A DNA stretch of 64,000 nt from Shewanella cutis. Its GTDB lineage: Bacteria; Pseudomonadota; Gammaproteobacteria; Enterobacterales; Shewanellaceae. The notes under the pieces were generated by a model, which worked only from the letters and a program-made list of their open reading frames with translations, did no database searches and had not been told where the DNA came from. The stretch's first letter is position 1, and each line of letters starts with the position of its first letter. This document shows, in pieces, positions 1 through 64,000 of the stretch. The stretch covers positions 1-64,000 of the forward strand of contig NZ_JACSDI010000018.1 of the NCBI RefSeq assembly GCF_022410515.1, in the 5' to 3' direction. The translations under genes and the position numbers were made by a program.

Positions 1-52
1 TTTTAAAGCCTAGGTGAAGGTGCTGAAAAACACAAAAAGATATGGCTGTCCC
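1..52. repeat. RAYT-element flank, copy 1
   Basis: These 52 bases match 55,325-55,376 at about 50 of 52 positions, with the only differences near bases 14-15. The second copy lies just upstream of a complete REP-associated Y1 transposase gene read leftward, so this copy probably marks the 5' end of a related element whose gene lies left of the window. Both copies lose similarity right after the same three C's, so the element boundary is probably at base 52. Confidence 0.7.
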
Positions 53-64
53 AACTATCTTTCC

Positions 65-196
65 AGCTAACGCCCTGTTAAGGTGTGAGCAACGCAATAC
101 CGAAGCTCCCGCATGCCACCTTAAACACAAAACGCAACGCATAGTATAAATGCCACGCGTTGCGAATCACTCTTAAACAGATTGTTATGGGGCTAT
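65..196 (-). other. Integron attC recombination site
   Basis: Read on the minus strand, an R''-like core (CCCATAAC) is followed by an imperfect arm, a variable middle, a second imperfect arm and an R'-like core (G|TTAGC, crossover between bases 71 and 70). The arms pair through a shared block of about 20 bases (TTAAG, GTG and GCAACGC parts) with a few unpaired bases, which is the hallmark of attC folding. The site follows the HNH gene stop codon in the same orientation, as expected for a cassette. Size and sequence style resemble the long attC sites of Vibrio/Shewanella chromosomal integrons. Confidence 0.8.
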
Positions 197-799
197 GGCA
201 TCAAAAGCTTCTTGCAATTCGGGGTTATCTATTTCTACCCTAGGCTGGTTGCCCTGTGCCATATCAAAACTGTTTTTTTCCAGACGGTCCAATTTAAAAT
301 AATCGTAAGTAAACGCACCTTTAGAGCTGCCATTTACAACCGAATACTTCAACATAACTTTACGACCAACTTGTCCTGCTATCAGCAGTAAATGAGAGTC
401 ATAAAAGTCCAAGTTGGGGTGAATTATTTTATAGTACTTTGAGCGCAGCAATGTTCCAGTATGAGCTGTATTTATTCCTTCTAAAAAGTCAACTTTTGAC
501 TTTTTGATATTCATATTACAGCGCTTGCATGAGACGGAAAGATTTTTACCTTTAAACATCTGTTTTGGAAAAATTGACTTTGGTAGGATATGTTCGATGT
601 CTATAACCATTCGAAACTCTCCATATATATTCCTACCACAATAACAGCATCTATCCTCTGTTTTTATTAATCCAAAATTTTTAATTTTATCTTTTAAAGA
701 AGTTAATGATGGGTTTTTATCCCACCCAGTGTGACCAATGCGAGATGCTTCCTGCATAGATCTTTTCTCTAGGTCAGTAAATGATGGTCTATTAGGCAT
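185..799 (-). CDS. ptuB: HNH endonuclease, PtuB-like (Septu-type defence)
   Basis: A 204-residue protein with a zinc-supported HNH nuclease core: CCYC at residues 51-54, the catalytic-type DIEH at 67-70 with LPKS after it, then CKRCN at 91-95 followed by a lysine-rich stretch. This layout is typical of PtuB and of the HNH proteins paired with ATPases in Septu and some retron defence systems. The gene overlaps the upstream ATPase gene by 8 bases, so translation is probably coupled. Its last codons run into the attC site. Calling it Septu rests on the gene pair and motifs. A related ATPase-HNH system without the name Septu is possible. Confidence 0.7.
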   Translation of the reverse strand: MPNRPSFTDLEKRSMQEASRIGHTGWDKNPSLTSLKDKIKNFGLIKTEDRCCYCGRNIYGEFRMVIDIEHILPKSIFPKQMFKGKNLSVSCKRCNMNIKKSKVDFLEGINTAHTGTLLRSKYYKIIHPNLDFYDSHLLLIAGQVGRKVMLKYSVVNGSSKGAFTYDYFKLDRLEKNSFDMAQGNQPRVEIDNPELQEAFDAIAP

Positions 800-1925
800 C
801 GGAAGTCCTTGAATTATTTATCTTTTCAATTATCTCATTAACGCCTTCTAAGAAAGTAATCTGCCGAGGGTCGTAAACTTTGTTTTTGTACCCTTCGATG
901 ATTTGTAACGCATCGTTATATTCAATATTCTTAGCGTCAAAATTATTTATTGTTTCTACCATTTTGTTAGATAAAAACCTATTTTCAGGAGTAATCACTC
1001 CGAAGACCTCTGAAAGCAACTCTTCATTGTTGCTTGTTTTTTCATCTACCTCTACAACAACTCCATTTTTTGGGGTAAATATTTTATACAAATCGTTATC
1101 TATTGGAATGATTTGAGGTGAATGTGAGGCCACATAGATCTTTGGTTGAAATAAGTAAAAAACATCCAGGATCATATCTATATATTTACGCTGCCATCTC
1201 GGGTGTAAACTATTTTCAGGCTCGTCAATTAAGATTACAGTGTCTTTATCAATATATGAAGAAATATGAACCAACATTGAGATGATCATTAACTCACCTG
1301 AGCTAGCATTTGCTAATGCTATTTCGGAATCTTCCCTATACAGGTAAGTTCTAAATCTTTTAATAATTTTATATTTTTTTAAAATTTTCTCGTATCGTAT
1401 GAATGCGGACAGAGCAGATCCCGATACATTATTATTTTCTTTAGTTACTGCCCATAGACTTATAGCAACAACTGATTCTCTAGAAAATGGTTCGTGATAT
1501 TTTTTTATTAAACTGAAAACATCATAAATCCGTTCATCTTCTTTCGCTGCAAGATATAACGATTCTATATTATCTGGCTCAAACCCTTCGACCTTGATTC
1601 CTATTCTTGGCGAATATTTTGCGTATTCCAAAGCGCTTATTAAATATTTAACCCTATCAACATCACTATTGGAATCGCCTAACAATGATTTTTTGATTGC
1701 TCGTTCAACCATGCTTCGGCCTTGACGACCTCCATAAAAGTGGAACTTCCTTCGCCTCGAAGTGAATTTATCATGTATAGAGGTTGCTATCGCTATTACA
1801 GTTTTATTGTCATTTAGGTAGTCTAAAGAAAGCTCATTCAAAAGAGCACTTTTACCAGTTCCGTTTTCGCCAATAATTATTTTGATATTAGAATTTGTAT
1901 TTTTAAGATTAAAGTTATTACTCAT
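792..1925 (-). CDS. ptuA: AAA family ATPase, PtuA-like (Septu-type defence)
   Basis: A 377-residue ABC/SMC-like ATPase. Walker A is GENGTGKS at residues 19-26, a signature-like ASSGE lies near 208, and Walker B is LIDEPENS with D234/E235, followed by HPRWQ as in AAA_21/OLD-type ATPases. The D-loop and switch region (ASHSPQII) follow about 35 residues later. In Septu the ATPase partners an HNH nuclease and acts in anti-phage defence. The protein is shorter than many PtuA members. It is first in the operon, 37 bases from the cassette boundary, so it may depend on a promoter outside the cassette. A and T are enriched compared with the chromosomal genes nearby. Confidence 0.7.
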   Translation of the reverse strand: MSNNFNLKNTNSNIKIIIGENGTGKSALLNELSLDYLNDNKTVIAIATSIHDKFTSRRRKFHFYGGRQGRSMVERAIKKSLLGDSNSDVDRVKYLISALEYAKYSPRIGIKVEGFEPDNIESLYLAAKEDERIYDVFSLIKKYHEPFSRESVVAISLWAVTKENNNVSGSALSAFIRYEKILKKYKIIKRFRTYLYREDSEIALANASSGELMIISMLVHISSYIDKDTVILIDEPENSLHPRWQRKYIDMILDVFYLFQPKIYVASHSPQIIPIDNDLYKIFTPKNGVVVEVDEKTSNNEELLSEVFGVITPENRFLSNKMVETINNFDAKNIEYNDALQIIEGYKNKVYDPRQITFLEGVNEIIEKINNSRTSDA

Positions 1926-1962
1926 CTACCTGAATTACCTCCAACTTTGATAGCCCCATAAC

Positions 1963-2520
1963 ATTTTATTCGTGCGCATGCGCGTTTACCTCGTTGGACC
2001 AGTGAAAACGCGCACAGTTAACTATTTGTATGTAATGAACTTATCAGCATTTTGCTAAATTCACCATCTGGAAAAACGCGCATGCGCGTTTCCCAAATCT
2101 ATTATCTAACTCATAGGTTTTATAATTGCATGATTTTAAGAATATTTATTCATATTGGAATGTGAAAACGCGCACGAAGTTGGAATAAAAATCGTCATGA
2201 TTCCGATATGACTGTATGCCTGTCCAGTTTTTAGGCATCCCAAAACATTGCAACATTTGAGATATATGGATGAAAATTTATAGGCGAGAAAGTCTGTGTT
2301 TGACTGCGCCACAGACAACCAGTTAACTCGTTTTGGGGCAAAAGTAAGTTAACTCAATCTGTCGGTTCTGATTGCATCCGGATGTAAATCAGCACAAGTT
2401 AAGTCCAGACTAAATCCACTTTTTTATTCACCAAAACGCGACTTAGGCAGTGACGACTATGCTGCAAATTGTTTATGTTAGGGCAAATTATTGACTCGAC
2501 AGATATCGGAGCCAGAAACC
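1963..2520. other. Intergenic region with palindromic repeats
   Basis: No convincing gene lies here. The segment next to the cassette boundary (1,971-2,175) holds four GC-rich palindromic motifs, listed separately. Further right there are several GTTAACT words (near 2,019, 2,324 and 2,349) of unknown meaning. If the cassette entered at a true attI site this is where attI would be, but no intI gene follows. Confidence 0.5.
1971..2175. repeat. Four spaced AACGCGCA-type palindromic repeats
   Basis: Four related motifs lie in 205 bases of AT-rich DNA. Copy 1 at 1971-1987 centres on GCGCATGCGC. Copy 2 at 2002-2015 is GTGAAAACGCGCAC. Copy 3 at 2074-2091 is an 18-base perfect palindrome built on ACGCGCATGCGCGT. 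Copy 4 at 2162-2175 is identical to copy 2. They could be operators, recombinase-binding sites or a decayed array of extragenic palindromes. They stand right at the upstream boundary of the defence cassette. Confidence 0.65.
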
Positions 2521-3132
2521 ATGCCCAATTCATTTCGCCGTAGTGCACTCAGTTCACTCTTGTTGCTCTCATTCTCTGTGATGGCTGCGGATGTGGCGAC
2601 AATCACCCTTGAGAATGGGGCTCAGGTCAGACTGAAAGATGACTTTACTTGGGAATATATCATCACAGAGACTAAAGCCGCTGAGATGCCCGTGGCTGTC
2701 GCTGCAGCACCTAGCGCCAACATTGTAAGCACGAGCACTGCCGCCGTTGCTGCCGCACCAGTAACCACCCTTACCGCCAATGCCATTGCGCGCCCTGAAC
2801 TCTTGGGTTCTACCGCCAAAGACGGCATTAAAGTCACTTTTACCGACAGCCAGTGGAAGGGCAACAAACTCGGCCTGACCTTCGAACTTGCCAGTACCAG
2901 CAGTGAGCATGTGACCTTGGTTGAGGTAGAAGCTAGCTTCTTTACTGATGATGGCTCACTGCTCAAAACCGAGAAACTGGAAGTTTGGGAAGCCATTTTC
3001 CGCATGCCAGAAACCTATTTACGTAAAGGTGAGCAACGTAAAAGCCGCGTGATTTGGGTCGAAGATGTGGATAAAAACCGTTGGCAAAAACAGCTAGTCA
3101 ATCTCAAAATCACCGAAATCAACTCCCGTTGA
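2521..3132 (+). CDS. DUF3157-like exported protein
   Basis: A 203-residue protein with a typical signal peptide (basic MPNSFRR start, leucine-rich core, cleavage near VMAAD). An alanine/valine/threonine-rich linker spans about residues 55-85, followed by a compact C-terminal domain. The start at 2521 is preferred over an upstream TTG at 2491 because it is preceded by GGAG and opens directly into the signal peptide. The C-terminal part resembles the gammaproteobacterial DUF3157 family, whose function is unknown. It is a single gene, read toward the DUF481 gene after a gap of 138 bases. Location is probably periplasmic. Confidence 0.65.
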   Translation: MPNSFRRSALSSLLLLSFSVMAADVATITLENGAQVRLKDDFTWEYIITETKAAEMPVAVAAAPSANIVSTSTAAVAAAPVTTLTANAIARPELLGSTAKDGIKVTFTDSQWKGNKLGLTFELASTSSEHVTLVEVEASFFTDDGSLLKTEKLEVWEAIFRMPETYLRKGEQRKSRVIWVEDVDKNRWQKQLVNLKITEINSR

Positions 3133-3270
3133 TCACATGTCCAAAGTAAGGAGTTGATAGGCTCCCTGTCAATTCCTTACAATCTCCCCTTAACGCTATT
3201 GCCTTACTAGCCGTGATATAAGCTAGAATGCCAGAATCTTTGAGACCGTTAATTTTTGAGCCAACCGCAA

Positions 3271-4260
3271 ATGCCAAATCGCTATCCTATTTTATGTATG
3301 GCCATGCTCTTAACGGGCGTAAGTTGGCAAAGTCTTGCTGATACCGTGTTACTAAAAAATGGCGATCAAATCACTGGTGAAATTAAAAGCTTTGACGAAG
3401 AACACTTAGTCATCAAGCCCAGTTATTCCCCAAAAATATCCATAGAACGCAGTGCGATCAAAAGTTTTGAAACTATCAGTAATCAACATTGGAGCATCAA
3501 TCGCACGCTGCAAAATGTGAGCATTCAATCCTCAGAACTCGATGGGTTTGTGCTGGTTAACAATCAACAAACACCTATTAGTGATTTAGTGTTTTCTGAC
3601 CGAAAAAGCGATTCTGAGTGGCGCTACAATGGCAGTGTGGAGGCCGCAATTGATGTCACTAGCAACACTAAAAATACCCAAAAACTCCATGCTAAAAGCG
3701 ATATTACCGCCGAAACCTTACAATGGCGCCATAACCTTAAAAGTGAGGTTCGCTATGAAACCGAAGAGAAAACCACCAAACGTAATACGATTGAAGGTCA
3801 CTACAGCCTTGACTATCTCATCAGTGAACATTGGTTAGTGCGTCAAGAGGATTATTTTCAAGAAGATAGACTCGAGGTCCCCATACGCAATTATTACGCC
3901 GCGCTCGGTCCAGGTTTTCGATTTTGGGGGGTCGGGCGAGATAAGCTGGACTTTGTTGTCACTTACAACCACTTTTGGTTAGAGAGTCAATACTTTACCT
4001 ATCAACTCAATGCCTGGGCTACCACTATTAACTATAAACAATATTGGTTTGACGGCGTATTGGAGACCTATGCCGATCTCCAAATCGCCTTTCCTGACAC
4101 GCCAACCATTGACTATATTTCTGACGTAACCATTGGACTTAAATACTTGCTAACACAGCAGATTTACCTCTCATTTAAATATGATATTAATGAGACTGTG
4201 TCCTCTGCGCTCAATACACAAAACATCAACTACAACCTAGGACTGGGTGTGAACTTTTAA
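3271..4260 (+). CDS. DUF481 family outer-membrane protein
   Basis: A 329-residue protein with a signal peptide ending near SLADT, then a small N-terminal segment (TVLLKNGDQITGEI) common at the start of these proteins. The remainder is rich in alternating aromatic and polar residues and ends in a terminal phenylalanine, as in outer-membrane beta-barrels. DUF481 proteins (YdiY type) are predicted barrels, some induced by salt or acid. The ATG at 3271 places the signal peptide at the N-terminus and is favoured over a TTG at 3256. The gene ends flush against the convergent lysozyme-inhibitor gene with no spacer. Confidence 0.75.
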   Translation: MPNRYPILCMAMLLTGVSWQSLADTVLLKNGDQITGEIKSFDEEHLVIKPSYSPKISIERSAIKSFETISNQHWSINRTLQNVSIQSSELDGFVLVNNQQTPISDLVFSDRKSDSEWRYNGSVEAAIDVTSNTKNTQKLHAKSDITAETLQWRHNLKSEVRYETEEKTTKRNTIEGHYSLDYLISEHWLVRQEDYFQEDRLEVPIRNYYAALGPGFRFWGVGRDKLDFVVTYNHFWLESQYFTYQLNAWATTINYKQYWFDGVLETYADLQIAFPDTPTIDYISDVTIGLKYLLTQQIYLSFKYDINETVSSALNTQNINYNLGLGVNF

Positions 4261-4884
4261 TCATTTGGGTGTTTTTACCGTACAGGTCATTTCTGGCGCT
4301 TCATATCCCCAAACGATTCTCGCTTCACCATGGTGTTCCCACAGACTCTCATTTTGGCCCTGATATTTGGCACCACTGGCGCTAGGCTGAACAAACATCA
4401 GCGACGTTTTATCGCCACGCTCGGCAATCAGGGTCGCTGGCTCAGTTTTAAAATAATTGACCACGACTTCATTGGCGGGATTGCCATCGCAGGCGTAAAA
4501 CACGGGGCCAGTCATCTCAACGAGGCGATATTGCGCCTGTAGCTCGGCAATCCGAGTTTGATAACTCGACTCGATACAGGCACGTTTATCTTCACTCTTC
4601 CAACATTCATTACGACCTTTGACCCAGCCCCGCTGCATGGCTTTTAATACTGGAGGTTGTTCATTTTTAGCTTTTTCAGTGGCCTTGGCATAAACATCCG
4701 CCAGTTGCCTATCTAACTTAATTAAGCCCGCATCCTGACACACCATCTCTTCGATGCTCCCCGCCTGCACTTTACCACAGTCGAAGGAAGGCGACTCTGC
4801 TGCAATAGCAGACATACTCAAGGCCATGGCTAACAGCCCTACTATTCCTGCGTTTTGCGTATTGATTATCTTAGCTAACGTCAT
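4261..4884 (-). CDS. LprI/MliC double-domain lysozyme inhibitor
   Basis: A 207-residue exported protein. After a signal peptide (cleavage near AIAAE) there is an LprI/DUF1311 domain at about residues 33-115 with conserved cysteines (FDCGK, MVCQD, NECW, RACIE) and the typical KAMQRGWVKGRNECW block. The C-terminal domain (about 120-207) matches the MliC/PliC lysozyme inhibitor fold: YACDG near its start, then SASGAKY and a terminal cysteine. Both domain families inhibit or are linked to inhibition of host lysozyme. Having both in one protein suggests protection of peptidoglycan in the periplasm. A shortened gene on the same strand lies 32 bases upstream. Confidence 0.8.
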   Translation of the reverse strand: MTLAKIINTQNAGIVGLLAMALSMSAIAAESPSFDCGKVQAGSIEEMVCQDAGLIKLDRQLADVYAKATEKAKNEQPPVLKAMQRGWVKGRNECWKSEDKRACIESSYQTRIAELQAQYRLVEMTGPVFYACDGNPANEVVVNYFKTEPATLIAERGDKTSLMFVQPSASGAKYQGQNESLWEHHGEARIVWGYEAPEMTCTVKTPK

Positions 4885-4916
4885 ACTTTTAACTCCCTTA
4901 TATCAACGACCAATCA

Positions 4917-5090
4917 CTATTCATTGCTATAGCTAACGCCATCCCAGCTTAACCTAAGCTGACTTAAGCAAAATACGCTCACCGAACAGGCAAAAATCAG
5001 CACTAATCCACAAATACCACTCAATGCCAGCTCAGCAATCAAGCTGTGCTTAACAAACTCGAGTAAGTGTAGTGCAGCCTGATGGGTTCC
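4917..5090 (-). pseudogene. C-terminal remnant of a small membrane protein
   Basis: About 55 residues of open frame encode an amphipathic segment, one clear hydrophobic helix (LALSGICGLVLIFACSV) and a short polar tail. Upstream, coding quality ends at sequence that looks like a transposon end, so the N-terminal part of the gene seems to be lost. It lies just upstream of the lysozyme-inhibitor gene on the same strand. The original function cannot be told. Confidence 0.3.
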
Positions 5091-5165
5091 CCCAAAAGTG
5101 TCCACTGAACCGGACACATTTAAACTGAACACGCGGACACATTCAGGCCCATCAGGCGGACACTA
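5083..5165. mobile_element. Possible insertion-sequence end remnant
   Basis: Within about 80 bases a GTGTCCACT and three GGACAC words (near 5115, 5138 and 5158) occur at roughly regular spacing, and GATGGG and CCCATC flank the block as an inverted pair. Multiple spaced copies of such a word are typical of the ends of IS21-type elements, where the transposase binds repeatedly. No transposase gene is present, so this would be a leftover end. Confidence 0.3.
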
Positions 5166-5262
5166 TTTTTATCGCAATGATAAATAAGGAATATTTTATT
5201 GGCACAGACTCTGCTTATACCAGAGTGTTAATCACAAACTTTCATTCATACAAGGAAGCATT

Positions 5263-5877
5263 ATGGACACTCGTACAAAATTATTCGGTAGTTTATTGAT
5301 TATCGCACTCATCTCCTGCGGCATATGGGCAACCCAGCAAACGAGCACTCAAAGTTCAGCCGAAACCAACATTTCGGTGAACAGTCAAAATTACCCTGAT
5401 TTTTCTTGGACTTATGTGCATCAAGATGGCGAGATGACCATTGGTTCAGGCCAGAGTCAAGATTGGAATAAACTCAAAAGCCAAGGAAATCCCTATAAAA
5501 CAGACTACCTTTGGGTCAAAACCGCGGGTAAAGCCTATGTCATCACCAAGCCAGACTTAGTAAACCAAGTCAAAGAGGCAGTGCGCACAATGCAACTGCA
5601 AGGCGAAAAAATGCAGCGACTGGGTGAACAAATGCAGGTTAAGGGCGATGCCATCAGCGCCGAAACCAGCAAACTCTTAATCAATCTCGCCTCAAGTGAA
5701 AAAGATACTGAGGTTAACGCGCAAATTGAAAGTCTGGGCGAATCGATGGAAGTGATGGGCAAAGAGATGGAACAACTCGGCCAAGTTCAGCAAGAGTTAG
5801 CCAATGTGGCTGAAAAGCAGGTGTTCGAACTAGCACAAAACGCGATTAAACGTGGCGATGCGACACTCGCGCCCTAA
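5263..5877 (+). CDS. Anchored coiled-coil protein of unknown function
   Basis: A 204-residue protein not assigned to a known family here. Residues 1-25 form a hydrophobic anchor or signal peptide with a cysteine (LISCGIW) that does not fit a standard lipobox. A globular part follows (about 40-105). The rest has strong heptad character with repeated MQLQGEKM/MQVKGDAI and MEVMGKEM/MEQLGQVQ units, suggesting a coiled coil. A good ribosome binding site (AAGGAAG) precedes the ATG at 5263. It lies upstream of the M48 protease gene in the same direction, separated by 115 bases. A periplasmic, membrane-tethered location is likely. Confidence 0.6.
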   Translation: MDTRTKLFGSLLIIALISCGIWATQQTSTQSSAETNISVNSQNYPDFSWTYVHQDGEMTIGSGQSQDWNKLKSQGNPYKTDYLWVKTAGKAYVITKPDLVNQVKEAVRTMQLQGEKMQRLGEQMQVKGDAISAETSKLLINLASSEKDTEVNAQIESLGESMEVMGKEMEQLGQVQQELANVAEKQVFELAQNAIKRGDATLAP

Positions 5878-5992
5878 TTATCTTAAATTAAAAACACTAA
5901 ATTATAGGTAATCCCTATTATAGAGATTGTATTTCCTAGTGAAATTGACTATTTTCACGCCGTTTTGTTATTTCACTAGGGAAAGGATCTAT

Positions 5993-7342
5993 ATGGAACA
6001 AGCGATTACCGCAGGGAACAACCACCCCATTCAAATGGCCGATACCGTCTATTCGAAAGAAAAGTCACTGTTTGCAATTTTAGCAATTATTTCAGGACTG
6101 ATTTGGGCCGTGCTGATCTTAGCCACCAAAGGTATCGCCCTGATTTATGTGCTGATGTTTTTTATTATCTACTTATTCACCCACTCGGCGTTTATCAGCT
6201 ACATAAAGGGTACTGCGGTTGAAATCAGCCCTGAGCAGTTCCCCGATTTACACAAACAATACCTCGCCTGCTGCGAGCGTTTAGAGATTAAAGAAGCGCC
6301 CCGCGCTTATCTGTTAGCGGCCGATGGCATGTTAAACGCCCTCGCGACCCGCTTCTTGCGCCACAACTATATAGTGCTGTTTTCATCAATTGTGGATGCA
6401 CTCGAGTCGGATAAAGATGCGATAAACTTCTATATTGGCCATGAGCTGGGCCATATTCGCCGTAACCATATTGGTAAAGAGCCGCTGTTAGTGTTCGCTA
6501 CTTGGCTGCCATTAATCGGTGCCGCCTATGCCCGCGCCTGCGAGTATACCTGCGATTTACATGGCCTGCGCTGCTGCAATAGCTTACGTTCTGCCACCAA
6601 TGCAGTTGCCGTATTAGCCGCTGGGGTTGAGCAGTGGAAACGCATGAATGTCGACCAATATATTCGCCAAACCCAAGAGTCGAGCGGATTTTGGATGTCC
6701 TTCCATGAGCTCAATAGCAGTTATCCTTGGCTGACTAAACGTATGGCAAGAGTACAAGCAACTGCACAGGGCAAAATGTATGCAGCGCCTTCTCGCAGCG
6801 TATTCGCCTACCTCTTTAGCCTATTTATGCCACGTATGGGTACGGCTGGCGGTGGAATTATCATCCTCGCGGCCATTATCGGTGTGGCCGCAGCGGTCGC
6901 GATTCCCGCCTATAAGGAATACCACGAGAAAATAGGCGAGGAGTTCGGTTATAGTCAGGATATGGGAAATTCGATGACGCAACAATCGGATACACAGCCC
7001 CCTGAGCCAGCACCAGTGCCTAATACCGCACTCGCTATTGAGCATATCGACCAATTGCGTCAGTCACTAATACCAGTAACAGATGCTCTAACTCAATATT
7101 ATCAAAGCACTAATGCATGGCCGACTGAGCCAGAAGTCCTTGGATTAACCGATGAGCAACTGTCCACTTTCACTCTCTATACTAATCCAGTTATTAGCTT
7201 TGATGCAGGTGAGGCCCTTGGCAATTATCAAGGCTCATCAGTGTATCTGAGACTTGAGGTGGACGAGCAAAATAATATCACTTGGATATGTTATAGTAAC
7301 ATTATTCCCGACGAATATTTACCTGCCGATTGTCAAGGCTAA
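5993..7342 (+). CDS. M48 metalloprotease with pilin-like C-terminus
   Basis: A 449-residue membrane protease. Two hydrophobic helices near residues 25-65 precede an M48 (HtpX/Ste24-like) domain with the zinc motif HELGH at 150-154. After the protease domain a glycine-rich turn leads into a hydrophobic segment (GIIILAAIIGVAAAVAIPAY, about 286-305) closely resembling the N-terminal helix of type IV pilins, followed by YKEYHEK. The last 75 residues resemble a minor-pilin head, with two cysteines at about 433 and 447 and a YLPADC ending as in PilA-type disulfide loops. The ATG at 5993 follows GGAAAGG. A bidirectional-looking terminator follows the stop. Confidence 0.8.
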   Translation: MEQAITAGNNHPIQMADTVYSKEKSLFAILAIISGLIWAVLILATKGIALIYVLMFFIIYLFTHSAFISYIKGTAVEISPEQFPDLHKQYLACCERLEIKEAPRAYLLAADGMLNALATRFLRHNYIVLFSSIVDALESDKDAINFYIGHELGHIRRNHIGKEPLLVFATWLPLIGAAYARACEYTCDLHGLRCCNSLRSATNAVAVLAAGVEQWKRMNVDQYIRQTQESSGFWMSFHELNSSYPWLTKRMARVQATAQGKMYAAPSRSVFAYLFSLFMPRMGTAGGGIIILAAIIGVAAAVAIPAYKEYHEKIGEEFGYSQDMGNSMTQQSDTQPPEPAPVPNTALAIEHIDQLRQSLIPVTDALTQYYQSTNAWPTEPEVLGLTDEQLSTFTLYTNPVISFDAGEALGNYQGSSVYLRLEVDEQNNITWICYSNIIPDEYLPADCQG

Positions 7343-7346
7343 GATC

Positions 7347-7374
7347 AAAAAGCGCTGCCAATGCAGCGCTTTTT
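7347..7374. terminator. Terminator after the M48 gene
   Basis: AAAAAGCGCTGC pairs with GCAGCGCTTTT across a short loop. With A's on one side and T's on the other it could end transcription from both the M48 gene and the converging yedEF operon. Confidence 0.8.
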
Positions 7375-7407
7375 ATTTGCCGTGATGGCCTTATTCGAAT
7401 GGTTAAA

Positions 7408-7641
7408 TTAACGCTGGATCAGATAGCGAATCGTTGGCCCGTTTTGCTCAATTTCTAGCACTTTATAGCCATGATTCTTAGCATCGAGGGGAATATTGTT
7501 GATTGACTGCGGGCAGTCACTGATCACTTCTAATATCTGCCCCGGTTTCAGTGTTGGCATGGCCTCAAGGGTTGCCACGGCAGGATAAGGGCAAGGCTCG
7601 CCCACCATATCGAGTTGATAATCTGGAATATATTGACTCAT
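7408..7641 (-). CDS. yedF: YedF, TusA-like sulfurtransferase
   Basis: A 77-residue protein of the TusA/SirA fold with the active-site motif GEPCPYP (Cys17). YedF members are small carriers of sulfur or selenium and are found beside YedE in selenium-using bacteria. The start codon overlaps the yedE stop codon by one base, so the two are translated together. Presence next to fdhD, selAB and a selenocysteine formate dehydrogenase supports a role in selenium handling; this role is inferred from context. Confidence 0.88.
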   Translation of the reverse strand: MSQYIPDYQLDMVGEPCPYPAVATLEAMPTLKPGQILEVISDCPQSINNIPLDAKNHGYKVLEIEQNGPTIRYLIQR

Positions 7642-8855
7642 TACGCCGCCTCCGCGATCAATTGTTCATCCCGCTTTGCCTTACGGGCAAAGAAACGTTT
7701 TTCCCACAGCAACATGGCCGCAAATGACAATGCCAGCAGCAAATAGGTCATTAATAAGCCACCTTTATCGCCAAAGCTGGTGAGCAGGTTAACCTTGTCC
7801 CAGTTGGTCGCTAAGGGTTGAGCCAAGTCATCCCAGTAATAGGCCAGCAGGGTTGAACCGAGCACGTTACCTAAGCCGACCCACCAGAAATGTACTTGGC
7901 CTTCGACGGCGCGATACATCCAACCTGTCTCACAACCACCCGCCAGCACAATGCCAAAACCAAACAGCAGGCCACCAATCACCGCATTCGGGCCAGCCCA
8001 CATAATTTTGGGCGGCACGCCTAATTGCACATAGCTATAAATCCCGATGACACTCACCGCCATACCGAGAATAATCGCCTTGGCCATATGGGTGCGTCCG
8101 GTGATCCACATATCGCGAAATGCCGAGGTAAAGCAGATTTGCGCCCGCTCAATCAACAGACCAAAACCCACACCGCAGAGCATGGCGATACCCAGTTTAG
8201 GCGCATTGAACATCGTCAGTAATCCCCAACCAATAATGGCTGCGAACACTAACATGCCGATGCGAAAACGCCGTCTGGCTTGGTTTTCATCCTGTTTGAC
8301 CGAAGACGCCTTATCGACTTTCTTCAACTTCACCGGAATACGAAACATGGGCAGTAGCGTAAAGCGCGCACCAAAGTACGAACCCGCCGCCGTCGCGAGG
8401 GCAAAAAACCATGCGTGTAAGGAAAACTGCGGAATACCAGTAAAGAAGGCCGCTAAGTTACAGCCCATCGCCAAGCGCGCCCCAAAGCCAGCAATAATGC
8501 CGCCGATTAACGCCTGAGCGATACGGATACGGCTCTGTGGCATACGCAGTTTAACGTTATTCGCCCACAACGCCGCCGCAATACAACCACCAAACATACC
8601 GATGATCATCATGCCGTCGATACGGTCTAAGGGAGAGCCCTGCAAACCTATCACCTTGAAATAACCCCAGGTTTCAGGATTTGCGCCCATCAATTGCAGC
8701 AAATGCCCACCCCAGCGAGTAAATTCCCCCGTGACGGCCCAGAAGGTGCCAGTTAAGCCAAAATAGTAAGTAGAAAGGATACCGGCGGCGATAACCGCAG
8801 GCATTGGAGCCCAAAAACGAACCAAATATTGTTGTTTAAATTGTTGCCATGTCAT
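7641..8855 (-). CDS. yedE: YedE, selenium-metabolism membrane transporter
   Basis: A 404-residue polytopic membrane protein of the YeeE/YedE (TsuA-like) family with about ten helices and repeated glycine/cysteine motifs in two halves (LAMGCNLAAFFTG and LAGGCETGWMYRA). Members move thiosulfate or related sulfur/selenium compounds, and this branch is linked to selenium metabolism in selD/selA-bearing genomes. It is followed by yedF with overlapping codons. A sulfur- or selenium-import role is known for the family; selenium is inferred from neighbours. The start at 8855 gives a normal-length N-terminus (MTWQQFKQQYLVRFW). Confidence 0.85.
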   Translation of the reverse strand: MTWQQFKQQYLVRFWAPMPAVIAAGILSTYYFGLTGTFWAVTGEFTRWGGHLLQLMGANPETWGYFKVIGLQGSPLDRIDGMMIIGMFGGCIAAALWANNVKLRMPQSRIRIAQALIGGIIAGFGARLAMGCNLAAFFTGIPQFSLHAWFFALATAAGSYFGARFTLLPMFRIPVKLKKVDKASSVKQDENQARRRFRIGMLVFAAIIGWGLLTMFNAPKLGIAMLCGVGFGLLIERAQICFTSAFRDMWITGRTHMAKAIILGMAVSVIGIYSYVQLGVPPKIMWAGPNAVIGGLLFGFGIVLAGGCETGWMYRAVEGQVHFWWVGLGNVLGSTLLAYYWDDLAQPLATNWDKVNLLTSFGDKGGLLMTYLLLALSFAAMLLWEKRFFARKAKRDEQLIAEAA

Positions 8856-8979
8856 GTCATTACCCTAATGAACGAGACTATAAAAAATAAGCGCAAAGCT
8901 TATACCTGTTGCTACACAAGCAAGGCACAATCCCTTAAAAAATAAGGTGCTGAAGAGTCTTAATTGTGTAGCGGCACGC

Positions 8980-9816
8980 TTAAATGGCCTTCGCTAAGCT
9001 GGCACGATTCAGCCCCAATAGCCGATAGCCATGGGTGTAAAGCGTGGCTCTGCCATTACGACAAAAACCGATAAGCGTGATGTTGCTTTTCTCTGCTAAT
9101 TCCAACGCCAGTGAAGTCACGGCGGACATAGCAAACAGAATTTGGATATTGGCACTGGCGGCCTTTTGCACCATTTCGAAACTGGCACGGCTGGTAAGCA
9201 ACACGGCCACAGGTCGCTCTGCCTGACGCATTGAGCATCCACCGATTAATTTATCCAGTGCAATGTGCCGACCAATGTCCTCAAAGGCGGCGATGATTTG
9301 TCCGTCTTGATCTAAGCCCATGGCAGCGTGGGTCGCTCCAGTAAGCTTAAAGTGATGCTGATTTTCCTTAAGTTGCCCAAGCGCGACTTGAAGATGATCG
9401 ATATTAAATCTGGCATCCGAGTCGACGCGGATAACAGGTTTTACCGCCTCTTCTAACTGAGCCACACCGCAAAGACCACAGCCAGTACGCCCAGCCATAT
9501 TGCGGCGCTGCTGCTTGAGCTCCATAAAGCATCTTTGGGTGATTTCCACTTGAATGAGCACGCCTTCGGGGGTGAACTCGAGATCTACCCCTTTGATTTC
9601 ATTCACATGGGAAACAATCCGCTCCGACAAGGTAAAGCCAATGGCGAACTCTTCGAGATTTTCAGGGCTAGCGAGCATTACTGTGTGGGCGATGCCGTTA
9701 TACACCAGCGCCACACGCACCTCATTAGCAACATAATCAGTCAACTCAGATGCCTGTCCCAGCTCTAAAAGGGTCACCTTTCTTTCAGTAACCACAGCGT
9801 GTGAATGGTATTCCAT
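8980..9816 (-). CDS. fdhD: FdhD, formate dehydrogenase sulfurtransferase
   Basis: A 278-residue cytoplasmic protein of full family length with the conserved GRTGCGLCG motif (Cys113 and Cys116), whose cysteines pass sulfur from IscS to the molybdenum cofactor of formate dehydrogenase. The family block AAFEDIGRHIALDKLIGG is also clear. It is read in the same direction as the selA/selB and fdn genes and lies between selB and yedE. Upstream, selC and its promoter separate it from selB, so it probably has its own promoter. Confidence 0.93.
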   Translation of the reverse strand: MEYHSHAVVTERKVTLLELGQASELTDYVANEVRVALVYNGIAHTVMLASPENLEEFAIGFTLSERIVSHVNEIKGVDLEFTPEGVLIQVEITQRCFMELKQQRRNMAGRTGCGLCGVAQLEEAVKPVIRVDSDARFNIDHLQVALGQLKENQHHFKLTGATHAAMGLDQDGQIIAAFEDIGRHIALDKLIGGCSMRQAERPVAVLLTSRASFEMVQKAASANIQILFAMSAVTSLALELAEKSNITLIGFCRNGRATLYTHGYRLLGLNRASLAKAI

Positions 9817-9912
9817 AGCGCCCCTCTAAAATCATAAATTCAAATAAAAACAATTGGTTTACTTATGAAACACGACTTAAGTCACAAAGCGACCAACGAA
9901 ATACGAATGCGC

Positions 9913-9941
9913 TTGATTCAGGTTTATGCATTTTCTACTAT
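9913..9941 (+). promoter_or_regulatory. Predicted sigma-70 promoter of selC
   Basis: TTGATT at 9913-9918 and TACTAT at 9936-9941 are separated by 17 bases. A transcript would start about 8 bases before the mature tRNA 5' end at 9958. The selB stop codon on the other strand (9924-9926) falls inside this promoter. Confidence 0.6.
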
Positions 9942-11945
9942 CGGTTTGTCTTCTATTGGAAGAACGTCGTCTCCGGTGAGGCGTCCGGATTTCAAATCCG
10001 GGTAGGGCTGCCAGCAGTCCTGGGTAGGTTCGACTCCTATGTTCTTCCGCCAATTCTCATGGGAATAAAACAGTTCCCCATCCCGAATCTCCCGACTGTT
10101 ACTGCGATACTTCCTACGGGTAAAACCACTGCGGTCAAAAAACTCCAGCAATTGAATGCTGACCTTACGACCAAGGCCAATCATGTCTTTAAACTCTGCG
10201 GTTTCGAGCTTACCGTGGGTGTCCACATGCTCACGCACCAGATTGGCGTAGTGGCATAGCTGCTCACTCAACAGATACCTGTCCTTCACCACCGCGGTAA
10301 TAAAGCCCTGTTGCACCAGTTGAAAACACAGCAATCTGAGTTTGGCGGGTTCGAGTTCCAGATATTCCCCCATCTCTGTTACCCATACAGGCGACGTTTG
10401 CTGCGCCAGCCAAGGGGCTAAACACTGCCAGCACTGCTGCGCCTCGCTATCGAGGACAATCCTGTGGTCCGCCAACTGCAGCAAGGCGCCGCGCAGCACC
10501 ATCAGTCCCTCTTGGCAGAGGCTATCGAGCACCTTATTGGCTAAATCCTGAGGCAATACGCTGTGGCTCATACGTTGCAGACGATTACGCCCCAGCCCTA
10601 ATTGGTCGGGATGCTGTTGGTGATACTCACGTAGCAGATCGATAAACTGCTGTTTTTCTTGCTCAAGTAACTGGGTCGATAGCCCATAGACTCCGAGGCG
10701 AGTCAGCCCCGCCTGCGCCAGCATGGCAGCCAGCCCTTCATCGGTTAGCTGCCAGCGCCAATGGATTTCATCGATACTGAGCGCCTCAGTCTGGCCGAGT
10801 AGCGCCAGCACATTCACCGGATTGGTGAACTGAGCCAAGTGTTGCAGCTTACTGACACGCTCAGGCGTTCGCTTCTTACGATTGGGGACTTTTAATGCCA
10901 GCACCCGCCCCGCTCCCAGCGTTTGCTTACCGCCAATATGCCTGAGCACTATCGGGTCGTCCTGACACAGCAGCAGCGGCTTATCCAGCACAATTTCGGC
11001 CAGATAACGCCCCTGCTCATCGGCTTCATCCAGAAGCGATACTCGCCCCAAGGTATGGTCGGCGCCGTGATGACAATGCACATTTTGCCAATGGGTTAAG
11101 GGTTCAAAACTGCGTATCTGCACTACGGGTCTGGCGCAAAGCTCAGCCTGAGGCAGGCTGCTTAACCAGTCGCCGCGGGCGGGCGCCCTGTGGTTATCAA
11201 CACCAGTAAGATTCAAAGCGACCCGAGTGCCACTCAAGGCTCGATGGACTTCCATCCCTTGGCAGTGAATGCCGCGCACCCGCAATTTCGCCTTTTGCCC
11301 TGAGCTGTAGAGGCTATCGCCAACACACACACTGCCGCTAATCACAGTGCCCGTGACCACACACCCGGCACCTTTAACACTAAAGGCGCGATCGAGCGTC
11401 ATCCTAAAGCTGCAGGCATCTTCCGCTTGGGTCGATTGCAGCTCGGCAATATCCAAAATATGTTGTTTAAGGGTTTCTACCCCCGCATCGCCTGCATCAT
11501 TCGCGCAGACCTCAAACACGCCACTGGCCTCGATACCGTATTCGGCAAGCAGCGCCATCCCCTCTTGAGTCAACTTGGCGGCGGTTTGCTCATCGACCAA
11601 ATCCCGCTTGGTCAGCACTAAGGTCAAACTATTGAGCGGTAAAAGCGCGAGGATTTGCAGATGTTCGCGGGTTTGCGGCATCACACCATCGTCACAGGCA
11701 AACACCAGCAGCGCGTGGCGCACATGGCTCACGCCCACCAGCATGTTATTGATGAACTTTTCATGGCCGGGCACATCGATAAAGGCTAAGCGAGAGCCAT
11801 CTCGCAGTGGCATAAAGGCGTAGCCGAGATCGATAGTCATGCCACGGCGTTTTTCTTCGGGGAGCCTGTCGGTGTTCATACCCGTCAAGGCACGGATCAG
11901 CGTGCTCTTGCCGTGGTCGACATGGCCCGCGGTGACCATAATCAT
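9924..11945 (-). CDS. selB: SelB, selenocysteine-specific elongation factor
   Basis: A 673-residue GTPase that delivers selenocysteyl-tRNA to UGA codons on the ribosome at SECIS hairpins. The G1 motif is GHVDHGKST (residues 7-15); DVPGHE and the NKxD-like TKRD follow. Domains II/III follow, then the C-terminal winged helices that bind SECIS RNA, ending near FTRRKY and RDGELF. Beyond that point there are about 47 extra residues, which are translated from the antisense strand of the selC tRNA gene. The start overlaps the selA stop by four bases (ATGA). An in-frame second ATG (codon 3) is also possible. Confidence 0.93.
9958..10052 (+). tRNA. selC: tRNA-Sec (selC), anticodon TCA
   Basis: A 95-nucleotide tRNA with the special selenocysteine layout: 8-bp acceptor stem (GGAAGAAC with GTTCTTCC), a long variable arm, anticodon loop TTTCAAA carrying TCA, T-loop GGTTCGACTCC, and an encoded CCA end. 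The sequence is very close to the Escherichia coli selC gene as remembered. It lies on the plus strand, entirely inside the 3' end of the selB reading frame, which runs on the minus strand. Confidence 0.97.
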
Positions 11946-13372
11946 AGCTGCACACCTAAGGTGCTGAGTTCGGCTAACAATTCGGCCTCATCATCGATAC
12001 CGCGCAGGTCGAGGCGAAGTTGATCTTGGGTCATTCGGCCAATCACAGGGCGCTGCGCCTGCTTAAAATGCTGCTCGAGCAGCATTAAACTGCCGCCCCC
12101 TTGCGCGTTAAAGCACAGGGCGATTGAGGGTAAAAAGGTGTCTGGCTGCGAGCCGCTACCGACTTGAGTTTGGCACTCCACTAATTCTATGCCATAGCTC
12201 GGGGAAAACAGCGGCACTAAGGCGCGCTGCAGACGCTCACCAATTTGACGTAACTCAGCTTGGCTGCGGGCAAATTTAGCCATAATCGGCAGTTCCCGAT
12301 CCAAAGTTTCGGGGTTGAGATAGTGGATCAGTGTTGCCTCGAGCGCCGCGAGAATCAGCTTATCGCAGCGCAATGCACGCTTTAGAGGATGACTTTGGAG
12401 TTTGTTTATCAGCGCCTGCTTACCGACAATCAAACCCGATTGCGGGCCGCCGAGGAGTTTATCGCCGGAGAAGCTAACCAGATCGACCCCATCCGCCAAC
12501 ATGGCTTGGGGCGTCGGCTCCTGTTTAAGGCCAAAACGGCGTAAGTCGGTGAGTGAACCACTACCAAGATCCGAGATCAGCGCGACCCCACGCTCGCGGC
12601 AGAGTTGGCCTAATCTGGCCTCATCCACCGAGGCGGTAAAACCACTGATATGGTAGTTACTGGTATGCACCTTCATAATGGCGGCGGTATTCTCGGTTAT
12701 AGCCTGCTCATAGTCCTTAAGGTGAGTACGGTTAGTACTGCCGACCTCGACTAAGGTGCAGCCCGCTTGGCGCATAATGTCTGGAATGCGAAAGGCGCCG
12801 CCAATTTCCACCAGCTCACCGCGGGAGACGATCACTTCTTTGCCCGCGGCCACCGCCGACAACATCAGCAGCACAGCGGCTGCGTTGTTATTCACCACGC
12901 AGCAGGCCTCTGCCCCTGTTAAGCGTTGGATTAACCCACTAATGGCATTATCCCTATGGCCACGCTCACCCGCTGCTAATTCAAACTCTAGCGGCGTGGG
13001 ATAACGCATCACAGAGGTTACCGCCCGAATGGCCGCCTCAGACTGTTGGGCACGACCAAGATTGGTATGCAGGATTGTTCCCGTGAGGTTCCACACAGGC
13101 TTGAGACTATGGCTATAGTCCTTAGACAATTGATCAACCAAATATCCGTTTAGTAACGACGGGTTCGCACACCAAGTGGGCAAGCGCCGCTCTTGGGCAA
13201 TCAGCTCACGCGCCGTGCGTAGCTGACTATCCAACGCCGCCTTTACTGCTGCTTTACCATAGCGTTGCAGCAAGGGCGCTAACACCGCATCGGCGAGCAG
13301 ACTGTCCATCGAAGGTAGCGCGCGGTACAGGGCTTGGGGTGTATCGGGTACTTGGGTCATCATTTGTATCAT
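11942..13372 (-). CDS. selA: SelA, L-seryl-tRNA(Sec) selenium transferase
   Basis: A 476-residue PLP enzyme that converts seryl-tRNA(Sec) to selenocysteyl-tRNA using selenophosphate. The PLP lysine lies in [11 protein letters not shown] (K305), and the glycine-rich LGSGSLTDL and NTNLGR-type (HTNLGRA) blocks are present. Length is normal for the family; the true start may be Met4 or Met5 of the open frame, which shifts the end by only a few residues. It is co-transcribed with selB (4-base overlap) and separated from fdhE by a strong terminator. Confidence 0.93.
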
Positions 13373-13385
13373 CTTGATAAAAATA

Positions 13386-13412
13386 AGGGGAAGAGCTCAG
13401 TGAGCTCTTCCC
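13386..13412 (-). terminator. Terminator between fdhE and selA
   Basis: GGGAAGAGCTCA and TGAGCTCTTCCC form a near-perfect hairpin. On the minus strand it is followed by a T-rich run (CTTATTTTTATC). It should end much of the fdnGHI-fdhE transcript before selA and separates enzyme expression from selAB. Confidence 0.75.
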
Positions 13413-13420
13413 GACTTTGG

Positions 13421-14329
13421 TTATTGCTCAGTTTCGTGGGCCAGCAGCAATGGATTGACCGTGGTCGCTCCAAAGCCCTTGGCATTTAGCTCACTGTCGA
13501 GCATCAGGGTCGCTAAGTCGTCGGCCGCCACATCCATCAGCGGTGACTTTTCGACGAACAGCATCTTGGTGTAACCATGGCATTCGTCGCAGCTCTCGAT
13601 GCGAACTTGTGCTTGAGTATCGTCAAACGACCACAGCGTCGTCCCCTTATCCTGCCCGCAGCTGGTGCAGTGGGCGCGAATGTAATGCCATTCGCTCTCA
13701 CACAAACTGCAATGCAGATAACGCAGACCGGCTCTCGGCTGGTCGACAATCACACTCGCTACGGGATGACTACCGCAAATCGGGCACAGGCTCTGCTGCG
13801 CGACTTTGCGTTGATCAATCCGTTTGATCACCATAGGCGCCCAGTGAGACCAATAGACCCCCATCGCCGCCCAGATAAACAAACTAAAGCGCGCAGGCAC
13901 TGCGCTCATATGCCCCTGACGCAAGGAAGCCCCCCAAGAGGTGAGTTGTTCTGGGGATTGCTGCATCAACAACCGCAGCACTCTCGCCATATCTTCACCC
14001 ACCTGCGGCAGCAGATCACTTAACAGTTGTTGCAGCAGTCCTTGCCAATAGCTATCTGCCTCTGAGCCCAAGTGGGAAAGCGGAATCGCTTCATCTTTCC
14101 CCCAAGCGAGCAGCTGACCGAAGTCAGCCTCCGCCGCCAAGCGGGCCTGAATAGCAACCACTCTGCGGCATAACTCAAAGTAGTCGGCCAGCGGCGAGTC
14201 CTTAGCCAACGACAGCAAACGCTGCGCCCTTCTGTGATAAACAGCTTTAGGGTCCACCGCCTTTAAGGGTTTAAGTTCCAGCGGCGATTCGCTGCCGGGG
14301 ACCATAGGTATCTCGGCTGTATGACTCAT
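13421..14329 (-). CDS. fdhE: FdhE, formate dehydrogenase maturation protein
   Basis: A 302-residue cytoplasmic maturation factor with four CxxC pairs forming rubredoxin-like iron sites: CPICG, CSLCE, CTSCG and CDECH, spaced through residues about 185-250. FdhE binds the catalytic subunits of respiratory formate dehydrogenases and supports their activation. It overlaps the upstream cytochrome subunit gene by one base and ends the fdn operon. Confidence 0.92.
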
Positions 14330-14970
14330 TAATGTTTCTCCACGTCCGAATGTTCATCCAACATCAGCGGATGATGTTTACGGCACCACGCCTTAGAGAC
14401 CTTGCCGTAAAGCATGCCTGTGATAGACCCTTCCACCCAGGTCGCCATCCAAAAGTGCACCATCACAAACATCAGCATGATCAAAGCACTAATGGCGTGC
14501 AGCACGATCGCCCAGCCCACTACAGTGGCCGAGAAGTAAGGCGCAAAGTAGGGTTGCCACATGATGAATCCCGTCACGGTTAAGGTGATAGACGTCAGCA
14601 CGAAGGCTCGGAACAGCACTTTTTGGCCAGGGTTGTAATGGCCGATAGGCGGGATTTTTTCCTCGTTCTCGAACATCACGTCCTTGATGGCAAGCATCCA
14701 AGCCAGATCATGTTTTTCCCATTTGTTGTGGTGGTAATAACGCACCAACATCAACATCAGCGGTAAACACATCATCAGGCCAGCAATTGGGTGAATAAAC
14801 TTCGCCAATTGCGGCGTGCCCGCTATTGCGCCCAACCATTGGAAGGAAGGATAGAAGAAGGAAAAGCCAGTCAGAAAGGTGACTAACCCCACGGCCACAA
14901 TGAACCAATGACAGATGCGGTCGAACAGCTTGTGACGCACTACCATTTCTTGCTTGTTATGCTTGCTCAT
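14329..14970 (-). CDS. fdnI: Formate dehydrogenase cytochrome b556 subunit
   Basis: A 213-residue membrane subunit with four hydrophobic helices and heme-ligand histidines (for example [11 protein letters not shown] near the N-terminus, FIHPIAG, VLHAISA and [10 protein letters not shown]). It anchors the formate dehydrogenase complex in the inner membrane and passes electrons to quinone. Its start overlaps the beta-subunit stop by four bases and its stop overlaps the fdhE start by one base, so the operon is tightly coupled. Confidence 0.92.
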
Positions 14971-15881
14971 TTCTTGGCCTCCTCTTCCTGCTTAACCTCT
15001 TCCTCTGGCGGCTGATAGCCGGGTTGGTCCTCTTCCACTATGTTGCGACCGACGGTGATTTTATGCAGGCAAGCCACAGCCGCCGTCGCAAGCAGTCCGA
15101 CAGTACCCAGTGGTTTCACCCAGTCCTGCCACAGGGTGACAGACAGTGGGATTTGCGGATCCTTAGGCATTTCGTAGGTTTCAGGCTGAGTGACATCATG
15201 CAATACCATCAGCATGCCTGTGCCACCAACACCCTCTGGGTTATAGAGCCCAGCCTTAGGGAAACCACGTTCTTTCAGCTCGTTAACACGCTTTTCGGCG
15301 GAGAACAGCATGTCTTCGCGCGTACCAAAACGTAGCGCACCCGTGGTACAGGACTTAACGCAGGAAGGCTCCAGCCCAACAGCCAAGCGGTCAGAGCACA
15401 TAGTGCACTTGTAAGCCTTGTTGTCGACGGCGCTGATCTTCGGGATGTCGAATGGACAGGCACTGGCACAATAACCACAGCCAATACATTTGTCCGAATC
15501 GAAATCCACAGTGCCATTAGCATGCTGAATAATTGCGCCAGAGGTCGAACAAGCTTTTAAGCAAGCAGGATCGGCGCAGTGCATACAGGCAGAGTGAGTA
15601 AACTGCCAGCGCAATTTGCCTTGGTCTTCGATCTCGTTGTACTTCATCAGGGTCCAGCACTCTGGAGACAGAGATGCTGGGTTTTGATAAGTCCCTTGGA
15701 ACGAACCCACCTCTTCACGCAGGTCATTCCATTCGGAACAAGCGACCTGACAGGCTTTACAACCATTACACTTAGTCGCGTCAAACAGCTTCGCAATTTG
15801 CTTCACGCCACCGACTCTCGCCTGTGCAGGTGGAGTCGCTTGCGAAGTGCCGGAACGTTGAATGATATCTTGAGTCGCCAT
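14967..15881 (-). CDS. fdnH: Formate dehydrogenase iron-sulfur subunit
   Basis: A 304-residue ferredoxin-like beta subunit with four [4Fe-4S] cysteine sets: CNGCKACQVAC, CMHCADPACLKAC, CIGCGYCASACPFD and CTMCSDRL...CVKSC. One transmembrane helix lies near residues 248-265 (GTVGLLATAAVACL), as in FdnH/FdoH, followed by an acidic tail. It links the periplasmic catalytic subunit to the cytochrome. It lies three bases downstream of fdnG and overlaps fdnI by four bases. Confidence 0.93.
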   Translation of the reverse strand: MATQDIIQRSGTSQATPPAQARVGGVKQIAKLFDATKCNGCKACQVACSEWNDLREEVGSFQGTYQNPASLSPECWTLMKYNEIEDQGKLRWQFTHSACMHCADPACLKACSTSGAIIQHANGTVDFDSDKCIGCGYCASACPFDIPKISAVDNKAYKCTMCSDRLAVGLEPSCVKSCTTGALRFGTREDMLFSAEKRVNELKERGFPKAGLYNPEGVGGTGMLMVLHDVTQPETYEMPKDPQIPLSVTLWQDWVKPLGTVGLLATAAVACLHKITVGRNIVEEDQPGYQPPEEEVKQEEEAKK

Positions 15882-15883
15882 TA

Positions 15884-18800
15884 TCAGACCTCCGCCTTTT
15901 CAACATTCACGAGGAACGCTTTGTACTCAGGCACACCCGTGTTGGCATCACCCATCTCAGTGGTAAGGACGTTACAGCTATAGGCCTTACGCGTAAGCGC
16001 GTTATGGCTGCCGTGACGTGGAATACCGAGTGTGTGTACCGTTTGACCATTGACCTGCAGTGGGCGCATACGCTTAGTCACCAAGGCTTTGGTGAGAATG
16101 TGGCCACGTTTCGAGCTCACTTTCACCCAATCACCATTCTTAATGCCTTTTTCTGCCGCCAATTGCTCATTCATTTCCACAAAGGTCTCTGGCATGGCAA
16201 TCGCCGCTAAACGGCAATGTGTCGTCCAGAAGTTAAAGTGCTCTGTGAGTGAGTAAGTGGTACAGGCGTAGGGATATTCCTCTTTAGTACCGATAGTGTC
16301 TTTCACCCCTTCGAACCAACGCAGCACAGGGCTGTGCACCACATTGGGATGCAGTGGGTTGGTGCCGATAGGCGATTCGACCGGCTCGTAATGCTCTGGG
16401 AACGGCCCTTCTTTCAGCAGTTTGAGCGCGAAGAAACGACCCACGCCGTCAGCCTGCATAATGAAAGGATGCGCACTTTCCTGTGGATTCAACTTGGCAT
16501 TGAAGTCGGGCACATCTATCCCTTCCCACTTACCGTCTTTCCACTCAACGATCTTACGGTGCTCATCCCAAGGCTTACCGTTCACATCACAGGAGGCACG
16601 GTTGTAGAGGACGCGGCGGTTAAGCGGCCATGCGAAGGCCCAGCCCGGCGTAATACCTTTACCCGATGGATCATGGTTATCGCGGCGAGCCATTTGGTTA
16701 CCGGCTTCGGTCCAAGAACCCGCATAAACCCAACAGGCACTCGCAGTACTACCATCGGCCTTCAGTTCAGCAAAGCTGCTGATCTGACGCTTGGTCGCGA
16801 CATCGTAACCATTCAACTCTTTCGTCAGTTCGATAGAGCTTGGGTTGTGCGGATCGGTATAGTTCCAGTTAATCGCTTCAATCGGCTCAGGCAGTTTGCC
16901 GCCCTCTTCACGATATAACCTTCTCAACTCCAGCAGCAGACCAGAAACAATCTCTGAGTCCGACATCGCTTCGCCTGGAGGATTAGCGCCTTTATAGTGC
17001 CATTGCATCCAGCGGCCAGAGTTAACGATCGAACCTTCTTCCTCTGCAAACACTGTCGCAGGTAGGCGGAATACTTCGGTTTGAATACTGGCGGTATCGA
17101 CCTCGTTATAACCGGGTTCGTTTTGCCAGAAGGTGGCGGTTTCCGATGACAAGTTATCAAGCACTACGAGGAACTTAAGGTTACTCAGTGCCTTGATGTT
17201 CTTATTACGGTTTGGCATTGAGTTAATCGCGTTAACCCCTTGCACAATACAACCGTTCACTTTGCCACGGTACATCATGTCCAGATGCTTACCGAAGTCA
17301 TACATCTGGTCCCACTTCGGCAACCACTGATAACCGAACTCGTTTTCAGGTGTCGCGTTCTCACCCCAGAAGGCTTTGAGCAGGGACACATAAAACTTTG
17401 GATAGTTTTGCCAGTAGTTGGTTTGACCTGGGCGCAATGGCTTCGGTGTGTTGGCCGCCAAGTGAGCGGCTAAGGTAGGTTCTTTATCGTTTGGCAGTTT
17501 AAGGTAACCAGGTAAACTTTGAGCCAGTAGACCCATATCGGTTGAACCTTGAACGTTGGCGTGGCCGCGCAATGCGTTAACACCACCACCTAACTGACCG
17601 ATGTTGCCCAGTAATAACTGTATCATCGCCATAGAACGGATGTTCTGCGCACCTTTACTATGGTGGGTCCAGCCCAGCGCATACATAAATGTCGCCACAC
17701 GATCTTTAGTATGAGTGCTCGCAATGGCGTCACATACCACTTGGTAATCTTCTGTTGGTGTACCAGTGATATTACTTACCGTTGCAAAATCATAACGTTC
17801 TACGTGTTGTTTGAGTAAGTTCCACACACAACGCGGGTGCTCAAGTGTTTCATCCACTATGGCATAGCCGTCTTCGTCGAGTTGGTAGAACCAAGATTCT
17901 TTGTTGTACTCGCCTTTTGCTTCATCAAAGCCTGAGAAGAGGCCGTCATGGAAGTCAAAATCATCCCGCACCAGATAACTGGCGTTGGTATAGGCTTTCA
18001 CATAATCGAAGTTAACTTGATTGGTCGAAATCAAATAGCGAATCACACCCAGAAGGAATGCAATGTCAGTTCCTGAGCGGATTGGGGCATAGTGATCTGC
18101 CAATGACGCACTGCGGTTGAAACGTGGGTCAACCACAATCAACTTAGCATTGTTATGCTGCATAGCTTCCGTAACCCAGCCGAATCCGACAGGGTGAGCT
18201 TCTGCGGCATTACCGCCCATAATAATCACTACGTTAGAATTTTTAATATCGATCCAGTGGTTGGTCATGGCACCACGCCCAAATGTTGGAGCAAGACTTG
18301 CTACCGTTGGGGAGTGTCAGTTACGTGCAATAGTATCGATAGCTACTAGGCCTAAAGCGCGAGCAAATTTTTGTGTTGCTAAGCCGCTTTCATTGGCCAT
18401 ACCGGATGAGGTCATCATCCCTGTGGTTAACCAACGGTTAACCGTTACGCCATCGGCGTTTTTCTCAATTAGGTTCGCATCACGGTCATCTTTCATCAAA
18501 CGTGCAATACGCTTAAAGGCATCTTGCCAGCTGATCCGTTCCCATTTGTTACTGCCCGGAGCGCGATATTCTGGATACTGTAAACGGTGTGGACTGTTAA
18601 CATAATCCACAAGGCCTGCACCCTTAGAGCACAATGCACCTCGGTTTACTGGATGATCAGCATCACCCTCGATATGGAAAATAGCATGTTCGGAGTTTTT
18701 ACCCCCACTGCCTTGGCTGTACATCAGCAGGCCACAACCGACCGAGCAATACGGACAGTTGTTACGGGTTTCTTTAGCTCCGAGCAGCTTAAACTCTCGC

Positions 18801-18898
18801 ACTGCTGCATAGGCCTTTTCGGACATCAATCCCAGCGCTGAAATCGCTGAGGTTGCCGCTCCGGCCGCACACAGTTTAAAAAACTGGCGTCTGTTCAT
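15884..18898 (-). CDS. fdnG: FdnG, selenocysteine formate dehydrogenase alpha subunit
   Basis: A 1004-residue molybdopterin enzyme that oxidises formate to CO2 in the periplasm. The N-terminus has a twin-arginine signal (RRQFFK). The [4Fe-4S] ligands are CPYCSVGC plus C90. The frame carries an in-frame TGA at 18317-18319 (codon 194), in the context ARN-U-HSPTV, where FdnG proteins have selenocysteine bound to molybdenum. Reading through joins two open stretches of 193 and 810 codons. A SECIS hairpin follows at once, and selA, selB and selC lie in the same cluster. It heads the fdnGHI-fdhE operon. Confidence 0.95.
18280..18319 (-). promoter_or_regulatory. SECIS element of fdnG
   Basis: Right after the UGA codon the minus strand forms a hairpin whose stem is GAGCAAG against its partner in GGTAGCAAGTCTTGCTCC. 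The AAGUCU apex matches the loop bound by SelB in E. coli fdhF and fdnG. Spacing from the UGA is about 15 bases, as required in bacteria. Confidence 0.88.
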
Positions 18899-19033
18899 AG
18901 CGTTCTCTCACACTTTTGTCGTTATGAGTTAGATGATTGCAGTGGTAATGCTGCAATCGTTTGAGTGAGTCAATAAAGCCCCCACTTAATTTAAGATTAT
19001 CCTCAAAGTGAAAATAGATAACAAATAATGACA

Positions 19034-19049
19034 TGAGATCAAGATCTCA
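19034..19049. promoter_or_regulatory. Candidate CRP/FNR-type operator for fdnG
   Basis: TGAGATC-AA-GATCTCA is a perfect inverted repeat about 140 bases upstream of fdnG. Read as TGAGA-N6-TCTCA it differs from the CRP consensus TGTGA-N6-TCACA by one base in each half, so a CRP-family regulator is a reasonable guess. No binding data are available from sequence. Confidence 0.35.
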
Positions 19050-19411
19050 AATGACCAACAACAGGATTAACCACCAAAAAACAAGATTAAAAAAATTAAA
19101 TTAAGAATATAAAACCAAAATATAGACACAAATAAGCAATTAAATTCAAATTACACACAAAGACATTTTGTCCACATCAACAAGCCCATTTTGTCTCACA
19201 ATAGACAATTAAGGTTATAACGAACATTAATTTAAGGCACAAAAAGAATAACAAAAGACTAAAACAGTGTCAGATTTACTTGTTTTAGATGGATAGACAG
19301 CCACAAAAACTGACAATGTAAAGATTGGATAAAAAAACACTCTTCCTACGGTGTTAAACGCACCTAAAGTACAAAGTGCAAAAACAGCGAAATCGCCGGA
19401 TAAGATAGACA

Positions 19412-19438
19412 AAAGGCATAGCAAATCGCTATGCCTTT
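19412..19438 (-). terminator. hutH terminator
   Basis: An 11-bp stem, AAAGGCATAGC against GCTATGCCTTT, lies about 70 bases after the hutH stop and runs into TTTTGTC on the minus strand. Confidence 0.8.
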
Positions 19439-19506
19439 CACTTTATAGGGCGCTTGCTTCAGCACTTTTCACCCGCTGAGGGGTTATCGGCACCAAAGAC
19501 TATGCA

Positions 19507-21048
19507 TTACAGACTCGGCAATACGCCTTGGGGCAAATACGCATTAAAGCTGGCGGTGTACAGCAGATCGGTTGCCGCTTCGATATCCGGCGCGAAATAT
19601 CTGTCTTTATCGTAGTAGGCAACCACTTCGCGTAGCTCGGCTTTGGCTTTGGCAACCGCCGCACTTGGCATTAATGGCGCGCGGAAATCCAACCCTTGGG
19701 CGGCAGCTAACAATTCAATCGCTAACACGCCGCGGGTGTTTTCACTCATATCCCGCAAACGGCGCGCCGCAAAGGTCGCCATAGACACATGGTCTTCTTG
19801 GTTGGCCGAGGTTGGCAAGCTGTCGACCGAGGCTGGATGGGCGTAGGTTTTGTTTTCAGAGGCTAATGCCGCCGCGGTTACTTGGGCGATCATAAAGCCC
19901 GAGTTCACCCCGCCGTTTTTCACTAGGAAAGGTGGCAATTTAGACAGGCTAGAGTCGATGAGCAGCGCAATACGACGCTCTGCAATCGCGCCTAATTCGG
20001 CAATCGCAATCGCCAAATTATCCGCAGCCATAGCGACTGGTTCGGCGTGGAAGTTACCGCCAGAGATAATATCGCCAGTATCTTGGAATACCAGCGGGTT
20101 ATCGGTCACGCCATTGGCCTCAGTGCCTAACACTTCCGCCGCTTGGCGAATTTGCGTTAAGCAAGCGCCTAGCACCTGTGGTTGGCAGCGTAGTGAGTAA
20201 GGGTCTTGTACCTTTTCACAGTTTGCATGGCTTAAGCTGATTTCAGACTCTTCACCCAACAGATGACGGAACACCATAGCTGAATCGATTTGACCTTTTT
20301 GACCACGGGCCGCATGGATGCGTGGGTCAAACGGGCTACGGCTACCCATGGCCGCCTCAACGCTCATCGCGCCAATCACTGAGCTGGCAGCAAACAAGTC
20401 TTCAGCGTGGAACAAGCCTTCCAGCGCCAGCGCGGTAGAAGCCTGAGTACCGTTGAGCAGGGCTAAGCCTTCCTTCGCGGCTAAATCGATTGGCTTGAGG
20501 CCGGCGATTTCTAAACCTTCGGCGGCCGAAATTAACTCGCCTCGATAGCTCATCTCGCCTTCACCCAACAGCGGCAAACACATATGAGCTAACGGCGCTA
20601 AGTCACCAGAGGCACCCACAGAACCTTTTTCAGGCACGCAAGGGTATACCTCAGCATTCACTAAACTGATTAAAAAGTTAATCACTTCTAAACGAATGCC
20701 AGAAAAACCACGGCTTAAGGAGTTGATTTTTAACACCATCATCAAGCGCACAGTGGCGTCTTGCATATATTGGCCCGTGCCCGCCGCGTGGGATAACACG
20801 ATAGAACGTTGCAGCAATTGCAGATCTTCCGGGGCAATCTTAGTGTTGGCTAGTAGACCAAAACCTGTGTTGATGCCGTAAACAGTGCGACCTTCATCCA
20901 GCACCTTTTGCACGATTTGCGCGCTGGTATTGATGTCGTTTATCGCCTCTGGTGCCAGTTCTAGCGTCAGTTTATGGCGGCTGATTTGACGCAGTTGCGC
21001 CAGACTTAAACTGCCAGGCGTTAATACTAAATGATTGACTGATTTCAT
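19507..21048 (-). CDS. hutH: HutH, histidine ammonia-lyase
   Basis: A 513-residue enzyme that removes ammonia from histidine to give urocanate, the first step of histidine breakdown. The MIO cofactor triad Ala146-Ser147-Gly148 lies in [11 protein letters not shown]. Other family blocks ([37 protein letters not shown]) are intact. The ATG at 21048 is chosen because it gives the usual N-terminus (MKSVNHL); a GTG 11 codons upstream is also open. It is second in the hutUH operon, with 47 bases separating it from hutU. Confidence 0.95.
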
Positions 21049-21095
21049 TTTTACATCCGTATTCTTGTCGTTGTTTTTCACGGTTTGTTGAATAG

Positions 21096-22766
21096 TTAGT
21101 CTTTAAGCATGGGCAGATCTAAGCCCTGCTCCTTGGCGCAGTTTTTCGCGATCTCGTAACCTGCATCGGCATGGCGCATCACGCCTGTCGCGGGGTCGTT
21201 CCACAGCACGCGGCCAACACGTTTAGCGGCGGCCTCGGTGCCGTCACACACGATCACCACGCCCGAGTGTTGGCTAAAGCCCATGCCTACACCACCGCCG
21301 TGGTGCAAGGATACCCAAGTGGCACCGCTGGCAGTGTTGAGCAGCGCGTTCAGTAACGGCCAATCGGATACTGCATCTGAACCGTCCAGCATAGATTCGG
21401 TTTCACGGTTAGGGCTGGCGACTGAGCCTGAGTCTAAGTGGTCACGACCAATGACGATGGGCGCCGACAGCTCGCCGTTTTTCACCATCTCGTTAAAGGC
21501 TTGAGCTAGACGCGCACGGTCCTTTAAACCCACCCAGCAGATACGCGCAGGCAGACCTTGGAAGGCGATTCGTTCGCGCGCCATATCTAACCAGTTGTGT
21601 AGGTGTGGATTGTCGGGGATAAGCTCTTTGACTTTGGCATCGGTCTTATAGATATCTTCAGGGTCGCCAGATAACGCCACCCAACGGAACGGGCCGATAC
21701 CTTCGCAGAACAGTGGGCGAATATAAGCAGGCACAAAACCAGGGAAATCAAAGGCGTTTTTAACGCCGGTTTCGAAGGCCATTTGGCGAATGTTGTTACC
21801 ATAGTCTAAGGTCGCTGCGCCTGCCGCTTGCAGATCCAGCATGGCTTGCACCTGTACCGCCATCGAGGCTTTAGCCGCTTTAACGACGGCTGCTTCGTCT
21901 GTTTTACGCATGTCAGCCGCTTGCGCCATGGTCCAGCTCTGTGGCAAATAGCCGTTCAGCGGATCGTGGGCAGAGGTTTGGTCAGTCACCACATCAGGAG
22001 TAATGCCACGCTTCACTAATTCGGCAAACACATCGGCAGCGTTAGCTAATAAACCCACAGAGACTGGCTTGCCCGCTTGGTTCGCCGCTTCAATCATTGC
22101 TAGAGCTTCATCAAGCGAAGTGGCTTTTTTATCAACATAACGAGTACGCAGACGGAAATCGATGCGAGTCTCGTCGACTTCACAAGCTAATACCGAGAAG
22201 CCAGCCATAGTACCCGCCAGCGTTTGCGCGCCGCCCATACCACCTAAGCCGCCAGTGAGGATCCATTTACCTTTTGAGATGCCGCCAAAGTGTTGTTTTG
22301 CCACAGCCACAAAGGTTTCGTAGGTACCTTGAACAATGCCCTGAGTCCCAATATAAATCCAAGAACCCGCGGTCATCTGGCCATACATGGCCAAACCTTG
22401 CTTATCTAACTCGTTGAAGTGTTCCCAGTTTGCCCAATGTGGCACTAGGTTTGAGTTAGCAATCAGCACGCGCGGTGCATCCGCGTGGGTGCGGAATACA
22501 CCTACGGGTTTGCCCGATTGCACCAATAAGGTTTCATCGTCTTCGAGACGTTTTAGCACTTCGATAATCTTGTCGTAGCAGTCCCAGTCGCGGGCCGCGC
22601 GGCCGATACCACCATAGACGACTAAGTCTTCTGGGCGCTCGGCGACATCGGGATGTAAGTTGTTCATTAACATGCGCATTGGCGCTTCGGTTAACCAGCT
22701 TTTACAGCTTAATTGGCTACCATGGGGCGCAATAATACGGCGGCTTGGGTCGTGTCGCTTGTCCAT
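21096..22766 (-). CDS. hutU: HutU, urocanate hydratase
   Basis: A 556-residue NAD-dependent enzyme that hydrates urocanate to imidazolonepropionate. The glycine-rich [13 protein letters not shown]-binding block and the [15 protein letters not shown] and [11 protein letters not shown] motifs are clear. The start at 22766 ([10 protein letters not shown]) has a strong GAGGA site before it and gives the normal family length; open sequence continues upstream for 36 codons but lacks such support. It lies 127 bases downstream of hutC in the same direction and is probably controlled by it. Confidence 0.94.
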
Positions 22767-22893
22767 TGAGATGTCCTCTTTCAACCTGTTGAACTCACTC
22801 GCCATTTGGCTAAGTGCTATTGTTTTTATTGTGTTTTTGTTGCTAAAAATCGGATGAATACCATAAGCATTCACCTCTTCTTGCGTGACGCTA

Positions 22894-23598
22894 TTAATTG
22901 AATGTCAGGTGACCGCCGAGCTTAAAGCGGCTACCCGGGTGTACTAATTTGGCAAAACTCACCACCCCTTGGCGCGACCAAGTGCGGCGTGAAATCTGTA
23001 AACAGGGTTCGGTCGCCGGGATAGCTAACCTCTGCTGCAATTCGCTACTGGCAATAATGGCTTCGATGGTGTGGTGCGCCTCGGTCAATGGAGCCACCTG
23101 CGATAAGTATTCGTGGGGTGTTTGCTCGCTAAAGTCCTGCACTAAGTAATCGGGCGCAAAGGCGGGATTTACATAACGCTCCTCGACTTGCAGCGGCACG
23201 CCCTGCTCGCAATGCACTAACACCGAATGAAACACCGGACTGCCGAGCTCCAGCGCCAGTGCAATGGCGATAGGCGCGGTAGCGTTCACTTGCTCAAGTG
23301 CTAATTGCTGTACACTGTAACCATGACCACGGTCTTTAATTTCATCGGCAATGTTGCGGATCGCCAACATGGAGGATTGCGACTTTCGCCCCGCCACAAA
23401 GGTGCCCAGCCCCTGTGAACGTTCAAGCACGCCGTTGTCTGTCAGCTCTGTCAAGGCGCGACGCGCCGTCATCCTGCTACAGACAAACAACTCTGCCAGC
23501 TGATTTTCCGAGGGCACGCGGGCATTTTCTTCCCACTCACCGGACTCGATACAGCCAATGATGTATTGCTTTATTTCTGCAAACTTAGGCGTAGCCAA
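22894..23598 (-). CDS. hutC: HutC, GntR-family histidine utilisation repressor
   Basis: A 234-residue repressor with an N-terminal winged helix (about residues 10-75; [25 protein letters not shown]) and a C-terminal UTRA ligand domain (about 95-230). HutC proteins bind urocanate and release hut promoters. It is transcribed away from hutI, with a palindromic HutC-type site between them, so it probably controls itself, hutUH downstream and hutI. Confidence 0.92.
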
Positions 23599-23620
23599 AA
23601 TACTTCCTCGGTATAAAAAT

Positions 23621-23697
23621 CTAGAATCTAGAATCTAGGTGCTAGGTGCTAGGTGCTAGGTGCTAGGTGCTAGGTGCAAGGTGCAAGGTGCAAGGTG
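23621..23697. repeat. Heptamer tandem repeat (11 units)
   Basis: Eleven uninterrupted 7-base units lie between hutC and hutI: two CTAGAAT, six CTAGGTG and three CAAGGTG. The array starts 22 bases before the hutC start codon, so it occupies the 5' leader or promoter of hutC. Clean tandem copies suggest a variable-number repeat prone to slippage. No protein frame spans it. Confidence 0.9.
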
Positions 23698-23740
23698 CTG
23701 GCACACTTTTAAACGTTCAAAATTACGGCTACAATCCTAG

Positions 23741-23754
23741 CTTGTATATACAAG
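23741..23754. promoter_or_regulatory. HutC operator
   Basis: CTTGTATATACAAG is a perfect 14-base palindrome matching the known HutC site type (a TGTATATACA core). A second partial copy (ATACAAG) follows six bases later. It lies between the divergent hutC and hutI genes, about 80 bases upstream of the hutI start. Confidence 0.8.
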
Positions 23755-23832
23755 TAAATACAAGCTAGCTCACATAACTTTCGACAATAAAGAGTTTGCG
23801 GGGCCAATATGCCAACGCAGCGAGGGATAACA

Positions 23833-25059
23833 ATGTCTTGGGATCAGGTTTGGATAGACGTAAACATAGCAACAATGGACCCTTCCATATCAGCACCTTA
23901 CGGCGCAATTACCCATGCGGCTATCGCAGTAAAAGACGGTAAAATAGCTTGGTTAGGCCCCCGCAGCGAATTGCCCGCCTTCGATGTATTGTCCATTCCA
24001 GTTTACAGGGGCAAGGGCGGTTGGATCACCCCCGGGCTGATTGATGCCCACACCCATTTAGTGTTTGCCGGCAATCGCGCCAACGAATTCGAGCTGCGTC
24101 TAAAGGGTGCCACCTACGAGGAAATCGCCCGCGCCGGCGGTGGGATTATTTCCACGGTTAACGCCTGCCGTGAGGCCGACGAAGCCGAGTTATTCGACCT
24201 CGGCCGCCAACGTTTAAATGCCTTGGCGAAGGAAGGCGTTACCACGGTTGAGATTAAATCTGGCTATGGCTTAGATACCGAAACCGAACTCAAAATCCTA
24301 CGTGTTGCCCGCGAACTGGGTAAACATCACCATGTGGATGTCAAAACCACCTTCCTCGGCGCTCACGCAGTGCCGCCCGAATTTAAAGACAATAGCGACG
24401 GCTATGTCGACTTAATAATCAATAAAATGCTGCCTGCGGTGATTGCCGAAAATCTTGCCGATGCGGTGGATGTGTTCTGTGAGAATATCGCCTTTAACCT
24501 AGAGCAAACCGAGCGCGTACTGAGCGCCGCCAAAGCGGCAGGCCTACAAGTCAAACTGCACGCCGAGCAATTATCCAATATGGGCGGCTCGGCATTAGCT
24601 GCACGCTTAGGGGCAAAGTCGGTTGATCATATTGAGTATCTGGATGAGGCTGGCGTTAAAACCTTAAGTGAAAGTGGCACCTGCGCCGTGCTGCTACCGG
24701 GAGCGTTTTACTTTTTGCGTGAAACTCAAAAACCGCCTATCGATTTATTGCGTCAATACGGTGTGCCTATGGTGCTCGCCAGCGACTTTAATCCCGGCTC
24801 ATCGCCCATCTGCTCGACCCTGCTGATGCTGAACATGGGTTGTACCCTATTCCGCTTAACTCCAGAGGAAGCCTTAGCTGGCCTAACACTCAATGCAGCC
24901 AAAGCACTAGGGATTGAAGATAAGGTCGGCAGTTTAGTGGTCGGCAAACAGGCGGATTTCTGTCTGTGGGATATCGCAACACCTGCGCAACTCGCCTATA
25001 GCTACGGGGTGAATCCCTGCAAGGATGTGGTGAAAAACGGCAAGCTAATCCATCAATAG
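23833..25059 (+). CDS. hutI: HutI, imidazolonepropionase
   Basis: A 408-residue amidohydrolase that opens the imidazolone ring to N-formimino-glutamate. The metal site HTH lies in [12 protein letters not shown]; further conserved blocks are [17 protein letters not shown] and [10 protein letters not shown]. The ATG at 23833 follows GAGGGA and gives the usual length; an upstream ATG eight codons earlier is less well placed. It is divergent from hutC and the only hut gene on the plus strand. No hutG or hutF is visible nearby. Confidence 0.95.
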
Positions 25060-25393
25060 TTTCAAATACTTGGTCTATTTAACTGCAAGTCAGCCATCCT
25101 CAGTTAAATAGACCTTCTGACAATAGCGATAAAAGCTCCTGCACTAGACACTGCGCCTCAATGCAAAGATGCCAACGGCATAATCTTGATTTAGATGTAT
25201 TAGGTTACACTACCAACCCCGACCCACACCTAACACATTGAAATAAAAATAAAATTTAAAATCTCATGTGATTTTCTGCAAATAACAACATTTTTATCCT
25301 CAAATAGGAAAAATGTCCGTTTTTTTAACGAAAAAATCTTGAATGATTCATCTCTATAAAATGATCTATTACCAGATGATGATGGATGAACCT
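25060..25393. other. Intergenic region, hutI to nucleoside transporter
   Basis: No gene seen. Apart from the hairpin after hutI the segment turns AT-rich from about 25,230, with TGTGATTTTCTGC near 25,268 as a weak CRP-like half site before the nucleoside module. Confidence 0.4.
25072..25114 (+). terminator. Stem-loop after hutI
   Basis: A perfect 14-bp stem, GGTCTATTTAACTG against CAGTTAAATAGACC, with a 15-base loop lies 12 bases after the stop codon. The run of T's is poor, so termination may be weak or Rho-assisted. Confidence 0.55.
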
Positions 25394-26614
25394 ATGTCAA
25401 CAATCATGAGTTGTATCGGTATTGCTGTTCTAGTCTTAATTGGTTATCTGTTCTCCGAAAATAAACGCCAAATAAAATTTAAAACCATTGCAGGAGCATT
25501 AGCACTTCAAATTTTACTGGGTGCATTTGTTATGTTTGTACCTGCAGGCGTCACCATCATTGAAGCCATGAGCAGTGGCGTCAACAGTGTGATTGCCTTT
25601 TCAAATTCTGGTTTAACCTTTGTTTTTGGCGATCTAGCTAACTATAAATTAGGCTTTGTTTTCGTTATCAACGTACTTTGTGTAGTGATATTTATCTCCG
25701 CCTTAATCTCGGTACTCTACTACCTAAAAGTCATGCAATTTATCATTAATATCATTGGTGGCGGACTATCTAAGGTATTAGGAACCAGTAAAGCTGAATC
25801 CCTTTCTGCCACAGCAAATATCTTTGTCGGTCCGATTGAAGCCCCATCGATGGTTCGACCCTTAGTCAAAAACATGACCCGCTCCGAGTTATTTGCCGTT
25901 ATGACAGGTGGATTAGCCAGTGTTGCGGGGGGCACAATGGTGGGATATATCAACCTAGGTATTGATCCTAAATATATTCTAACAGCTTGTTTTATGACCG
26001 CTCCAGCAGGCCTGTTATTTGCAAAATTACTCTGCCCACAAACGGAGCACAATTTAGTTAATAATGACAATAAAATCGAAGACGCTGATCAGCCAAAAGG
26101 ATTATTAGCAGCCATAACCGATGGTTCTTTAATGGGCATGAACCAAGTCATTACTGTAACGGCGTTATTAGTTTCATTTGTAGCCATTATTGCATTATTA
26201 AATGGCATCATTGGTAGTATCGGCAATTTATTTAGTATCGATAAACTTACATTGGAAATGATTATTGGCTATTTGCTATCTCCATTAGCATTCCTCATGG
26301 GAGTCCCTTGGTCTGAGGCAATACCAGCAGCTTCAATTATTGGCCAAAAAATTGCCATTAATGAATTTGTTGCTTATATCAGCTTCTTAGAGGTATCGAA
26401 TACTCTTTCAGATAAAACACAGGCCATTGTTGTCTTTAGCCTATGTGGATTTGCCAATATTGGCTCACTTGCTATGGTCGTTGGTGGTATCGCTGCCATG
26501 TGTCCAGATAAACGAGAACTCATCACTCAAATTGGCCCAAGGGTACTTTTAGCCGCAATCTTGGCCAATTTAATGTCCGGTACTATTGCTGGCGCCCTAG
26601 TGTCATTAATGTAA
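25394..26614 (+). CDS. CNT/NupC-family nucleoside transporter
   Basis: A 406-residue inner-membrane transporter of the concentrative nucleoside family with about ten helices, family blocks such as GGGLSKVLGTSKAESLSATANIFVG-type sequence (about residues 118-143), the EAPSMVRP loop and the C-terminal SLCGFANIGSL motif. It imports nucleosides with H+ or Na+. The start at 25394 (MSTIMSC) is favoured by GGATG upstream; open sequence begins 17 codons earlier. It lies 14 bases upstream of deoD, so transporter and phosphorylase are one operon. Confidence 0.88.
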   Translation: MSTIMSCIGIAVLVLIGYLFSENKRQIKFKTIAGALALQILLGAFVMFVPAGVTIIEAMSSGVNSVIAFSNSGLTFVFGDLANYKLGFVFVINVLCVVIFISALISVLYYLKVMQFIINIIGGGLSKVLGTSKAESLSATANIFVGPIEAPSMVRPLVKNMTRSELFAVMTGGLASVAGGTMVGYINLGIDPKYILTACFMTAPAGLLFAKLLCPQTEHNLVNNDNKIEDADQPKGLLAAITDGSLMGMNQVITVTALLVSFVAIIALLNGIIGSIGNLFSIDKLTLEMIIGYLLSPLAFLMGVPWSEAIPAASIIGQKIAINEFVAYISFLEVSNTLSDKTQAIVVFSLCGFANIGSLAMVVGGIAAMCPDKRELITQIGPRVLLAAILANLMSGTIAGALVSLM

Positions 26615-26628
26615 TTTAGAGGTGAAAC

Positions 26629-27339
26629 ATGTCGACTCCACATATCAATGCCAATCCTGGTGACTTTGCAAAAACAATTATTATGTCTGGTGACCCACTC
26701 AGAGCAAAACTCATTGCAGAAACTTATTTAGAGGATGTAAAGGAAGTCACTAATGTCCGTGGAATATTAGGTTTTACTGGGAAATATAAATCTAAAGATA
26801 TTTCGATTATGGGTCATGGCATGGGCGCACCTTCAGCCTCGATTTATTTTCATGAACTGATGACAACCTACGGCGTTAAAAACTTTATTCGTGTTGGTAG
26901 TTGTGGTGCCATATCAGATAATATTCAGCTGAAAGATTTAATTGTTGCCATGGGAGCCTCAACAGACTCAAAAATAAATCGCATTCGCTTTTTAGACCAC
27001 GATCTGGCAGCCATTGCAAACTTTGACATGTTACAGGCCTGTATTGAAGTGTTAAAAACGACGACCATTAACTATAAAGTCGGCAACGTGTTTTCATCTG
27101 ATCTATTTTATCGACCAAATGAAAATGACTATACCCTGATGGCAAAATATGGCGTACTAGGTGTCGAAATGGAAGTAAACGCTCTTTATGCGCTTGCTGC
27201 AGAACACCAATGCCGCGCACTCGCTCTTTGTACCGTTACAGACCATATTACCCAGCATGAACATTTAACGGCTGACGAACGCAGAACCGATCTCCATGAA
27301 ATGGTTAAAGTCGCATTAGAAACGGCCATTAAATTTTAA
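26629..27339 (+). CDS. deoD: DeoD-type purine nucleoside phosphorylase
   Basis: A 236-residue enzyme splitting purine nucleosides with phosphate into base and (deoxy)ribose-1-phosphate. The phosphate-binding MSGDPLRAK, GHGMGAPS and RVGSCGAI blocks and the nucleoside-binding GVEMEVNALYALA segment are present. The final catalytic aspartate region reads TVTDHITQHE, slightly different from the usual TVSDH form. It is more AT-rich than typical chromosomal neighbours, so it is probably a second, acquired copy tied to the adjacent transporter rather than the housekeeping deo gene. Confidence 0.9.
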   Translation: MSTPHINANPGDFAKTIIMSGDPLRAKLIAETYLEDVKEVTNVRGILGFTGKYKSKDISIMGHGMGAPSASIYFHELMTTYGVKNFIRVGSCGAISDNIQLKDLIVAMGASTDSKINRIRFLDHDLAAIANFDMLQACIEVLKTTTINYKVGNVFSSDLFYRPNENDYTLMAKYGVLGVEMEVNALYALAAEHQCRALALCTVTDHITQHEHLTADERRTDLHEMVKVALETAIKF

Positions 27340-27495
27340 TCCATTTAATGTGGTTAAAGCGTATCGAATAAATCTTAACTTAATGCGTTTTAACCACTCT
27401 CACCAAATTCATACTCCAGGGTAGTGATTGCTATTCAATACTGCGATAGTATACTTGTATACAAATAACATGTTTTGAATATGTAACAAATACTT

Positions 27496-28092
27496 ATGGA
27501 TGATATCGCTACTATTGTTAAAGCTATTGGTATTGCAGAGATTAAATACCATAAGAACTCCTACTTGCTGAGACAATCTAAGCATGTTTCTGAACTCATA
27601 TTCTGTGAAAATGCCAACCTAACCGTTTCTTATATAAACTCGAGTGGTAATGAATTCATTCTTAAAGTTGAAGATAATTACTGCGGATTTTTAGGTGAAA
27701 TGGAGTTTTTCCAAGAAAATAACCGTGCTTTATTTAGCATAAAAGCAAATAAATCCGGCGTGATGTATCGAATATCTAAAGCTAATTTTATAAAAATTGT
27801 AGAAAAAGATTCAAATATGTTCATGTATATTATGTCATTAATTACAAAAAGATATAATCGAAATATGCACGAACTTATCAGCAATCTGACACAATCGACA
27901 AAAGTGAGCATTATCAACCAAATATTAGAAGCTAAAAACTTAGCAAACGAAGAACAATTTAAGCTTTCGTCAACCCTAGGTGCAAAAAGACTCGGAATAA
28001 CAACACGCTCATACCGTAGAATAATTAATGAACTCATCCAAGAAGGGCGAATAATTAAAATAAAGCCATTTTATAAAATAATTAACTTGTAG
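27496..28092 (+). CDS. CRP/FNR-family regulator, YeiL-like
   Basis: A 198-residue protein with a cyclic-nucleotide-binding beta-roll (about residues 10-115) and a C-terminal winged helix (about 145-198; LGAKRLGITTRSYRRIINELIQEG). No cysteine cluster for an iron-sulfur centre is obvious. YeiL-type CRP proteins lie near nucleoside genes in E. coli, and here the gene follows the transporter-deoD pair, so it may regulate nucleoside uptake. A GTATAC-TT-GTATAC repeat (27449-27462) lies in its upstream gap and could be its operator. Very AT-rich; possibly acquired with the two genes before it. Confidence 0.75.
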   Translation: MDDIATIVKAIGIAEIKYHKNSYLLRQSKHVSELIFCENANLTVSYINSSGNEFILKVEDNYCGFLGEMEFFQENNRALFSIKANKSGVMYRISKANFIKIVEKDSNMFMYIMSLITKRYNRNMHELISNLTQSTKVSIINQILEAKNLANEEQFKLSSTLGAKRLGITTRSYRRIINELIQEGRIIKIKPFYKIINL

Positions 28093-28252
28093 CGTTTATT
28101 TTTACTCTACAAAAAATTATTTTGTAAAAAAACAATTCATCTAAACACTTGGCATATAAGTGGCAATAATGGCGATTTAACACAAAATACCATCCGCGCA
28201 TCAAGCGTATAACTAAGTAATCGCGCGGACGGGTTAATTCTCACTTTACACA

Positions 28253-28795
28253 TTAAAAGCCGTATTTTTGGCTAACATCCGCTAACAATGCCTGCCACTT
28301 GGGATAGCTTGATAACTCCCCATTCCATGGCGCCATGGTCTTTTCTATCTCAGGCTTTTGCCCTTGCTTTAACTGATATAAATAAGCAAACGCTGAGGCG
28401 CGATAATTAGCAAGACAATGAACTAACACCTTTTTCCCCTTATGCTGATCCATTGCTGTAAAGAAGGCTTCAACATCTTCTACTTTAGGGTTTTGCCAAT
28501 CCACAGGAATATACACGTACTCCATTCCAGCCTGAGTCACGAGTTTTCTTTCATTTGGATGGGCATCTTTACTGCTATCGGGCATAAGATTGATCACCAC
28601 ATCCACACCAGCCTGTTTAAGCTGCGCAAACTGTTGCTCACTCGGCAAGCCCGAGCTTAATAACTGCGGCGCTTGCTGCTGTAATGCCCTCACTTCCTTT
28701 ATCTTTTCAAACGATTCAGATTCAATAGTGGCATTCGCCAGCGGAGCCCCTAAAAGCAGGGCAAAAACAAGGCTCGAAAGTGCGGGTTTTCTCAT
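28253..28795 (-). CDS. Periplasmic PTP-like phosphatase
   Basis: A 180-residue protein with a signal peptide (MRKPALSSLVF..., cleavage near LANAT) and a compact dual-specificity/tyrosine phosphatase-like fold. The P-loop reads VHCLANYRAS: a cysteine and arginine separated by four residues, one fewer than the classic CX5R loop. Related bacterial proteins with an HCxxNxR loop are annotated only as phosphatase family members, so the substrate is unknown. The ATG at 28795 is chosen because AAGGAG precedes it at good spacing; an earlier ATG gives a seven-residue longer N-terminus. Confidence 0.7.
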   Translation of the reverse strand: MRKPALSSLVFALLLGAPLANATIESESFEKIKEVRALQQQAPQLLSSGLPSEQQFAQLKQAGVDVVINLMPDSSKDAHPNERKLVTQAGMEYVYIPVDWQNPKVEDVEAFFTAMDQHKGKKVLVHCLANYRASAFAYLYQLKQGQKPEIEKTMAPWNGELSSYPKWQALLADVSQKYGF

Positions 28796-29151
28796 CAACA
28801 ACTCCTTGGTTAACATAAAATCAGAGGCTTGCTTAATGCTCTGATAATCCCTTATTAGCTAAGTTCAGCAAATATCGAAACCGATGCAAAAACCTTTGAG
28901 CAAGTACTCATTTTTTGGCGGCTGGAGAGTCTCCACTACGTCGTCCACTCAATACTGCTAAGCGGGAATCCAACATTTGGCAACTAAATAGAGCGTTGAA
29001 TACAAGGCGGGAGCTAATGCTAATAGGGACTGATTTTAAACCGAGAGAGCAAGTCTCAACCGAATTATGGTAAAGCGCGGCATAAAAATTTCTTTGTTTA
29101 ATAGTTAACCAGAACATAGTCTGCCATTAAAAATGGGAGTTCATTCTTTCC
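28796..29151. other. Intergenic region, no feature recognised
   Basis: About 350 bases with no convincing gene, RNA or repeat. A short palindrome GGAGAGTCTCC lies near 28,923. The sequence has the feel of a decayed region next to the truncated membrane gene that follows. Confidence 0.4.
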
Positions 29152-29490
29152 TTATAAATAAGCAAGTCCAACTCCGTTTAATTCGCTAATCGGCGCTGAT
29201 ATTGACGGCTTAGCCACAAAGCCTATTACACCTGGCAGAATCCACGACAGTAAGCGCAAATTACCATGATCGATAAACAAGCGGCTGCCGCCAAAGGCGA
29301 AAAAGGCAGTGTAACAGGCGATGCCAGAACCAATCATGGCGCCTAAATGCTCAATCCACCATTCTAATTTGGTTAGCGTTGCCTTAACGCTATAACGCAA
29401 GAATCCCGCAGCACCAGCACACCATGCCTTACGGTCACTAGGGTTAATAAGCATGGGAAAGCCTACGACCTCGGCGTTGCAGCAAGCCAA
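29152..29490 (-). pseudogene. C-terminal fragment of a DUF2306-like membrane protein
   Basis: The open frame holds a segment (KLEWWIEHLGAMIGSGIACY, then TAFFAFGG and LLSWILPGVIG) resembling the last two helices of small DUF2306-type membrane proteins, in which a conserved histidine starts the penultimate helix. The expected N-terminal helices are missing, and the upstream part overlaps the 3' end of the next gene in another frame. It is best read as a truncated remnant, with low certainty. Confidence 0.35.
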
Positions 29491-29884
29491 AAATAATCAG
29501 CACCCCAAAGGCGGCACTAAAGAGAGTTAAAGCTCTGGCCACTCCATAAAAATCCGTGAGATTAAAGGAAACCCCATCGGACCAAAGCACCAGTAAGCCC
29601 AGCGGCATTTGCATCGCGACTGCCGTAAACCAGTCGAATGGCAACTGCGGAAAAAGCCGTTGATACGCAAAAAGTATCAGCCCAGAGAGCAGAATTAACA
29701 GCCCAGCATCATGGGCGGCCAACCCAAGGTAAACCGGGCTATCATTGCCAAGATTGGCAACACTCCCGAGCAAGGCATGCATATAACCCGCACTGGCAAC
29801 CAGTGCAAAACTCAGAAAACTCAATACCGCCAAGAGAATACCTAAACCGAATGCAGGTAAATATTTCATAAACCGTCTCATCAA
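29444..29884 (-). CDS. Four-helix membrane protein of unknown function
   Basis: A 146-residue protein with about four hydrophobic helices (for example FGLGILLAVLSFLSFALVAS, AHDAGLLILLSGLILFAY, MQMPLGLLVLW and LFSAAFGVLIIFGLL). The tail is basic (QRRGRRLSHAY). No family is recognised. It may start at the ATG for MKYLPAF, five codons inside. It probably lies in the inner membrane. Its end overlaps the remnant that follows, consistent with deletion or rearrangement here. Confidence 0.5.
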   Translation of the reverse strand: MMRRFMKYLPAFGLGILLAVLSFLSFALVASAGYMHALLGSVANLGNDSPVYLGLAAHDAGLLILLSGLILFAYQRLFPQLPFDWFTAVAMQMPLGLLVLWSDGVSFNLTDFYGVARALTLFSAAFGVLIIFGLLQRRGRRLSHAY

Positions 29885-30244
29885 TGCTGGGGGCGCTCGA
29901 CCTCATCCATAAAACCATAAAGTGGAATAAATTCAGTCGAAAGATAGTAAAGCTACAATAACAGCCAAAATTTCCCTTAGCTATTAAGACCATAGTCTTA
30001 TGGCAAGTACAGATTACTGGAGCATAAAGCCCATAAACACTGTAACAACAATCCTTATTTCAACGATATGAGCTAGATAAGTATATAAAATTACTCATTT
30101 AATTAGTTTTCAGTCGATTGGTGGAGTGATGTGGAGCACAATCTCCCTCGGTCTAAGGGTGAAATCCACTAGCCAATTTAGCCAATAACGCTTAGGATCA
30201 GGGTTGCATTTTTTAGCCAACATATTGTGGAGTATCAAAACATT
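29885..30244. other. Leader region upstream of mtnC
   Basis: No gene seen. The part at 30,117-30,177 can fold into a multi-helix structure: ATTGG with CCAAT, TGGA with TCCA, and inner GGAG/CTCC and CCT/AGG hairpins. It does not match a riboswitch class I can name. The rest is AT-rich and featureless. Confidence 0.4.
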
Positions 30245-30925
30245 ATGGGTATCAGAGCCATAGTCGTAGACACCGCGGGCACCACGACAGACCTAACCTT
30301 TATCCAAGATGTACTATTCCCCTATTCTGTCAAAGCCTTGCCAGACTTTTTAGCGCAGAACCAACACAATGTTTTGGTGGAAAACTGCATCTGTGATACT
30401 CGAGATATCGCCCTAGAGCCAGATGCTGACTTAGCGCGCGTGACTGAAATTTTGCAGCAGTGGGTACGTGAAGACCGTAAAGCCACGCCACTCAAGACCC
30501 TGCAAGGGTTAATCTGGAAGCAAGGTTATGCCCATGACGAGTTTAAGGGCCATATTTTCCCGGACTTTATCGAAGCAGTGAAACGTTTTAGCGCACAAAA
30601 CCTGCGTATTTACAGTTTTTCATCTGGCTCAGTCGATGCCCAAAAACTGTTATTCAGCCACAGTGATGGCGGCGATTTAACCGAGATGTTTAACGGCCAT
30701 TTTGATACCCGTACGGGTAACAAATTGGATAAACAAGCTTACTGCAATATTCTTAACACCATCAGCTTAAGCCCTAAACAAGTACTGTTTGTGTCTGATG
30801 TGATTGAAGAATTAAAAGCTGCTGACGCCGCCGGTATGATGACCTGCCAAATGGTGCGCGACAGCAAGCAGCGCACAGGCGATTTTCGCACCATTAGCAG
30901 TTTCGATGAGCTTGTGATCGAGTAA
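30245..30925 (+). CDS. mtnC: MtnC, enolase-phosphatase E1
   Basis: A 226-residue HAD-family enzyme of the methionine salvage pathway that enolises and dephosphorylates 2,3-diketo-5-methylthiopentyl-1-phosphate. The HAD motif I is [11 protein letters not shown], in which the second Asp of DxD is replaced as usual for MtnC. Motif II is FSSGSVDAQ and motif III ends in [10 protein letters not shown]. The ATG at 30245 gives the usual [12 protein letters not shown] start; a GTG six codons upstream is open. No other mtn gene is adjacent, and a terminator follows the stop. Confidence 0.93.
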
Positions 30926-30948
30926 CACACTCACTAAACTCCCTAAAC

Positions 30949-30972
30949 AAAAGCGACCTTGTGGTCGCTTTT
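30949..30972. terminator. Terminator between mtnC and the GFA gene
   Basis: AAAAGCGACC pairs with GGTCGCTTTT around a TTGT loop. The symmetric A/T tails suggest it works for both converging genes. Confidence 0.82.
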
Positions 30973-30992
30973 GTTTATCTGCTGAATCAAAC

Positions 30993-31394
30993 CTACCTGT
31001 CCGCTGGGTGATTCACCCCATCACAAACGGGAACATCTCCTAATTCATAGGGATTTACCCCTTCGAGGCAACCAAGGTTATAGCCATACTCATTGGGATT
31101 TGAGCGCCTTTGATGGTGGGTATAAATACCGCAAATTGAGCAGAAGTAGTGTTTGGCGGTTTTGGTATTAAACTCGTAGCACTTCAATGCAGTCTCGCCT
31201 TTGATAATCTTCAATCCCGCCAGCGGCACTGAACCGACGATAGCGCCCTTACGGCGGCAGATAGAGCAATCGCATCGGCGTGGATTTTCAATGCCATTAG
31301 GCAATGACAACTCCAACACCACAGCGCCACAATGGCAAGACGCGAGATGTGTTGCCTTAATAACCGTATCCCCAACCTGTTTTATCACTGCCAA
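30993..31394 (-). CDS. GFA (CENP-V) family zinc protein
   Basis: A 133-residue protein of the GFA/CENP-V fold with the zinc cysteines CHCG, CDCSICRRKG and CSICGIYTHHQRR. The family is named for a glutathione-dependent formaldehyde-activating enzyme, but most members have no proven function. Proximity to the formate dehydrogenase cluster is too distant (12 kb) to imply a link. It is a single gene, convergent with mtnC. Confidence 0.85.
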   Translation of the reverse strand: MAVIKQVGDTVIKATHLASCHCGAVVLELSLPNGIENPRRCDCSICRRKGAIVGSVPLAGLKIIKGETALKCYEFNTKTAKHYFCSICGIYTHHQRRSNPNEYGYNLGCLEGVNPYELGDVPVCDGVNHPADR

Positions 31395-31500
31395 CTCCTT
31401 GCTTCACTTAATGTTGTACTATTGCCTAAGGCTTGTCGCAGCTATCTTATACTGCTAGTCTGGCTTCCTTAAACGAGCGTTTTAACTAGAGCTTTTGACT

Positions 31501-31965
31501 ATGAGTAATGCAATGGAAAGTCCAACACTAAGCCCAATGGAAAAGTTTCTCGCACAGCACCCTATAGTGACCGAAATCCCCGTCGCTTGGGGCGAAATGG
31601 ATGCTTTGCAGCATGTTAATAATGTCGTCTATTTCCGCTATTTTGAAACCGCACGTATCGACTTTTTCAATCGCCTCTTCCCGCTCGATGCCCTGTATAA
31701 ATCCGGTGTTGGCCCAGTGATTAGCGAAAATCAAGCCCGCTATAAACGTCCAGTAACCTTCCCCGATACCCTATTGGTCAGCGTGAGTATCAGCGATATT
31801 CAAAGCGACAGATTTACCATGCATTATCAGGCATTTAGTAAACAGCAGCAGGCAATTACAACCCTAGGCACCTCGGTTGCCGTGATGTTTAACTTTAAAA
31901 CAGGTCAAAAAGCCGAGCTTCCCACAGAATTACTCGCCATTCTTAAACAACACGAACAAGCTTAA
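31501..31965 (+). CDS. Hotdog-fold acyl-CoA thioesterase
   Basis: A 154-residue protein of the 4-hydroxybenzoyl-CoA thioesterase/YbgC group. The active-site type segment WGEMDALQHVNNVVYFRYFE (residues about 31-50) has the Asp and His-Val-Asn-Asn typical of these enzymes. It hydrolyses acyl-CoA thioesters; the natural substrate cannot be read from sequence. The ATG at 31501 is used rather than a TTG six bases earlier. It lies 60 bases upstream of the GNAT gene in the same direction. Confidence 0.85.
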   Translation: MSNAMESPTLSPMEKFLAQHPIVTEIPVAWGEMDALQHVNNVVYFRYFETARIDFFNRLFPLDALYKSGVGPVISENQARYKRPVTFPDTLLVSVSISDIQSDRFTMHYQAFSKQQQAITTLGTSVAVMFNFKTGQKAELPTELLAILKQHEQA

Positions 31966-32025
31966 GCTAACCGAATCACAGGCTTAATTGCCAGCACACG
32001 TTAAGCCAAATTCGTAGGAGTATGT

Positions 32026-32292
32026 ATGTCAGAAAAAGAGCAAATAGAAACCATCGTTGAACATCAACAGGATAAACAACGCTTTGTGATCCCCGTTAAT
32101 GGGCATGAGGCGGTACTGGAATATCGACTCGATGGCAAAAATATCGATTTTAACCGTACCTTTGTACCCAACGAACTGCGTGGCAAAGGTCTTGCCGAAC
32201 GTTTAGTTCGCCATGGCCTCAAATGGGCAAAAGCCCAAGATTACGAGATACAAGCCAGCTGCTGGTATGTGCAAAAGTTTTTGAAAAACTAA
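32026..32292 (+). CDS. Small GNAT-like N-acetyltransferase (YjdJ type)
   Basis: An 88-residue protein of the short Gcn5-like family. The acetyl-CoA loop is ELRGKGLAERLVRHGLKWA, with the family's strand-helix order intact although shorter than classic GNATs. YjdJ-type proteins have been described as stand-alone acetyltransferases with unknown substrates. A good GGAG ribosome binding site precedes the ATG. The gene sits in a run of short plus-strand genes. Confidence 0.82.
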   Translation: MSEKEQIETIVEHQQDKQRFVIPVNGHEAVLEYRLDGKNIDFNRTFVPNELRGKGLAERLVRHGLKWAKAQDYEIQASCWYVQKFLKN

Positions 32293-32338
32293 TTTCACAA
32301 CATACTCAATGATATCGCCGCAAAGGAATGCCCACCAC

Positions 32339-33031
32339 ATGAAGCTATCTCGATTTGGCCATGGTTTACTGCTTGTTGGCCTAACGCTCTTGTCCGGCTG
32401 CCAACAACGCCAAGCCATTTTGATCGTTCAAGGTGTTGAGCTCATTAAAATAAAGGCTATTGAAACCGCCTTAATGCAATCCGGCTGGCAGGTGAACCAA
32501 AGCCCTATTGCTATTCCGGCTGAATTCCCTGATGCGGTGCTTGCCACCAATCCCGCTTATCGAGATACCCAAGCTATCTCTGATATTAAAAATATCCTCA
32601 AAGGCCAAGGTTTTACCGAACCGACAGAGTATAAATTTGCCGAAGGTAAGCACTTTTTCAGTACAAATAATGTCGGTATTTACTTACGCAATAGCGAGCA
32701 GACGTCATCAGCCTTACAACCATCTTTTATCAGAACAGATCGCTGCGCAGCGGGCGATGCAACCCTTAATCTCACGCCCCAAGGCAAAGCGGTACTCGAA
32801 TATGAAAAGCCTACAAATGATAACTTTAAGCTTGAACAACACACTGGAACTTGGACCTTTGACGGCATAAAACTCCAGGTTCAATTCAATCATGCTCAGC
32901 AAACGTTTCTGCTCACTCACGAACAAAGAGACACATGGCGCGGCCCTAGTCCTGCAGATATCTACACCCCGAGCCTAGACGCTGATGTTAACGTGCTTAA
33001 CTGCACCTTTGTGATTATCTATCTTGAGTAG
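32339..33031 (+). CDS. Lipoprotein of unknown function
   Basis: A 230-residue lipoprotein. The signal sequence is MKLSRFGHGLLLVGLTLLSG followed by the lipobox cysteine, with LLSGC as cleavage site, so it is probably anchored in the outer membrane. The mature part has no recognised domain, is fairly polar, and has two cysteines far apart (RTDRCAAG, VLNCTF). The ATG at 32339 puts the lipobox at the right distance; an earlier ATG ten codons upstream would not. Confidence 0.7.
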   Translation: MKLSRFGHGLLLVGLTLLSGCQQRQAILIVQGVELIKIKAIETALMQSGWQVNQSPIAIPAEFPDAVLATNPAYRDTQAISDIKNILKGQGFTEPTEYKFAEGKHFFSTNNVGIYLRNSEQTSSALQPSFIRTDRCAAGDATLNLTPQGKAVLEYEKPTNDNFKLEQHTGTWTFDGIKLQVQFNHAQQTFLLTHEQRDTWRGPSPADIYTPSLDADVNVLNCTFVIIYLE

Positions 33032-33133
33032 GGGATAAACCGATGCGAGCCTAACCCTGTGCCTGCACTAATAAAAATGCATGAACTGCATAGCAGATTA
33101 ATAGGATTTATACCCCGAGTAATAATATGGCGC

Positions 33134-33550
33134 TTAATTTGACTCACTTGGGCCACTCAGATTAGCGAGCATTTCACGAATATCTTCGGGGATGGGACGG
33201 CTTTTTTCACTGTGATAGTCGTAATGCACCAAAGTGGTTTTCACTTCGGCGGTTTTATTGCCCGCTTGCCAACAGGTTTGGGTCAGTTCGAAACTGCTAT
33301 TACCGATACGGCTAACATAGGTTTTAACGGTGACATTCTTGCCGTAGTAAGTCGGTGCGATAAAGGCCACAGTAAAACCTGCCACGATTAAGTTCCACTG
33401 ATGCAAATCCAATTCTGGATTAAAAATCTCGAAGATTGGTGTACGCGCCGCCTCGCACCACACGGGGATCACTGTGTTGTTAATATGGCCAAGGCCATCG
33501 GTTTCGGTAAATCTTGGCTGGATGTCCAGGCTGTATTCGGTGACTAACAT
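33134..33550 (-). CDS. Hotdog-fold acyl-CoA thioesterase (second)
   Basis: A 138-residue protein of the YbgC/FadM thioesterase group. The N-terminal active-site block is RFTETDGLGHINNTVIPVW, with the conserved acidic residue and His-Ile-Asn-Asn. It is distinct from the thioesterase at 31,501 (different length and flanks). It is read alone on the minus strand, and the C-terminal half (VTVKTYVSRIGNSSFEL) is typical of the fold. Confidence 0.85.
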   Translation of the reverse strand: MLVTEYSLDIQPRFTETDGLGHINNTVIPVWCEAARTPIFEIFNPELDLHQWNLIVAGFTVAFIAPTYYGKNVTVKTYVSRIGNSSFELTQTCWQAGNKTAEVKTTLVHYDYHSEKSRPIPEDIREMLANLSGPSESN

Positions 33551-33657
33551 GCAAACTTCCCTTTTGTTGTTCTTATACTTTTATGCAGTGAATGGGATAA
33601 ACAAGGCGATGGCCCCGTTTATCCCGATCAAGCCTAACAGAAATAAGAAGCGCGATG

Positions 33658-36144
33658 CTAGAACTGGCAGCTCGCGGTCTCTGGGGTTTGCTTGCCATTA
33701 GCATCGTACTTCTTCATACAGCCAGCTTTACCCATATCATAGATTTTTTCGTATTCTAGCTGACCGTTACGGTAGGACTTAAATACACCATGGCTTTTTG
33801 GGTTTTCTAGGTGATAGATTTTTCGCCCCTTAGTCACATGGGAAAAATCCGAGAATCCTGGTTCTTCCTGATAGATCACTCCGTTGATATAGCGCTTGTG
33901 CACCACATGTTGCTCATCAATCCGCAGCATTTCGCTGGCTAACTTACCATTCTGGTCATAACAGACTTTATCCACGGCATAATTGCTGTCGAGATCCTCG
34001 ATACAACTCACGGCACCATTATCAAAATATTCCCGCTGAATACCGCAACGTGCAATGGCGTTATCCCAGAAATAAGGTTCACCGTTCCACATCTCCCCTT
34101 CTTGCTGGCAATAGTTCCACAAGCTCTTTAACTGGCCATTCGGATAGAAAGTGTAATGGGGGCCAGAGAGGCGGTTATTGATAAGATGACCATATTGGAC
34201 GAGTGAATAGCCACCGTCGGTGGAATAGCGGATGCTTGGGCCATATTCCTTACCAGCTTTATAAGCCTGCAGGGACATTAAGCGGCCGTTGGAATCGAAT
34301 CGATATTCTTTATCGACTGACCCATTAGTGTAATAGCTTAATTCGGATAGTTTGCCGCCGTGATACACTCGCTGCTCACCGTCTTTAATCGAGCTAGTCT
34401 CGGTATTTTTTGCGTTTAACACGCCCTCACAATCGCCTGCGTAGGGCTCTTTTCGCATCATGCATTCATCCTGCGACGGTTTAAGTTTTACGGCGTCATT
34501 GAACTTATATTGACTCAACTCATTCAGATCGCCGTTAGGCTCGAGCCACATTTGTGGGCCATCCAACTCCCCTTGACGATAATTGGCAACATTGCTGACA
34601 ATATTCGGCGCTGAATACCATAAACTTTCACCGTGGAGTCTGCCCTTATCATAATGTTTGAGGGCAAACATAAAATTATCTTTATTGAATAACTTTGCCT
34701 CACCTTGGCGTAGGCCATTCTCATAGTTGACTTCGGTCTTATAGAGGTAAGTCACCGATTGCTTGGTGGTAAAGGCATCGTTAGCATCTGGCGTTCGGAT
34801 ATAGACCCAAGTGCCTGATCGTTTACCATCGAGGTAGCTGCCTTCACCGCTTTGAAAGCGATAATCCCCTTGGGTAACCTTTTCCGTCCAAGCGCCTTGC
34901 TTCACGCCCTTTTGATACTGGCCTTTGCTGCCATCGGACTCAAGCCACTCACCGTCTTTTACACCATTGAGATAAATGCCCTTTTCGGACAATTTCTTCG
35001 CGCCTTCGGTGCCGGAATCGTAATCTGGGGTATAGATTTCACTCGGGCCATCGGGCACGCCCTTGTTGTAGTGAATAAAGCCGTAGTTATCGGCATCATC
35101 CATCATGGACTGCAACACCCATTTGCCCTGCTTTTTACCGTCGAGGTACTCGCCTTCCCAGTAGGTTTCACGGCTGTCGGCTTCCATCCACTTACCCACT
35201 TGTTTACCCAGCTTATAATCACCGGCATACATCACACTGCCATTGCGAGCATCATAGGCGGCAAAGTGACCATCCAGCTCACCCTGCACATAATTGGCTT
35301 CACTGGCAACACCAGCCCAACTACTGCCCATACTCATGAATTCGTAAAATGGACCAGTACGGGGGATTTTGGCGCCACCACTTTTCAACCAGTTGGCGTC
35401 GTCGGCCTCATAACCAATGGCGACCAACATAAAACTGCCATCTTCTTCGACGTAGGCACTGCGATCAAAGGTAGCAACCAGACTATATTGGCGTTCGCGA
35501 CCCTCGGCATCTTTATCAGTGCGAGTCACGGGATAACGCAGCTTGTATTCCACTGCGGTTTTAACATCCGTTGCTGCGCCTTCTGAATTTCGATAACCGA
35601 TTAGGGTCGGTTTATGCTTGGAGGTACCGTCGAGAATCGCTTTGATTTCAGGATCTTTTACCCCTTCGGCCTCATAGGTCATACGATACTGCTGTGGTGG
35701 TAACTGGCTTAACACCTTGCGAACCCCACCTACGGTAAAGGTAGTAATACTAGGCGCAACCTCATCAAGTACGACTTGCAGACGCGGCAGTTTAGTCAAC
35801 TCCTCGCCCTCAAAACCATAACCCCGTAGATGCTGGCCATCGACATCCTTGAGCATGACGATCACTTCTTTGGTGCCGCCTTTGTCGAAGTCATAGTAAA
35901 ACACCGCCACGATTTCAGCGCGGCCGTAATCGTCGATGCGAACTCCAGGCGCATCGCCGTAGAGCATTTCGCCCCATACCTGTTGATCTTTCTGATAAAA
36001 ATTGAGCCATTGGCCATTGGGAAGATCCACGGGACCGTGAACAATTTTGTCATATTCCGCCGCAAGGGCAGCAGGAATCACCGCAAACGAAGAAAGCAAC
36101 ACCGCACCAACTGCGGCGCATAAACGACGAATCGAAAGTTCCAT
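33658..36144 (-). CDS. Large exported MORN-like (YwqK-type) repeat protein
   Basis: An 828-residue protein with a signal peptide (cleavage near ALAAEY). From about residue 290 onward it consists of many degenerate GxxxGxWxxxxxxG repeats (KQGKWVL, KDGEWLES, KQGAWTEK, KRSGTWVY, LRQGEAKLF, LHGESLWY) of the MORN_2/YwqK class. The first 280 residues form a non-repeated domain. Such repeats make elongated beta solenoids; those in Bacteroides and other bacteria are exported or surface-linked, with no known enzyme role. Scattered cysteines in the last third may form disulfides. No operon partner is obvious. Confidence 0.75.
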   Translation of the reverse strand: MELSIRRLCAAVGAVLLSSFAVIPAALAAEYDKIVHGPVDLPNGQWLNFYQKDQQVWGEMLYGDAPGVRIDDYGRAEIVAVFYYDFDKGGTKEVIVMLKDVDGQHLRGYGFEGEELTKLPRLQVVLDEVAPSITTFTVGGVRKVLSQLPPQQYRMTYEAEGVKDPEIKAILDGTSKHKPTLIGYRNSEGAATDVKTAVEYKLRYPVTRTDKDAEGRERQYSLVATFDRSAYVEEDGSFMLVAIGYEADDANWLKSGGAKIPRTGPFYEFMSMGSSWAGVASEANYVQGELDGHFAAYDARNGSVMYAGDYKLGKQVGKWMEADSRETYWEGEYLDGKKQGKWVLQSMMDDADNYGFIHYNKGVPDGPSEIYTPDYDSGTEGAKKLSEKGIYLNGVKDGEWLESDGSKGQYQKGVKQGAWTEKVTQGDYRFQSGEGSYLDGKRSGTWVYIRTPDANDAFTTKQSVTYLYKTEVNYENGLRQGEAKLFNKDNFMFALKHYDKGRLHGESLWYSAPNIVSNVANYRQGELDGPQMWLEPNGDLNELSQYKFNDAVKLKPSQDECMMRKEPYAGDCEGVLNAKNTETSSIKDGEQRVYHGGKLSELSYYTNGSVDKEYRFDSNGRLMSLQAYKAGKEYGPSIRYSTDGGYSLVQYGHLINNRLSGPHYTFYPNGQLKSLWNYCQQEGEMWNGEPYFWDNAIARCGIQREYFDNGAVSCIEDLDSNYAVDKVCYDQNGKLASEMLRIDEQHVVHKRYINGVIYQEEPGFSDFSHVTKGRKIYHLENPKSHGVFKSYRNGQLEYEKIYDMGKAGCMKKYDANGKQTPETASCQF

Positions 36145-36241
36145 TTAACTATCCTTTACACCGACACCTTGCGCCTCGTGCGCACCAGTAAACGGGCCGA
36201 ATTTTAAGCTAACTTTAATGCTTCAGGAAGTGGCAGCGACA

Positions 36242-36266
36242 AAAAAGGCCGCAATGCGGCCTTTTT
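36242..36266. terminator. Terminator upstream of the acyl-CoA ligase stop
   Basis: AAAAAGGCCGC and GCGGCCTTTTT pair around an AAT loop. It ends transcription of the acyl-CoA ligase gene on the minus strand. Confidence 0.85.
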
Positions 36267-36284
36267 AGATCAAGAATTTAACAA

Positions 36285-38078
36285 TCAATTATTGTACATA
36301 GCATTTATTTCATGGGCGTACTTGTGATAAATCATTTTGCGGCGCAACTTAAGCGTCGGTGTGATTAACCCCGCCTCCATCGAAAAAGCTTCCGGCAGCA
36401 GGGTAAACTTTTTGATTTGCTCAAATCCTGCCAACTCCTGCTGTAGATGCTTTAAGCGTTGTTCAAAATGCTCAACCACATGGCTGTGGCGCAAGAGTTC
36501 AATGGGCGACTCATACTTTAAGCCCTTTTCTTTCGCCCACGCTTCGAGAGATTCAAAAGCTGGCACAATCAGCGCAGTCACATAGTTACGCGCATCGGCA
36601 ATCACCGCCACCTGCTCGATAAAAGGACAACACCCAACAGCACCCTCAACCCTTTGCGGTGCAATATATTTACCGTTAGAGGTCTTCATCAATTCTTTAA
36701 TACGATCGGTAATAAATAAATTGCCGTGGGCATCAAGTCGCCCCGCATCGCCGGTCTTTAACCAGCCATCCTCAAAGGCAGCGGCAGTGTCTTCAGGGCG
36801 ATTGTAATAACCGCGCATCACAGTGTCACCACGGACTAAAATCTCGTCGTCCTTACCCAGCTTAATTTGGATTTCGGGCAAGACTTTACCATTTGATCCT
36901 GCAACACGATTGTCCAAGGTGTTACAGGTCACAGTAGCGTTTGTTTCAGTCATGCCGTAACCGCAAAGCACTGGAATACCAATGGCATGGAAGAAAGACG
37001 CTACATTTAAATCGAGTGCAGCACCGCCACAGGGCATAAACTTTAACCGTCCACCGAGTACAGCCTGCAACTTGCTGTAAACCAGTTTGTTCGCCAAACG
37101 CCACTGCAAAGATAACCACAAACCGCCCTTAGCACGGCCTTGGCTGACTTCAAACTGACGCTCGCCAACCCCCATAGCCCAAGCGAATAATTTTTTACGG
37201 CCCTCGGCAGATTTAGCGACTTTATCCTGCACGGCGCTGTAAACCTTCTCGAGGAAACGCGGCACCACGCATAGGGTATGCGGACGCACAGCACTAATCG
37301 CCTCTTTTACTCTTTGGGTATTCTGCAAATACACATTGTGGCCACCGCGGCACAACACATAGAAGCTCCAGCCACGCTCAAACACATGGCTAAGCGGCAG
37401 GAAAGCCAAAGACACATCGCCAGTTTTGAAAGGCAAAATCAGATCGTGCTGATGCACAGTCGAGGCCATATTGCGGTAATCCAGCATCACACCCTTAGGG
37501 TCGCCAGTGGTGCCAGAAGTATAAATTAGGGTTAACAAATCATCGAGATTAGCGTCTTTTAAGCGCTGTTCGAGCTCAGCACATTGGTCATACTCCAACG
37601 CCAGTAAGCTATCTAAATGTTTATGCTGAGGTTTATCTTGAGCCAGTTGTACCGCAGCATCGAACACAATCACATGCTCTAAGGTCGGGCAAAGCGTTTG
37701 CAGCTCACAGGCCAGCGCATATTGCTTGGCATCGTCGACAAAAATCACCTTGGCAGCAGCATCATTAACGATAAAGCTGGCTTGCTCTAAGGTACTGGTT
37801 GGGTAAATAGGCACGACAATGGCGCGACTTTTCAGGGTGCCGACATCGGCACAGGTCCATTGAGGGCAGTTTTGCGACAGGATCACACAACGGTCTTGCA
37901 CTTGTATGCCAAGTTCAATCAACACCTGTGCAATTTTATGGCTGATTTGATCGAATGCCTGCCAACTGACTTGATGCCAAGGTGCAGCCATTTCAAAACC
38001 TTCCAGCGCAATAGCCTCCTTTAACGACTGGCTTTGCTGCTGTAATAGTCGAATTACGTGATATTGTTCGAGCGACAT
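36285..38078 (-). CDS. Long-chain acyl-CoA synthetase (FACL type)
   Basis: A 597-residue AMP-forming ligase. The P-loop is LIYTSGTTGDPKGVML (about residues 168-183), the adenylate motif is GYGMTETNA, and the hinge/A8 region is TGDAGRLDAHG. The C-terminus (TPTLKLRRK) is typical of bacterial long-chain acyl-CoA synthetases of this group. It activates fatty acids to acyl-CoA in the cytoplasm or at the membrane. The ATG at 38078 follows GGTGAGG; open sequence continues 36 codons upstream but looks non-coding. Confidence 0.88.
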   Translation of the reverse strand: MSLEQYHVIRLLQQQSQSLKEAIALEGFEMAAPWHQVSWQAFDQISHKIAQVLIELGIQVQDRCVILSQNCPQWTCADVGTLKSRAIVVPIYPTSTLEQASFIVNDAAAKVIFVDDAKQYALACELQTLCPTLEHVIVFDAAVQLAQDKPQHKHLDSLLALEYDQCAELEQRLKDANLDDLLTLIYTSGTTGDPKGVMLDYRNMASTVHQHDLILPFKTGDVSLAFLPLSHVFERGWSFYVLCRGGHNVYLQNTQRVKEAISAVRPHTLCVVPRFLEKVYSAVQDKVAKSAEGRKKLFAWAMGVGERQFEVSQGRAKGGLWLSLQWRLANKLVYSKLQAVLGGRLKFMPCGGAALDLNVASFFHAIGIPVLCGYGMTETNATVTCNTLDNRVAGSNGKVLPEIQIKLGKDDEILVRGDTVMRGYYNRPEDTAAAFEDGWLKTGDAGRLDAHGNLFITDRIKELMKTSNGKYIAPQRVEGAVGCCPFIEQVAVIADARNYVTALIVPAFESLEAWAKEKGLKYESPIELLRHSHVVEHFEQRLKHLQQELAGFEQIKKFTLLPEAFSMEAGLITPTLKLRRKMIYHKYAHEINAMYNN

Positions 38079-38206
38079 GAATGCCTCACCTTTTAGCTTA
38101 CAAGTGTACCGCTTTTGCAGCATTCTACCTGAAGGCAAACTAAAAACTAAGAGTTTTTGCTCTAATCTTGTGCAAATGTCGCCCAAATCACGTCATTTCT
38201 ATGTGG

Positions 38207-39514
38207 TTAAAGCCCGTCAATATCACTTCGCCACAGCGTTTTACTGCCCCAAAACAGGGCGACCTGCCCCAACACAGCCAGTAAAATATCGCCTAATAAC
38301 CAATAGCACAGATGACCGTCATGCTGCACCGCTAAGCTGAGGGATACCCAAAGTGAATGTGCCAGCACCACCAACATACTCAGGCTCACCTGTAACACGC
38401 GGCGGCACAAACAACCTAGCCCTAATACCAAGGCACAAGCCCAATAGGTGCTTATCACTAAGTGCGCCAGCAATGGCACACTCATCTCGCCATTGAGCCA
38501 AGTAATAAAAAGGCTACAGAGCAACACACCGACACTGATGAGATACAGTAATCGCTGCTGCCCTTGGGCAAAAGCATTGACCAAACCAGTTCGGCCATCA
38601 AAGCCCGGCATCAACAACAGTAACTCTGTTGCGCGCGCTCGCTGCACCCGGCTCCAATGCACCAGCGCACAGCTGATCACACAAAACTGCGCCAGTAGCA
38701 ATAACACCGGAAAATCCCAATTAAACTGATGGGATAACACTCCAAGCACTAACGCCAACACCGGAAGCAACAAGAGTAATACGGTCAACATCGGCCCGAT
38801 AAAAAAGTTAACCGGATGCAAATAGCGCTCGAAGCGGCTCAAAAACCGCATGGATTGCAGATTAGGCAGCCAAAACCAGCCCATTTCTAGGCCGTTGAGG
38901 TACACACTGCGAGCCTCAACCCGCCAAGGTAACACTAGGCAGCGGCGCCAAATCACTGCGGCAAAGACAAACAACAGGGCCAAGCTTAACCATAGTGGCA
39001 CTTGTTCGGCCAAAGTACTGGAAAATGGCACTAAGATAAACAGTAAAAATGAGGAGTAAAACCATTGTGTTTGCCACAGACACAGCAAGATAAAACCTAA
39101 GCTTATCCCTTGAGCAAACACCAGTAACGACAGGCTAGCACTAAAACCAAACAATACACATAAGAGCACCGCAAGGCTAAACACACCGATAAGCATCACT
39201 TCGCACTGGATAAAGATATTTTGCCGATAACGGGGGATTAAGATTGAGCATTCACTCGCCATCAAGCGAATCAACTGCCATGCGACCGCCGCAGCAGTAG
39301 AGACAATCCCCATGCCAACAAAAATATCAAAACTGTCCTTTTGCCCAGCCCATCCCGCTAAGATACTCAGCACCAAGCCAAATATACCTGTGCCGAGAAA
39401 ACTCACACTGCCGACATCAAACAACCACAGGCGCAGCATGCCGTTAAAGGGATTGATTGAATGCGTTGTTGCTGGCTTATCAGTAGGTTGCACGAGTGAC
39501 TTCACGGTACTCAT
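38207..39514 (-). CDS. ABC transporter membrane protein (YtrA-type operon)
   Basis: A 435-residue, very hydrophobic protein with about ten to twelve helices and no ATP-binding motif. It is the third gene of a GntR regulator-ATPase-permease operon; its start overlaps the ATPase gene stop by four bases. No family-specific motif is recognised, so the call rests on hydrophobicity and position. The exported substrate is unknown; GntR/YtrA-linked ABC pairs often respond to cell-wall antibiotics or acetoin in other bacteria. Confidence 0.7.
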   Translation of the reverse strand: MSTVKSLVQPTDKPATTHSINPFNGMLRLWLFDVGSVSFLGTGIFGLVLSILAGWAGQKDSFDIFVGMGIVSTAAAVAWQLIRLMASECSILIPRYRQNIFIQCEVMLIGVFSLAVLLCVLFGFSASLSLLVFAQGISLGFILLCLWQTQWFYSSFLLFILVPFSSTLAEQVPLWLSLALLFVFAAVIWRRCLVLPWRVEARSVYLNGLEMGWFWLPNLQSMRFLSRFERYLHPVNFFIGPMLTVLLLLLPVLALVLGVLSHQFNWDFPVLLLLAQFCVISCALVHWSRVQRARATELLLLMPGFDGRTGLVNAFAQGQQRLLYLISVGVLLCSLFITWLNGEMSVPLLAHLVISTYWACALVLGLGCLCRRVLQVSLSMLVVLAHSLWVSLSLAVQHDGHLCYWLLGDILLAVLGQVALFWGSKTLWRSDIDGL

Positions 39515-40374
39515 TTGTGTAACTCCACAAAGAGTTGCTCCAAATTCAGCGCCTCGCTGCGTAGTACACCGGGGAGATTAAGCTCAATATCGCCCCTATC
39601 CACAAGCACAGAATCACCATCACGGCTCAAAATACGCACCTGTTCAGGCAACTCAGTACCCGCAGCCAGTTTGAGTAGACACACCTCTTCCCGCAGGGCA
39701 TCGATTTCCTTAAACAGCACTAATTCACCCTGTTTAATCAGTGCCACATGGCTCGCGACCCGCTCTAAATCTGAGGTGATATGGGATGAAAACAGCACCG
39801 CCGAGCCGGATTCGAGGGCCAAGTCGAACAAATCGACCATAAATTTGCGTCTGACGATAGGATCGAGGCTGGCCACAGGTTCATCGAGGATTAGCAGCTC
39901 AGGGCGATAGGCCATTGCCATGATCAACGCTAAGGATTGGCGCTGACCGACAGACAGGCGTTGTATCTGTTGGCTGACATCTAACTCAAAGCGTGTAAGC
40001 CAATCTTGCTCTAGCTGCATATCCCAGTGAGGATAAAAGCTACGGTGTAAATCAAGGGCACGTTCAACGGTAAAACCTTCATAACCAAAAGGTTGCTGCG
40101 GCACATAGCCAAGGCGCTCCTTTGCGGCAGACGAGAGTTGTTCCGGCGTCTCACCTAAGGTGCGGATGTCACCCGAATCGGGCGAAAGGATCCCCAAAGC
40201 ACAGCGCATTAAGGTTGATTTACCCGCACCATTTTGCCCCAATAAGCCAACCACCATTCCGGCAGACAAGCGCAAGGACAGATCCTTTAACGCCGGTTTT
40301 TCAACGCCATTTTTTCCACGAAAAACTTTGTTTACCTTAGAAAACTCAAGTATTGGGGGAAACTCTTGATCCAT
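39511..40374 (-). CDS. ABC transporter ATP-binding protein
   Basis: A 287-residue ATPase with Walker A GLLGQNGAGKSTLMR (about residues 43-57), the signature LSVGQRQ, Walker B LLILDEPVASLDP and the H-loop SSHITSDLERVASHV. The N-terminal 25 residues extend the usual core. It energises the membrane partner encoded next and is preceded by the GntR gene at a 40-base gap. The pair is probably an exporter. Confidence 0.88.
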   Translation of the reverse strand: MDQEFPPILEFSKVNKVFRGKNGVEKPALKDLSLRLSAGMVVGLLGQNGAGKSTLMRCALGILSPDSGDIRTLGETPEQLSSAAKERLGYVPQQPFGYEGFTVERALDLHRSFYPHWDMQLEQDWLTRFELDVSQQIQRLSVGQRQSLALIMAMAYRPELLILDEPVASLDPIVRRKFMVDLFDLALESGSAVLFSSHITSDLERVASHVALIKQGELVLFKEIDALREEVCLLKLAAGTELPEQVRILSRDGDSVLVDRGDIELNLPGVLRSEALNLEQLFVELHK

Positions 40375-40414
40375 CGAATTGCGTCCTTTTTATTCTCGTT
40401 TTCGCTTGGGCCGA

Positions 40415-40786
40415 CTAGGCTTGCCAGCGCTCGTTAATCAATTGCAGCAACTCGGGCAGGCTCACGCCCAGCTGCTTGGCTTGTGCCAATAGGCCATCTA
40501 ATTGCGGCTCAAGCAGACTCACGCCCGACTCTATCGCCTCGGCACGGGCAGCGACCCTAGTCGCCTGCCCACGACGGCGCTCTAACCAGCCCTGATCCAC
40601 CAATTGCTGAATCGCGCGGGATACGGTCATCGGGTTCACCGCAAGGTATTCCGCAATTTGCCGTACTGAAGGTAATACGTCTTCCTCTTGCAGTTGGCCG
40701 CCCACAATCAAGCGCACGATTTGCTCGTGTAATTGCTTGTAAATTGGCTCACCACTGCTGGGGTTGACATTTAAAAGTTCTAACAT
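40415..40786 (-). CDS. GntR-family regulator, YtrA type
   Basis: A 123-residue regulator with a GntR winged helix (about residues 10-75; VLPSVRQIAEYLAVNPMTVSRAIQQL). Only a short C-terminal tail follows in place of a UTRA or FadR ligand domain, which marks the YtrA subfamily. These repressors usually control their own operon with an ABC transporter, matching the two genes downstream. TACACTG and TACAGTG-like words at the divergent promoter (about 40,790-40,850) could be its operator. Confidence 0.85.
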   Translation of the reverse strand: MLELLNVNPSSGEPIYKQLHEQIVRLIVGGQLQEEDVLPSVRQIAEYLAVNPMTVSRAIQQLVDQGWLERRRGQATRVAARAEAIESGVSLLEPQLDGLLAQAKQLGVSLPELLQLINERWQA

Positions 40787-40878
40787 TAGGCTTTACACAC
40801 TGTATTAATACATTGATACACCGATACACTGTATTTAAAGTATCACACTCATCCTGAAATGCAAAAAGGAAAGCGCTC

Positions 40879-42498
40879 ATGATAGATAGCATGATCCACA
40901 GGAAGTCCCATAATGCCGGCGCTTGCGTTGCGATTAAGTGCTCAAACACAGGCTGGCATAAGCGTATTTCAACCAGCAAAATCATAAGCTTGAGTACACT
41001 TATGCTCGCCATGGCTAGCGCAACGGTTTGGGCAAGTGATAAACCAACGCCTCCAACACCCCCCACAAATACCTGTTATGTGGACGGTGTTTCGGACCGT
41101 TTAAACTGCGGCTTTGTGACTGTACCAGAAAATCCTAACAAGCCCGATGGCAAGCAGATCCAAGTGCATTATGTAGTCCTGCCAGCGGTGAAAAATGCCA
41201 ACCATGAAGAAGCCTTACTGGCGATCGCTGGCGGCCCAGGGCAATCGGCCATCGATAACGCGGCAAGCTTTAATACCATGCTTAACAAGGTGCGCCAGCA
41301 GCGAGATATTTTGCTGATTGATCAACGTGGTACTGGTCGCTCAAACCTATTGAATTGCGATGCAGGCCCGCAATCCTTACTCGCCTTCAACGATGATAAC
41401 GTTGACAGCTTAGCCGAAGCGCAAAAATGCCGAGATCAATTAACGGGTAGCGATGTCACCCAATACGGCAGCCTTAACGCCGTCAAAGATTTCGAAGCCG
41501 TGCGCGCCCATTTAGGCTACAAAAAACTGCATTTATACGGCATATCCTACGGCACACGCATGGCGCAGCTGTATATGCGTTTGTATCCCGAGCATCTAGC
41601 CACTGTCACCTTAGACGGCATAGTGCCAATGCAGCAGAGCGTATTAGAAATCGGCTCGGCAATTGAGCGCGGCTTTGACTTACTGTTTAAAGACTGCCAA
41701 GAAACCGCAGCCTGCCATGCCGAGTTTCCAGAGCTCAAGGCCGAGTTTGACCAAGTGGTTGCAAGACTGACCGAAGGGCCAATCACAGAGCAAGTACACG
41801 ACCCCGTCACTGGTGAAAAGACCTTACTCACGCTCACCCGTGCGAAGTTTTACGGCGCGATCAGAATGGCGTTATATCAAACCAATGTGCGCGCCTTAGT
41901 GCCCCATGCAATTCATCAAGCCGCCAAAGGTAACTATCAACCGCTACTCGGATTGTATGCCTTAACTACCGATGGAGCGGGTATGGCGATGGGCATGCAC
42001 GCCTCAGTCGTCTGCGGTGAAGACATCCATCGCATCACCCCTGCGATGCGTGAACAGGCCAAAACCTCTTATGTCGGTAAAACCATGCTCGACAGCCTCG
42101 AAGCATCGTGTTCTGTGTGGAAGGTGCCGCCCGTCGATGCCAACTTTAGCGAGCCGATTAAGAGTGCAATCCCCACGCTGTTGCTGTCGGGCGAAATCGA
42201 CCCTGCCACACCACCGAGTTGGGGTGAGCTTGCGATGGAAAAACTCACCAACGCTAAACACTTGGTCGCGCCATACGCCACCCATGGCGTGGCCTATCAG
42301 TCCTGTGCCAACAACTTAATCGCCGAATTAGTGCGTACTGGTTCGGTTAAAGATCTCGATGGTGAATGTTTGAAAAAGGATGTGCGCCGTAGTTTCTATT
42401 TAAATGCCAGCTCGGTTGAGCCACTCGCGACCGAAGATGCAACCCAGTCTTCCAAAGATAAGCCCAAGGACAAGCCCAGCACTGGAGCCAAGGAGTAA
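40879..42498 (+). CDS. Alpha/beta hydrolase, TAP-type peptidase family
   Basis: A 539-residue hydrolase with an N-terminal signal segment (cleavage near TVWASD). The nucleophile elbow is LYGISYGTRMA, with serine as catalytic residue, and a TAP-like C-terminal domain carries LLLSGEIDPATPPSWGE with the acid residue and THGVAYQSC with the histidine. Such exported enzymes include tripeptidyl aminopeptidases; the substrate here is unknown. The last 20 residues are lysine/proline rich. It is followed three bases later by an ABC ATPase gene, so hydrolase and transporter form one operon. Confidence 0.82.
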   Translation: MIDSMIHRKSHNAGACVAIKCSNTGWHKRISTSKIISLSTLMLAMASATVWASDKPTPPTPPTNTCYVDGVSDRLNCGFVTVPENPNKPDGKQIQVHYVVLPAVKNANHEEALLAIAGGPGQSAIDNAASFNTMLNKVRQQRDILLIDQRGTGRSNLLNCDAGPQSLLAFNDDNVDSLAEAQKCRDQLTGSDVTQYGSLNAVKDFEAVRAHLGYKKLHLYGISYGTRMAQLYMRLYPEHLATVTLDGIVPMQQSVLEIGSAIERGFDLLFKDCQETAACHAEFPELKAEFDQVVARLTEGPITEQVHDPVTGEKTLLTLTRAKFYGAIRMALYQTNVRALVPHAIHQAAKGNYQPLLGLYALTTDGAGMAMGMHASVVCGEDIHRITPAMREQAKTSYVGKTMLDSLEASCSVWKVPPVDANFSEPIKSAIPTLLLSGEIDPATPPSWGELAMEKLTNAKHLVAPYATHGVAYQSCANNLIAELVRTGSVKDLDGECLKKDVRRSFYLNASSVEPLATEDATQSSKDKPKDKPSTGAKE

Positions 42499-42501
42499 GT
42501 C

Positions 42502-43236
42502 ATGATCAAAGTATCCCATCTTTCTAAGCGCATCGGCGAAGTGCAGGCCCTAAACGATTTGAGTTTTGTGGCCGAAAACGGTCAGATCACCGGCCTGCTC
42601 GGCCCCAATGGCGCCGGTAAAACCACCTGTTTACGCACGATTTTTGGCCTGCTGAAACCCGATACCGGCACGGCTGAAATTGAAGGTATCGATGTCGCCA
42701 TCGACCCGATTGGTGCCAAGCAGCAGTTAGGTTTATTCCCCGATCCATTTGGCCTGTATGAGCGCCTCACACCGCGGGAATATATCCGTTACTTTGCCGA
42801 ACTCAGCGGCTTATCTGCGAGCGACGCCAAAGAGGCCACCAGCAAGGTTATCGCCAAACTGCGCCTCGAAGATATTAGCGATCGCCGCTGTAAAGGCTTC
42901 TCCCAAGGGCAACGAATGAAAACCGCCCTCGCCCAAGCCATAGTCCACAGCCCGAGCAATATTATCCTCGACGAACCGACCCGTGGACTCGATGTAATGA
43001 GTACCCGTTTGCTGCGGGATATTCTTATCGACCTTAAGAATCAAGGGCATTGTGTGCTGTTTTCCAGCCATGTGATGCAGGAAGTCGCGGCATTGTGCGA
43101 CCAAGTGATCGTGATGGCGCAGGGCCGAGTGGTCGCCATCGGCAGCCCAGAGCAACTCTGCGCGCAAACGGGTAAAGCCTCGCTCGAAGATGCCTTTATC
43201 CAGCTGATCGGCACCGATGAGGGGATTGCCGCATGA
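42502..43236 (+). CDS. ABC transporter ATPase, NatA-like
   Basis: A 244-residue ATPase with Walker A GLLGPNGAGKTTC (about residues 31-43), the FSQGQRMK signature and Walker B NIILDEPTRGLD, then SSHVMQEVAALCD. The sequence is close to NatA-type Na+ efflux ATPases and ABC-2 drug exporters. It pairs with the NatB-like membrane gene 91 bases downstream and lies directly after the hydrolase gene. Confidence 0.88.
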   Translation: MIKVSHLSKRIGEVQALNDLSFVAENGQITGLLGPNGAGKTTCLRTIFGLLKPDTGTAEIEGIDVAIDPIGAKQQLGLFPDPFGLYERLTPREYIRYFAELSGLSASDAKEATSKVIAKLRLEDISDRRCKGFSQGQRMKTALAQAIVHSPSNIILDEPTRGLDVMSTRLLRDILIDLKNQGHCVLFSSHVMQEVAALCDQVIVMAQGRVVAIGSPEQLCAQTGKASLEDAFIQLIGTDEGIAA

Positions 43237-43327
43237 TGACTCATAACCACATCAACGCTTATACAAATTGCGATAACGCCTGCTTCGACCTAATGGCGAA
43301 CAGACAAACTTGGGATAAGGAATAATC

Positions 43328-44467
43328 ATGAATAAAATCATCGCAATGGTTCGCAAGGAACTGATAGACGCCGCCCGCGATAAACGATCTGTGATGGCGG
43401 GACTCTACTACGCCATCGGTACGCCGCTAATTATGTGCGGGCTGTTTATGGTGCTTATCGGTCAGCTCACTAGCCCAGACGATCTTAAAATCAGCATCAC
43501 TAACCCCGACAAAGCGCCGGACTTAGTGCGTTTTTTGTCCAACAAGGGCATTACCCAAGGCGAAGCTGGCGCGAAGGATCTCAAAGCCATCGAGCTGATT
43601 ATCAGCCCCGACTATGCCAAGCAGATGAACCAAGGCAAAGGCGCAGAAATCACTATCGTTGCCGATAACTCCGAGGAAAAACTGCAAAACTCGATTCGCC
43701 GCTTAGAGAAACAGTTGCAGGCCTACAGCGCCGAAATGGGCAGCCTGCGCTTAATCGCCCGCGGTATCGACCCTCGCGTGGTGCAACCACTGAAAGTGAA
43801 TGTGCATGACCAAGCCACGACCGACTCTAAGGGCGGGATGATCTTAGGCATCGCCATTTTCACTATGATTTACTCAGTGTTTATCTCGGGGATGAACTTG
43901 GCCATCGACACCAGCGCCGGTGAGCGTGAACGTAACTCTTTGGCATTGTTACTCAGCCATCCGCTGACCACGCGCCAATTAGTGCTCTCTAAAATCATTG
44001 CTGTCGGTCTGTTTGCCTTGCTCGGCTTAGTGTTGATTTTGTTAGTCTCTAAGGTCGCCTATACCTTCGTGCCTTGGCAGGAGCTCGGCTTTAGCGTCAG
44101 CATTACCAGCGAATTTATGGCATTGATGCTGCTGGTCGGTATCCCAGTTGCCCTGATGGCTGCCTGTTTGCAATTGTTTGTGTCCTTTATGGCCAAAACC
44201 TTTAAGGAAGCCCAGTCCTATCTAACCATGGTGCTGTTTGTGCCCTTGGCGCTGTCGATGGCCGCCAGCTACAACATCGCGCCCGACGTACTGCAGTGGT
44301 TGCCGGTATCCGGTCAACAACAGGCACTGATGGACTTTATTAAAGGTAAAGATATGAACATGCTGCAATTGCTGGTATCGACCTTGGGCACACTCGCCAT
44401 TGCGGTAATACTGGCATTAGGCATGGAAAAATCGTTAAAGAGCGAAAAAGTGATCTTCGGTTTATAA
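43328..44467 (+). CDS. ABC-2 permease, NatB-like
   Basis: A 379-residue membrane protein with one N-terminal helix, a large extracytoplasmic loop (about residues 45-165) and five or six C-terminal helices. The DTSAGERERNSLALLLSHP block is the typical signature of NatB/ABC-2 permeases. With the NatA-like ATPase it should form an exporter, perhaps of sodium or small toxic molecules; the substrate is not evident. A short hairpin (44485-44501) follows the stop. Confidence 0.85.
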   Translation: MNKIIAMVRKELIDAARDKRSVMAGLYYAIGTPLIMCGLFMVLIGQLTSPDDLKISITNPDKAPDLVRFLSNKGITQGEAGAKDLKAIELIISPDYAKQMNQGKGAEITIVADNSEEKLQNSIRRLEKQLQAYSAEMGSLRLIARGIDPRVVQPLKVNVHDQATTDSKGGMILGIAIFTMIYSVFISGMNLAIDTSAGERERNSLALLLSHPLTTRQLVLSKIIAVGLFALLGLVLILLVSKVAYTFVPWQELGFSVSITSEFMALMLLVGIPVALMAACLQLFVSFMAKTFKEAQSYLTMVLFVPLALSMAASYNIAPDVLQWLPVSGQQQALMDFIKGKDMNMLQLLVSTLGTLAIAVILALGMEKSLKSEKVIFGL

Positions 44468-44484
44468 CACTATCACCCGACAAC

Positions 44485-44501
44485 AGGGCGCTCCGCGCCC
44501 T
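44485..44501 (+). terminator. Weak terminator-like hairpin
   Basis: AGGGCGC pairs with GCGCCCT around TCC, just after the NatB-like gene. The following T run is short, so it may only partly separate the small downstream gene. Confidence 0.45.
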
Positions 44502-44524
44502 TATATTGAGTTAAGGAGCTTGTT

Positions 44525-44785
44525 ATGGAAAACGAATATGTCTTACTGGTGATTATGGTGACCTTTATTATCGGTGTAAGCGCTACAGAGATGTTTAAGC
44601 ATTACCTAAAAATGCGCCAACTGGGTGGCGGAAACAATCCCCAACTTGAGGATAAACTCACCCAGATGAGTCTACAAAATCAGGTACTGATTGAACGAGT
44701 ACAAGTGCTGGAGCGCATTGTGACTGACGCGGAGGACAACGCCGCCAAGACAACACTGGCACAGCAAATTGAGGCATTAAAATAG
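44525..44785 (+). CDS. PspB-like small membrane protein
   Basis: An 86-residue protein with one N-terminal helix (YVLLVIMVTFIIGVSATEMF) and a cytoplasmic coiled coil (LIERVQVLERIVTDAED). This arrangement and the final segment resemble PspB of the phage-shock system, but no pspA, pspC or pspF is near. It may be a lone envelope-stress or structural protein. A strong AAGGAG ribosome binding site precedes the ATG. Confidence 0.6.
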   Translation: MENEYVLLVIMVTFIIGVSATEMFKHYLKMRQLGGGNNPQLEDKLTQMSLQNQVLIERVQVLERIVTDAEDNAAKTTLAQQIEALK

Positions 44786-44788
44786 CCG

Positions 44789-45832
44789 TTAATGCAGTTC
44801 GGCCTCGCAGCAATTGTCGCTATCAAACTCATATTGCTGAGTATTAAAACGCTGCCTGTAGGCCCTTGGGGTTAAGCTCGTTAGCTGAATGAATAATTTG
44901 CGAAACGAGCTGACATCCTCATACCCCACACGGGTGACCACTTCTTCTAAACCTAAATTGGTTGTTTCCAATAAGCGTTTCGCCTCGTCCACCCGCAGAC
45001 GCTGCACATAACTAGCGGGGGTTTCGTTTAATGCCTTTTTAAAGCGGCGGATAAGGGTGCGCTTGCCTAGAGCAAATTTATCAGCAATATCGTCCAGTAA
45101 CAGCGGTTCAGTTAGATGATGCTGCATCCATTGCTGCACATTCCAAATCACCTCATCCTTATGGCTCGAGCTTATCAGCTCCATGGTCATAAAGGGTTGT
45201 TGGGATTGGCGATTTGGGTCAATCAGCAGAATTTTCGCCATCTGGCTTGCTAACTGTTCACCCACCAAAATGTGCACTAAATGCAGGGCGAGGCTCATAT
45301 TCGAGGTTGTCGCTCCCGCGGTGTGTAGATGGCCGTCGGACACCACCAGCTTGTCCATCCGCAGAGCCACCTTGGCAAAATGTCGCTGAAACATCTCATT
45401 CAGCCACCAGACGGTGGTTGCTTCACGTCCATCCAGCAGGCCGGAGGCCGCTAAGATCAAGGTGCCGGAGCAATAGGCTGCCAGCGGCTTGCCGGATGCG
45501 GCAAACAGCCTTAATGGTTCGAATAAAGGCTCAAAATCATGAAGATAATTTTGAAACTCGCTCTTATTGGTCACCATGGCTGAGGCCAAGATCACCGCAT
45601 CTGAGTGCAGAATATCACTCGGCGCATTGAGCCCCACCGCGGGCACTTTAATACCTTGATTCGTTAAGATATCACCGCCATGACTCGACACCACTTGGCA
45701 CTCAAACAGATCTTGTCCGGCCTGAGGATTGACTCGCCGCCAATAGGTATTGCAGAAACTAAACACATCGAGAAAGCCAATAATCCCGCTGGCAACCGTA
45801 TTGTCCGTCGCCAAAATAGTGATCCTTTTCAT
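44789..45832 (-). CDS. GlxA-type AraC-family regulator with DJ-1 domain
   Basis: A 347-residue regulator. The N-terminal half (about residues 1-190) is a DJ-1/PfpI-like glutamine-amidotransferase fold with LAAYCSGTLILAASGLLDGREATTVWW; the nucleophile-position cysteine is present. The C-terminal AraC domain (about 230-335) has two helix-turn-helix motifs (LDDIADKFALGKRTLIRRFKKAL and LEEVVTRVGYEDVSSFRKLF). Regulators of this kind sense small metabolites in other bacteria; the target here is unknown. It is read away from the gene at 45,984. Confidence 0.87.
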   Translation of the reverse strand: MKRITILATDNTVASGIIGFLDVFSFCNTYWRRVNPQAGQDLFECQVVSSHGGDILTNQGIKVPAVGLNAPSDILHSDAVILASAMVTNKSEFQNYLHDFEPLFEPLRLFAASGKPLAAYCSGTLILAASGLLDGREATTVWWLNEMFQRHFAKVALRMDKLVVSDGHLHTAGATTSNMSLALHLVHILVGEQLASQMAKILLIDPNRQSQQPFMTMELISSSHKDEVIWNVQQWMQHHLTEPLLLDDIADKFALGKRTLIRRFKKALNETPASYVQRLRVDEAKRLLETTNLGLEEVVTRVGYEDVSSFRKLFIQLTSLTPRAYRQRFNTQQYEFDSDNCCEAELH

Positions 45833-45983
45833 CCCAATGCCCTCGCCAGCCTAATCATGCATTAAGTCTAGCGCATCAGCACAAAATGTCACTACTCACT
45901 CTAAAACTGTCAATAACGACACTTTAAGCCCTGGATGAGAGTTTCTAGACTGTGCTTAAACCTCCAGCACACAGGACGACACT

Positions 45984-46205
45984 ATGACACTGCGCACCCT
46001 CAGCCAATTTAATCGCCCATTGGCCTTTGGCTTACTCAGTCTCACTTGGGCACTCTTACTCTGGTTAAACTTCAGCATTGCGCCTAATGCCTTCGCACAT
46101 TTTGTGGCAATCCCAGTGCTGTTTATCGCGACAGGGGTGTCGGCGCTACTGATCGGCAGCAAGCAGCCAAACCCAATTAACAAGCCAATAAAAAACCCAA
46201 GCTAG
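45984..46205 (+). CDS. Small two-helix membrane protein
   Basis: A 73-residue protein with two hydrophobic helices (LAFGLLSLTWALLLWLNFSI and FVAIPVLFIATGVSALLIG) and a proline/asparagine-rich basic tail. No family is recognised. The stop codon lies in the loop of the terminator hairpin. It is divergent from the GlxA-type gene, so the regulator may control it, but that is only a guess from position. Confidence 0.55.
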   Translation: MTLRTLSQFNRPLAFGLLSLTWALLLWLNFSIAPNAFAHFVAIPVLFIATGVSALLIGSKQPNPINKPIKNPS

Positions 46206-46215
46206 GCTTGGGTTT
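46193..46215. terminator. Terminator between the small membrane gene and mog
   Basis: AACCCAAGC pairs with GCTTGGGTT around TAG, which is also the stop codon of the upstream gene. A's precede it and T's follow, so it could serve both converging genes. Confidence 0.75.
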
Positions 46216-46238
46216 ATGTCATCTCTCTGTACGGCGCG

Positions 46239-46772
46239 TTATTTTGCCTTAGGTCTAAAAGGCTTTATCACCGCCTCGTTGCACTCAAGGTACGGCCCTT
46301 CCATCAAGTCGATACAGTAAGGGATGGCGGGGAACACCGCATCTAAACATTCGCGGATTGATTTAGGTTTGCCAGGTAGGTTCACAATCAGCGAATCACC
46401 ACGTAAACCTGCCGTTTGGCGAGATAAAATGGCCGTCGGTACAAACTTTAACGACTCAGCACGCATCAGCTCACCAAAACCAGGCATCATACGATCGCAC
46501 ACGGCCTCAGTCGCCTCTGGGGTGACATCGCGTTTCGCTGGGCCAGTACCGCCAGTGGTCACAATTAAGCAGCAATCCTGCTCATCGGCCATTTTGATCA
46601 GGGTGGCTTCAATCACATCCAGCTCATCGGGGATCACTTGATAAATCGGCTCCCACTCGCTGGTGAGGTAGTCATTGAGAGTATCGATAATCGCCTTGCC
46701 CGAGATATCCTCATAAATCCCCGCGCTGGCACGATCGCTCACCGTTACAATACCGATTTTTGCTTTACTCAT
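46239..46772 (-). CDS. mog: Mog, molybdopterin adenylyltransferase
   Basis: A 177-residue enzyme that adenylates molybdopterin before molybdate insertion. The TTGGTGPAKRDVTPEAT block, the SDRASAGIYEDISG N-terminal motif and the LPGKPKSIRECLDAVFPAIPY C-terminal block are typical of MogA. It supplies cofactor for molybdoenzymes such as the formate dehydrogenase encoded 28 kb away. Single gene on the minus strand. Confidence 0.92.
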   Translation of the reverse strand: MSKAKIGIVTVSDRASAGIYEDISGKAIIDTLNDYLTSEWEPIYQVIPDELDVIEATLIKMADEQDCCLIVTTGGTGPAKRDVTPEATEAVCDRMMPGFGELMRAESLKFVPTAILSRQTAGLRGDSLIVNLPGKPKSIRECLDAVFPAIPYCIDLMEGPYLECNEAVIKPFRPKAK

Positions 46773-46941
46773 ATCCCTCTCCCAAACATCTATGTGTTAC
46801 TCGATCCCCAAAAGTACAATGGGATCAACTAATTTCTCTACGGCTAAAATAGCACAGAAACAAAGCGAAATCCGCGCCGACAACTCGACTTAGCTCACGT
46901 ATTGACCGTCAGTCATCAGGGCGAGTGGGTTAGATGAATGG

Positions 46942-48388
46942 CTAGCTGTCATGATCTTTCAGCGCCGTGGCGGGCGAAAGATAACCAACAATAGCACAAC
47001 AGAGCGCCACTAACGACGCCGCCATAAATCCGTATTGAAAGGCACGATGAATCGCTTCGGCGGGCAACTGTTTTATCGCTTCAATCCCCACTTGTGTCCC
47101 CTTAAATGGCAGTAAACCATAAAGCAGCAAACTAAATAAGGCGGTACCAATTGCCGCCCCCATGGAACGGCTTAACGACACCATGGCGGTGATCTGGCTC
47201 AAACGCGCCTTGCCTGAAACACTCTGTACGACTAACTGCACACTGGGCATCACAGTCCCTAGACCTATACCCACCAGCACACCTAAACCACCAATCAAGT
47301 CGGCATTGGGCGGCAATAAACCGATTAGCAGTAAACCGATAAAGGCTATCCCCATCCCAAAGGTGGGCAACCATTTGGGGGCCACATCCCGACTTAACAA
47401 CCTCCCCGCGAGGGTTGAACCTGTCACAATCCCAAAGGTCATGGGTATCAGCAACAATCCGGTTTTAGCCGGATTAGTCTGTAAACCCACCTGCAAATAA
47501 ATGGGTAAAAAGAAGATCATCGCAAACAAACATGCGGCAAACAACGCGGCCGTTAATAGCGGCATATAGATAGCTTTATTGGCGAGTAAATCCAGTGGTA
47601 AAAAGGGGCTTTCACGTTTGCGCTCCCACCACAACAGCACTATGGTACCCACACAGATAAATCCAATAAAACCAACACTAATAGCAGATAACCAAGCAAA
47701 GGCTTGTCCCGCTTCGGATAACCAATACAACAGCGCCGTAATCAGGGCAGGAAACAAAAGCACGCCAAGTAAATCAAATCGTCCCTTGTGCACGGGCTTA
47801 ACACTTTGTTTATGCAAGCGATTAAGCCGCCAAATCGCCAGTATGGCTAATGGGATATTCGCCCAAAACAACCAGTGCCAAGAATAGGCATGCACCACAA
47901 CACCACCTATCACAGGGCCACCAACACTGGCTAAAGTAAACATTGCGGCAAAATAGCCTTGAAAACGCGCCCGCTGGCGTATGGGGACTAACTCGCCCAC
48001 AAGGGATTGAGACAGACTCATCAAACCGCCACCTCCAAGCCCTTGGAGTATTCGTCCAGCAATCATATGATCCATGGTGCCGGCACTGGCAGAAACAATT
48101 GACCCCAACGCAAACACCACTAAAGCGATCATTAGAATTTTGGCACGGCCAAAGTTGTCACCTAGCCAGCCGTAAATAGGCACGCTAGCAGCCATTGCCA
48201 ACATATAGCCGATAGTGATCCACGAGGCTTGCCTAAGGCCGCCTAAATCTTCAACGATGGCAGGCGTTGCGGTGGCAAGTAAGGTTTGATCGACAGCCGC
48301 CAAAAAACATAGGCAGAAAGACAGCCGAGAATATCGCGAGAAAAACGGAAGTGGGTAGAGACTCATGCTGGGATGAAGCTGAAGTCAT
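46942..48388 (-). pseudogene. MFS DHA2 drug exporter with N-terminal frameshift
   Basis: A 14-helix-type EmrB/QacA transporter of about 482 codons. Most of it lies in one frame (from a possible ATG at 48366), with motifs AAVDQTLLATATPAIV, GWLGDNFGRAKIL and AGRILQGLGGGG. The first helix, however, continues in another frame from an ATG at 48388 that has a strong GGTGGAGG site (SVFLAIFSAVFLPM). The two frames join at a run of six A's (48302-48307, six T's in the coding strand); removing one base restores MFLAAVDQT. This is a recent frameshift, phase variation or a sequencing error. The 48366 start might still give a protein with an altered first helix. Confidence 0.75.
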
Positions 48389-48411
48389 AAGCCCTCCACC
48401 TATAGCTAAGT

Positions 48412-48876
48412 TTAAATTCGCCGAGCATTCCAATACTTAGATGCCCAATAGCTATTAAGCAAGCTCGAAATCTTCACCCCTTGGCTAGTGGAAACATGGA
48501 GAAAATTATTTTCGCCCACATAAATGCCCACATGATGCGTACTCCAGCCGGTTTTAAAAAACACTAAATCACCTTTACGCAGCTTATCCCGCGCCACAGG
48601 TTTGCCAAGTGCTTGCTGCTCTTTAACAGTACGCGGCAGTGTCATGCCCAACATTTTTTGATAGGCCACAGAAACAAAGGCTGAGCAATCAATGCCTTTT
48701 TTCGTAGCGCCCCCCAAGCGATAGGGCACGCCGCGCCATTCGGAATGCAGATCAGCGATATTGCTATCGTTCCACACAGAGACAGGTTCAACTTGCTTTA
48801 CCACAGGCTTAGGTTCTGGCGCGCTAGCACAGGCGCCAAGACCTAAGGCTAAGATAACGATTAATAATTTCTTCAT
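48412..48876 (-). CDS. NlpC/P60 family lipoprotein hydrolase
   Basis: A 154-residue lipoprotein (signal ending in LGLGAC) with a C-terminal NlpC/P60 domain. The catalytic cysteine is in GIDCSAFVSVAY, the histidine in STHHVGIYVG and the third polar residue (FLHVSTSQG) follows. These enzymes cut peptide cross-links in peptidoglycan (Spr/MepS type). The chosen start (MKKLLIV) puts the lipobox in place; ATGs three and six codons upstream are possible and closer to the GGTGAG site. It lies upstream of the frameshifted MFS gene on the same strand. Confidence 0.85.
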   Translation of the reverse strand: MKKLLIVILALGLGACASAPEPKPVVKQVEPVSVWNDSNIADLHSEWRGVPYRLGGATKKGIDCSAFVSVAYQKMLGMTLPRTVKEQQALGKPVARDKLRKGDLVFFKTGWSTHHVGIYVGENNFLHVSTSQGVKISSLLNSYWASKYWNARRI

Positions 48877-49140
48877 AAACGTCATGCTCACCACAGGCTG
48901 AGTTGTACATTAACCTACTTTGACGTTTTTATCAGGTCAATTTTATATATCAAAGGTTTGACTATCACCGCACCCAACCTGAGTTTGAAATAGCACATAA
49001 CGAGCAGAGTAAACGGTTCGTTGTAGGCCATCTGCGGCTGGCCTTATCGCCTATACCCAGTAAATTTTACGGATTTTTTACGCGCTATCCCTACAGGCCT
49101 TTGCTAGAGTAAGGCTAATTTTCGCAACGTCTTAGCCGTT

Positions 49141-50187
49141 ATGACATTTGCCAATACAACTTCAATCCCCCATTACTGGCGTACGCATCCCGCGTTATTT
49201 ACCGCCATATTGTTAGTGGTCGTACTGATAACTAGCTATTTTATTGATGTATTTTCAGGCTCAGCCATTGCTGTACTGCTTATCCTGCAACTCGCTGTGG
49301 TCGCTGTGGCCCTGCAATGCAGTGCTAACTACGCCTACTTTGTGGCCGTGTTTGGCGCTGTAAGCTTTAATTTTTTATTTACCACGCCGCGCTATTCGTT
49401 ACAGATGTTCAACATCGAAGACATAGTCAATCTAAGCGTGTTTTTGCTGGTCGCCCTGACTAGCAGCAAATTGGCCGAACATTACCGCCTCCAGCAGCAT
49501 GCACTCGAACAGGCACAGCTCAGAAACAGTATTTTACTCTCGGTCTCCCACGATTTACGCACGCCCCTTGCGACCATTATCGGCACCTTAACCACGCTGA
49601 AGGAATACCAAGCCAAGCTCAACCCAGAGCAAACCGAGGAGCTTATCGACTCGGCCGCCGCCGAGAGCCATCGCCTGCACCAATATATCGAAAATCTTTT
49701 GCAGGCGACCAAGTTACAACATGGCGCGCTCAAATTTAGCCTAGATGAAGCCAATCTACGCGAAGTGTTACAACGCACTATCGCTCGCTTTCAAACCGAG
49801 CAACCGAGAATCAAAATTCATACTGAGCCAGAGCTACCACCATTGATGATTTGCAGCTCTTTGATTGAACAGGCAATTTTTAATGTGCTCGACAATGCTC
49901 TGCACTACTCGCCCGCCACACAGCCCGTTACCGTGAGCTTATATCGACACCAGCATATGCTGCGCATCGACATTCAAGACTTAGGACAAGGCATAGCCCC
50001 ATCTCAAAAGGAGGCGATTTTCGAACTCTTCTACCGCCAACATCCCTCTACCGATGGCGGCGCAGGATTGGGTCTGCCTGTCGCCAAAGGGATTATTACT
50101 GCCCATAACGGGCGTATCAGTGCCGAAAATGTTGCTCAAGGCAGCCTGATCCGCATCGCGTTACCGATAATGAAGGAAAGTGCATAA
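49141..50187 (+). CDS. Short KdpD-like sensor histidine kinase
   Basis: A 348-residue membrane kinase. Residues 20-110 form four closely spaced helices of the KdpD DUF4118 type. The H-box is SVSHDLRTPLA, then N-box NVLDNALHYS, G1 DLGQGIAP and G2 GAGLGLPVA. The large N-terminal KdpD sensor and universal-stress domains of KdpD (about 400 residues) are absent, and the ATG opens directly before the helices. It is followed without a gap by the response regulator and then by ktrA/ktrB, so it probably senses potassium, turgor or envelope state for this transporter. Confidence 0.85.
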   Translation: MTFANTTSIPHYWRTHPALFTAILLVVVLITSYFIDVFSGSAIAVLLILQLAVVAVALQCSANYAYFVAVFGAVSFNFLFTTPRYSLQMFNIEDIVNLSVFLLVALTSSKLAEHYRLQQHALEQAQLRNSILLSVSHDLRTPLATIIGTLTTLKEYQAKLNPEQTEELIDSAAAESHRLHQYIENLLQATKLQHGALKFSLDEANLREVLQRTIARFQTEQPRIKIHTEPELPPLMICSSLIEQAIFNVLDNALHYSPATQPVTVSLYRHQHMLRIDIQDLGQGIAPSQKEAIFELFYRQHPSTDGGAGLGLPVAKGIITAHNGRISAENVAQGSLIRIALPIMKESA

Positions 50188-50877
50188 ATGGCTTACAAGG
50201 TGTTAGTGGTGGATGACGAGTCACAAATCCATACCTTTATGCGGATCTCACTCGAGGCGGAAGGCTTTGAATACATAGGCGCCACCAGCATAGCCGCGGC
50301 GCTCAAACAGTACCGCAGCCATCAGCCACACCTTATCGTACTCGACCTCGGCCTGCCCGATGGCGATGGCATCGAATTACTCCATGTGTTGCGTCAACAG
50401 GATAAAACCCCTGTGCTGGTTTTAACCGCCCGCGATCAGGAGGAAGAAAAAATTCGCCTACTCGAGGCAGGCGCTAACGACTATCTAAGTAAACCCTTTG
50501 GTATCAGGGAATTAATCGTCCGCATTAAGGTATTGATGCGCGACCTTGTTGATACCTCAATTGCTGCGGATGTGTTGCTATTTGGCCCGCTTAAATTGCA
50601 AAAAAGCAGCCACCAATGCTGGCTCAACCAACAGGAAATCGCCCTCACCAAAAAGGAATTTGCCCTGTTAGCACACTTAATGTCCTATCCGGGGCAACTG
50701 GTCAAACAGAGCGAGCTGCTGCGTAATATCTGGGGCGAAACTCACCAAGAAGATGGCCATTATCTGCGGATTTTAGTCAGCCAACTGCGTAAAAAGCTTA
50801 ACGATAGTGACGAACAACAACTGATCAAAACCGAGCCCGGTTTAGGGTATCGACTCACCGACCTCGGCCCGCCCTAG
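50188..50877 (+). CDS. KdpE-like response regulator
   Basis: A 229-residue OmpR-family regulator with a receiver domain (phospho-acceptor Asp in LIVLDLGLPDG, about residue 53; conserved Lys in YLSKPFG) and a winged-helix output domain (about 130-225; ALTKKEFALLAHLM, HQEDGHYLRILVSQLRKKL). The sequence is closest in style to KdpE. Its start follows directly on the kinase stop codon. No kdpFABC genes are in the window, so ktrAB, 41 bases downstream, are the likely targets. Confidence 0.88.
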   Translation: MAYKVLVVDDESQIHTFMRISLEAEGFEYIGATSIAAALKQYRSHQPHLIVLDLGLPDGDGIELLHVLRQQDKTPVLVLTARDQEEEKIRLLEAGANDYLSKPFGIRELIVRIKVLMRDLVDTSIAADVLLFGPLKLQKSSHQCWLNQQEIALTKKEFALLAHLMSYPGQLVKQSELLRNIWGETHQEDGHYLRILVSQLRKKLNDSDEQQLIKTEPGLGYRLTDLGPP

Positions 50878-50918
50878 GCCAGCTCGCCTCACTCTTTAAT
50901 TCAACAAAAGGATATGAA

Positions 50919-51617
50919 ATGGCACATTTTACTGTCATCGGATTAGGCCGCTTCGGCGTTGCTGTAAGCAAAGAACTGATCCACTTAGGTCATACGGTCA
51001 CGGGTGTCGACAATGACCACAAAGCTGTTGAAAAATATGTAGAAAGTCTTACCGAAGCGGTGATTTGCGACTGCGCTGATGAGGCGTCGCTGCGGGAACT
51101 CGATCTTGCCTGTAGTGAAGTCGTGATTGTCGCTATCGGTTTTGATATGCAATCGAGCCTGCTCTGTACCCTGGCACTGAAAAATCTCGGCGTGCAAAAT
51201 ATTTGGGTTAAAGCCAGCAATAAAGCACACCACACCATATTGTCTAAACTCGATGTCGCGCGGATTATTCACCCCGAAGAAGATATGGGGATCCGCGTCG
51301 CCCAGTCGCTTAACTATCCTATGGTGAATAATTTTCTCGCCATAGGCGATGGGCTCTATATTGTTGAAATCCATATTAAAGCCCATTTACATCAAGTCAC
51401 AGTTGGCCAACTGCTAGGGAGCCTACAAGAGAAAAACAGCGATGAGCAAACCAACGTGCAACGCAGCCCTAAAGGCAAAGTCGCGCCACTGATGGTTAAG
51501 CGCGGGCAGATCGTATTTAGCAAGATTGATAGCGACTTTAGCCTGCACACTGAGGATGCCCTATTCCTCTGTGGTAGCCGTGCCGAGTTAAAACAGCTCG
51601 CACCAAGGTTGGTGTAA
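50919..51617 (+). CDS. ktrA: KtrA, potassium channel RCK subunit
   Basis: A 232-residue cytoplasmic regulator with an N-terminal TrkA-N Rossmann domain (GLGRFGVAVSKEL at about residues 8-20, then the acidic strand end in TGVDNDHKAV) and a C-terminal TrkA-C domain (about 140-232). It binds ATP/NAD and gates the KtrB channel. It lies one base upstream of the KtrB start, so it is translated with the channel. The sequence around residues 175-200 has a short extra insert. Confidence 0.88.
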   Translation: MAHFTVIGLGRFGVAVSKELIHLGHTVTGVDNDHKAVEKYVESLTEAVICDCADEASLRELDLACSEVVIVAIGFDMQSSLLCTLALKNLGVQNIWVKASNKAHHTILSKLDVARIIHPEEDMGIRVAQSLNYPMVNNFLAIGDGLYIVEIHIKAHLHQVTVGQLLGSLQEKNSDEQTNVQRSPKGKVAPLMVKRGQIVFSKIDSDFSLHTEDALFLCGSRAELKQLAPRLV

Positions 51618-51618
51618 C

Positions 51619-52980
51619 GTGGTTCAATGGCATCCTTCGCTCACCCTAGAGCACACACCTAAAAGCGGTAAAAAACTCTTTGGCGCGCCGCCCTTTATCT
51701 TAAGTGCAAGCTTTGCTCTGCTGATTTTAGTTGGCACTTGCTTGCTTAAACTGCCCATCGCCACCGAGTCACCCATTACTTGGCTACAAAGCCTATTTAC
51801 TGTCACCTCGGCGGTGACAGTGACCGGATTGGTGGTGGTCGACATCGGCACGGTATTTACCCCCTTTGGCCAAGTGATTGTCGCACTTTTAATCCAGTTA
51901 GGGGGTCTAGGGGTAATGACCTTTGCCATCGTTACTCTGATTGCCCTTGGCGGTAAAATCGGTTTCCTGCAACAAACCGTCGCCAAAGAAGCATTTAATC
52001 AAACCGATACCTCCACCTTAGTCTCGACGGCTAAAGCGGTTTTGGTGTTTTCACTGCTGGTTGAAGCTATCGGGATGTTGATTTTATCTGTTCATTGGAG
52101 CGACGAGCTCGGTTGGCAAACCAGCCTGTTCCATGGCTTCTTTTATACCATTAGCGCTTTTAATAATGCGGGTTTTGCCCTTAGCGCAAATAGCCTAATG
52201 CCCTATGTGGCGGACCCCGTAGTCAACCTTACCATCACCGGCTTATTTATCGTTGGCGGCCTTGGCTTTTCGGTATGGATTGACCTTAAGCGCAATAAAC
52301 GTTGGTCGAAACTCACCGTCTACAGCCGTATGATGATTACTGGCACCATACTGATCAATGCCGTGGCCGTGATAGCCATTTACCTAATAGAGTACAACAA
52401 CCCCAACACCCTCGCGCCCTTAAGCGAACTCGGCAAATGGTTGGCCTCTTGGTTTCAAGCCGTTACCCCGCGCACCGCAGGCTTTAATACCCTGCCCATA
52501 GATAAACTCGAAGATGGCTCAACCCTGTTGATCTTGATGCTAATGTTTATCGGCGGCGGCTCACTCAGTACCGCCAGCGGCATTAAAGTGGTGACCTTTA
52601 TGGTGTTAATTCTAGCAACCTATAGTTATTTACGTCGTGATGAAGCCGCTTATGCCTTTAAACGGGAAATCCCGAAAGAGACCATCAGTAAAGCATTAGC
52701 ACTCACCATGATCTCTATTGGCGTGACATGGCTGGCGATTTTCGCCCTGGTTCTCACCGAAAAAGCGCCCATTTTGGATATCGCCTTCGAGGCAGTATCG
52801 GCATTCGGTACTGTGGGGCTCTCCCGTGGATTAACCAGCAATTTATCGGATGCAGGCCAAGGAATTATTATCTTTATGATGTATATGGGGCGCTTAGGCC
52901 CACTGATGCTGGCCTACTTCCTTGCCAACCCAAGGGTCAAGAAATTGCGCTATGCAGAAACCAAATTAGCGATTGGATAA
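51619..52980 (+). CDS. ktrB: KtrB, potassium-translocating subunit
   Basis: A 453-residue member of the TrkH/KtrB family with four M1-P-M2 repeats. Selectivity-filter loops are visible as TVTGLVVVD, NNAGFALS, TPRTAGFNTL and GTVGLSRG. The start is GTG at 51619, one base after ktrA. It carries potassium (and possibly Na+-coupled) uptake through the inner membrane. With the upstream kinase and regulator this makes a four-gene K+ uptake and sensing operon. Confidence 0.9.
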   Translation: MVQWHPSLTLEHTPKSGKKLFGAPPFILSASFALLILVGTCLLKLPIATESPITWLQSLFTVTSAVTVTGLVVVDIGTVFTPFGQVIVALLIQLGGLGVMTFAIVTLIALGGKIGFLQQTVAKEAFNQTDTSTLVSTAKAVLVFSLLVEAIGMLILSVHWSDELGWQTSLFHGFFYTISAFNNAGFALSANSLMPYVADPVVNLTITGLFIVGGLGFSVWIDLKRNKRWSKLTVYSRMMITGTILINAVAVIAIYLIEYNNPNTLAPLSELGKWLASWFQAVTPRTAGFNTLPIDKLEDGSTLLILMLMFIGGGSLSTASGIKVVTFMVLILATYSYLRRDEAAYAFKREIPKETISKALALTMISIGVTWLAIFALVLTEKAPILDIAFEAVSAFGTVGLSRGLTSNLSDAGQGIIIFMMYMGRLGPLMLAYFLANPRVKKLRYAETKLAIG

Positions 52981-53091
52981 ACAAGTGGATAGGTGATTTT
53001 GAGCCAGTATTCATGGGCTACCATCCTATGGCGGTAGCCCTAGCACGCGACGGACCAACAGGGTCTTATATTGCTGTTGCAGGACAAAAAC

Positions 53092-53856
53092 TCAACGCAG
53101 TCCGAGTTTGGCCTCGAAATCTCGTATTAACAGTTCATAGGTGCCGTTGTTTTTGATTTTCAACAATCCTTCTTCGAACTGTTTGGACATCGCTTTACCC
53201 TGTGGATGAGTGCGGGAAAAGGCGAGCCAAAAGCCATCGGTTGAGATCTTTCCGACCTTGATCACCTTGCCAGTCAGTTGCCTCTGCTGGATCTGCAGGT
53301 AACCCGGCATACCATTCATCAGAATGTAGTCGACTCGGCCACGCACCAGCATTTCGAGGATCTGGGCATCCGATTTAGCCTCAAAACGGGTGATCTTAGT
53401 GTTATCCATAAAATCGGTGGGATAGGTGTAACCCAGAGTGATACCAACCTTCCTGCCCTCTAACGAGGACAGTTGGAGATCTCGGTTCGGCTCGCTAGCG
53501 AGAGCGAAAATGGCAAGATCCTCTTCAAACATCGGGGTTTTATGCCAATAGTATTGGTTGCGATTCTCTTCGGTAATGGTCGCGTTGAAACAACCCACAA
53601 CTTTGCCGCTTTTCGCATCGTGCATACAACGGGCGAAGGGAAGAGGGCGAAAAGCAATCTCGAGTTTCTCGGTAGCAAATACCGCCTTGACCAGCTCCGG
53701 AGCCAGGCCGAGAGGTTGTCCACTCTGCTTATCCAGAGCGCAATAGGGAGCCCAGTCATCTTCGGCGCCAATGACCAGAGGTTCTGCTGCAAGCGGACTG
53801 GCGGCAACCAGTAGACAAATAAGCATTTTATTCAATAATTTAATCACCAGGCGCAC
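53092..53856 (-). CDS. Periplasmic solute-binding protein family 3
   Basis: A 254-residue protein with a signal peptide (cleavage near PLAAEP) and an extracellular solute-binding family 3 fold (VIGAEDDWAPYCALDKQSG; GLAPELVKAVFA; KVGITLGYTYPTDFM). No membrane or ATPase partner is near, so it may be an orphan binding protein, or an amino-acid or signal receptor rather than an ABC component. It ends convergently with ktrB. It is the last ordinary chromosomal gene before the island. Confidence 0.82.
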   Translation of the reverse strand: MRLVIKLLNKMLICLLVAASPLAAEPLVIGAEDDWAPYCALDKQSGQPLGLAPELVKAVFATEKLEIAFRPLPFARCMHDAKSGKVVGCFNATITEENRNQYYWHKTPMFEEDLAIFALASEPNRDLQLSSLEGRKVGITLGYTYPTDFMDNTKITRFEAKSDAQILEMLVRGRVDYILMNGMPGYLQIQQRQLTGKVIKVGKISTDGFWLAFSRTHPQGKAMSKQFEEGLLKIKNNGTYELLIRDFEAKLGLR

Positions 53857-54259
53857 CTCAGATAAATAAGCAGCATTACCAGTATAGCCTAAGTCTAGTT
53901 GACGCTATTGAGAGCATATACCCGCAGAAGTCCAACCGTATCATGCACCAAATGAGCAATAGAGAGCGTCTTTAAGACTTGTTTGAGTCATACGAGGGCG
54001 CGGCATACAAACCTCCGTGTTTAATGCTTAACCAAGCCATAGCTGGAGATTAACAAACACGGTATTAAGGCTGAAGGTTCTGCTTAAGAGGGAAGCCTAG
54101 CTTTTTAAGTGCTAACTTACAGGCGAGCCATGGCCTAGCCTGTAGACTTTTAAAAACCTTACTCAGCAGGCTTTTCTGACAAAAGCGTACTGTGTTTTGC
54201 GCGAAATTATATTATTTCGGATAAACAAAAATAATCCTAAACGCTGAGTCGTGAGCAAC
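53857..54259. other. Island boundary region with RAYT debris
   Basis: Apart from the RAYT start fragment (listed separately) there is no gene. Inverted words CCGTGTTT (54015-54022) and AAACACGG (54055-54062) and CAGGC/GCCTG pairs near 54,118-54,140 could be REP-type hairpins mobilised by the transposase family. Some chromosomal-to-island junction may lie here. Confidence 0.45.
53941..54006 (-). pseudogene. 5' fragment of a RAYT transposase gene
   Basis: After a GGAGGTTTGT ribosome binding site an ATG opens 21 codons reading MPRPRMTQTSLKDALYC and a few more residues before a stop. The start resembles the MPRPRRTQ... opening of REP-associated Y1 transposases, of which nothing further remains. 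It is the leftover end of an old copy, adjacent to a complete relative. Confidence 0.5.
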
Positions 54260-55294
54260 TTAAGGATGTAACGCTTCGCTTGAGGCTTTACCTTTACACC
54301 ATTTGCCGCAGTTATGCTGCTTTTTAAAGGCGCACATGCTATCCCATCGACCACTTATACCACTGTATTGACGACGAAACTCTTTGGCTGACGTGAGCCA
54401 CGCATCGGGGGCAATGCCTAATTCATTGAGTAGTTTCGGTCGCTGATTATCGATATAGCCTTTCTTATCAAGGCGAATGGCGCGGCCTGTCCAATCAATC
54501 AGTTCGAGATAATCGGCAAAATGAAATGGAATGCCCGTTTGCTGATTCAGGTGAGCTGCGCCATCGAATTGGACGAGTGACTTGTGGTGAATATGAGCTT
54601 GATTGGTTGAGGAATCAGTTTGTGGCGTTGAGATGGCTAATGAACGATTGGGTGAATTTAGCGAGTTAATTCGCTCCTGAATCGATGTAAAATCAGAGGA
54701 TTGCAAAGAATCGGCAATGCCTGCTCTGATTGGATTTAAATCGACATACATCATGCACGCGAGCAAGGCTTGCTCATCTAACAGTGCTTGCGATTTAAAT
54801 CGGCCTTCCCAAAAGGCGCCTTTACACTCATCTTCACGATTGGCCTTGCGGGCAATTTCTTCATTTAAACAGCGCATAAACCAAGAAATACTGCTTAATC
54901 GCTCATGCCATTCGGTAATTAACTCATCCAGTAATATGCGTTCACCGTCGATTAATGCATCTCCATTCATATACTTAGTCGCGACAGCATGGCCTTTAGT
55001 AATTTGGCACCAACGGCTGATAATGTCTTTTTGCGTTAACGATTTGGCCTTATCGACATCTATTTTAAGCACTAAGTGGTAATGATTGCTCATCACCGCG
55101 TAAGCGCAAATATCGATACAAAATATCGCAGACAAGGCTTTGATTTTATCAACAATCCAGCCACGTCGATGCTCGTAACTGCGCCCTGAAAACTTATCCT
55201 CACCACACAAAAAAGCCCTTCTAACACAGTGATTTATCACATGATAGAAGGGCGTTGCATTAGCATCAATTAGCTGTCTTCTGGCCGAAGTCAT
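54260..55294 (-). CDS. REP-associated tyrosine transposase (RAYT, Y1_Tnp)
   Basis: A 344-residue HUH-type transposase of the IS200/IS605-related RAYT family. The HUH pair is NHYHLVLK near residue 69. The catalytic tyrosine is probably in MMYVDLNPIRAGIADSL. The N-terminus (FYHVINHCVRRAFLCGED) is a typical family block. RAYTs act on single-stranded DNA and are thought to spread REP palindromes. The start at 55294 follows GGAG; a second ATG four codons upstream is also in frame. The flank upstream (55325-55376) is repeated at the left edge of the window. Confidence 0.9.
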   Translation of the reverse strand: MTSARRQLIDANATPFYHVINHCVRRAFLCGEDKFSGRSYEHRRGWIVDKIKALSAIFCIDICAYAVMSNHYHLVLKIDVDKAKSLTQKDIISRWCQITKGHAVATKYMNGDALIDGERILLDELITEWHERLSSISWFMRCLNEEIARKANREDECKGAFWEGRFKSQALLDEQALLACMMYVDLNPIRAGIADSLQSSDFTSIQERINSLNSPNRSLAISTPQTDSSTNQAHIHHKSLVQFDGAAHLNQQTGIPFHFADYLELIDWTGRAIRLDKKGYIDNQRPKLLNELGIAPDAWLTSAKEFRRQYSGISGRWDSMCAFKKQHNCGKWCKGKASSEALHP

Positions 55295-55324
55295 TACAAA
55301 CTCCACACAGACAAAATCAGGATA

Positions 55325-55376
55325 TTTTAAAGCCTAGTAGAAGGTGCTGAAAAACACAAAAAGATATGGCTGTCCC
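55325..55376. repeat. RAYT-element flank, copy 2
   Basis: This 52-base segment upstream of the RAYT gene is nearly identical to bases 1-52 (about two mismatches). Both copies end at the same CCC. It shows the extent of the conserved 5' flank of the element and supports a second RAYT just outside the window on the left. Confidence 0.75.
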
Positions 55377-55502
55377 TGATTTTCAGTCCTTACACAGTTC
55401 TTTGTACACTCTCTTTGATGGAACAGCTTGAAGTATTGCCTACAAATTAGTTGGGATAATAGTAACGCACCTCGGGTATCAGGGGTTGAAGAGAGATAAC
55501 GA

Positions 55503-58500
55503 ATGACACAATACACACCCAAATTTCAGGAAGAATACAGTGCCAAGTTACCGGCGCTGACGTTGTTGACCAACCTCGGGTGGTCGTTCCTCTCTCCTGA
55601 ACTCGCGTTAGCCGCTCGTGGTGACAAGGCCGATGAGGTGGTGTTACGCCAGGTGCTGCGTGGTGAACTGCAAAAGCGCACTTTCACCTTTGCCGGTAAG
55701 AGCTACCCGCTGTCTGGAAAGGCTATCGACAACCTGATTGCCGAGGTGTGCAGTCCTGCACTTAACGAAGGCTTGTTAACCGCCAATGAGCGCCTGTACA
55801 ACCACCTGCTGTATGGCATCTCCGTCACTGAGTTTGTGGATGGCAAAAAGGCCAGCCCGACGGTTGCCTTGATTGACTGGCAGAACCCAGCCAATAACAG
55901 CTTTGTGTTTACCGAAGAGTTTACCGTTACCCGCTCGGGCGGCGTCGGCTCTTCATTTCAGGACAAGCGCAGACCAGACATCGTGTGTTTTGTGAACGGT
56001 ATTCCTCTGGTTGTAATTGAGGCGAAACGCCCGGATGGCAATGCGAAAAAGGGCCCCACCATTGACGAAGGCATTTCGCAAAGCCTGCGTAACCAGCGCC
56101 ATGATGAAATCCCGTTATTGTTCATCTATAGCCAGTTGCTGCTTTCCATAAATGGCAACGAGGGCCGTTATGGCACCTGTGGCACGCCCACTAAGTTCTG
56201 GGCCGCCTGGCGTGAAGAAGACATCTCCCATGCCGAGATGTACGCCATCAAAAACAAAACGCTCAAAGACGAACAGCTGGCAACTTTATTCAGCCACCGC
56301 CCGGCAAAAGACCTGGATTGGTACCTGAGCCTGACCGCTGCCGGAGAGCTTGCAGTGACTGGTCAGGATCAATTACTGATCAGCTTGTTAAGCCCTGTCC
56401 GGTTGCTGGAGATGACCCGTTACTTCACCTTATTCGATAAAAAGGCTGGCAAAATCGTTGCCCGTTATCAGCAGGTATTTGGTATCAAGCGGCTGATTGA
56501 ACGTATCAATACCCGTAGCGTCACCGGGGGGCGTGAAGGCGGTGTGATTTGGCACACCACGGGTTCGGGTAAGTCATTCACTATGGTGTTTTTAAGTAAG
56601 GCGCTGATCCTGCACGAAAGCCTGAAGCAATGCCGTATAGTAGTGGTGACTGACCGAGTAGATTTGGAAACCCAGCTGAGCAAAACCTTTGCCTCTGGCG
56701 GCGAACTGGCCGGGAAGAAAGACAAAGAAGCAGCAATGGCCACCTCCGGTAAACGCTTGGCTGAACAGATTGGCAAAGGCACTGAGCGGATTATCTTCTC
56801 GCTCATCCAGAAGTTTAATACCGCTACCAAAATGCCAGAGTGTGTAAACAACAGCTCTGACATCATTGTGCTGATTGACGAAGGCCACCGCAGCCAAGGT
56901 GGTGAAAACCATATTCGTATGAAGCAGGCGCTGCCGAATGCTGCCTTTGTCGCCTTCACCGGCACACCACTGTTAAAAGACGACAAGACCACCAATAAGT
57001 TTGGCCCCATTGTGCATGCTTACACCATGCAGCGCGCGGTGGAAGACCAGACGGTAACGCCGCTTCTGTATGAAGAGCGCATTCCCGACCTAGATGTGAA
57101 TGAACGCGCCATCGACAGTTGGTTTGAGCGTATTACCGAAGGACTTTCAGACGAGCAAAAGGCCGACCTAAAGCGCAAGTTTGCCAAGAAGGGCCAGGTA
57201 TACGGTGCTGATGACCGCATTCGTTTGATTGCCCTGGATATTGCTAACCATTTCGTAAAGAACATCGACGAAGGTTTGAAAGGCCAATTAGCCTGCGACA
57301 GCAAAGCCTCTGCGATCAAGTACAAAAAATATCTGGACGAAGCAGGCTTGTTTGAATCTGCCGTAGTGATGAGCCCGCCGGATAGTCGTGAAGGCAATAC
57401 TGCTGTCGATGAGGCCACCACACCGGAAGTAACCCAATGGTGGAAAGACAACGTGGGTAGCCAGGATGAACAAGCTTACACCAAGCACCTGATTGAACGC
57501 TTCGACAAAGACGATTCTCTGAAGATACTCATCGTGGTTGATAAGCTGCTTACCGGCTTTGATGAACCTAAAAACGCTGTCTTATATATCGACAAACCCC
57601 TAAAAGAGCACAACCTGATCCAGGCGATTGCACGGGTAAACCGCCTGCACCCGAAAAAGAAATTTGGTCTGCTCATCGACTATCGCGGCATTCTGGCGGA
57701 ACTGGATACCACCATCCAAAAATATCAGGATCTGGCCTCCCGTACTCAGGGCGGTTACGACATTAACGATATTGCTGGCCTGTACAATCAGATGAGTACC
57801 GAGTATAAGCGCCTGCCACAGCTGTATAAGCAGCTATGGGCCATATTCGATGGCGTGAAAAACAAGAGCGACATTGAGCAATTGCGTCAGGTACTGGTAC
57901 CAAAGATTGAAGAGCAAAAACCTTTAGCGCCGGGAGAGAGCGGCGAGCTGGTTGACGTGCATCTAAAGGTGCGTGAAGACTTCTATGAGGCACTGACGAC
58001 CTTCGCCAGCTGCTTGAAGGTAGCGCTGCAATCCGCCACTTTCTTTGAAGACAAGAGCTTTAGTGATCAGGATCGTCGTCACTACAAAGAAACCGTGAAG
58101 CAATTCTCCAGCCTGCGCCAATTGGTGCAACAAGATGCGGGCGAAAGGATTGATTACGACGAATACGCCGAACAAGTGAAAAAGCTGCTGGATAAGCATG
58201 TGGTGGGTGTCGAGGTTAAAGAACCCGGCGGCGTGTATGAAGTGGGCAAGATGGGGCAAAAGCAACAGCCGGAAGACTGGAGCGAAGATAAAACCCGCAA
58301 CGAAACCGACATCATCAAAACCCGCGTAACCCGCATGATAGAACAAGATCTTCGCGATGACCCTTATGCTCAGGAAGCGTTCTCCAAGCTGTTGCGCCAA
58401 GCCATTGAAGAGGCGGAAAAGCTATTCGACCACCCACTGAAACAGTACATGCTGTTCCGTGAATTTGAAGAGCAAGTTCAAGACAGACGACTGAACGACA

Positions 58501-58820
58501 TACCCGATGCCTTTGCCGGTAATCGCCATGCTCAGGCTTACTTTGGTGTGTTCAAGAAAGTGCTGCCTGAAGCTTTGGCAGTGTTGGACCAGCAAGTTCA
58601 GGATAAGTGGGTAAAAGTCGCCTTTGAAATTGATCTGGCGGTAGAAACCTCCGTCGCGGAAAACTCCATCAACCCACAAAACATCGAAGCCGACATTCGT
58701 AAAAAGCTACTGCCGCGTATGTTCCAGGAGTGCAAAGCCATTGGTGGCGGAATGGCTCAGGCCAAGAAGATTGTTGAGATGATTGTTCAGATCACTCGGG
58801 TCGGATTAAACGGTGCTTGA
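55503..58820 (+). CDS. hsdR: HsdR, type I restriction enzyme motor/nuclease subunit
   Basis: A 1105-residue R subunit of full length. The N-terminal nuclease core is RRPDIVCFVNGIPLVVIEAK (D near 158, E-x-K near 173-175). The SF2 motor has Walker A TTGSGKSF (about 353-360), DEGHRSQGG (about 459), FTGTPLL, VDKLLTGFDEP and AIARVNR. A DUF3387-like C-terminal region follows (about 760-1080). HsdR needs HsdM and HsdS to find DNA, yet neither is encoded upstream (a RAYT gene lies there) nor downstream before the tns gene. It overlaps or abuts the peptidase gene at 58,820. Confidence 0.93.
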   Translation: MTQYTPKFQEEYSAKLPALTLLTNLGWSFLSPELALAARGDKADEVVLRQVLRGELQKRTFTFAGKSYPLSGKAIDNLIAEVCSPALNEGLLTANERLYNHLLYGISVTEFVDGKKASPTVALIDWQNPANNSFVFTEEFTVTRSGGVGSSFQDKRRPDIVCFVNGIPLVVIEAKRPDGNAKKGPTIDEGISQSLRNQRHDEIPLLFIYSQLLLSINGNEGRYGTCGTPTKFWAAWREEDISHAEMYAIKNKTLKDEQLATLFSHRPAKDLDWYLSLTAAGELAVTGQDQLLISLLSPVRLLEMTRYFTLFDKKAGKIVARYQQVFGIKRLIERINTRSVTGGREGGVIWHTTGSGKSFTMVFLSKALILHESLKQCRIVVVTDRVDLETQLSKTFASGGELAGKKDKEAAMATSGKRLAEQIGKGTERIIFSLIQKFNTATKMPECVNNSSDIIVLIDEGHRSQGGENHIRMKQALPNAAFVAFTGTPLLKDDKTTNKFGPIVHAYTMQRAVEDQTVTPLLYEERIPDLDVNERAIDSWFERITEGLSDEQKADLKRKFAKKGQVYGADDRIRLIALDIANHFVKNIDEGLKGQLACDSKASAIKYKKYLDEAGLFESAVVMSPPDSREGNTAVDEATTPEVTQWWKDNVGSQDEQAYTKHLIERFDKDDSLKILIVVDKLLTGFDEPKNAVLYIDKPLKEHNLIQAIARVNRLHPKKKFGLLIDYRGILAELDTTIQKYQDLASRTQGGYDINDIAGLYNQMSTEYKRLPQLYKQLWAIFDGVKNKSDIEQLRQVLVPKIEEQKPLAPGESGELVDVHLKVREDFYEALTTFASCLKVALQSATFFEDKSFSDQDRRHYKETVKQFSSLRQLVQQDAGERIDYDEYAEQVKKLLDKHVVGVEVKEPGGVYEVGKMGQKQQPEDWSEDKTRNETDIIKTRVTRMIEQDLRDDPYAQEAFSKLLRQAIEEAEKLFDHPLKQYMLFREFEEQVQDRRLNDIPDAFAGNRHAQAYFGVFKKVLPEALAVLDQQVQDKWVKVAFEIDLAVETSVAENSINPQNIEADIRKKLLPRMFQECKAIGGGMAQAKKIVEMIVQITRVGLNGA

Positions 58821-58834
58821 ACGGGTATAACCAG

Positions 58835-59587
58835 ATGAATGTGCCGATAAAACCCCAGGGCCAGACCATGAGCTTTCGCTACGGCGACGAGCAGATTACG
58901 TTTGAGCGAGTCAAGCGCCCGCAAGCCACTGGCAAGGTATTAATCAAGGTTCATCCCGATTGTCGGGTAGTTGTATCGGCTCCTGAGGAAGCTGAGAGCG
59001 AAGCCGTGTTATCAGCTGTTAAAAGGCGTGGGCGTTGGATATACGAGCAGCTTAGGGATTTCCGCAAACAGCTTGAATTCACCACCCCTCGGCAATACAT
59101 CAGCGGTGAGAGCCATTACTACCAGGGGAAACAGTACCTGCTGAAAGTGATTGAAGCGCCTGAGCAGGTTCAAGGTGTGAAATTACTACGCGGTAAGTTA
59201 GAAGTTTCGGTAAGAACAAAGTCCGCTGAAAAGGTTAAAGAGCTACTAACAGACTGGTACAAAGCGCGGGCCAAGGAAACCTTCGCCAAGCGTCTCGACT
59301 CCATGCTGGAGCAAGCCCTTTGGGTAGAAGAACGGCCACCGCTTCGCATACTGACCATGCAAACCCAATGGGGCAGCTGTTCACCCAATGGTCGAATCAC
59401 CCTGAACCCTCACCTGGTTAAAGCACCTCGTGAGTGTATTGATTATGTGATTCTTCATGAGCTTTGCCACATTGCTGAGCATAACCACAGTGAGCGGTTT
59501 TACCGACTAATGGGCCAGGTAATGCCAAAGTGGGAAAAGACTAAAGAACGGCTGGATGGGATCGCACATCTCATATTATCCTTGTAA
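58835..59587 (+). CDS. DUF45/YgjP-like metallopeptidase
   Basis: A 250-residue soluble protein with a C-terminal zinc-peptidase motif HELCHIAEHNHSERFY (HExxH plus a third ligand region), preceded by QWGSCSPNGRITLNPHLVKAP, the standard YgjP/SprT-like DUF45 block. Such peptidases are often encoded right after hsdR in type I loci, where their role is unknown. A TTG or ATG start is possible within the hsdR overlap; the ATG at 58835 is used here, 14 bases past the hsdR stop. It is read in the same operon as the helicase gene, 16 bases downstream. Confidence 0.85.
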   Translation: MNVPIKPQGQTMSFRYGDEQITFERVKRPQATGKVLIKVHPDCRVVVSAPEEAESEAVLSAVKRRGRWIYEQLRDFRKQLEFTTPRQYISGESHYYQGKQYLLKVIEAPEQVQGVKLLRGKLEVSVRTKSAEKVKELLTDWYKARAKETFAKRLDSMLEQALWVEERPPLRILTMQTQWGSCSPNGRITLNPHLVKAPRECIDYVILHELCHIAEHNHSERFYRLMGQVMPKWEKTKERLDGIAHLILSL

Positions 59588-59603
59588 ATATTGGAGAAAT
59601 TAA

Positions 59604-62600
59604 ATGGACTTTAAAAATTCGAATTTGCTTACTGGTCAAGATAGCTTAGCTCTGGAACATGTAGAGCAACTGAGTATAGAAAAGCCAATTTTCCTTAAGA
59701 GAAATAGTACGTCTATCGGGGTTCGATCTAAGTTGGCGATACCGGAAGGTGTGTGGGAATTTAGAGCTTCACATATCAAAGGAAAGAGATACCAACTTGT
59801 AAGTCCTTTTGGAGTCCAATTTATCGCTGATATTGAAGGTAAAATCGGAAACTCTCTCAAAGATTTCAAATTGAAAGGGCTAGTTTCTCAATTGCCTGGC
59901 TCACCAGAGTCATATTTTGAAGATGTTAAAATAACCGCTAGAAATAGTGAGGGCCGTGGGCTTCGCCCTGCACAATTAGGTGCGATATACTCGCTTTTAT
60001 CTCACTGGTCGTTGTCAAATGATGTAGCTACAGTAGTTCTTCCCACTGGGACGGGTAAAACAGAAACGATGCTATGCTTGTCTCTAGCTGATAAGGCAAC
60101 AAGAACACTCGTGATTGTTCCCACCATTGATCTTAAAACACAGATATCTGAAAAATTTCAATCATGGGGAATGCTTAAAACTCTTAATATAATCCCCAAT
60201 AACACACCATACCCTAATGTTTTAGTTTTAAATAAAACAATAAGCCATCAAGAAAATATTGATGTAATTCTTGAGTCTGAAGTTGTAATATCTACACCAG
60301 CACTCTTTGCTCGTTCTCCAGATGAAATTATTCAAAAATTTTCAGGCCTGTTTTCCCATGTGTATTTTGATGAAGCACACCATATTGCAGCATCAGAATG
60401 GCAAAAGTTGAAGTCTGTATTCAACAACTCAAAGATAGTTCAATTTACAGCAACCCCTTACAGAAATGATAGACAACCAATAGAAGGAAAGGTTGTATAC
60501 AATTACCCACTATCTCAGGCACTGAAAGATGAGTGCTTTTCAAAGATTTCATTAATATCTATTGATGAGCGTCACCCGAAGAAGAAAGATCAAGCAATTG
60601 CAAACGCAGCCGTATCTCAGCTAATAAAGGACCGAGAGTCAGGTTTTACTAAGCATAAAATAATGGTTCGTGCAGAGAGTCGAACACATGCAGAGATTTT
60701 ATACGAAAATTACAAAAAATGGTTTCCAAGTGAAAATGTTGCCTTGGTTCACTCTAATATAAAATCAAGGAACTTAATTATTGATGCAATAAAGAAAGAC
60801 AAGTATGACATTGTTGTATGCGTAGATATGCTCAAAGAAGGTTTTGACTATCCAAATTTCAAAATAGCTGCCGTACACGGTGTGCATAAGTCTATTTCGG
60901 TTCTACTTCAATTTATCGGCAGATTCACTCGAACTCAGCAAGGCCTTGGTGATGCCACTTTCATCGTAAACTACGCCGAAGAAAAAATGTCAACAGAGTT
61001 AGAGAATCTTTTCCAAGAGGGCTCTGGCTGGGAAGAGATTATTAGTGAAGTCGCTGACGCTAAGAAATCCGAAGCAGAGTCTTTACTTACCTTCCTTCAA
61101 GGTTGCAAGCCAATATCTGGTTTCGACTCACCCGATATTGAACTAAACCCTAAGCTGGTCTACCCAGCTCTCAGTTGTGTTTGCTTTAAGGCAAAAAAAG
61201 TTTCATGGAAATACTTCAAAGATGCCTTTAATACCCATCACTATTCTCTTTCACAGCCATTCTTAAACGAACAGGAGAATGTCTTTTACTTTACAACTCA
61301 GAGAAGAGATAAAGTGAAATGGGCCAGAAGTGATAAAATGCGGGATCAAAAATGGGATTTGATTGTCATGCATTTTGATCGGGAGACGAATATTTTATAT
61401 GTCGGATATTCGGAAAAACGACTTGATATTGACTATCTAGTAGAAGCTATTACCCAAGAAAAGCCAATGCCGATCAAAGGTGATTGTGTGTTTCGGTCCT
61501 TTAATGCAATCAAAAGACTTAGTATTGTTCATGCGGGTATATTTAAGCCAGCGAATCATCTTCACAGGTATTCTAGGCTAAGTGGTGCTGATGTAACTAC
61601 TGAACTTACGAAATGGAAGGAAGGTAAGCGTTGTCAAAAATCCGATTTTGTTGGTATTGGATTTAGAGATGGTTTCCCCGTCAGTGTTGGTGCCTCAGTT
61701 AAAGGTAAAATCTGGAGTCCAGCTCGATTAGCAGATTTAAAAGAATGGAAGTCATGGTGTTTATCTATAGGAAAGATGATTACGGACGAAGCCATAGATT
61801 CAAATCAATTGTTGGAAGACTCCGCATCAAAAACCCAGATTGAGTCTTTCCCTGAAAATGTGATTATACTAGCGACGGATTGGTCTGAAGATCTATATTT
61901 GAGGATTCACAAAATTACTGTGGAACTGCCGAACTCAAAGTCAGTAATGCTGTCAGAATGCAAAATAAGAAATACTTACTGTAATAAAGACAGAGCTGAA
62001 TTTTCTTTAAATATTTTAGGGGAAACAGTTACATTTGAAATACAGCTTGGAGGGGAAAAAGGCCACCGGGTTATTGGACTTGATGACTCAAAAATAAAAG
62101 TTGACGGTATAAAGAATAACTCCATATCCTTGAAGCAGTTTTTTGAAGAAAATCCACCAACTATGTTCCTACTGAATGGAAGTACTATATCAGGTTGCAT
62201 ACATACCGACTACGGCGATCATGTAATTGACCGAATTCCTAATAATCAAATTAATAAACTCGATTGGCAAGATGTCAATTTTACAATTGAATCTATGTAC
62301 AAGAGTAGTACCAAGAGGAAAAATTCGATACAGGAATACATGATGAGAAAACTTGCCAATGATGGGGCGAAAGTGGTTTTTAATGATGATAATTCTGGAG
62401 AAAGCGCAGACATAATCGCGATCTTTATTGATGATGACCACATCCGATTTCAACTAGTCCACTGCAAATATTCCAAAGAAGCTTCAGGGGCAAGGTTGTC
62501 GGATTTGTATGAGGTCTGTGGCCAAGCTTTAGTTTCACTAAGGTATAAATGGCGTCCAGAGGAGCTACTCAAACACATGGAGCGCAGAAACAAAAATGGC

Positions 62601-62816
62601 GTGTTGACTGGATTAAGATTTTATAAGGGAAACTCTTCTGATATTGACGATATTAAGAAAGCATTAAAATACTCCGACGTTAGTTTTGAATTTTCGGTAG
62701 CTCAACCAGGAGTAGATAGCTCTATGCTGACTGAAGAAATGAAAGATTTTCTTGGATCTATTTATTCTACAATAGTCGAAATGACTGAAACCAGACTGAG
62801 CTGCTATTTTAGTTAA
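59604..62816 (+). CDS. Large SF2 helicase with possible C-terminal nuclease domain
   Basis: A 1070-residue DEAD/DEAH protein. Motif I is LPTGTGKTE (about residues 145-153), motif II DEAHH (about 255-259), motif III QFTATPYRNDR, motif V LKEGFDYPN and motif VI QFIGRFTRTQ. The middle (about 490-900) has no recognised fold. Near 935-955 a core ADIIAIFIDDDHIRF then VHCKYS resembles the D...(E/Q/H)xK strand of PD-(D/E)XK nucleases, with histidine where glutamate is usual. The gene is AT-rich compared with hsdR and peptidase, suggesting separate origin. It looks like a restriction or defence helicase-nuclease; the name of the system is not known to me. Confidence 0.75.
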   Translation: MDFKNSNLLTGQDSLALEHVEQLSIEKPIFLKRNSTSIGVRSKLAIPEGVWEFRASHIKGKRYQLVSPFGVQFIADIEGKIGNSLKDFKLKGLVSQLPGSPESYFEDVKITARNSEGRGLRPAQLGAIYSLLSHWSLSNDVATVVLPTGTGKTETMLCLSLADKATRTLVIVPTIDLKTQISEKFQSWGMLKTLNIIPNNTPYPNVLVLNKTISHQENIDVILESEVVISTPALFARSPDEIIQKFSGLFSHVYFDEAHHIAASEWQKLKSVFNNSKIVQFTATPYRNDRQPIEGKVVYNYPLSQALKDECFSKISLISIDERHPKKKDQAIANAAVSQLIKDRESGFTKHKIMVRAESRTHAEILYENYKKWFPSENVALVHSNIKSRNLIIDAIKKDKYDIVVCVDMLKEGFDYPNFKIAAVHGVHKSISVLLQFIGRFTRTQQGLGDATFIVNYAEEKMSTELENLFQEGSGWEEIISEVADAKKSEAESLLTFLQGCKPISGFDSPDIELNPKLVYPALSCVCFKAKKVSWKYFKDAFNTHHYSLSQPFLNEQENVFYFTTQRRDKVKWARSDKMRDQKWDLIVMHFDRETNILYVGYSEKRLDIDYLVEAITQEKPMPIKGDCVFRSFNAIKRLSIVHAGIFKPANHLHRYSRLSGADVTTELTKWKEGKRCQKSDFVGIGFRDGFPVSVGASVKGKIWSPARLADLKEWKSWCLSIGKMITDEAIDSNQLLEDSASKTQIESFPENVIILATDWSEDLYLRIHKITVELPNSKSVMLSECKIRNTYCNKDRAEFSLNILGETVTFEIQLGGEKGHRVIGLDDSKIKVDGIKNNSISLKQFFEENPPTMFLLNGSTISGCIHTDYGDHVIDRIPNNQINKLDWQDVNFTIESMYKSSTKRKNSIQEYMMRKLANDGAKVVFNDDNSGESADIIAIFIDDDHIRFQLVHCKYSKEASGARLSDLYEVCGQALVSLRYKWRPEELLKHMERRNKNGVLTGLRFYKGNSSDIDDIKKALKYSDVSFEFSVAQPGVDSSMLTEEMKDFLGSIYSTIVEMTETRLSCYFS

Positions 62817-63159
62817 CCTCATAATTTTGAGTATTAAAATTAACTTTAGTTGATTCCTCGGCCTATGTTGGTGAAATTAAATAGTGCTTTCAGAATATGT
62901 GAACACCATGTCCAGAGAGTATTTCAAAAAGAATACGTCTAGAAGAAATTGTGCTTTTAGGAGAGGAGCCAATTGCAGCATGGCGGGGACGCCAAAAGTT
63001 GGAAAATGACAGTCCATTTGACACAATATCACTTGCTCCGTCCGAAATAGGTGTTTGTTTTAGAATGGAATACCGATTCACTGCACATATTGAGTGGATA
63101 TGTTCAATATCCCGCCAGCTTATCGACTTATTACTTAATTAACTAAGCTGGATTAAGTG
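62817..63159. other. Intergenic region before tnsD, no gene recognised
   Basis: About 340 AT-rich bases with only short unsupported open frames. No clear hairpin terminator or Tn7-type end repeat could be picked out by eye. Confidence 0.45.
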
Positions 63160-64000
63160 TTAGTATCGTCCTGTAGGTATCATCGGTTTTGGTAAAACAG
63201 ACTCTAGCCAGATACCATCATTTGAATACAGCCAAAAGAAAGCAGCATTACACTTAGCTTTGCAATCTTTTCGGAGTGTCCCTGGATGTGATTGTAAATA
63301 TCTAGTAATCTCAAGCCTGCAACGCCGACGCTTGGATTCCCAATGACACCGCTTGCGGTGTTCGACAAGTCCCTGTTGGCTAGATATTATCTGTTCTACC
63401 GAGCCGATGCCTACGCTACACAACTGCGAAATAGTCTCTCTATTCATGCCAGAATAGGCTAATCGAATAACTTTATTTACGCATTCATCAGTCAGATTTT
63501 TAGGTTTTATTGTAATTGGAATGTTATTGAGTAGAGCAAGCCGTTTCAGATAACAACGACTTTTACCAGTCAGGTGGTGAATTTTATTCAGCGAATGTGA
63601 TTGTCTAAGCAGTTCCAAACATTGCTGCTCAATACTTATTTTTTGCGCGACACTTATCAAAGGTATTGGCCCTACTAATTCAATACTAAAAGAATTTATG
63701 GAAAACATTTTCTTAGGTTCCCTAAATAACCACCATGCAAATAAAAGGTGCCGAAATGGGTGATGACTGGTGTGAGGTTCCAAAAGTTGGGATAGGTAAC
63801 GGTAGTCATGAGGATGACGAGGAAATGGAGTATCTGAGCTTGGACGGTAATGCTTTATATCGGCACAGAAGTCCTCAATTAAACTTTTACGCCTCACTCG
63901 CTGATGAGCGGTAATAAACCCTAACTCAGATAGCTTCGAGCGATAGGCTAATACGGTATCAACACGATGAATGCCACCCGTTACCAATTGAAGGAGTTTG
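63160..64000 (-). CDS. tnsD: TnsD-like (TniQ family) target-selection protein, partial
   Basis: At least 275 C-terminal residues; the open frame continues past the window edge, so the N-terminus is missing. The sequence has HRVDTVLAYRSKLSELGF, TSHHPFRHLLFAWWLF and two helix-turn-helix-like parts (LLRQSHSLNKIHHLTGKSR; AYSGMNRETISQLCSVG), a layout matching TnsD of Tn7-like elements, in which the protein binds a fixed chromosomal attachment site and recruits TnsC. Tn7 tns genes run inward from the right end in the order A-B-C-D, so tnsABC and the end should lie further right and the genes to the left are cargo. Confidence 0.75.
   Translation of the reverse strand, partial: KLLQLVTGGIHRVDTVLAYRSKLSELGFITAHQRVRRKSLIEDFCADIKHYRPSSDTPFPRHPHDYRYLSQLLEPHTSHHPFRHLLFAWWLFREPKKMFSINSFSIELVGPIPLISVAQKISIEQQCLELLRQSHSLNKIHHLTGKSRCYLKRLALLNNIPITIKPKNLTDECVNKVIRLAYSGMNRETISQLCSVGIGSVEQIISSQQGLVEHRKRCHWESKRRRCRLEITRYLQSHPGTLRKDCKAKCNAAFFWLYSNDGIWLESVLPKPMIPTGRY

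Follow-up and report, generated by a model that had tools for sequence, protein, structure and literature searches.

Several kinds of described systems resemble the locus reported here. Cassettes and short arrays that lie away from an integron integrase gene are known as CALINs, or as SALINs where a single orphan cassette is present, and in Shewanella they occur in genomes both with and without intI; the available text of PMC9229058 counts 115 SALINs over 41 Shewanella genomes and also describes cassettes with two or three ORFs. One intI-less array with an attI of its own is reported, in the accessible part of PMC9892861, from the Shewanella prophage M16-3. Cassettes that carry phage defence genes in chromosomal and mobile integrons (Darracq, Kieffer, Getz 2025) are reviewed, for Vibrio and for mobile integrons, in PMC12409362, whose available text states that none of these systems has more than two genes, and in which the word Septu does not occur. 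Septu type I is an adjacent pair of genes for a PtuA ATPase and a PtuB HNH nuclease, exemplified by E. coli Septu and the PtuAB of retron-Eco7; anti-phage activity is known for relatives of PtuAB, and in E. coli Septu the ATPase and HNH motifs are both required and infection triggers cleavage of tRNA-Tyr (PMC13096335, in the portion available). Miniature elements that move integron parts are represented by the integron mobilization unit and the TIMEs, which carry Tn3/Tn21-type inverted repeats and bracket resistance genes (PMC13367494, likewise in the portion available).

The DNA analysed here, referred to as the window, is a stretch of 64,000 nucleotides from Shewanella cutis (contig NZ_JACSDI010000018.1, positions 1 to 64,000 of the forward strand), and its features of interest lie near its left end (Table 1). 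We put at about three in four the probability that a Septu cassette was inserted here by integron recombination into the intI-less attI of a dispersed, non-autonomous integron unit. Like the Shewanella CALINs and SALINs the window has an attC site with no neighbouring intI, but many of the cassettes considered below sit at a recognisable attI on a repeated unit, and section 3.4 of PMC9229058, in its available text, mentions no attI at the cassettes it describes. The M16-3 CALIN shares with them a Shewanella attI at the head of an intI-less array, but it is described in the accessible text as a single prophage case, whereas we find a family dispersed over the genus and on plasmids. With the reviewed defence cassettes the window has in common the carriage of phage defence genes as a cassette, and it differs in having an orphan attI as the host site. 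The integron mobilization unit and TIMEs are similar in being miniature elements that move integron parts; in contrast to these, with their inverted repeats and bracketed resistance genes, the unit of the window type has the attI inside it and has the ends TGCCCC and TGTCC in direct orientation. With the exception of the M16-3 case, we found in the texts available no description of a repeated unit that disperses attI copies lacking intI.

Table 1. Features at the left end of the window (positions in the window; strand; identifying evidence).
Feature	Position	Strand	Evidence
IS-like element start just beyond attC; contig end	1..52	.	
Integron gene cassette, ptuA-ptuB with own attC	71..1961, 1891 bp	-	start/R'' 13-bp match, attC model, homologues
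attC site (R'' 184-196; crossover G at 71)	71..196	-	covariance model over 62-197
ptuB-like HNH nuclease, 204 aa	185..799	-	PADLOC PDLC00354 (PtuB1), E 4.3e-93
ptuA-like ATPase, 377 aa	792..1925	-	PADLOC PDLC00273 (PtuA1), E 8.5e-148
Cassette start joined to attI crossover G (G^TTATGGGGCTAT)	1950..1962	-	
Shewanella-type attI region, intI-less copy	1963..2109	-	block shared with pNi1-3 and phage M16-3, where it separates intI from the cassettes
Left arm of repeated attI unit	2110..2340	-	outer end GGGGCA at 2335-2340 (TGCCCC on minus strand)

A first-pass annotation of this DNA had read the two genes of 71-1961 as a Septu-like ATPase-HNH pair, and we agree with this assignment: the top PADLOC matches are to the PtuA1 and PtuB1 models, and the catalytic motifs are intact, with GENGTGKS (Walker A), SSGE, DEPE and SHSP in PtuA and the HNH/Cys4 region CCYC...HILP...CKRCN in PtuB. 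The genes are adjacent, as in Septu type I, and overlap by 8 bp; a GGAGG precedes the ptuA start, and ptuB ends with a stop codon that falls within R''. The pair departs from the Septu type I examples in being carried as one integron cassette and in missing the cut-offs of the NCBIfam retron Ec78 equivalogs by a wide margin (39.7 of 500 bits for PtuA and 22.5 of 150 bits for PtuB). Sequence searches of the PDB returned no more than weak AriA/PtuA-like relatives with PtuA, and no relatives with PtuB. Judging from family membership it is likely that the PtuAB of the window works like Septu, in a phage defence in which the nuclease action of PtuB would be gated by PtuA.

The cassette boundaries are marked by the 13-base sequence GTTATGGGGCTAT, which occurs perfectly at two places in the window, 184-196 (+) and 1950-1962 (-), as had been noted at first pass; the cassette start read from 1962 to 1950 is the exact complement of the R'' of its own attC, at 13 of 13 bases, and shuffled sequence gives 0.11 matches at one mismatch or fewer. 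With G71 as the crossover base and 1961 as the first base of the cassette, the length of the unit follows directly. The cassette begins GTTATGG, which departs from the strict GTTRRRY consensus. That an attC-type site lies 3' of the HNH gene and in the same orientation is borne out by a covariance model whose training set was ten attC sites, six of a V. coralliilyticus array and four of the S. cutis genome, with the Septu attC excluded: on the minus strand 62-197 scores 133 bits (E 6.6e-24) with this model, which has only 7 base pairs, hence reads mostly sequence, and fits one attC type. The attC-like sites that follow the other S. cutis attI copies all escape the model, so that the identification of those is by R'' match and a stem heuristic. 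A search of 1-8000 against Rfam gave no match.

Folding of the site, proposed at first pass as a check, gives a divided answer. The integrated attC folds weakly better than shuffled sequences (z -1.66 and -0.99), and the form expected in the excised circle folds well, with 13 R''/R' pairs and z of -5.4 on the top strand and -5.2 on the bottom, none of 200 shuffles being as good; the predicted minimum of this form is without the full textbook L''/L' hairpin. The Septu attC type is common in Vibrio. Of 84 plasmid records that match 1-8000, 52 are from Vibrio, and among the matches listed (the best 20 of the 84) many of the Vibrio plasmid matches come through the Septu attC.

Three homologues of the cassette were found elsewhere. 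A V. coralliilyticus plasmid has 98.2% identity over window 66-1966, and a Neptuniibacter sequence (90.6%) and a Cellvibrionaceae MAG (90.1%) both match over exactly 1962-182; in the latter two, which are unrelated arrays, another attC stands before the cassette and a different attC-like sequence after it. The start is exact in two of the three, the likeness running 4 bases past it in the other. One homologue retains the attC end; in the other two it is different, and the likeness stops at R'' rather than at 71, as would be expected under an attC swap. The alignments therefore fix the cassette start.

The 13-bp match between start and R'', the attC model score and the homologues together support the proposed integron cassette with ends at 71 and 1961, and we regard these boundaries as confirmed to the base. 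The same three lines of evidence, in particular the homologues that begin exactly at 1962 in other arrays, make it extremely improbable that the genes are an ordinary chromosomal Septu operon beside an attC-like site that is a chance or unrelated repeat, and no point in favour of such an operon was found. What does need to be softened is the view that a two-gene anti-phage cassette is unusual, since Shewanella cassettes of two to three ORFs and defence cassettes had already been reported (PMC9229058, PMC12409362, in their available texts); the Septu cassette is a fresh example of these reported defence cassettes.

The Septu cassette occupies the first position at a Shewanella attI. The 147-bp block next to it separates intI from the first cassette in both S. 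decolorationis pNi1-3 and Shewanella phage M16-3, ends in G^TT as is characteristic of attI sites of the SonIntIA type, and differs by one base from the M16-3 attI string printed in the accessible part of PMC9892861. A Tn554-like origin of this flank, suggested by a likeness of neighbours on one IncC plasmid, was considered and dropped, the block being the attI beside intI. No integrase-like ORF is present in 1-8000 of the window, from a reading of the ORF list by eye, and the locus is not a complete integron. Searches of the incomplete S. cutis genome (4.86 Mb in 50 contigs) with an integron integrase model and with the IntI protein of pNi1-3 gave no IntI over cut-off, and the two best matches below the cut-off are presumably XerC and XerD; an intI may lie in one of the gaps of the 50-contig assembly. 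A promoter scan of 1900-2500 found 2 candidates against 2.1 expected, no more than chance, and expression of the cassette from the attI side is therefore unsupported by the scan. At the opposite end of the cassette, the sequence of window 1-52 also precedes a transposase-like ORF behind an attC at a second locus (L058, about 765-1883, on the cassette side), and an IS-like element is the probable cause of the break in the contig at position 1 of the window.

The attI of the window is one of a dispersed family. There are 11 matches to the 147-bp attI in the S. cutis genome, and one further copy, on contig C6, is internally deleted. Ten of the S. cutis copies reach the crossover. Behind nine of these the heuristic recognises a cassette-like stretch that has both an R'' match and an attC-like stem; some copies head three or four such stretches. 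At L055 the crossover G is lost, and neither R'' nor an attC-like stem is present. The other nine S. cutis loci that extend to the crossover contributed one protein each to a PADLOC scan: the first-cassette protein at seven of them, the first ORF at L055 and the next ORF at L054. The scan finds no defence family, and by that measure the attI sites are thus not defence-specific.

In a sample of the genus, 32 of 60 genomes have an attI match at E <=1e-6, with up to 14 matches each; these counts are lower bounds, at most 14 candidates having been scored per genome, and include some matches that are partial or near 70% identity. Sixteen of the 32 have no IntI over cut-off, among them a genome in one contig (G039) that has 11 attI matches, one of them partial. 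We oriented 79 copies, drawn from the S. cutis genome, 8 named records and 60 stretches chosen among the genus matches (for the most part the stronger ones, from complete genomes), after setting aside two loci that stop short of the crossover; the copies are mutually related, hand-picked and mostly stronger matches. Most or all of intI stands beside five of the 79. Removal of two second copies in the same loci and of one copy with 154 bases leaves 76, which continue after the crossover with GTT in 71 cases, GTTR in 62 and the strict GTTRRRY in 15, and have 69 distinct 16-base starts. A complementary R'' of at least 9 bases is found for 45 of the 76, compared with 6 of 399 control GTTR sites, and one of at least 8 bases for 51, compared with 19 of the 399. 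The match is shorter than 8 bases in the other 25, including eight copies with one 331-bp cassette that has a short R''. According to the available text of PMC3053210, SonIntIA accepts attC sites of widely differing structure, and this fits the mixed attC types behind the attI copies.

The 331-bp cassette (TTCTTGACCTGCGG...) has no obvious gene and a short attC. It stands first at L103, L104, L105, L108, L119, L120, L143 and L150, behind several attI copies of the same genomes, intI-bearing and orphan alike, and its start is also present in L157.

On the intI side, many orphan copies of the attI are followed outward by a common arm with the outer end TGCCCC. The distance of this end from the crossover is 378 bases in the window and 368-423 bases in 47 of the 76 copies. 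The sequence outside TGCCCC differs between many copies, and a good part of these flanks is itself repeated; the same outer end occurs in Vibrio furnissii, close behind a resolvase gene. In an alignment of 44 copies each has one of two left arms, neither with intI, and the outer end is sharp and lies at differing sites. Integrons that do bear intI have the same outer end in four of five instances (L052, L050, L130 and L104), about 1360 bases out, and L158 differs. On the cassette side, 25 of the 79 copies, at 24 distinct places, share a module of 60-70 bp that ends in TGTCC or nearly, with different sequence outside. No inverted repeats were found with the few patterns tried downstream of the arrays, nor was a clean target duplication. 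Both ends have the form TG(C/T)CC and point the same way; at a guess, such ends would be compatible with movement by a single-strand transposase or a site-specific recombinase.

Within the same 44 of the 79 copies, chosen by arm family, the attI is more conserved than the arm that adjoins it: identities are 92.5% for attI and 75.1% for the arm in one group of 16 copies (attI higher in 119 of 120 pairs), and 92.0% and 82.8% in another of 28 copies (331 of 378 pairs). Such conservation would fit use of the attI in trans, and would fit homogenisation as well, given that in G013 the attI and the 331-bp cassette are near-identical between an intI-bearing copy and orphan copies.

The attI units also adjoin other repeated modules, of about 230-270 bp and with GC-rich palindromes (L054, L060, L062, L131, L139, L140 and L223 1-350). 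These modules are bounded by the same TG(C/T)CC and are sometimes in tandem.

Comparison with relatives, nine in number and seven of them (all but G002 and G006) inspected at this place, bears on the history of the window unit itself. In five of the nine (G015, G024, G029, G036 and G039) the gene at window 2491-3132 is followed by what we take to be a DUF1090-like gene, and no unit separates the two; in G042 the neighbour of the 2491-3132 gene is a different one, and G045 has a transposase-like sequence at a contig start. Since the flanking genes are adjacent without the unit in these relatives, the window unit is an insertion. In S. cutis the DUF1090-like gene is at the start of contig C10, the first 100 bases of which resemble the right-end module, and we infer a join of C9 and C10 that carries the right end of the window unit; C17 was tested as a continuation of the window and dropped, and C10 fits. 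Searches with joined flanks recovered no exact empty site, the S. cutis flanks being repeats themselves and the flanks of E. coli EC50 matching EC50 alone, and a plasmid search with window 2330-2520 returned nothing.

We read the orphan copies as non-autonomous mini-integrons that would have been filled in trans. In the sequence of events that we propose, the attC of a circular Septu cassette would have recombined with an intI-less attI copy, in a unit that would comprise a left arm with the fixed outer end TGCCCC, the conserved attI of 147 bp, one or more captured cassettes, and a right-end module closing at TGTCC where this is seen. The orphan units would stand to the intI-bearing units as a miniature element stands to its autonomous parent, a relation suggested by the sharing of attI and, in four of five cases, of the outer end. 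A SonIntIA-type integrase acting in trans, from a plasmid, a phage or a copy that is now lost, may have filled the orphan sites, and the cassette would be expressed from the attI side.

The orphan sites could also be the remains of complete integrons, each of which lost its intI separately after capturing cassettes in cis. Remnants of intI do occur, 53 amino acids of it next to the attI of L032 and a broken start of it at L130, and the 16 attI-matching genomes with no IntI over cut-off are in keeping with it; however, the two shared non-intI left arms, whose sharp end lies at differing sites in 44 copies and recurs in V. furnissii, would not be produced by separate intI losses, and we consider such a history unlikely. 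A different possibility is that attI and first cassette have spread together, by homologous recombination or within other repeats, the integrase being idle after the first capture. In its favour, in G013 the attI and 331-bp cassette of the intI-bearing L104 are 99.8-100% identical to those of the orphans L103 and L105 (96.4% for L108) and the sequence beyond differs, and many of the flanks are repeats themselves. We nonetheless doubt that copying accounts for the family, since the 69 distinct starts behind the crossover in 76 copies, many with their own R'' match, need cassette exchange at the crossover.

If integron recombination into dispersed intI-less units is the correct account of the Septu cassette, it may be an instance of something broader, a distributed integron of Shewanella in which one integrase, often borne by a plasmid or prophage, would serve many mobile intI-less attI sites, with cassettes captured and expressed at many chromosomal places; the odds on this wider proposal seem to us about even. 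The units would then count as non-autonomous integrons, intermediate between integron and transposon, and a single enzyme could, in principle, supply cassettes to numerous sites on the chromosome. The integron content of a genome would not be readable from the arrays beside intI alone, numerous loci could offer first-position expression simultaneously, and parallel loading of defence systems such as Septu would be possible. Dispersed landing sites would also provide a concrete reason for the many scattered single cassettes of Shewanella, and the attI copies on Enterobacterales plasmids beside resistance genes bear on the exit of cassettes from Shewanella.

Several individual attI copies show further variation. 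An orphan attI on a Moellerella plasmid has dfrA1 as its first cassette (L030 8005-8151 and L033 8006-8152 are the two plasmid copies), and one on an Enterobacter hormaechei IncC plasmid is followed first by a fosG-like gene, with no R'' found there. L140 and L128, from two genomes, have the same non-cassette sequence (AATGAAATGGACACC...) after the attI crossover, which is probably an insertion. Contig C49 of S. cutis carries a pair of attC sites (L023 9466-9586 and 10452-10588) away from any 147-bp attI match. Near 8001 in L049 and at 8858-8900 in L022, the attI has been deleted between repeated GCGCATGCGC blocks and still heads cassette-like sequence.
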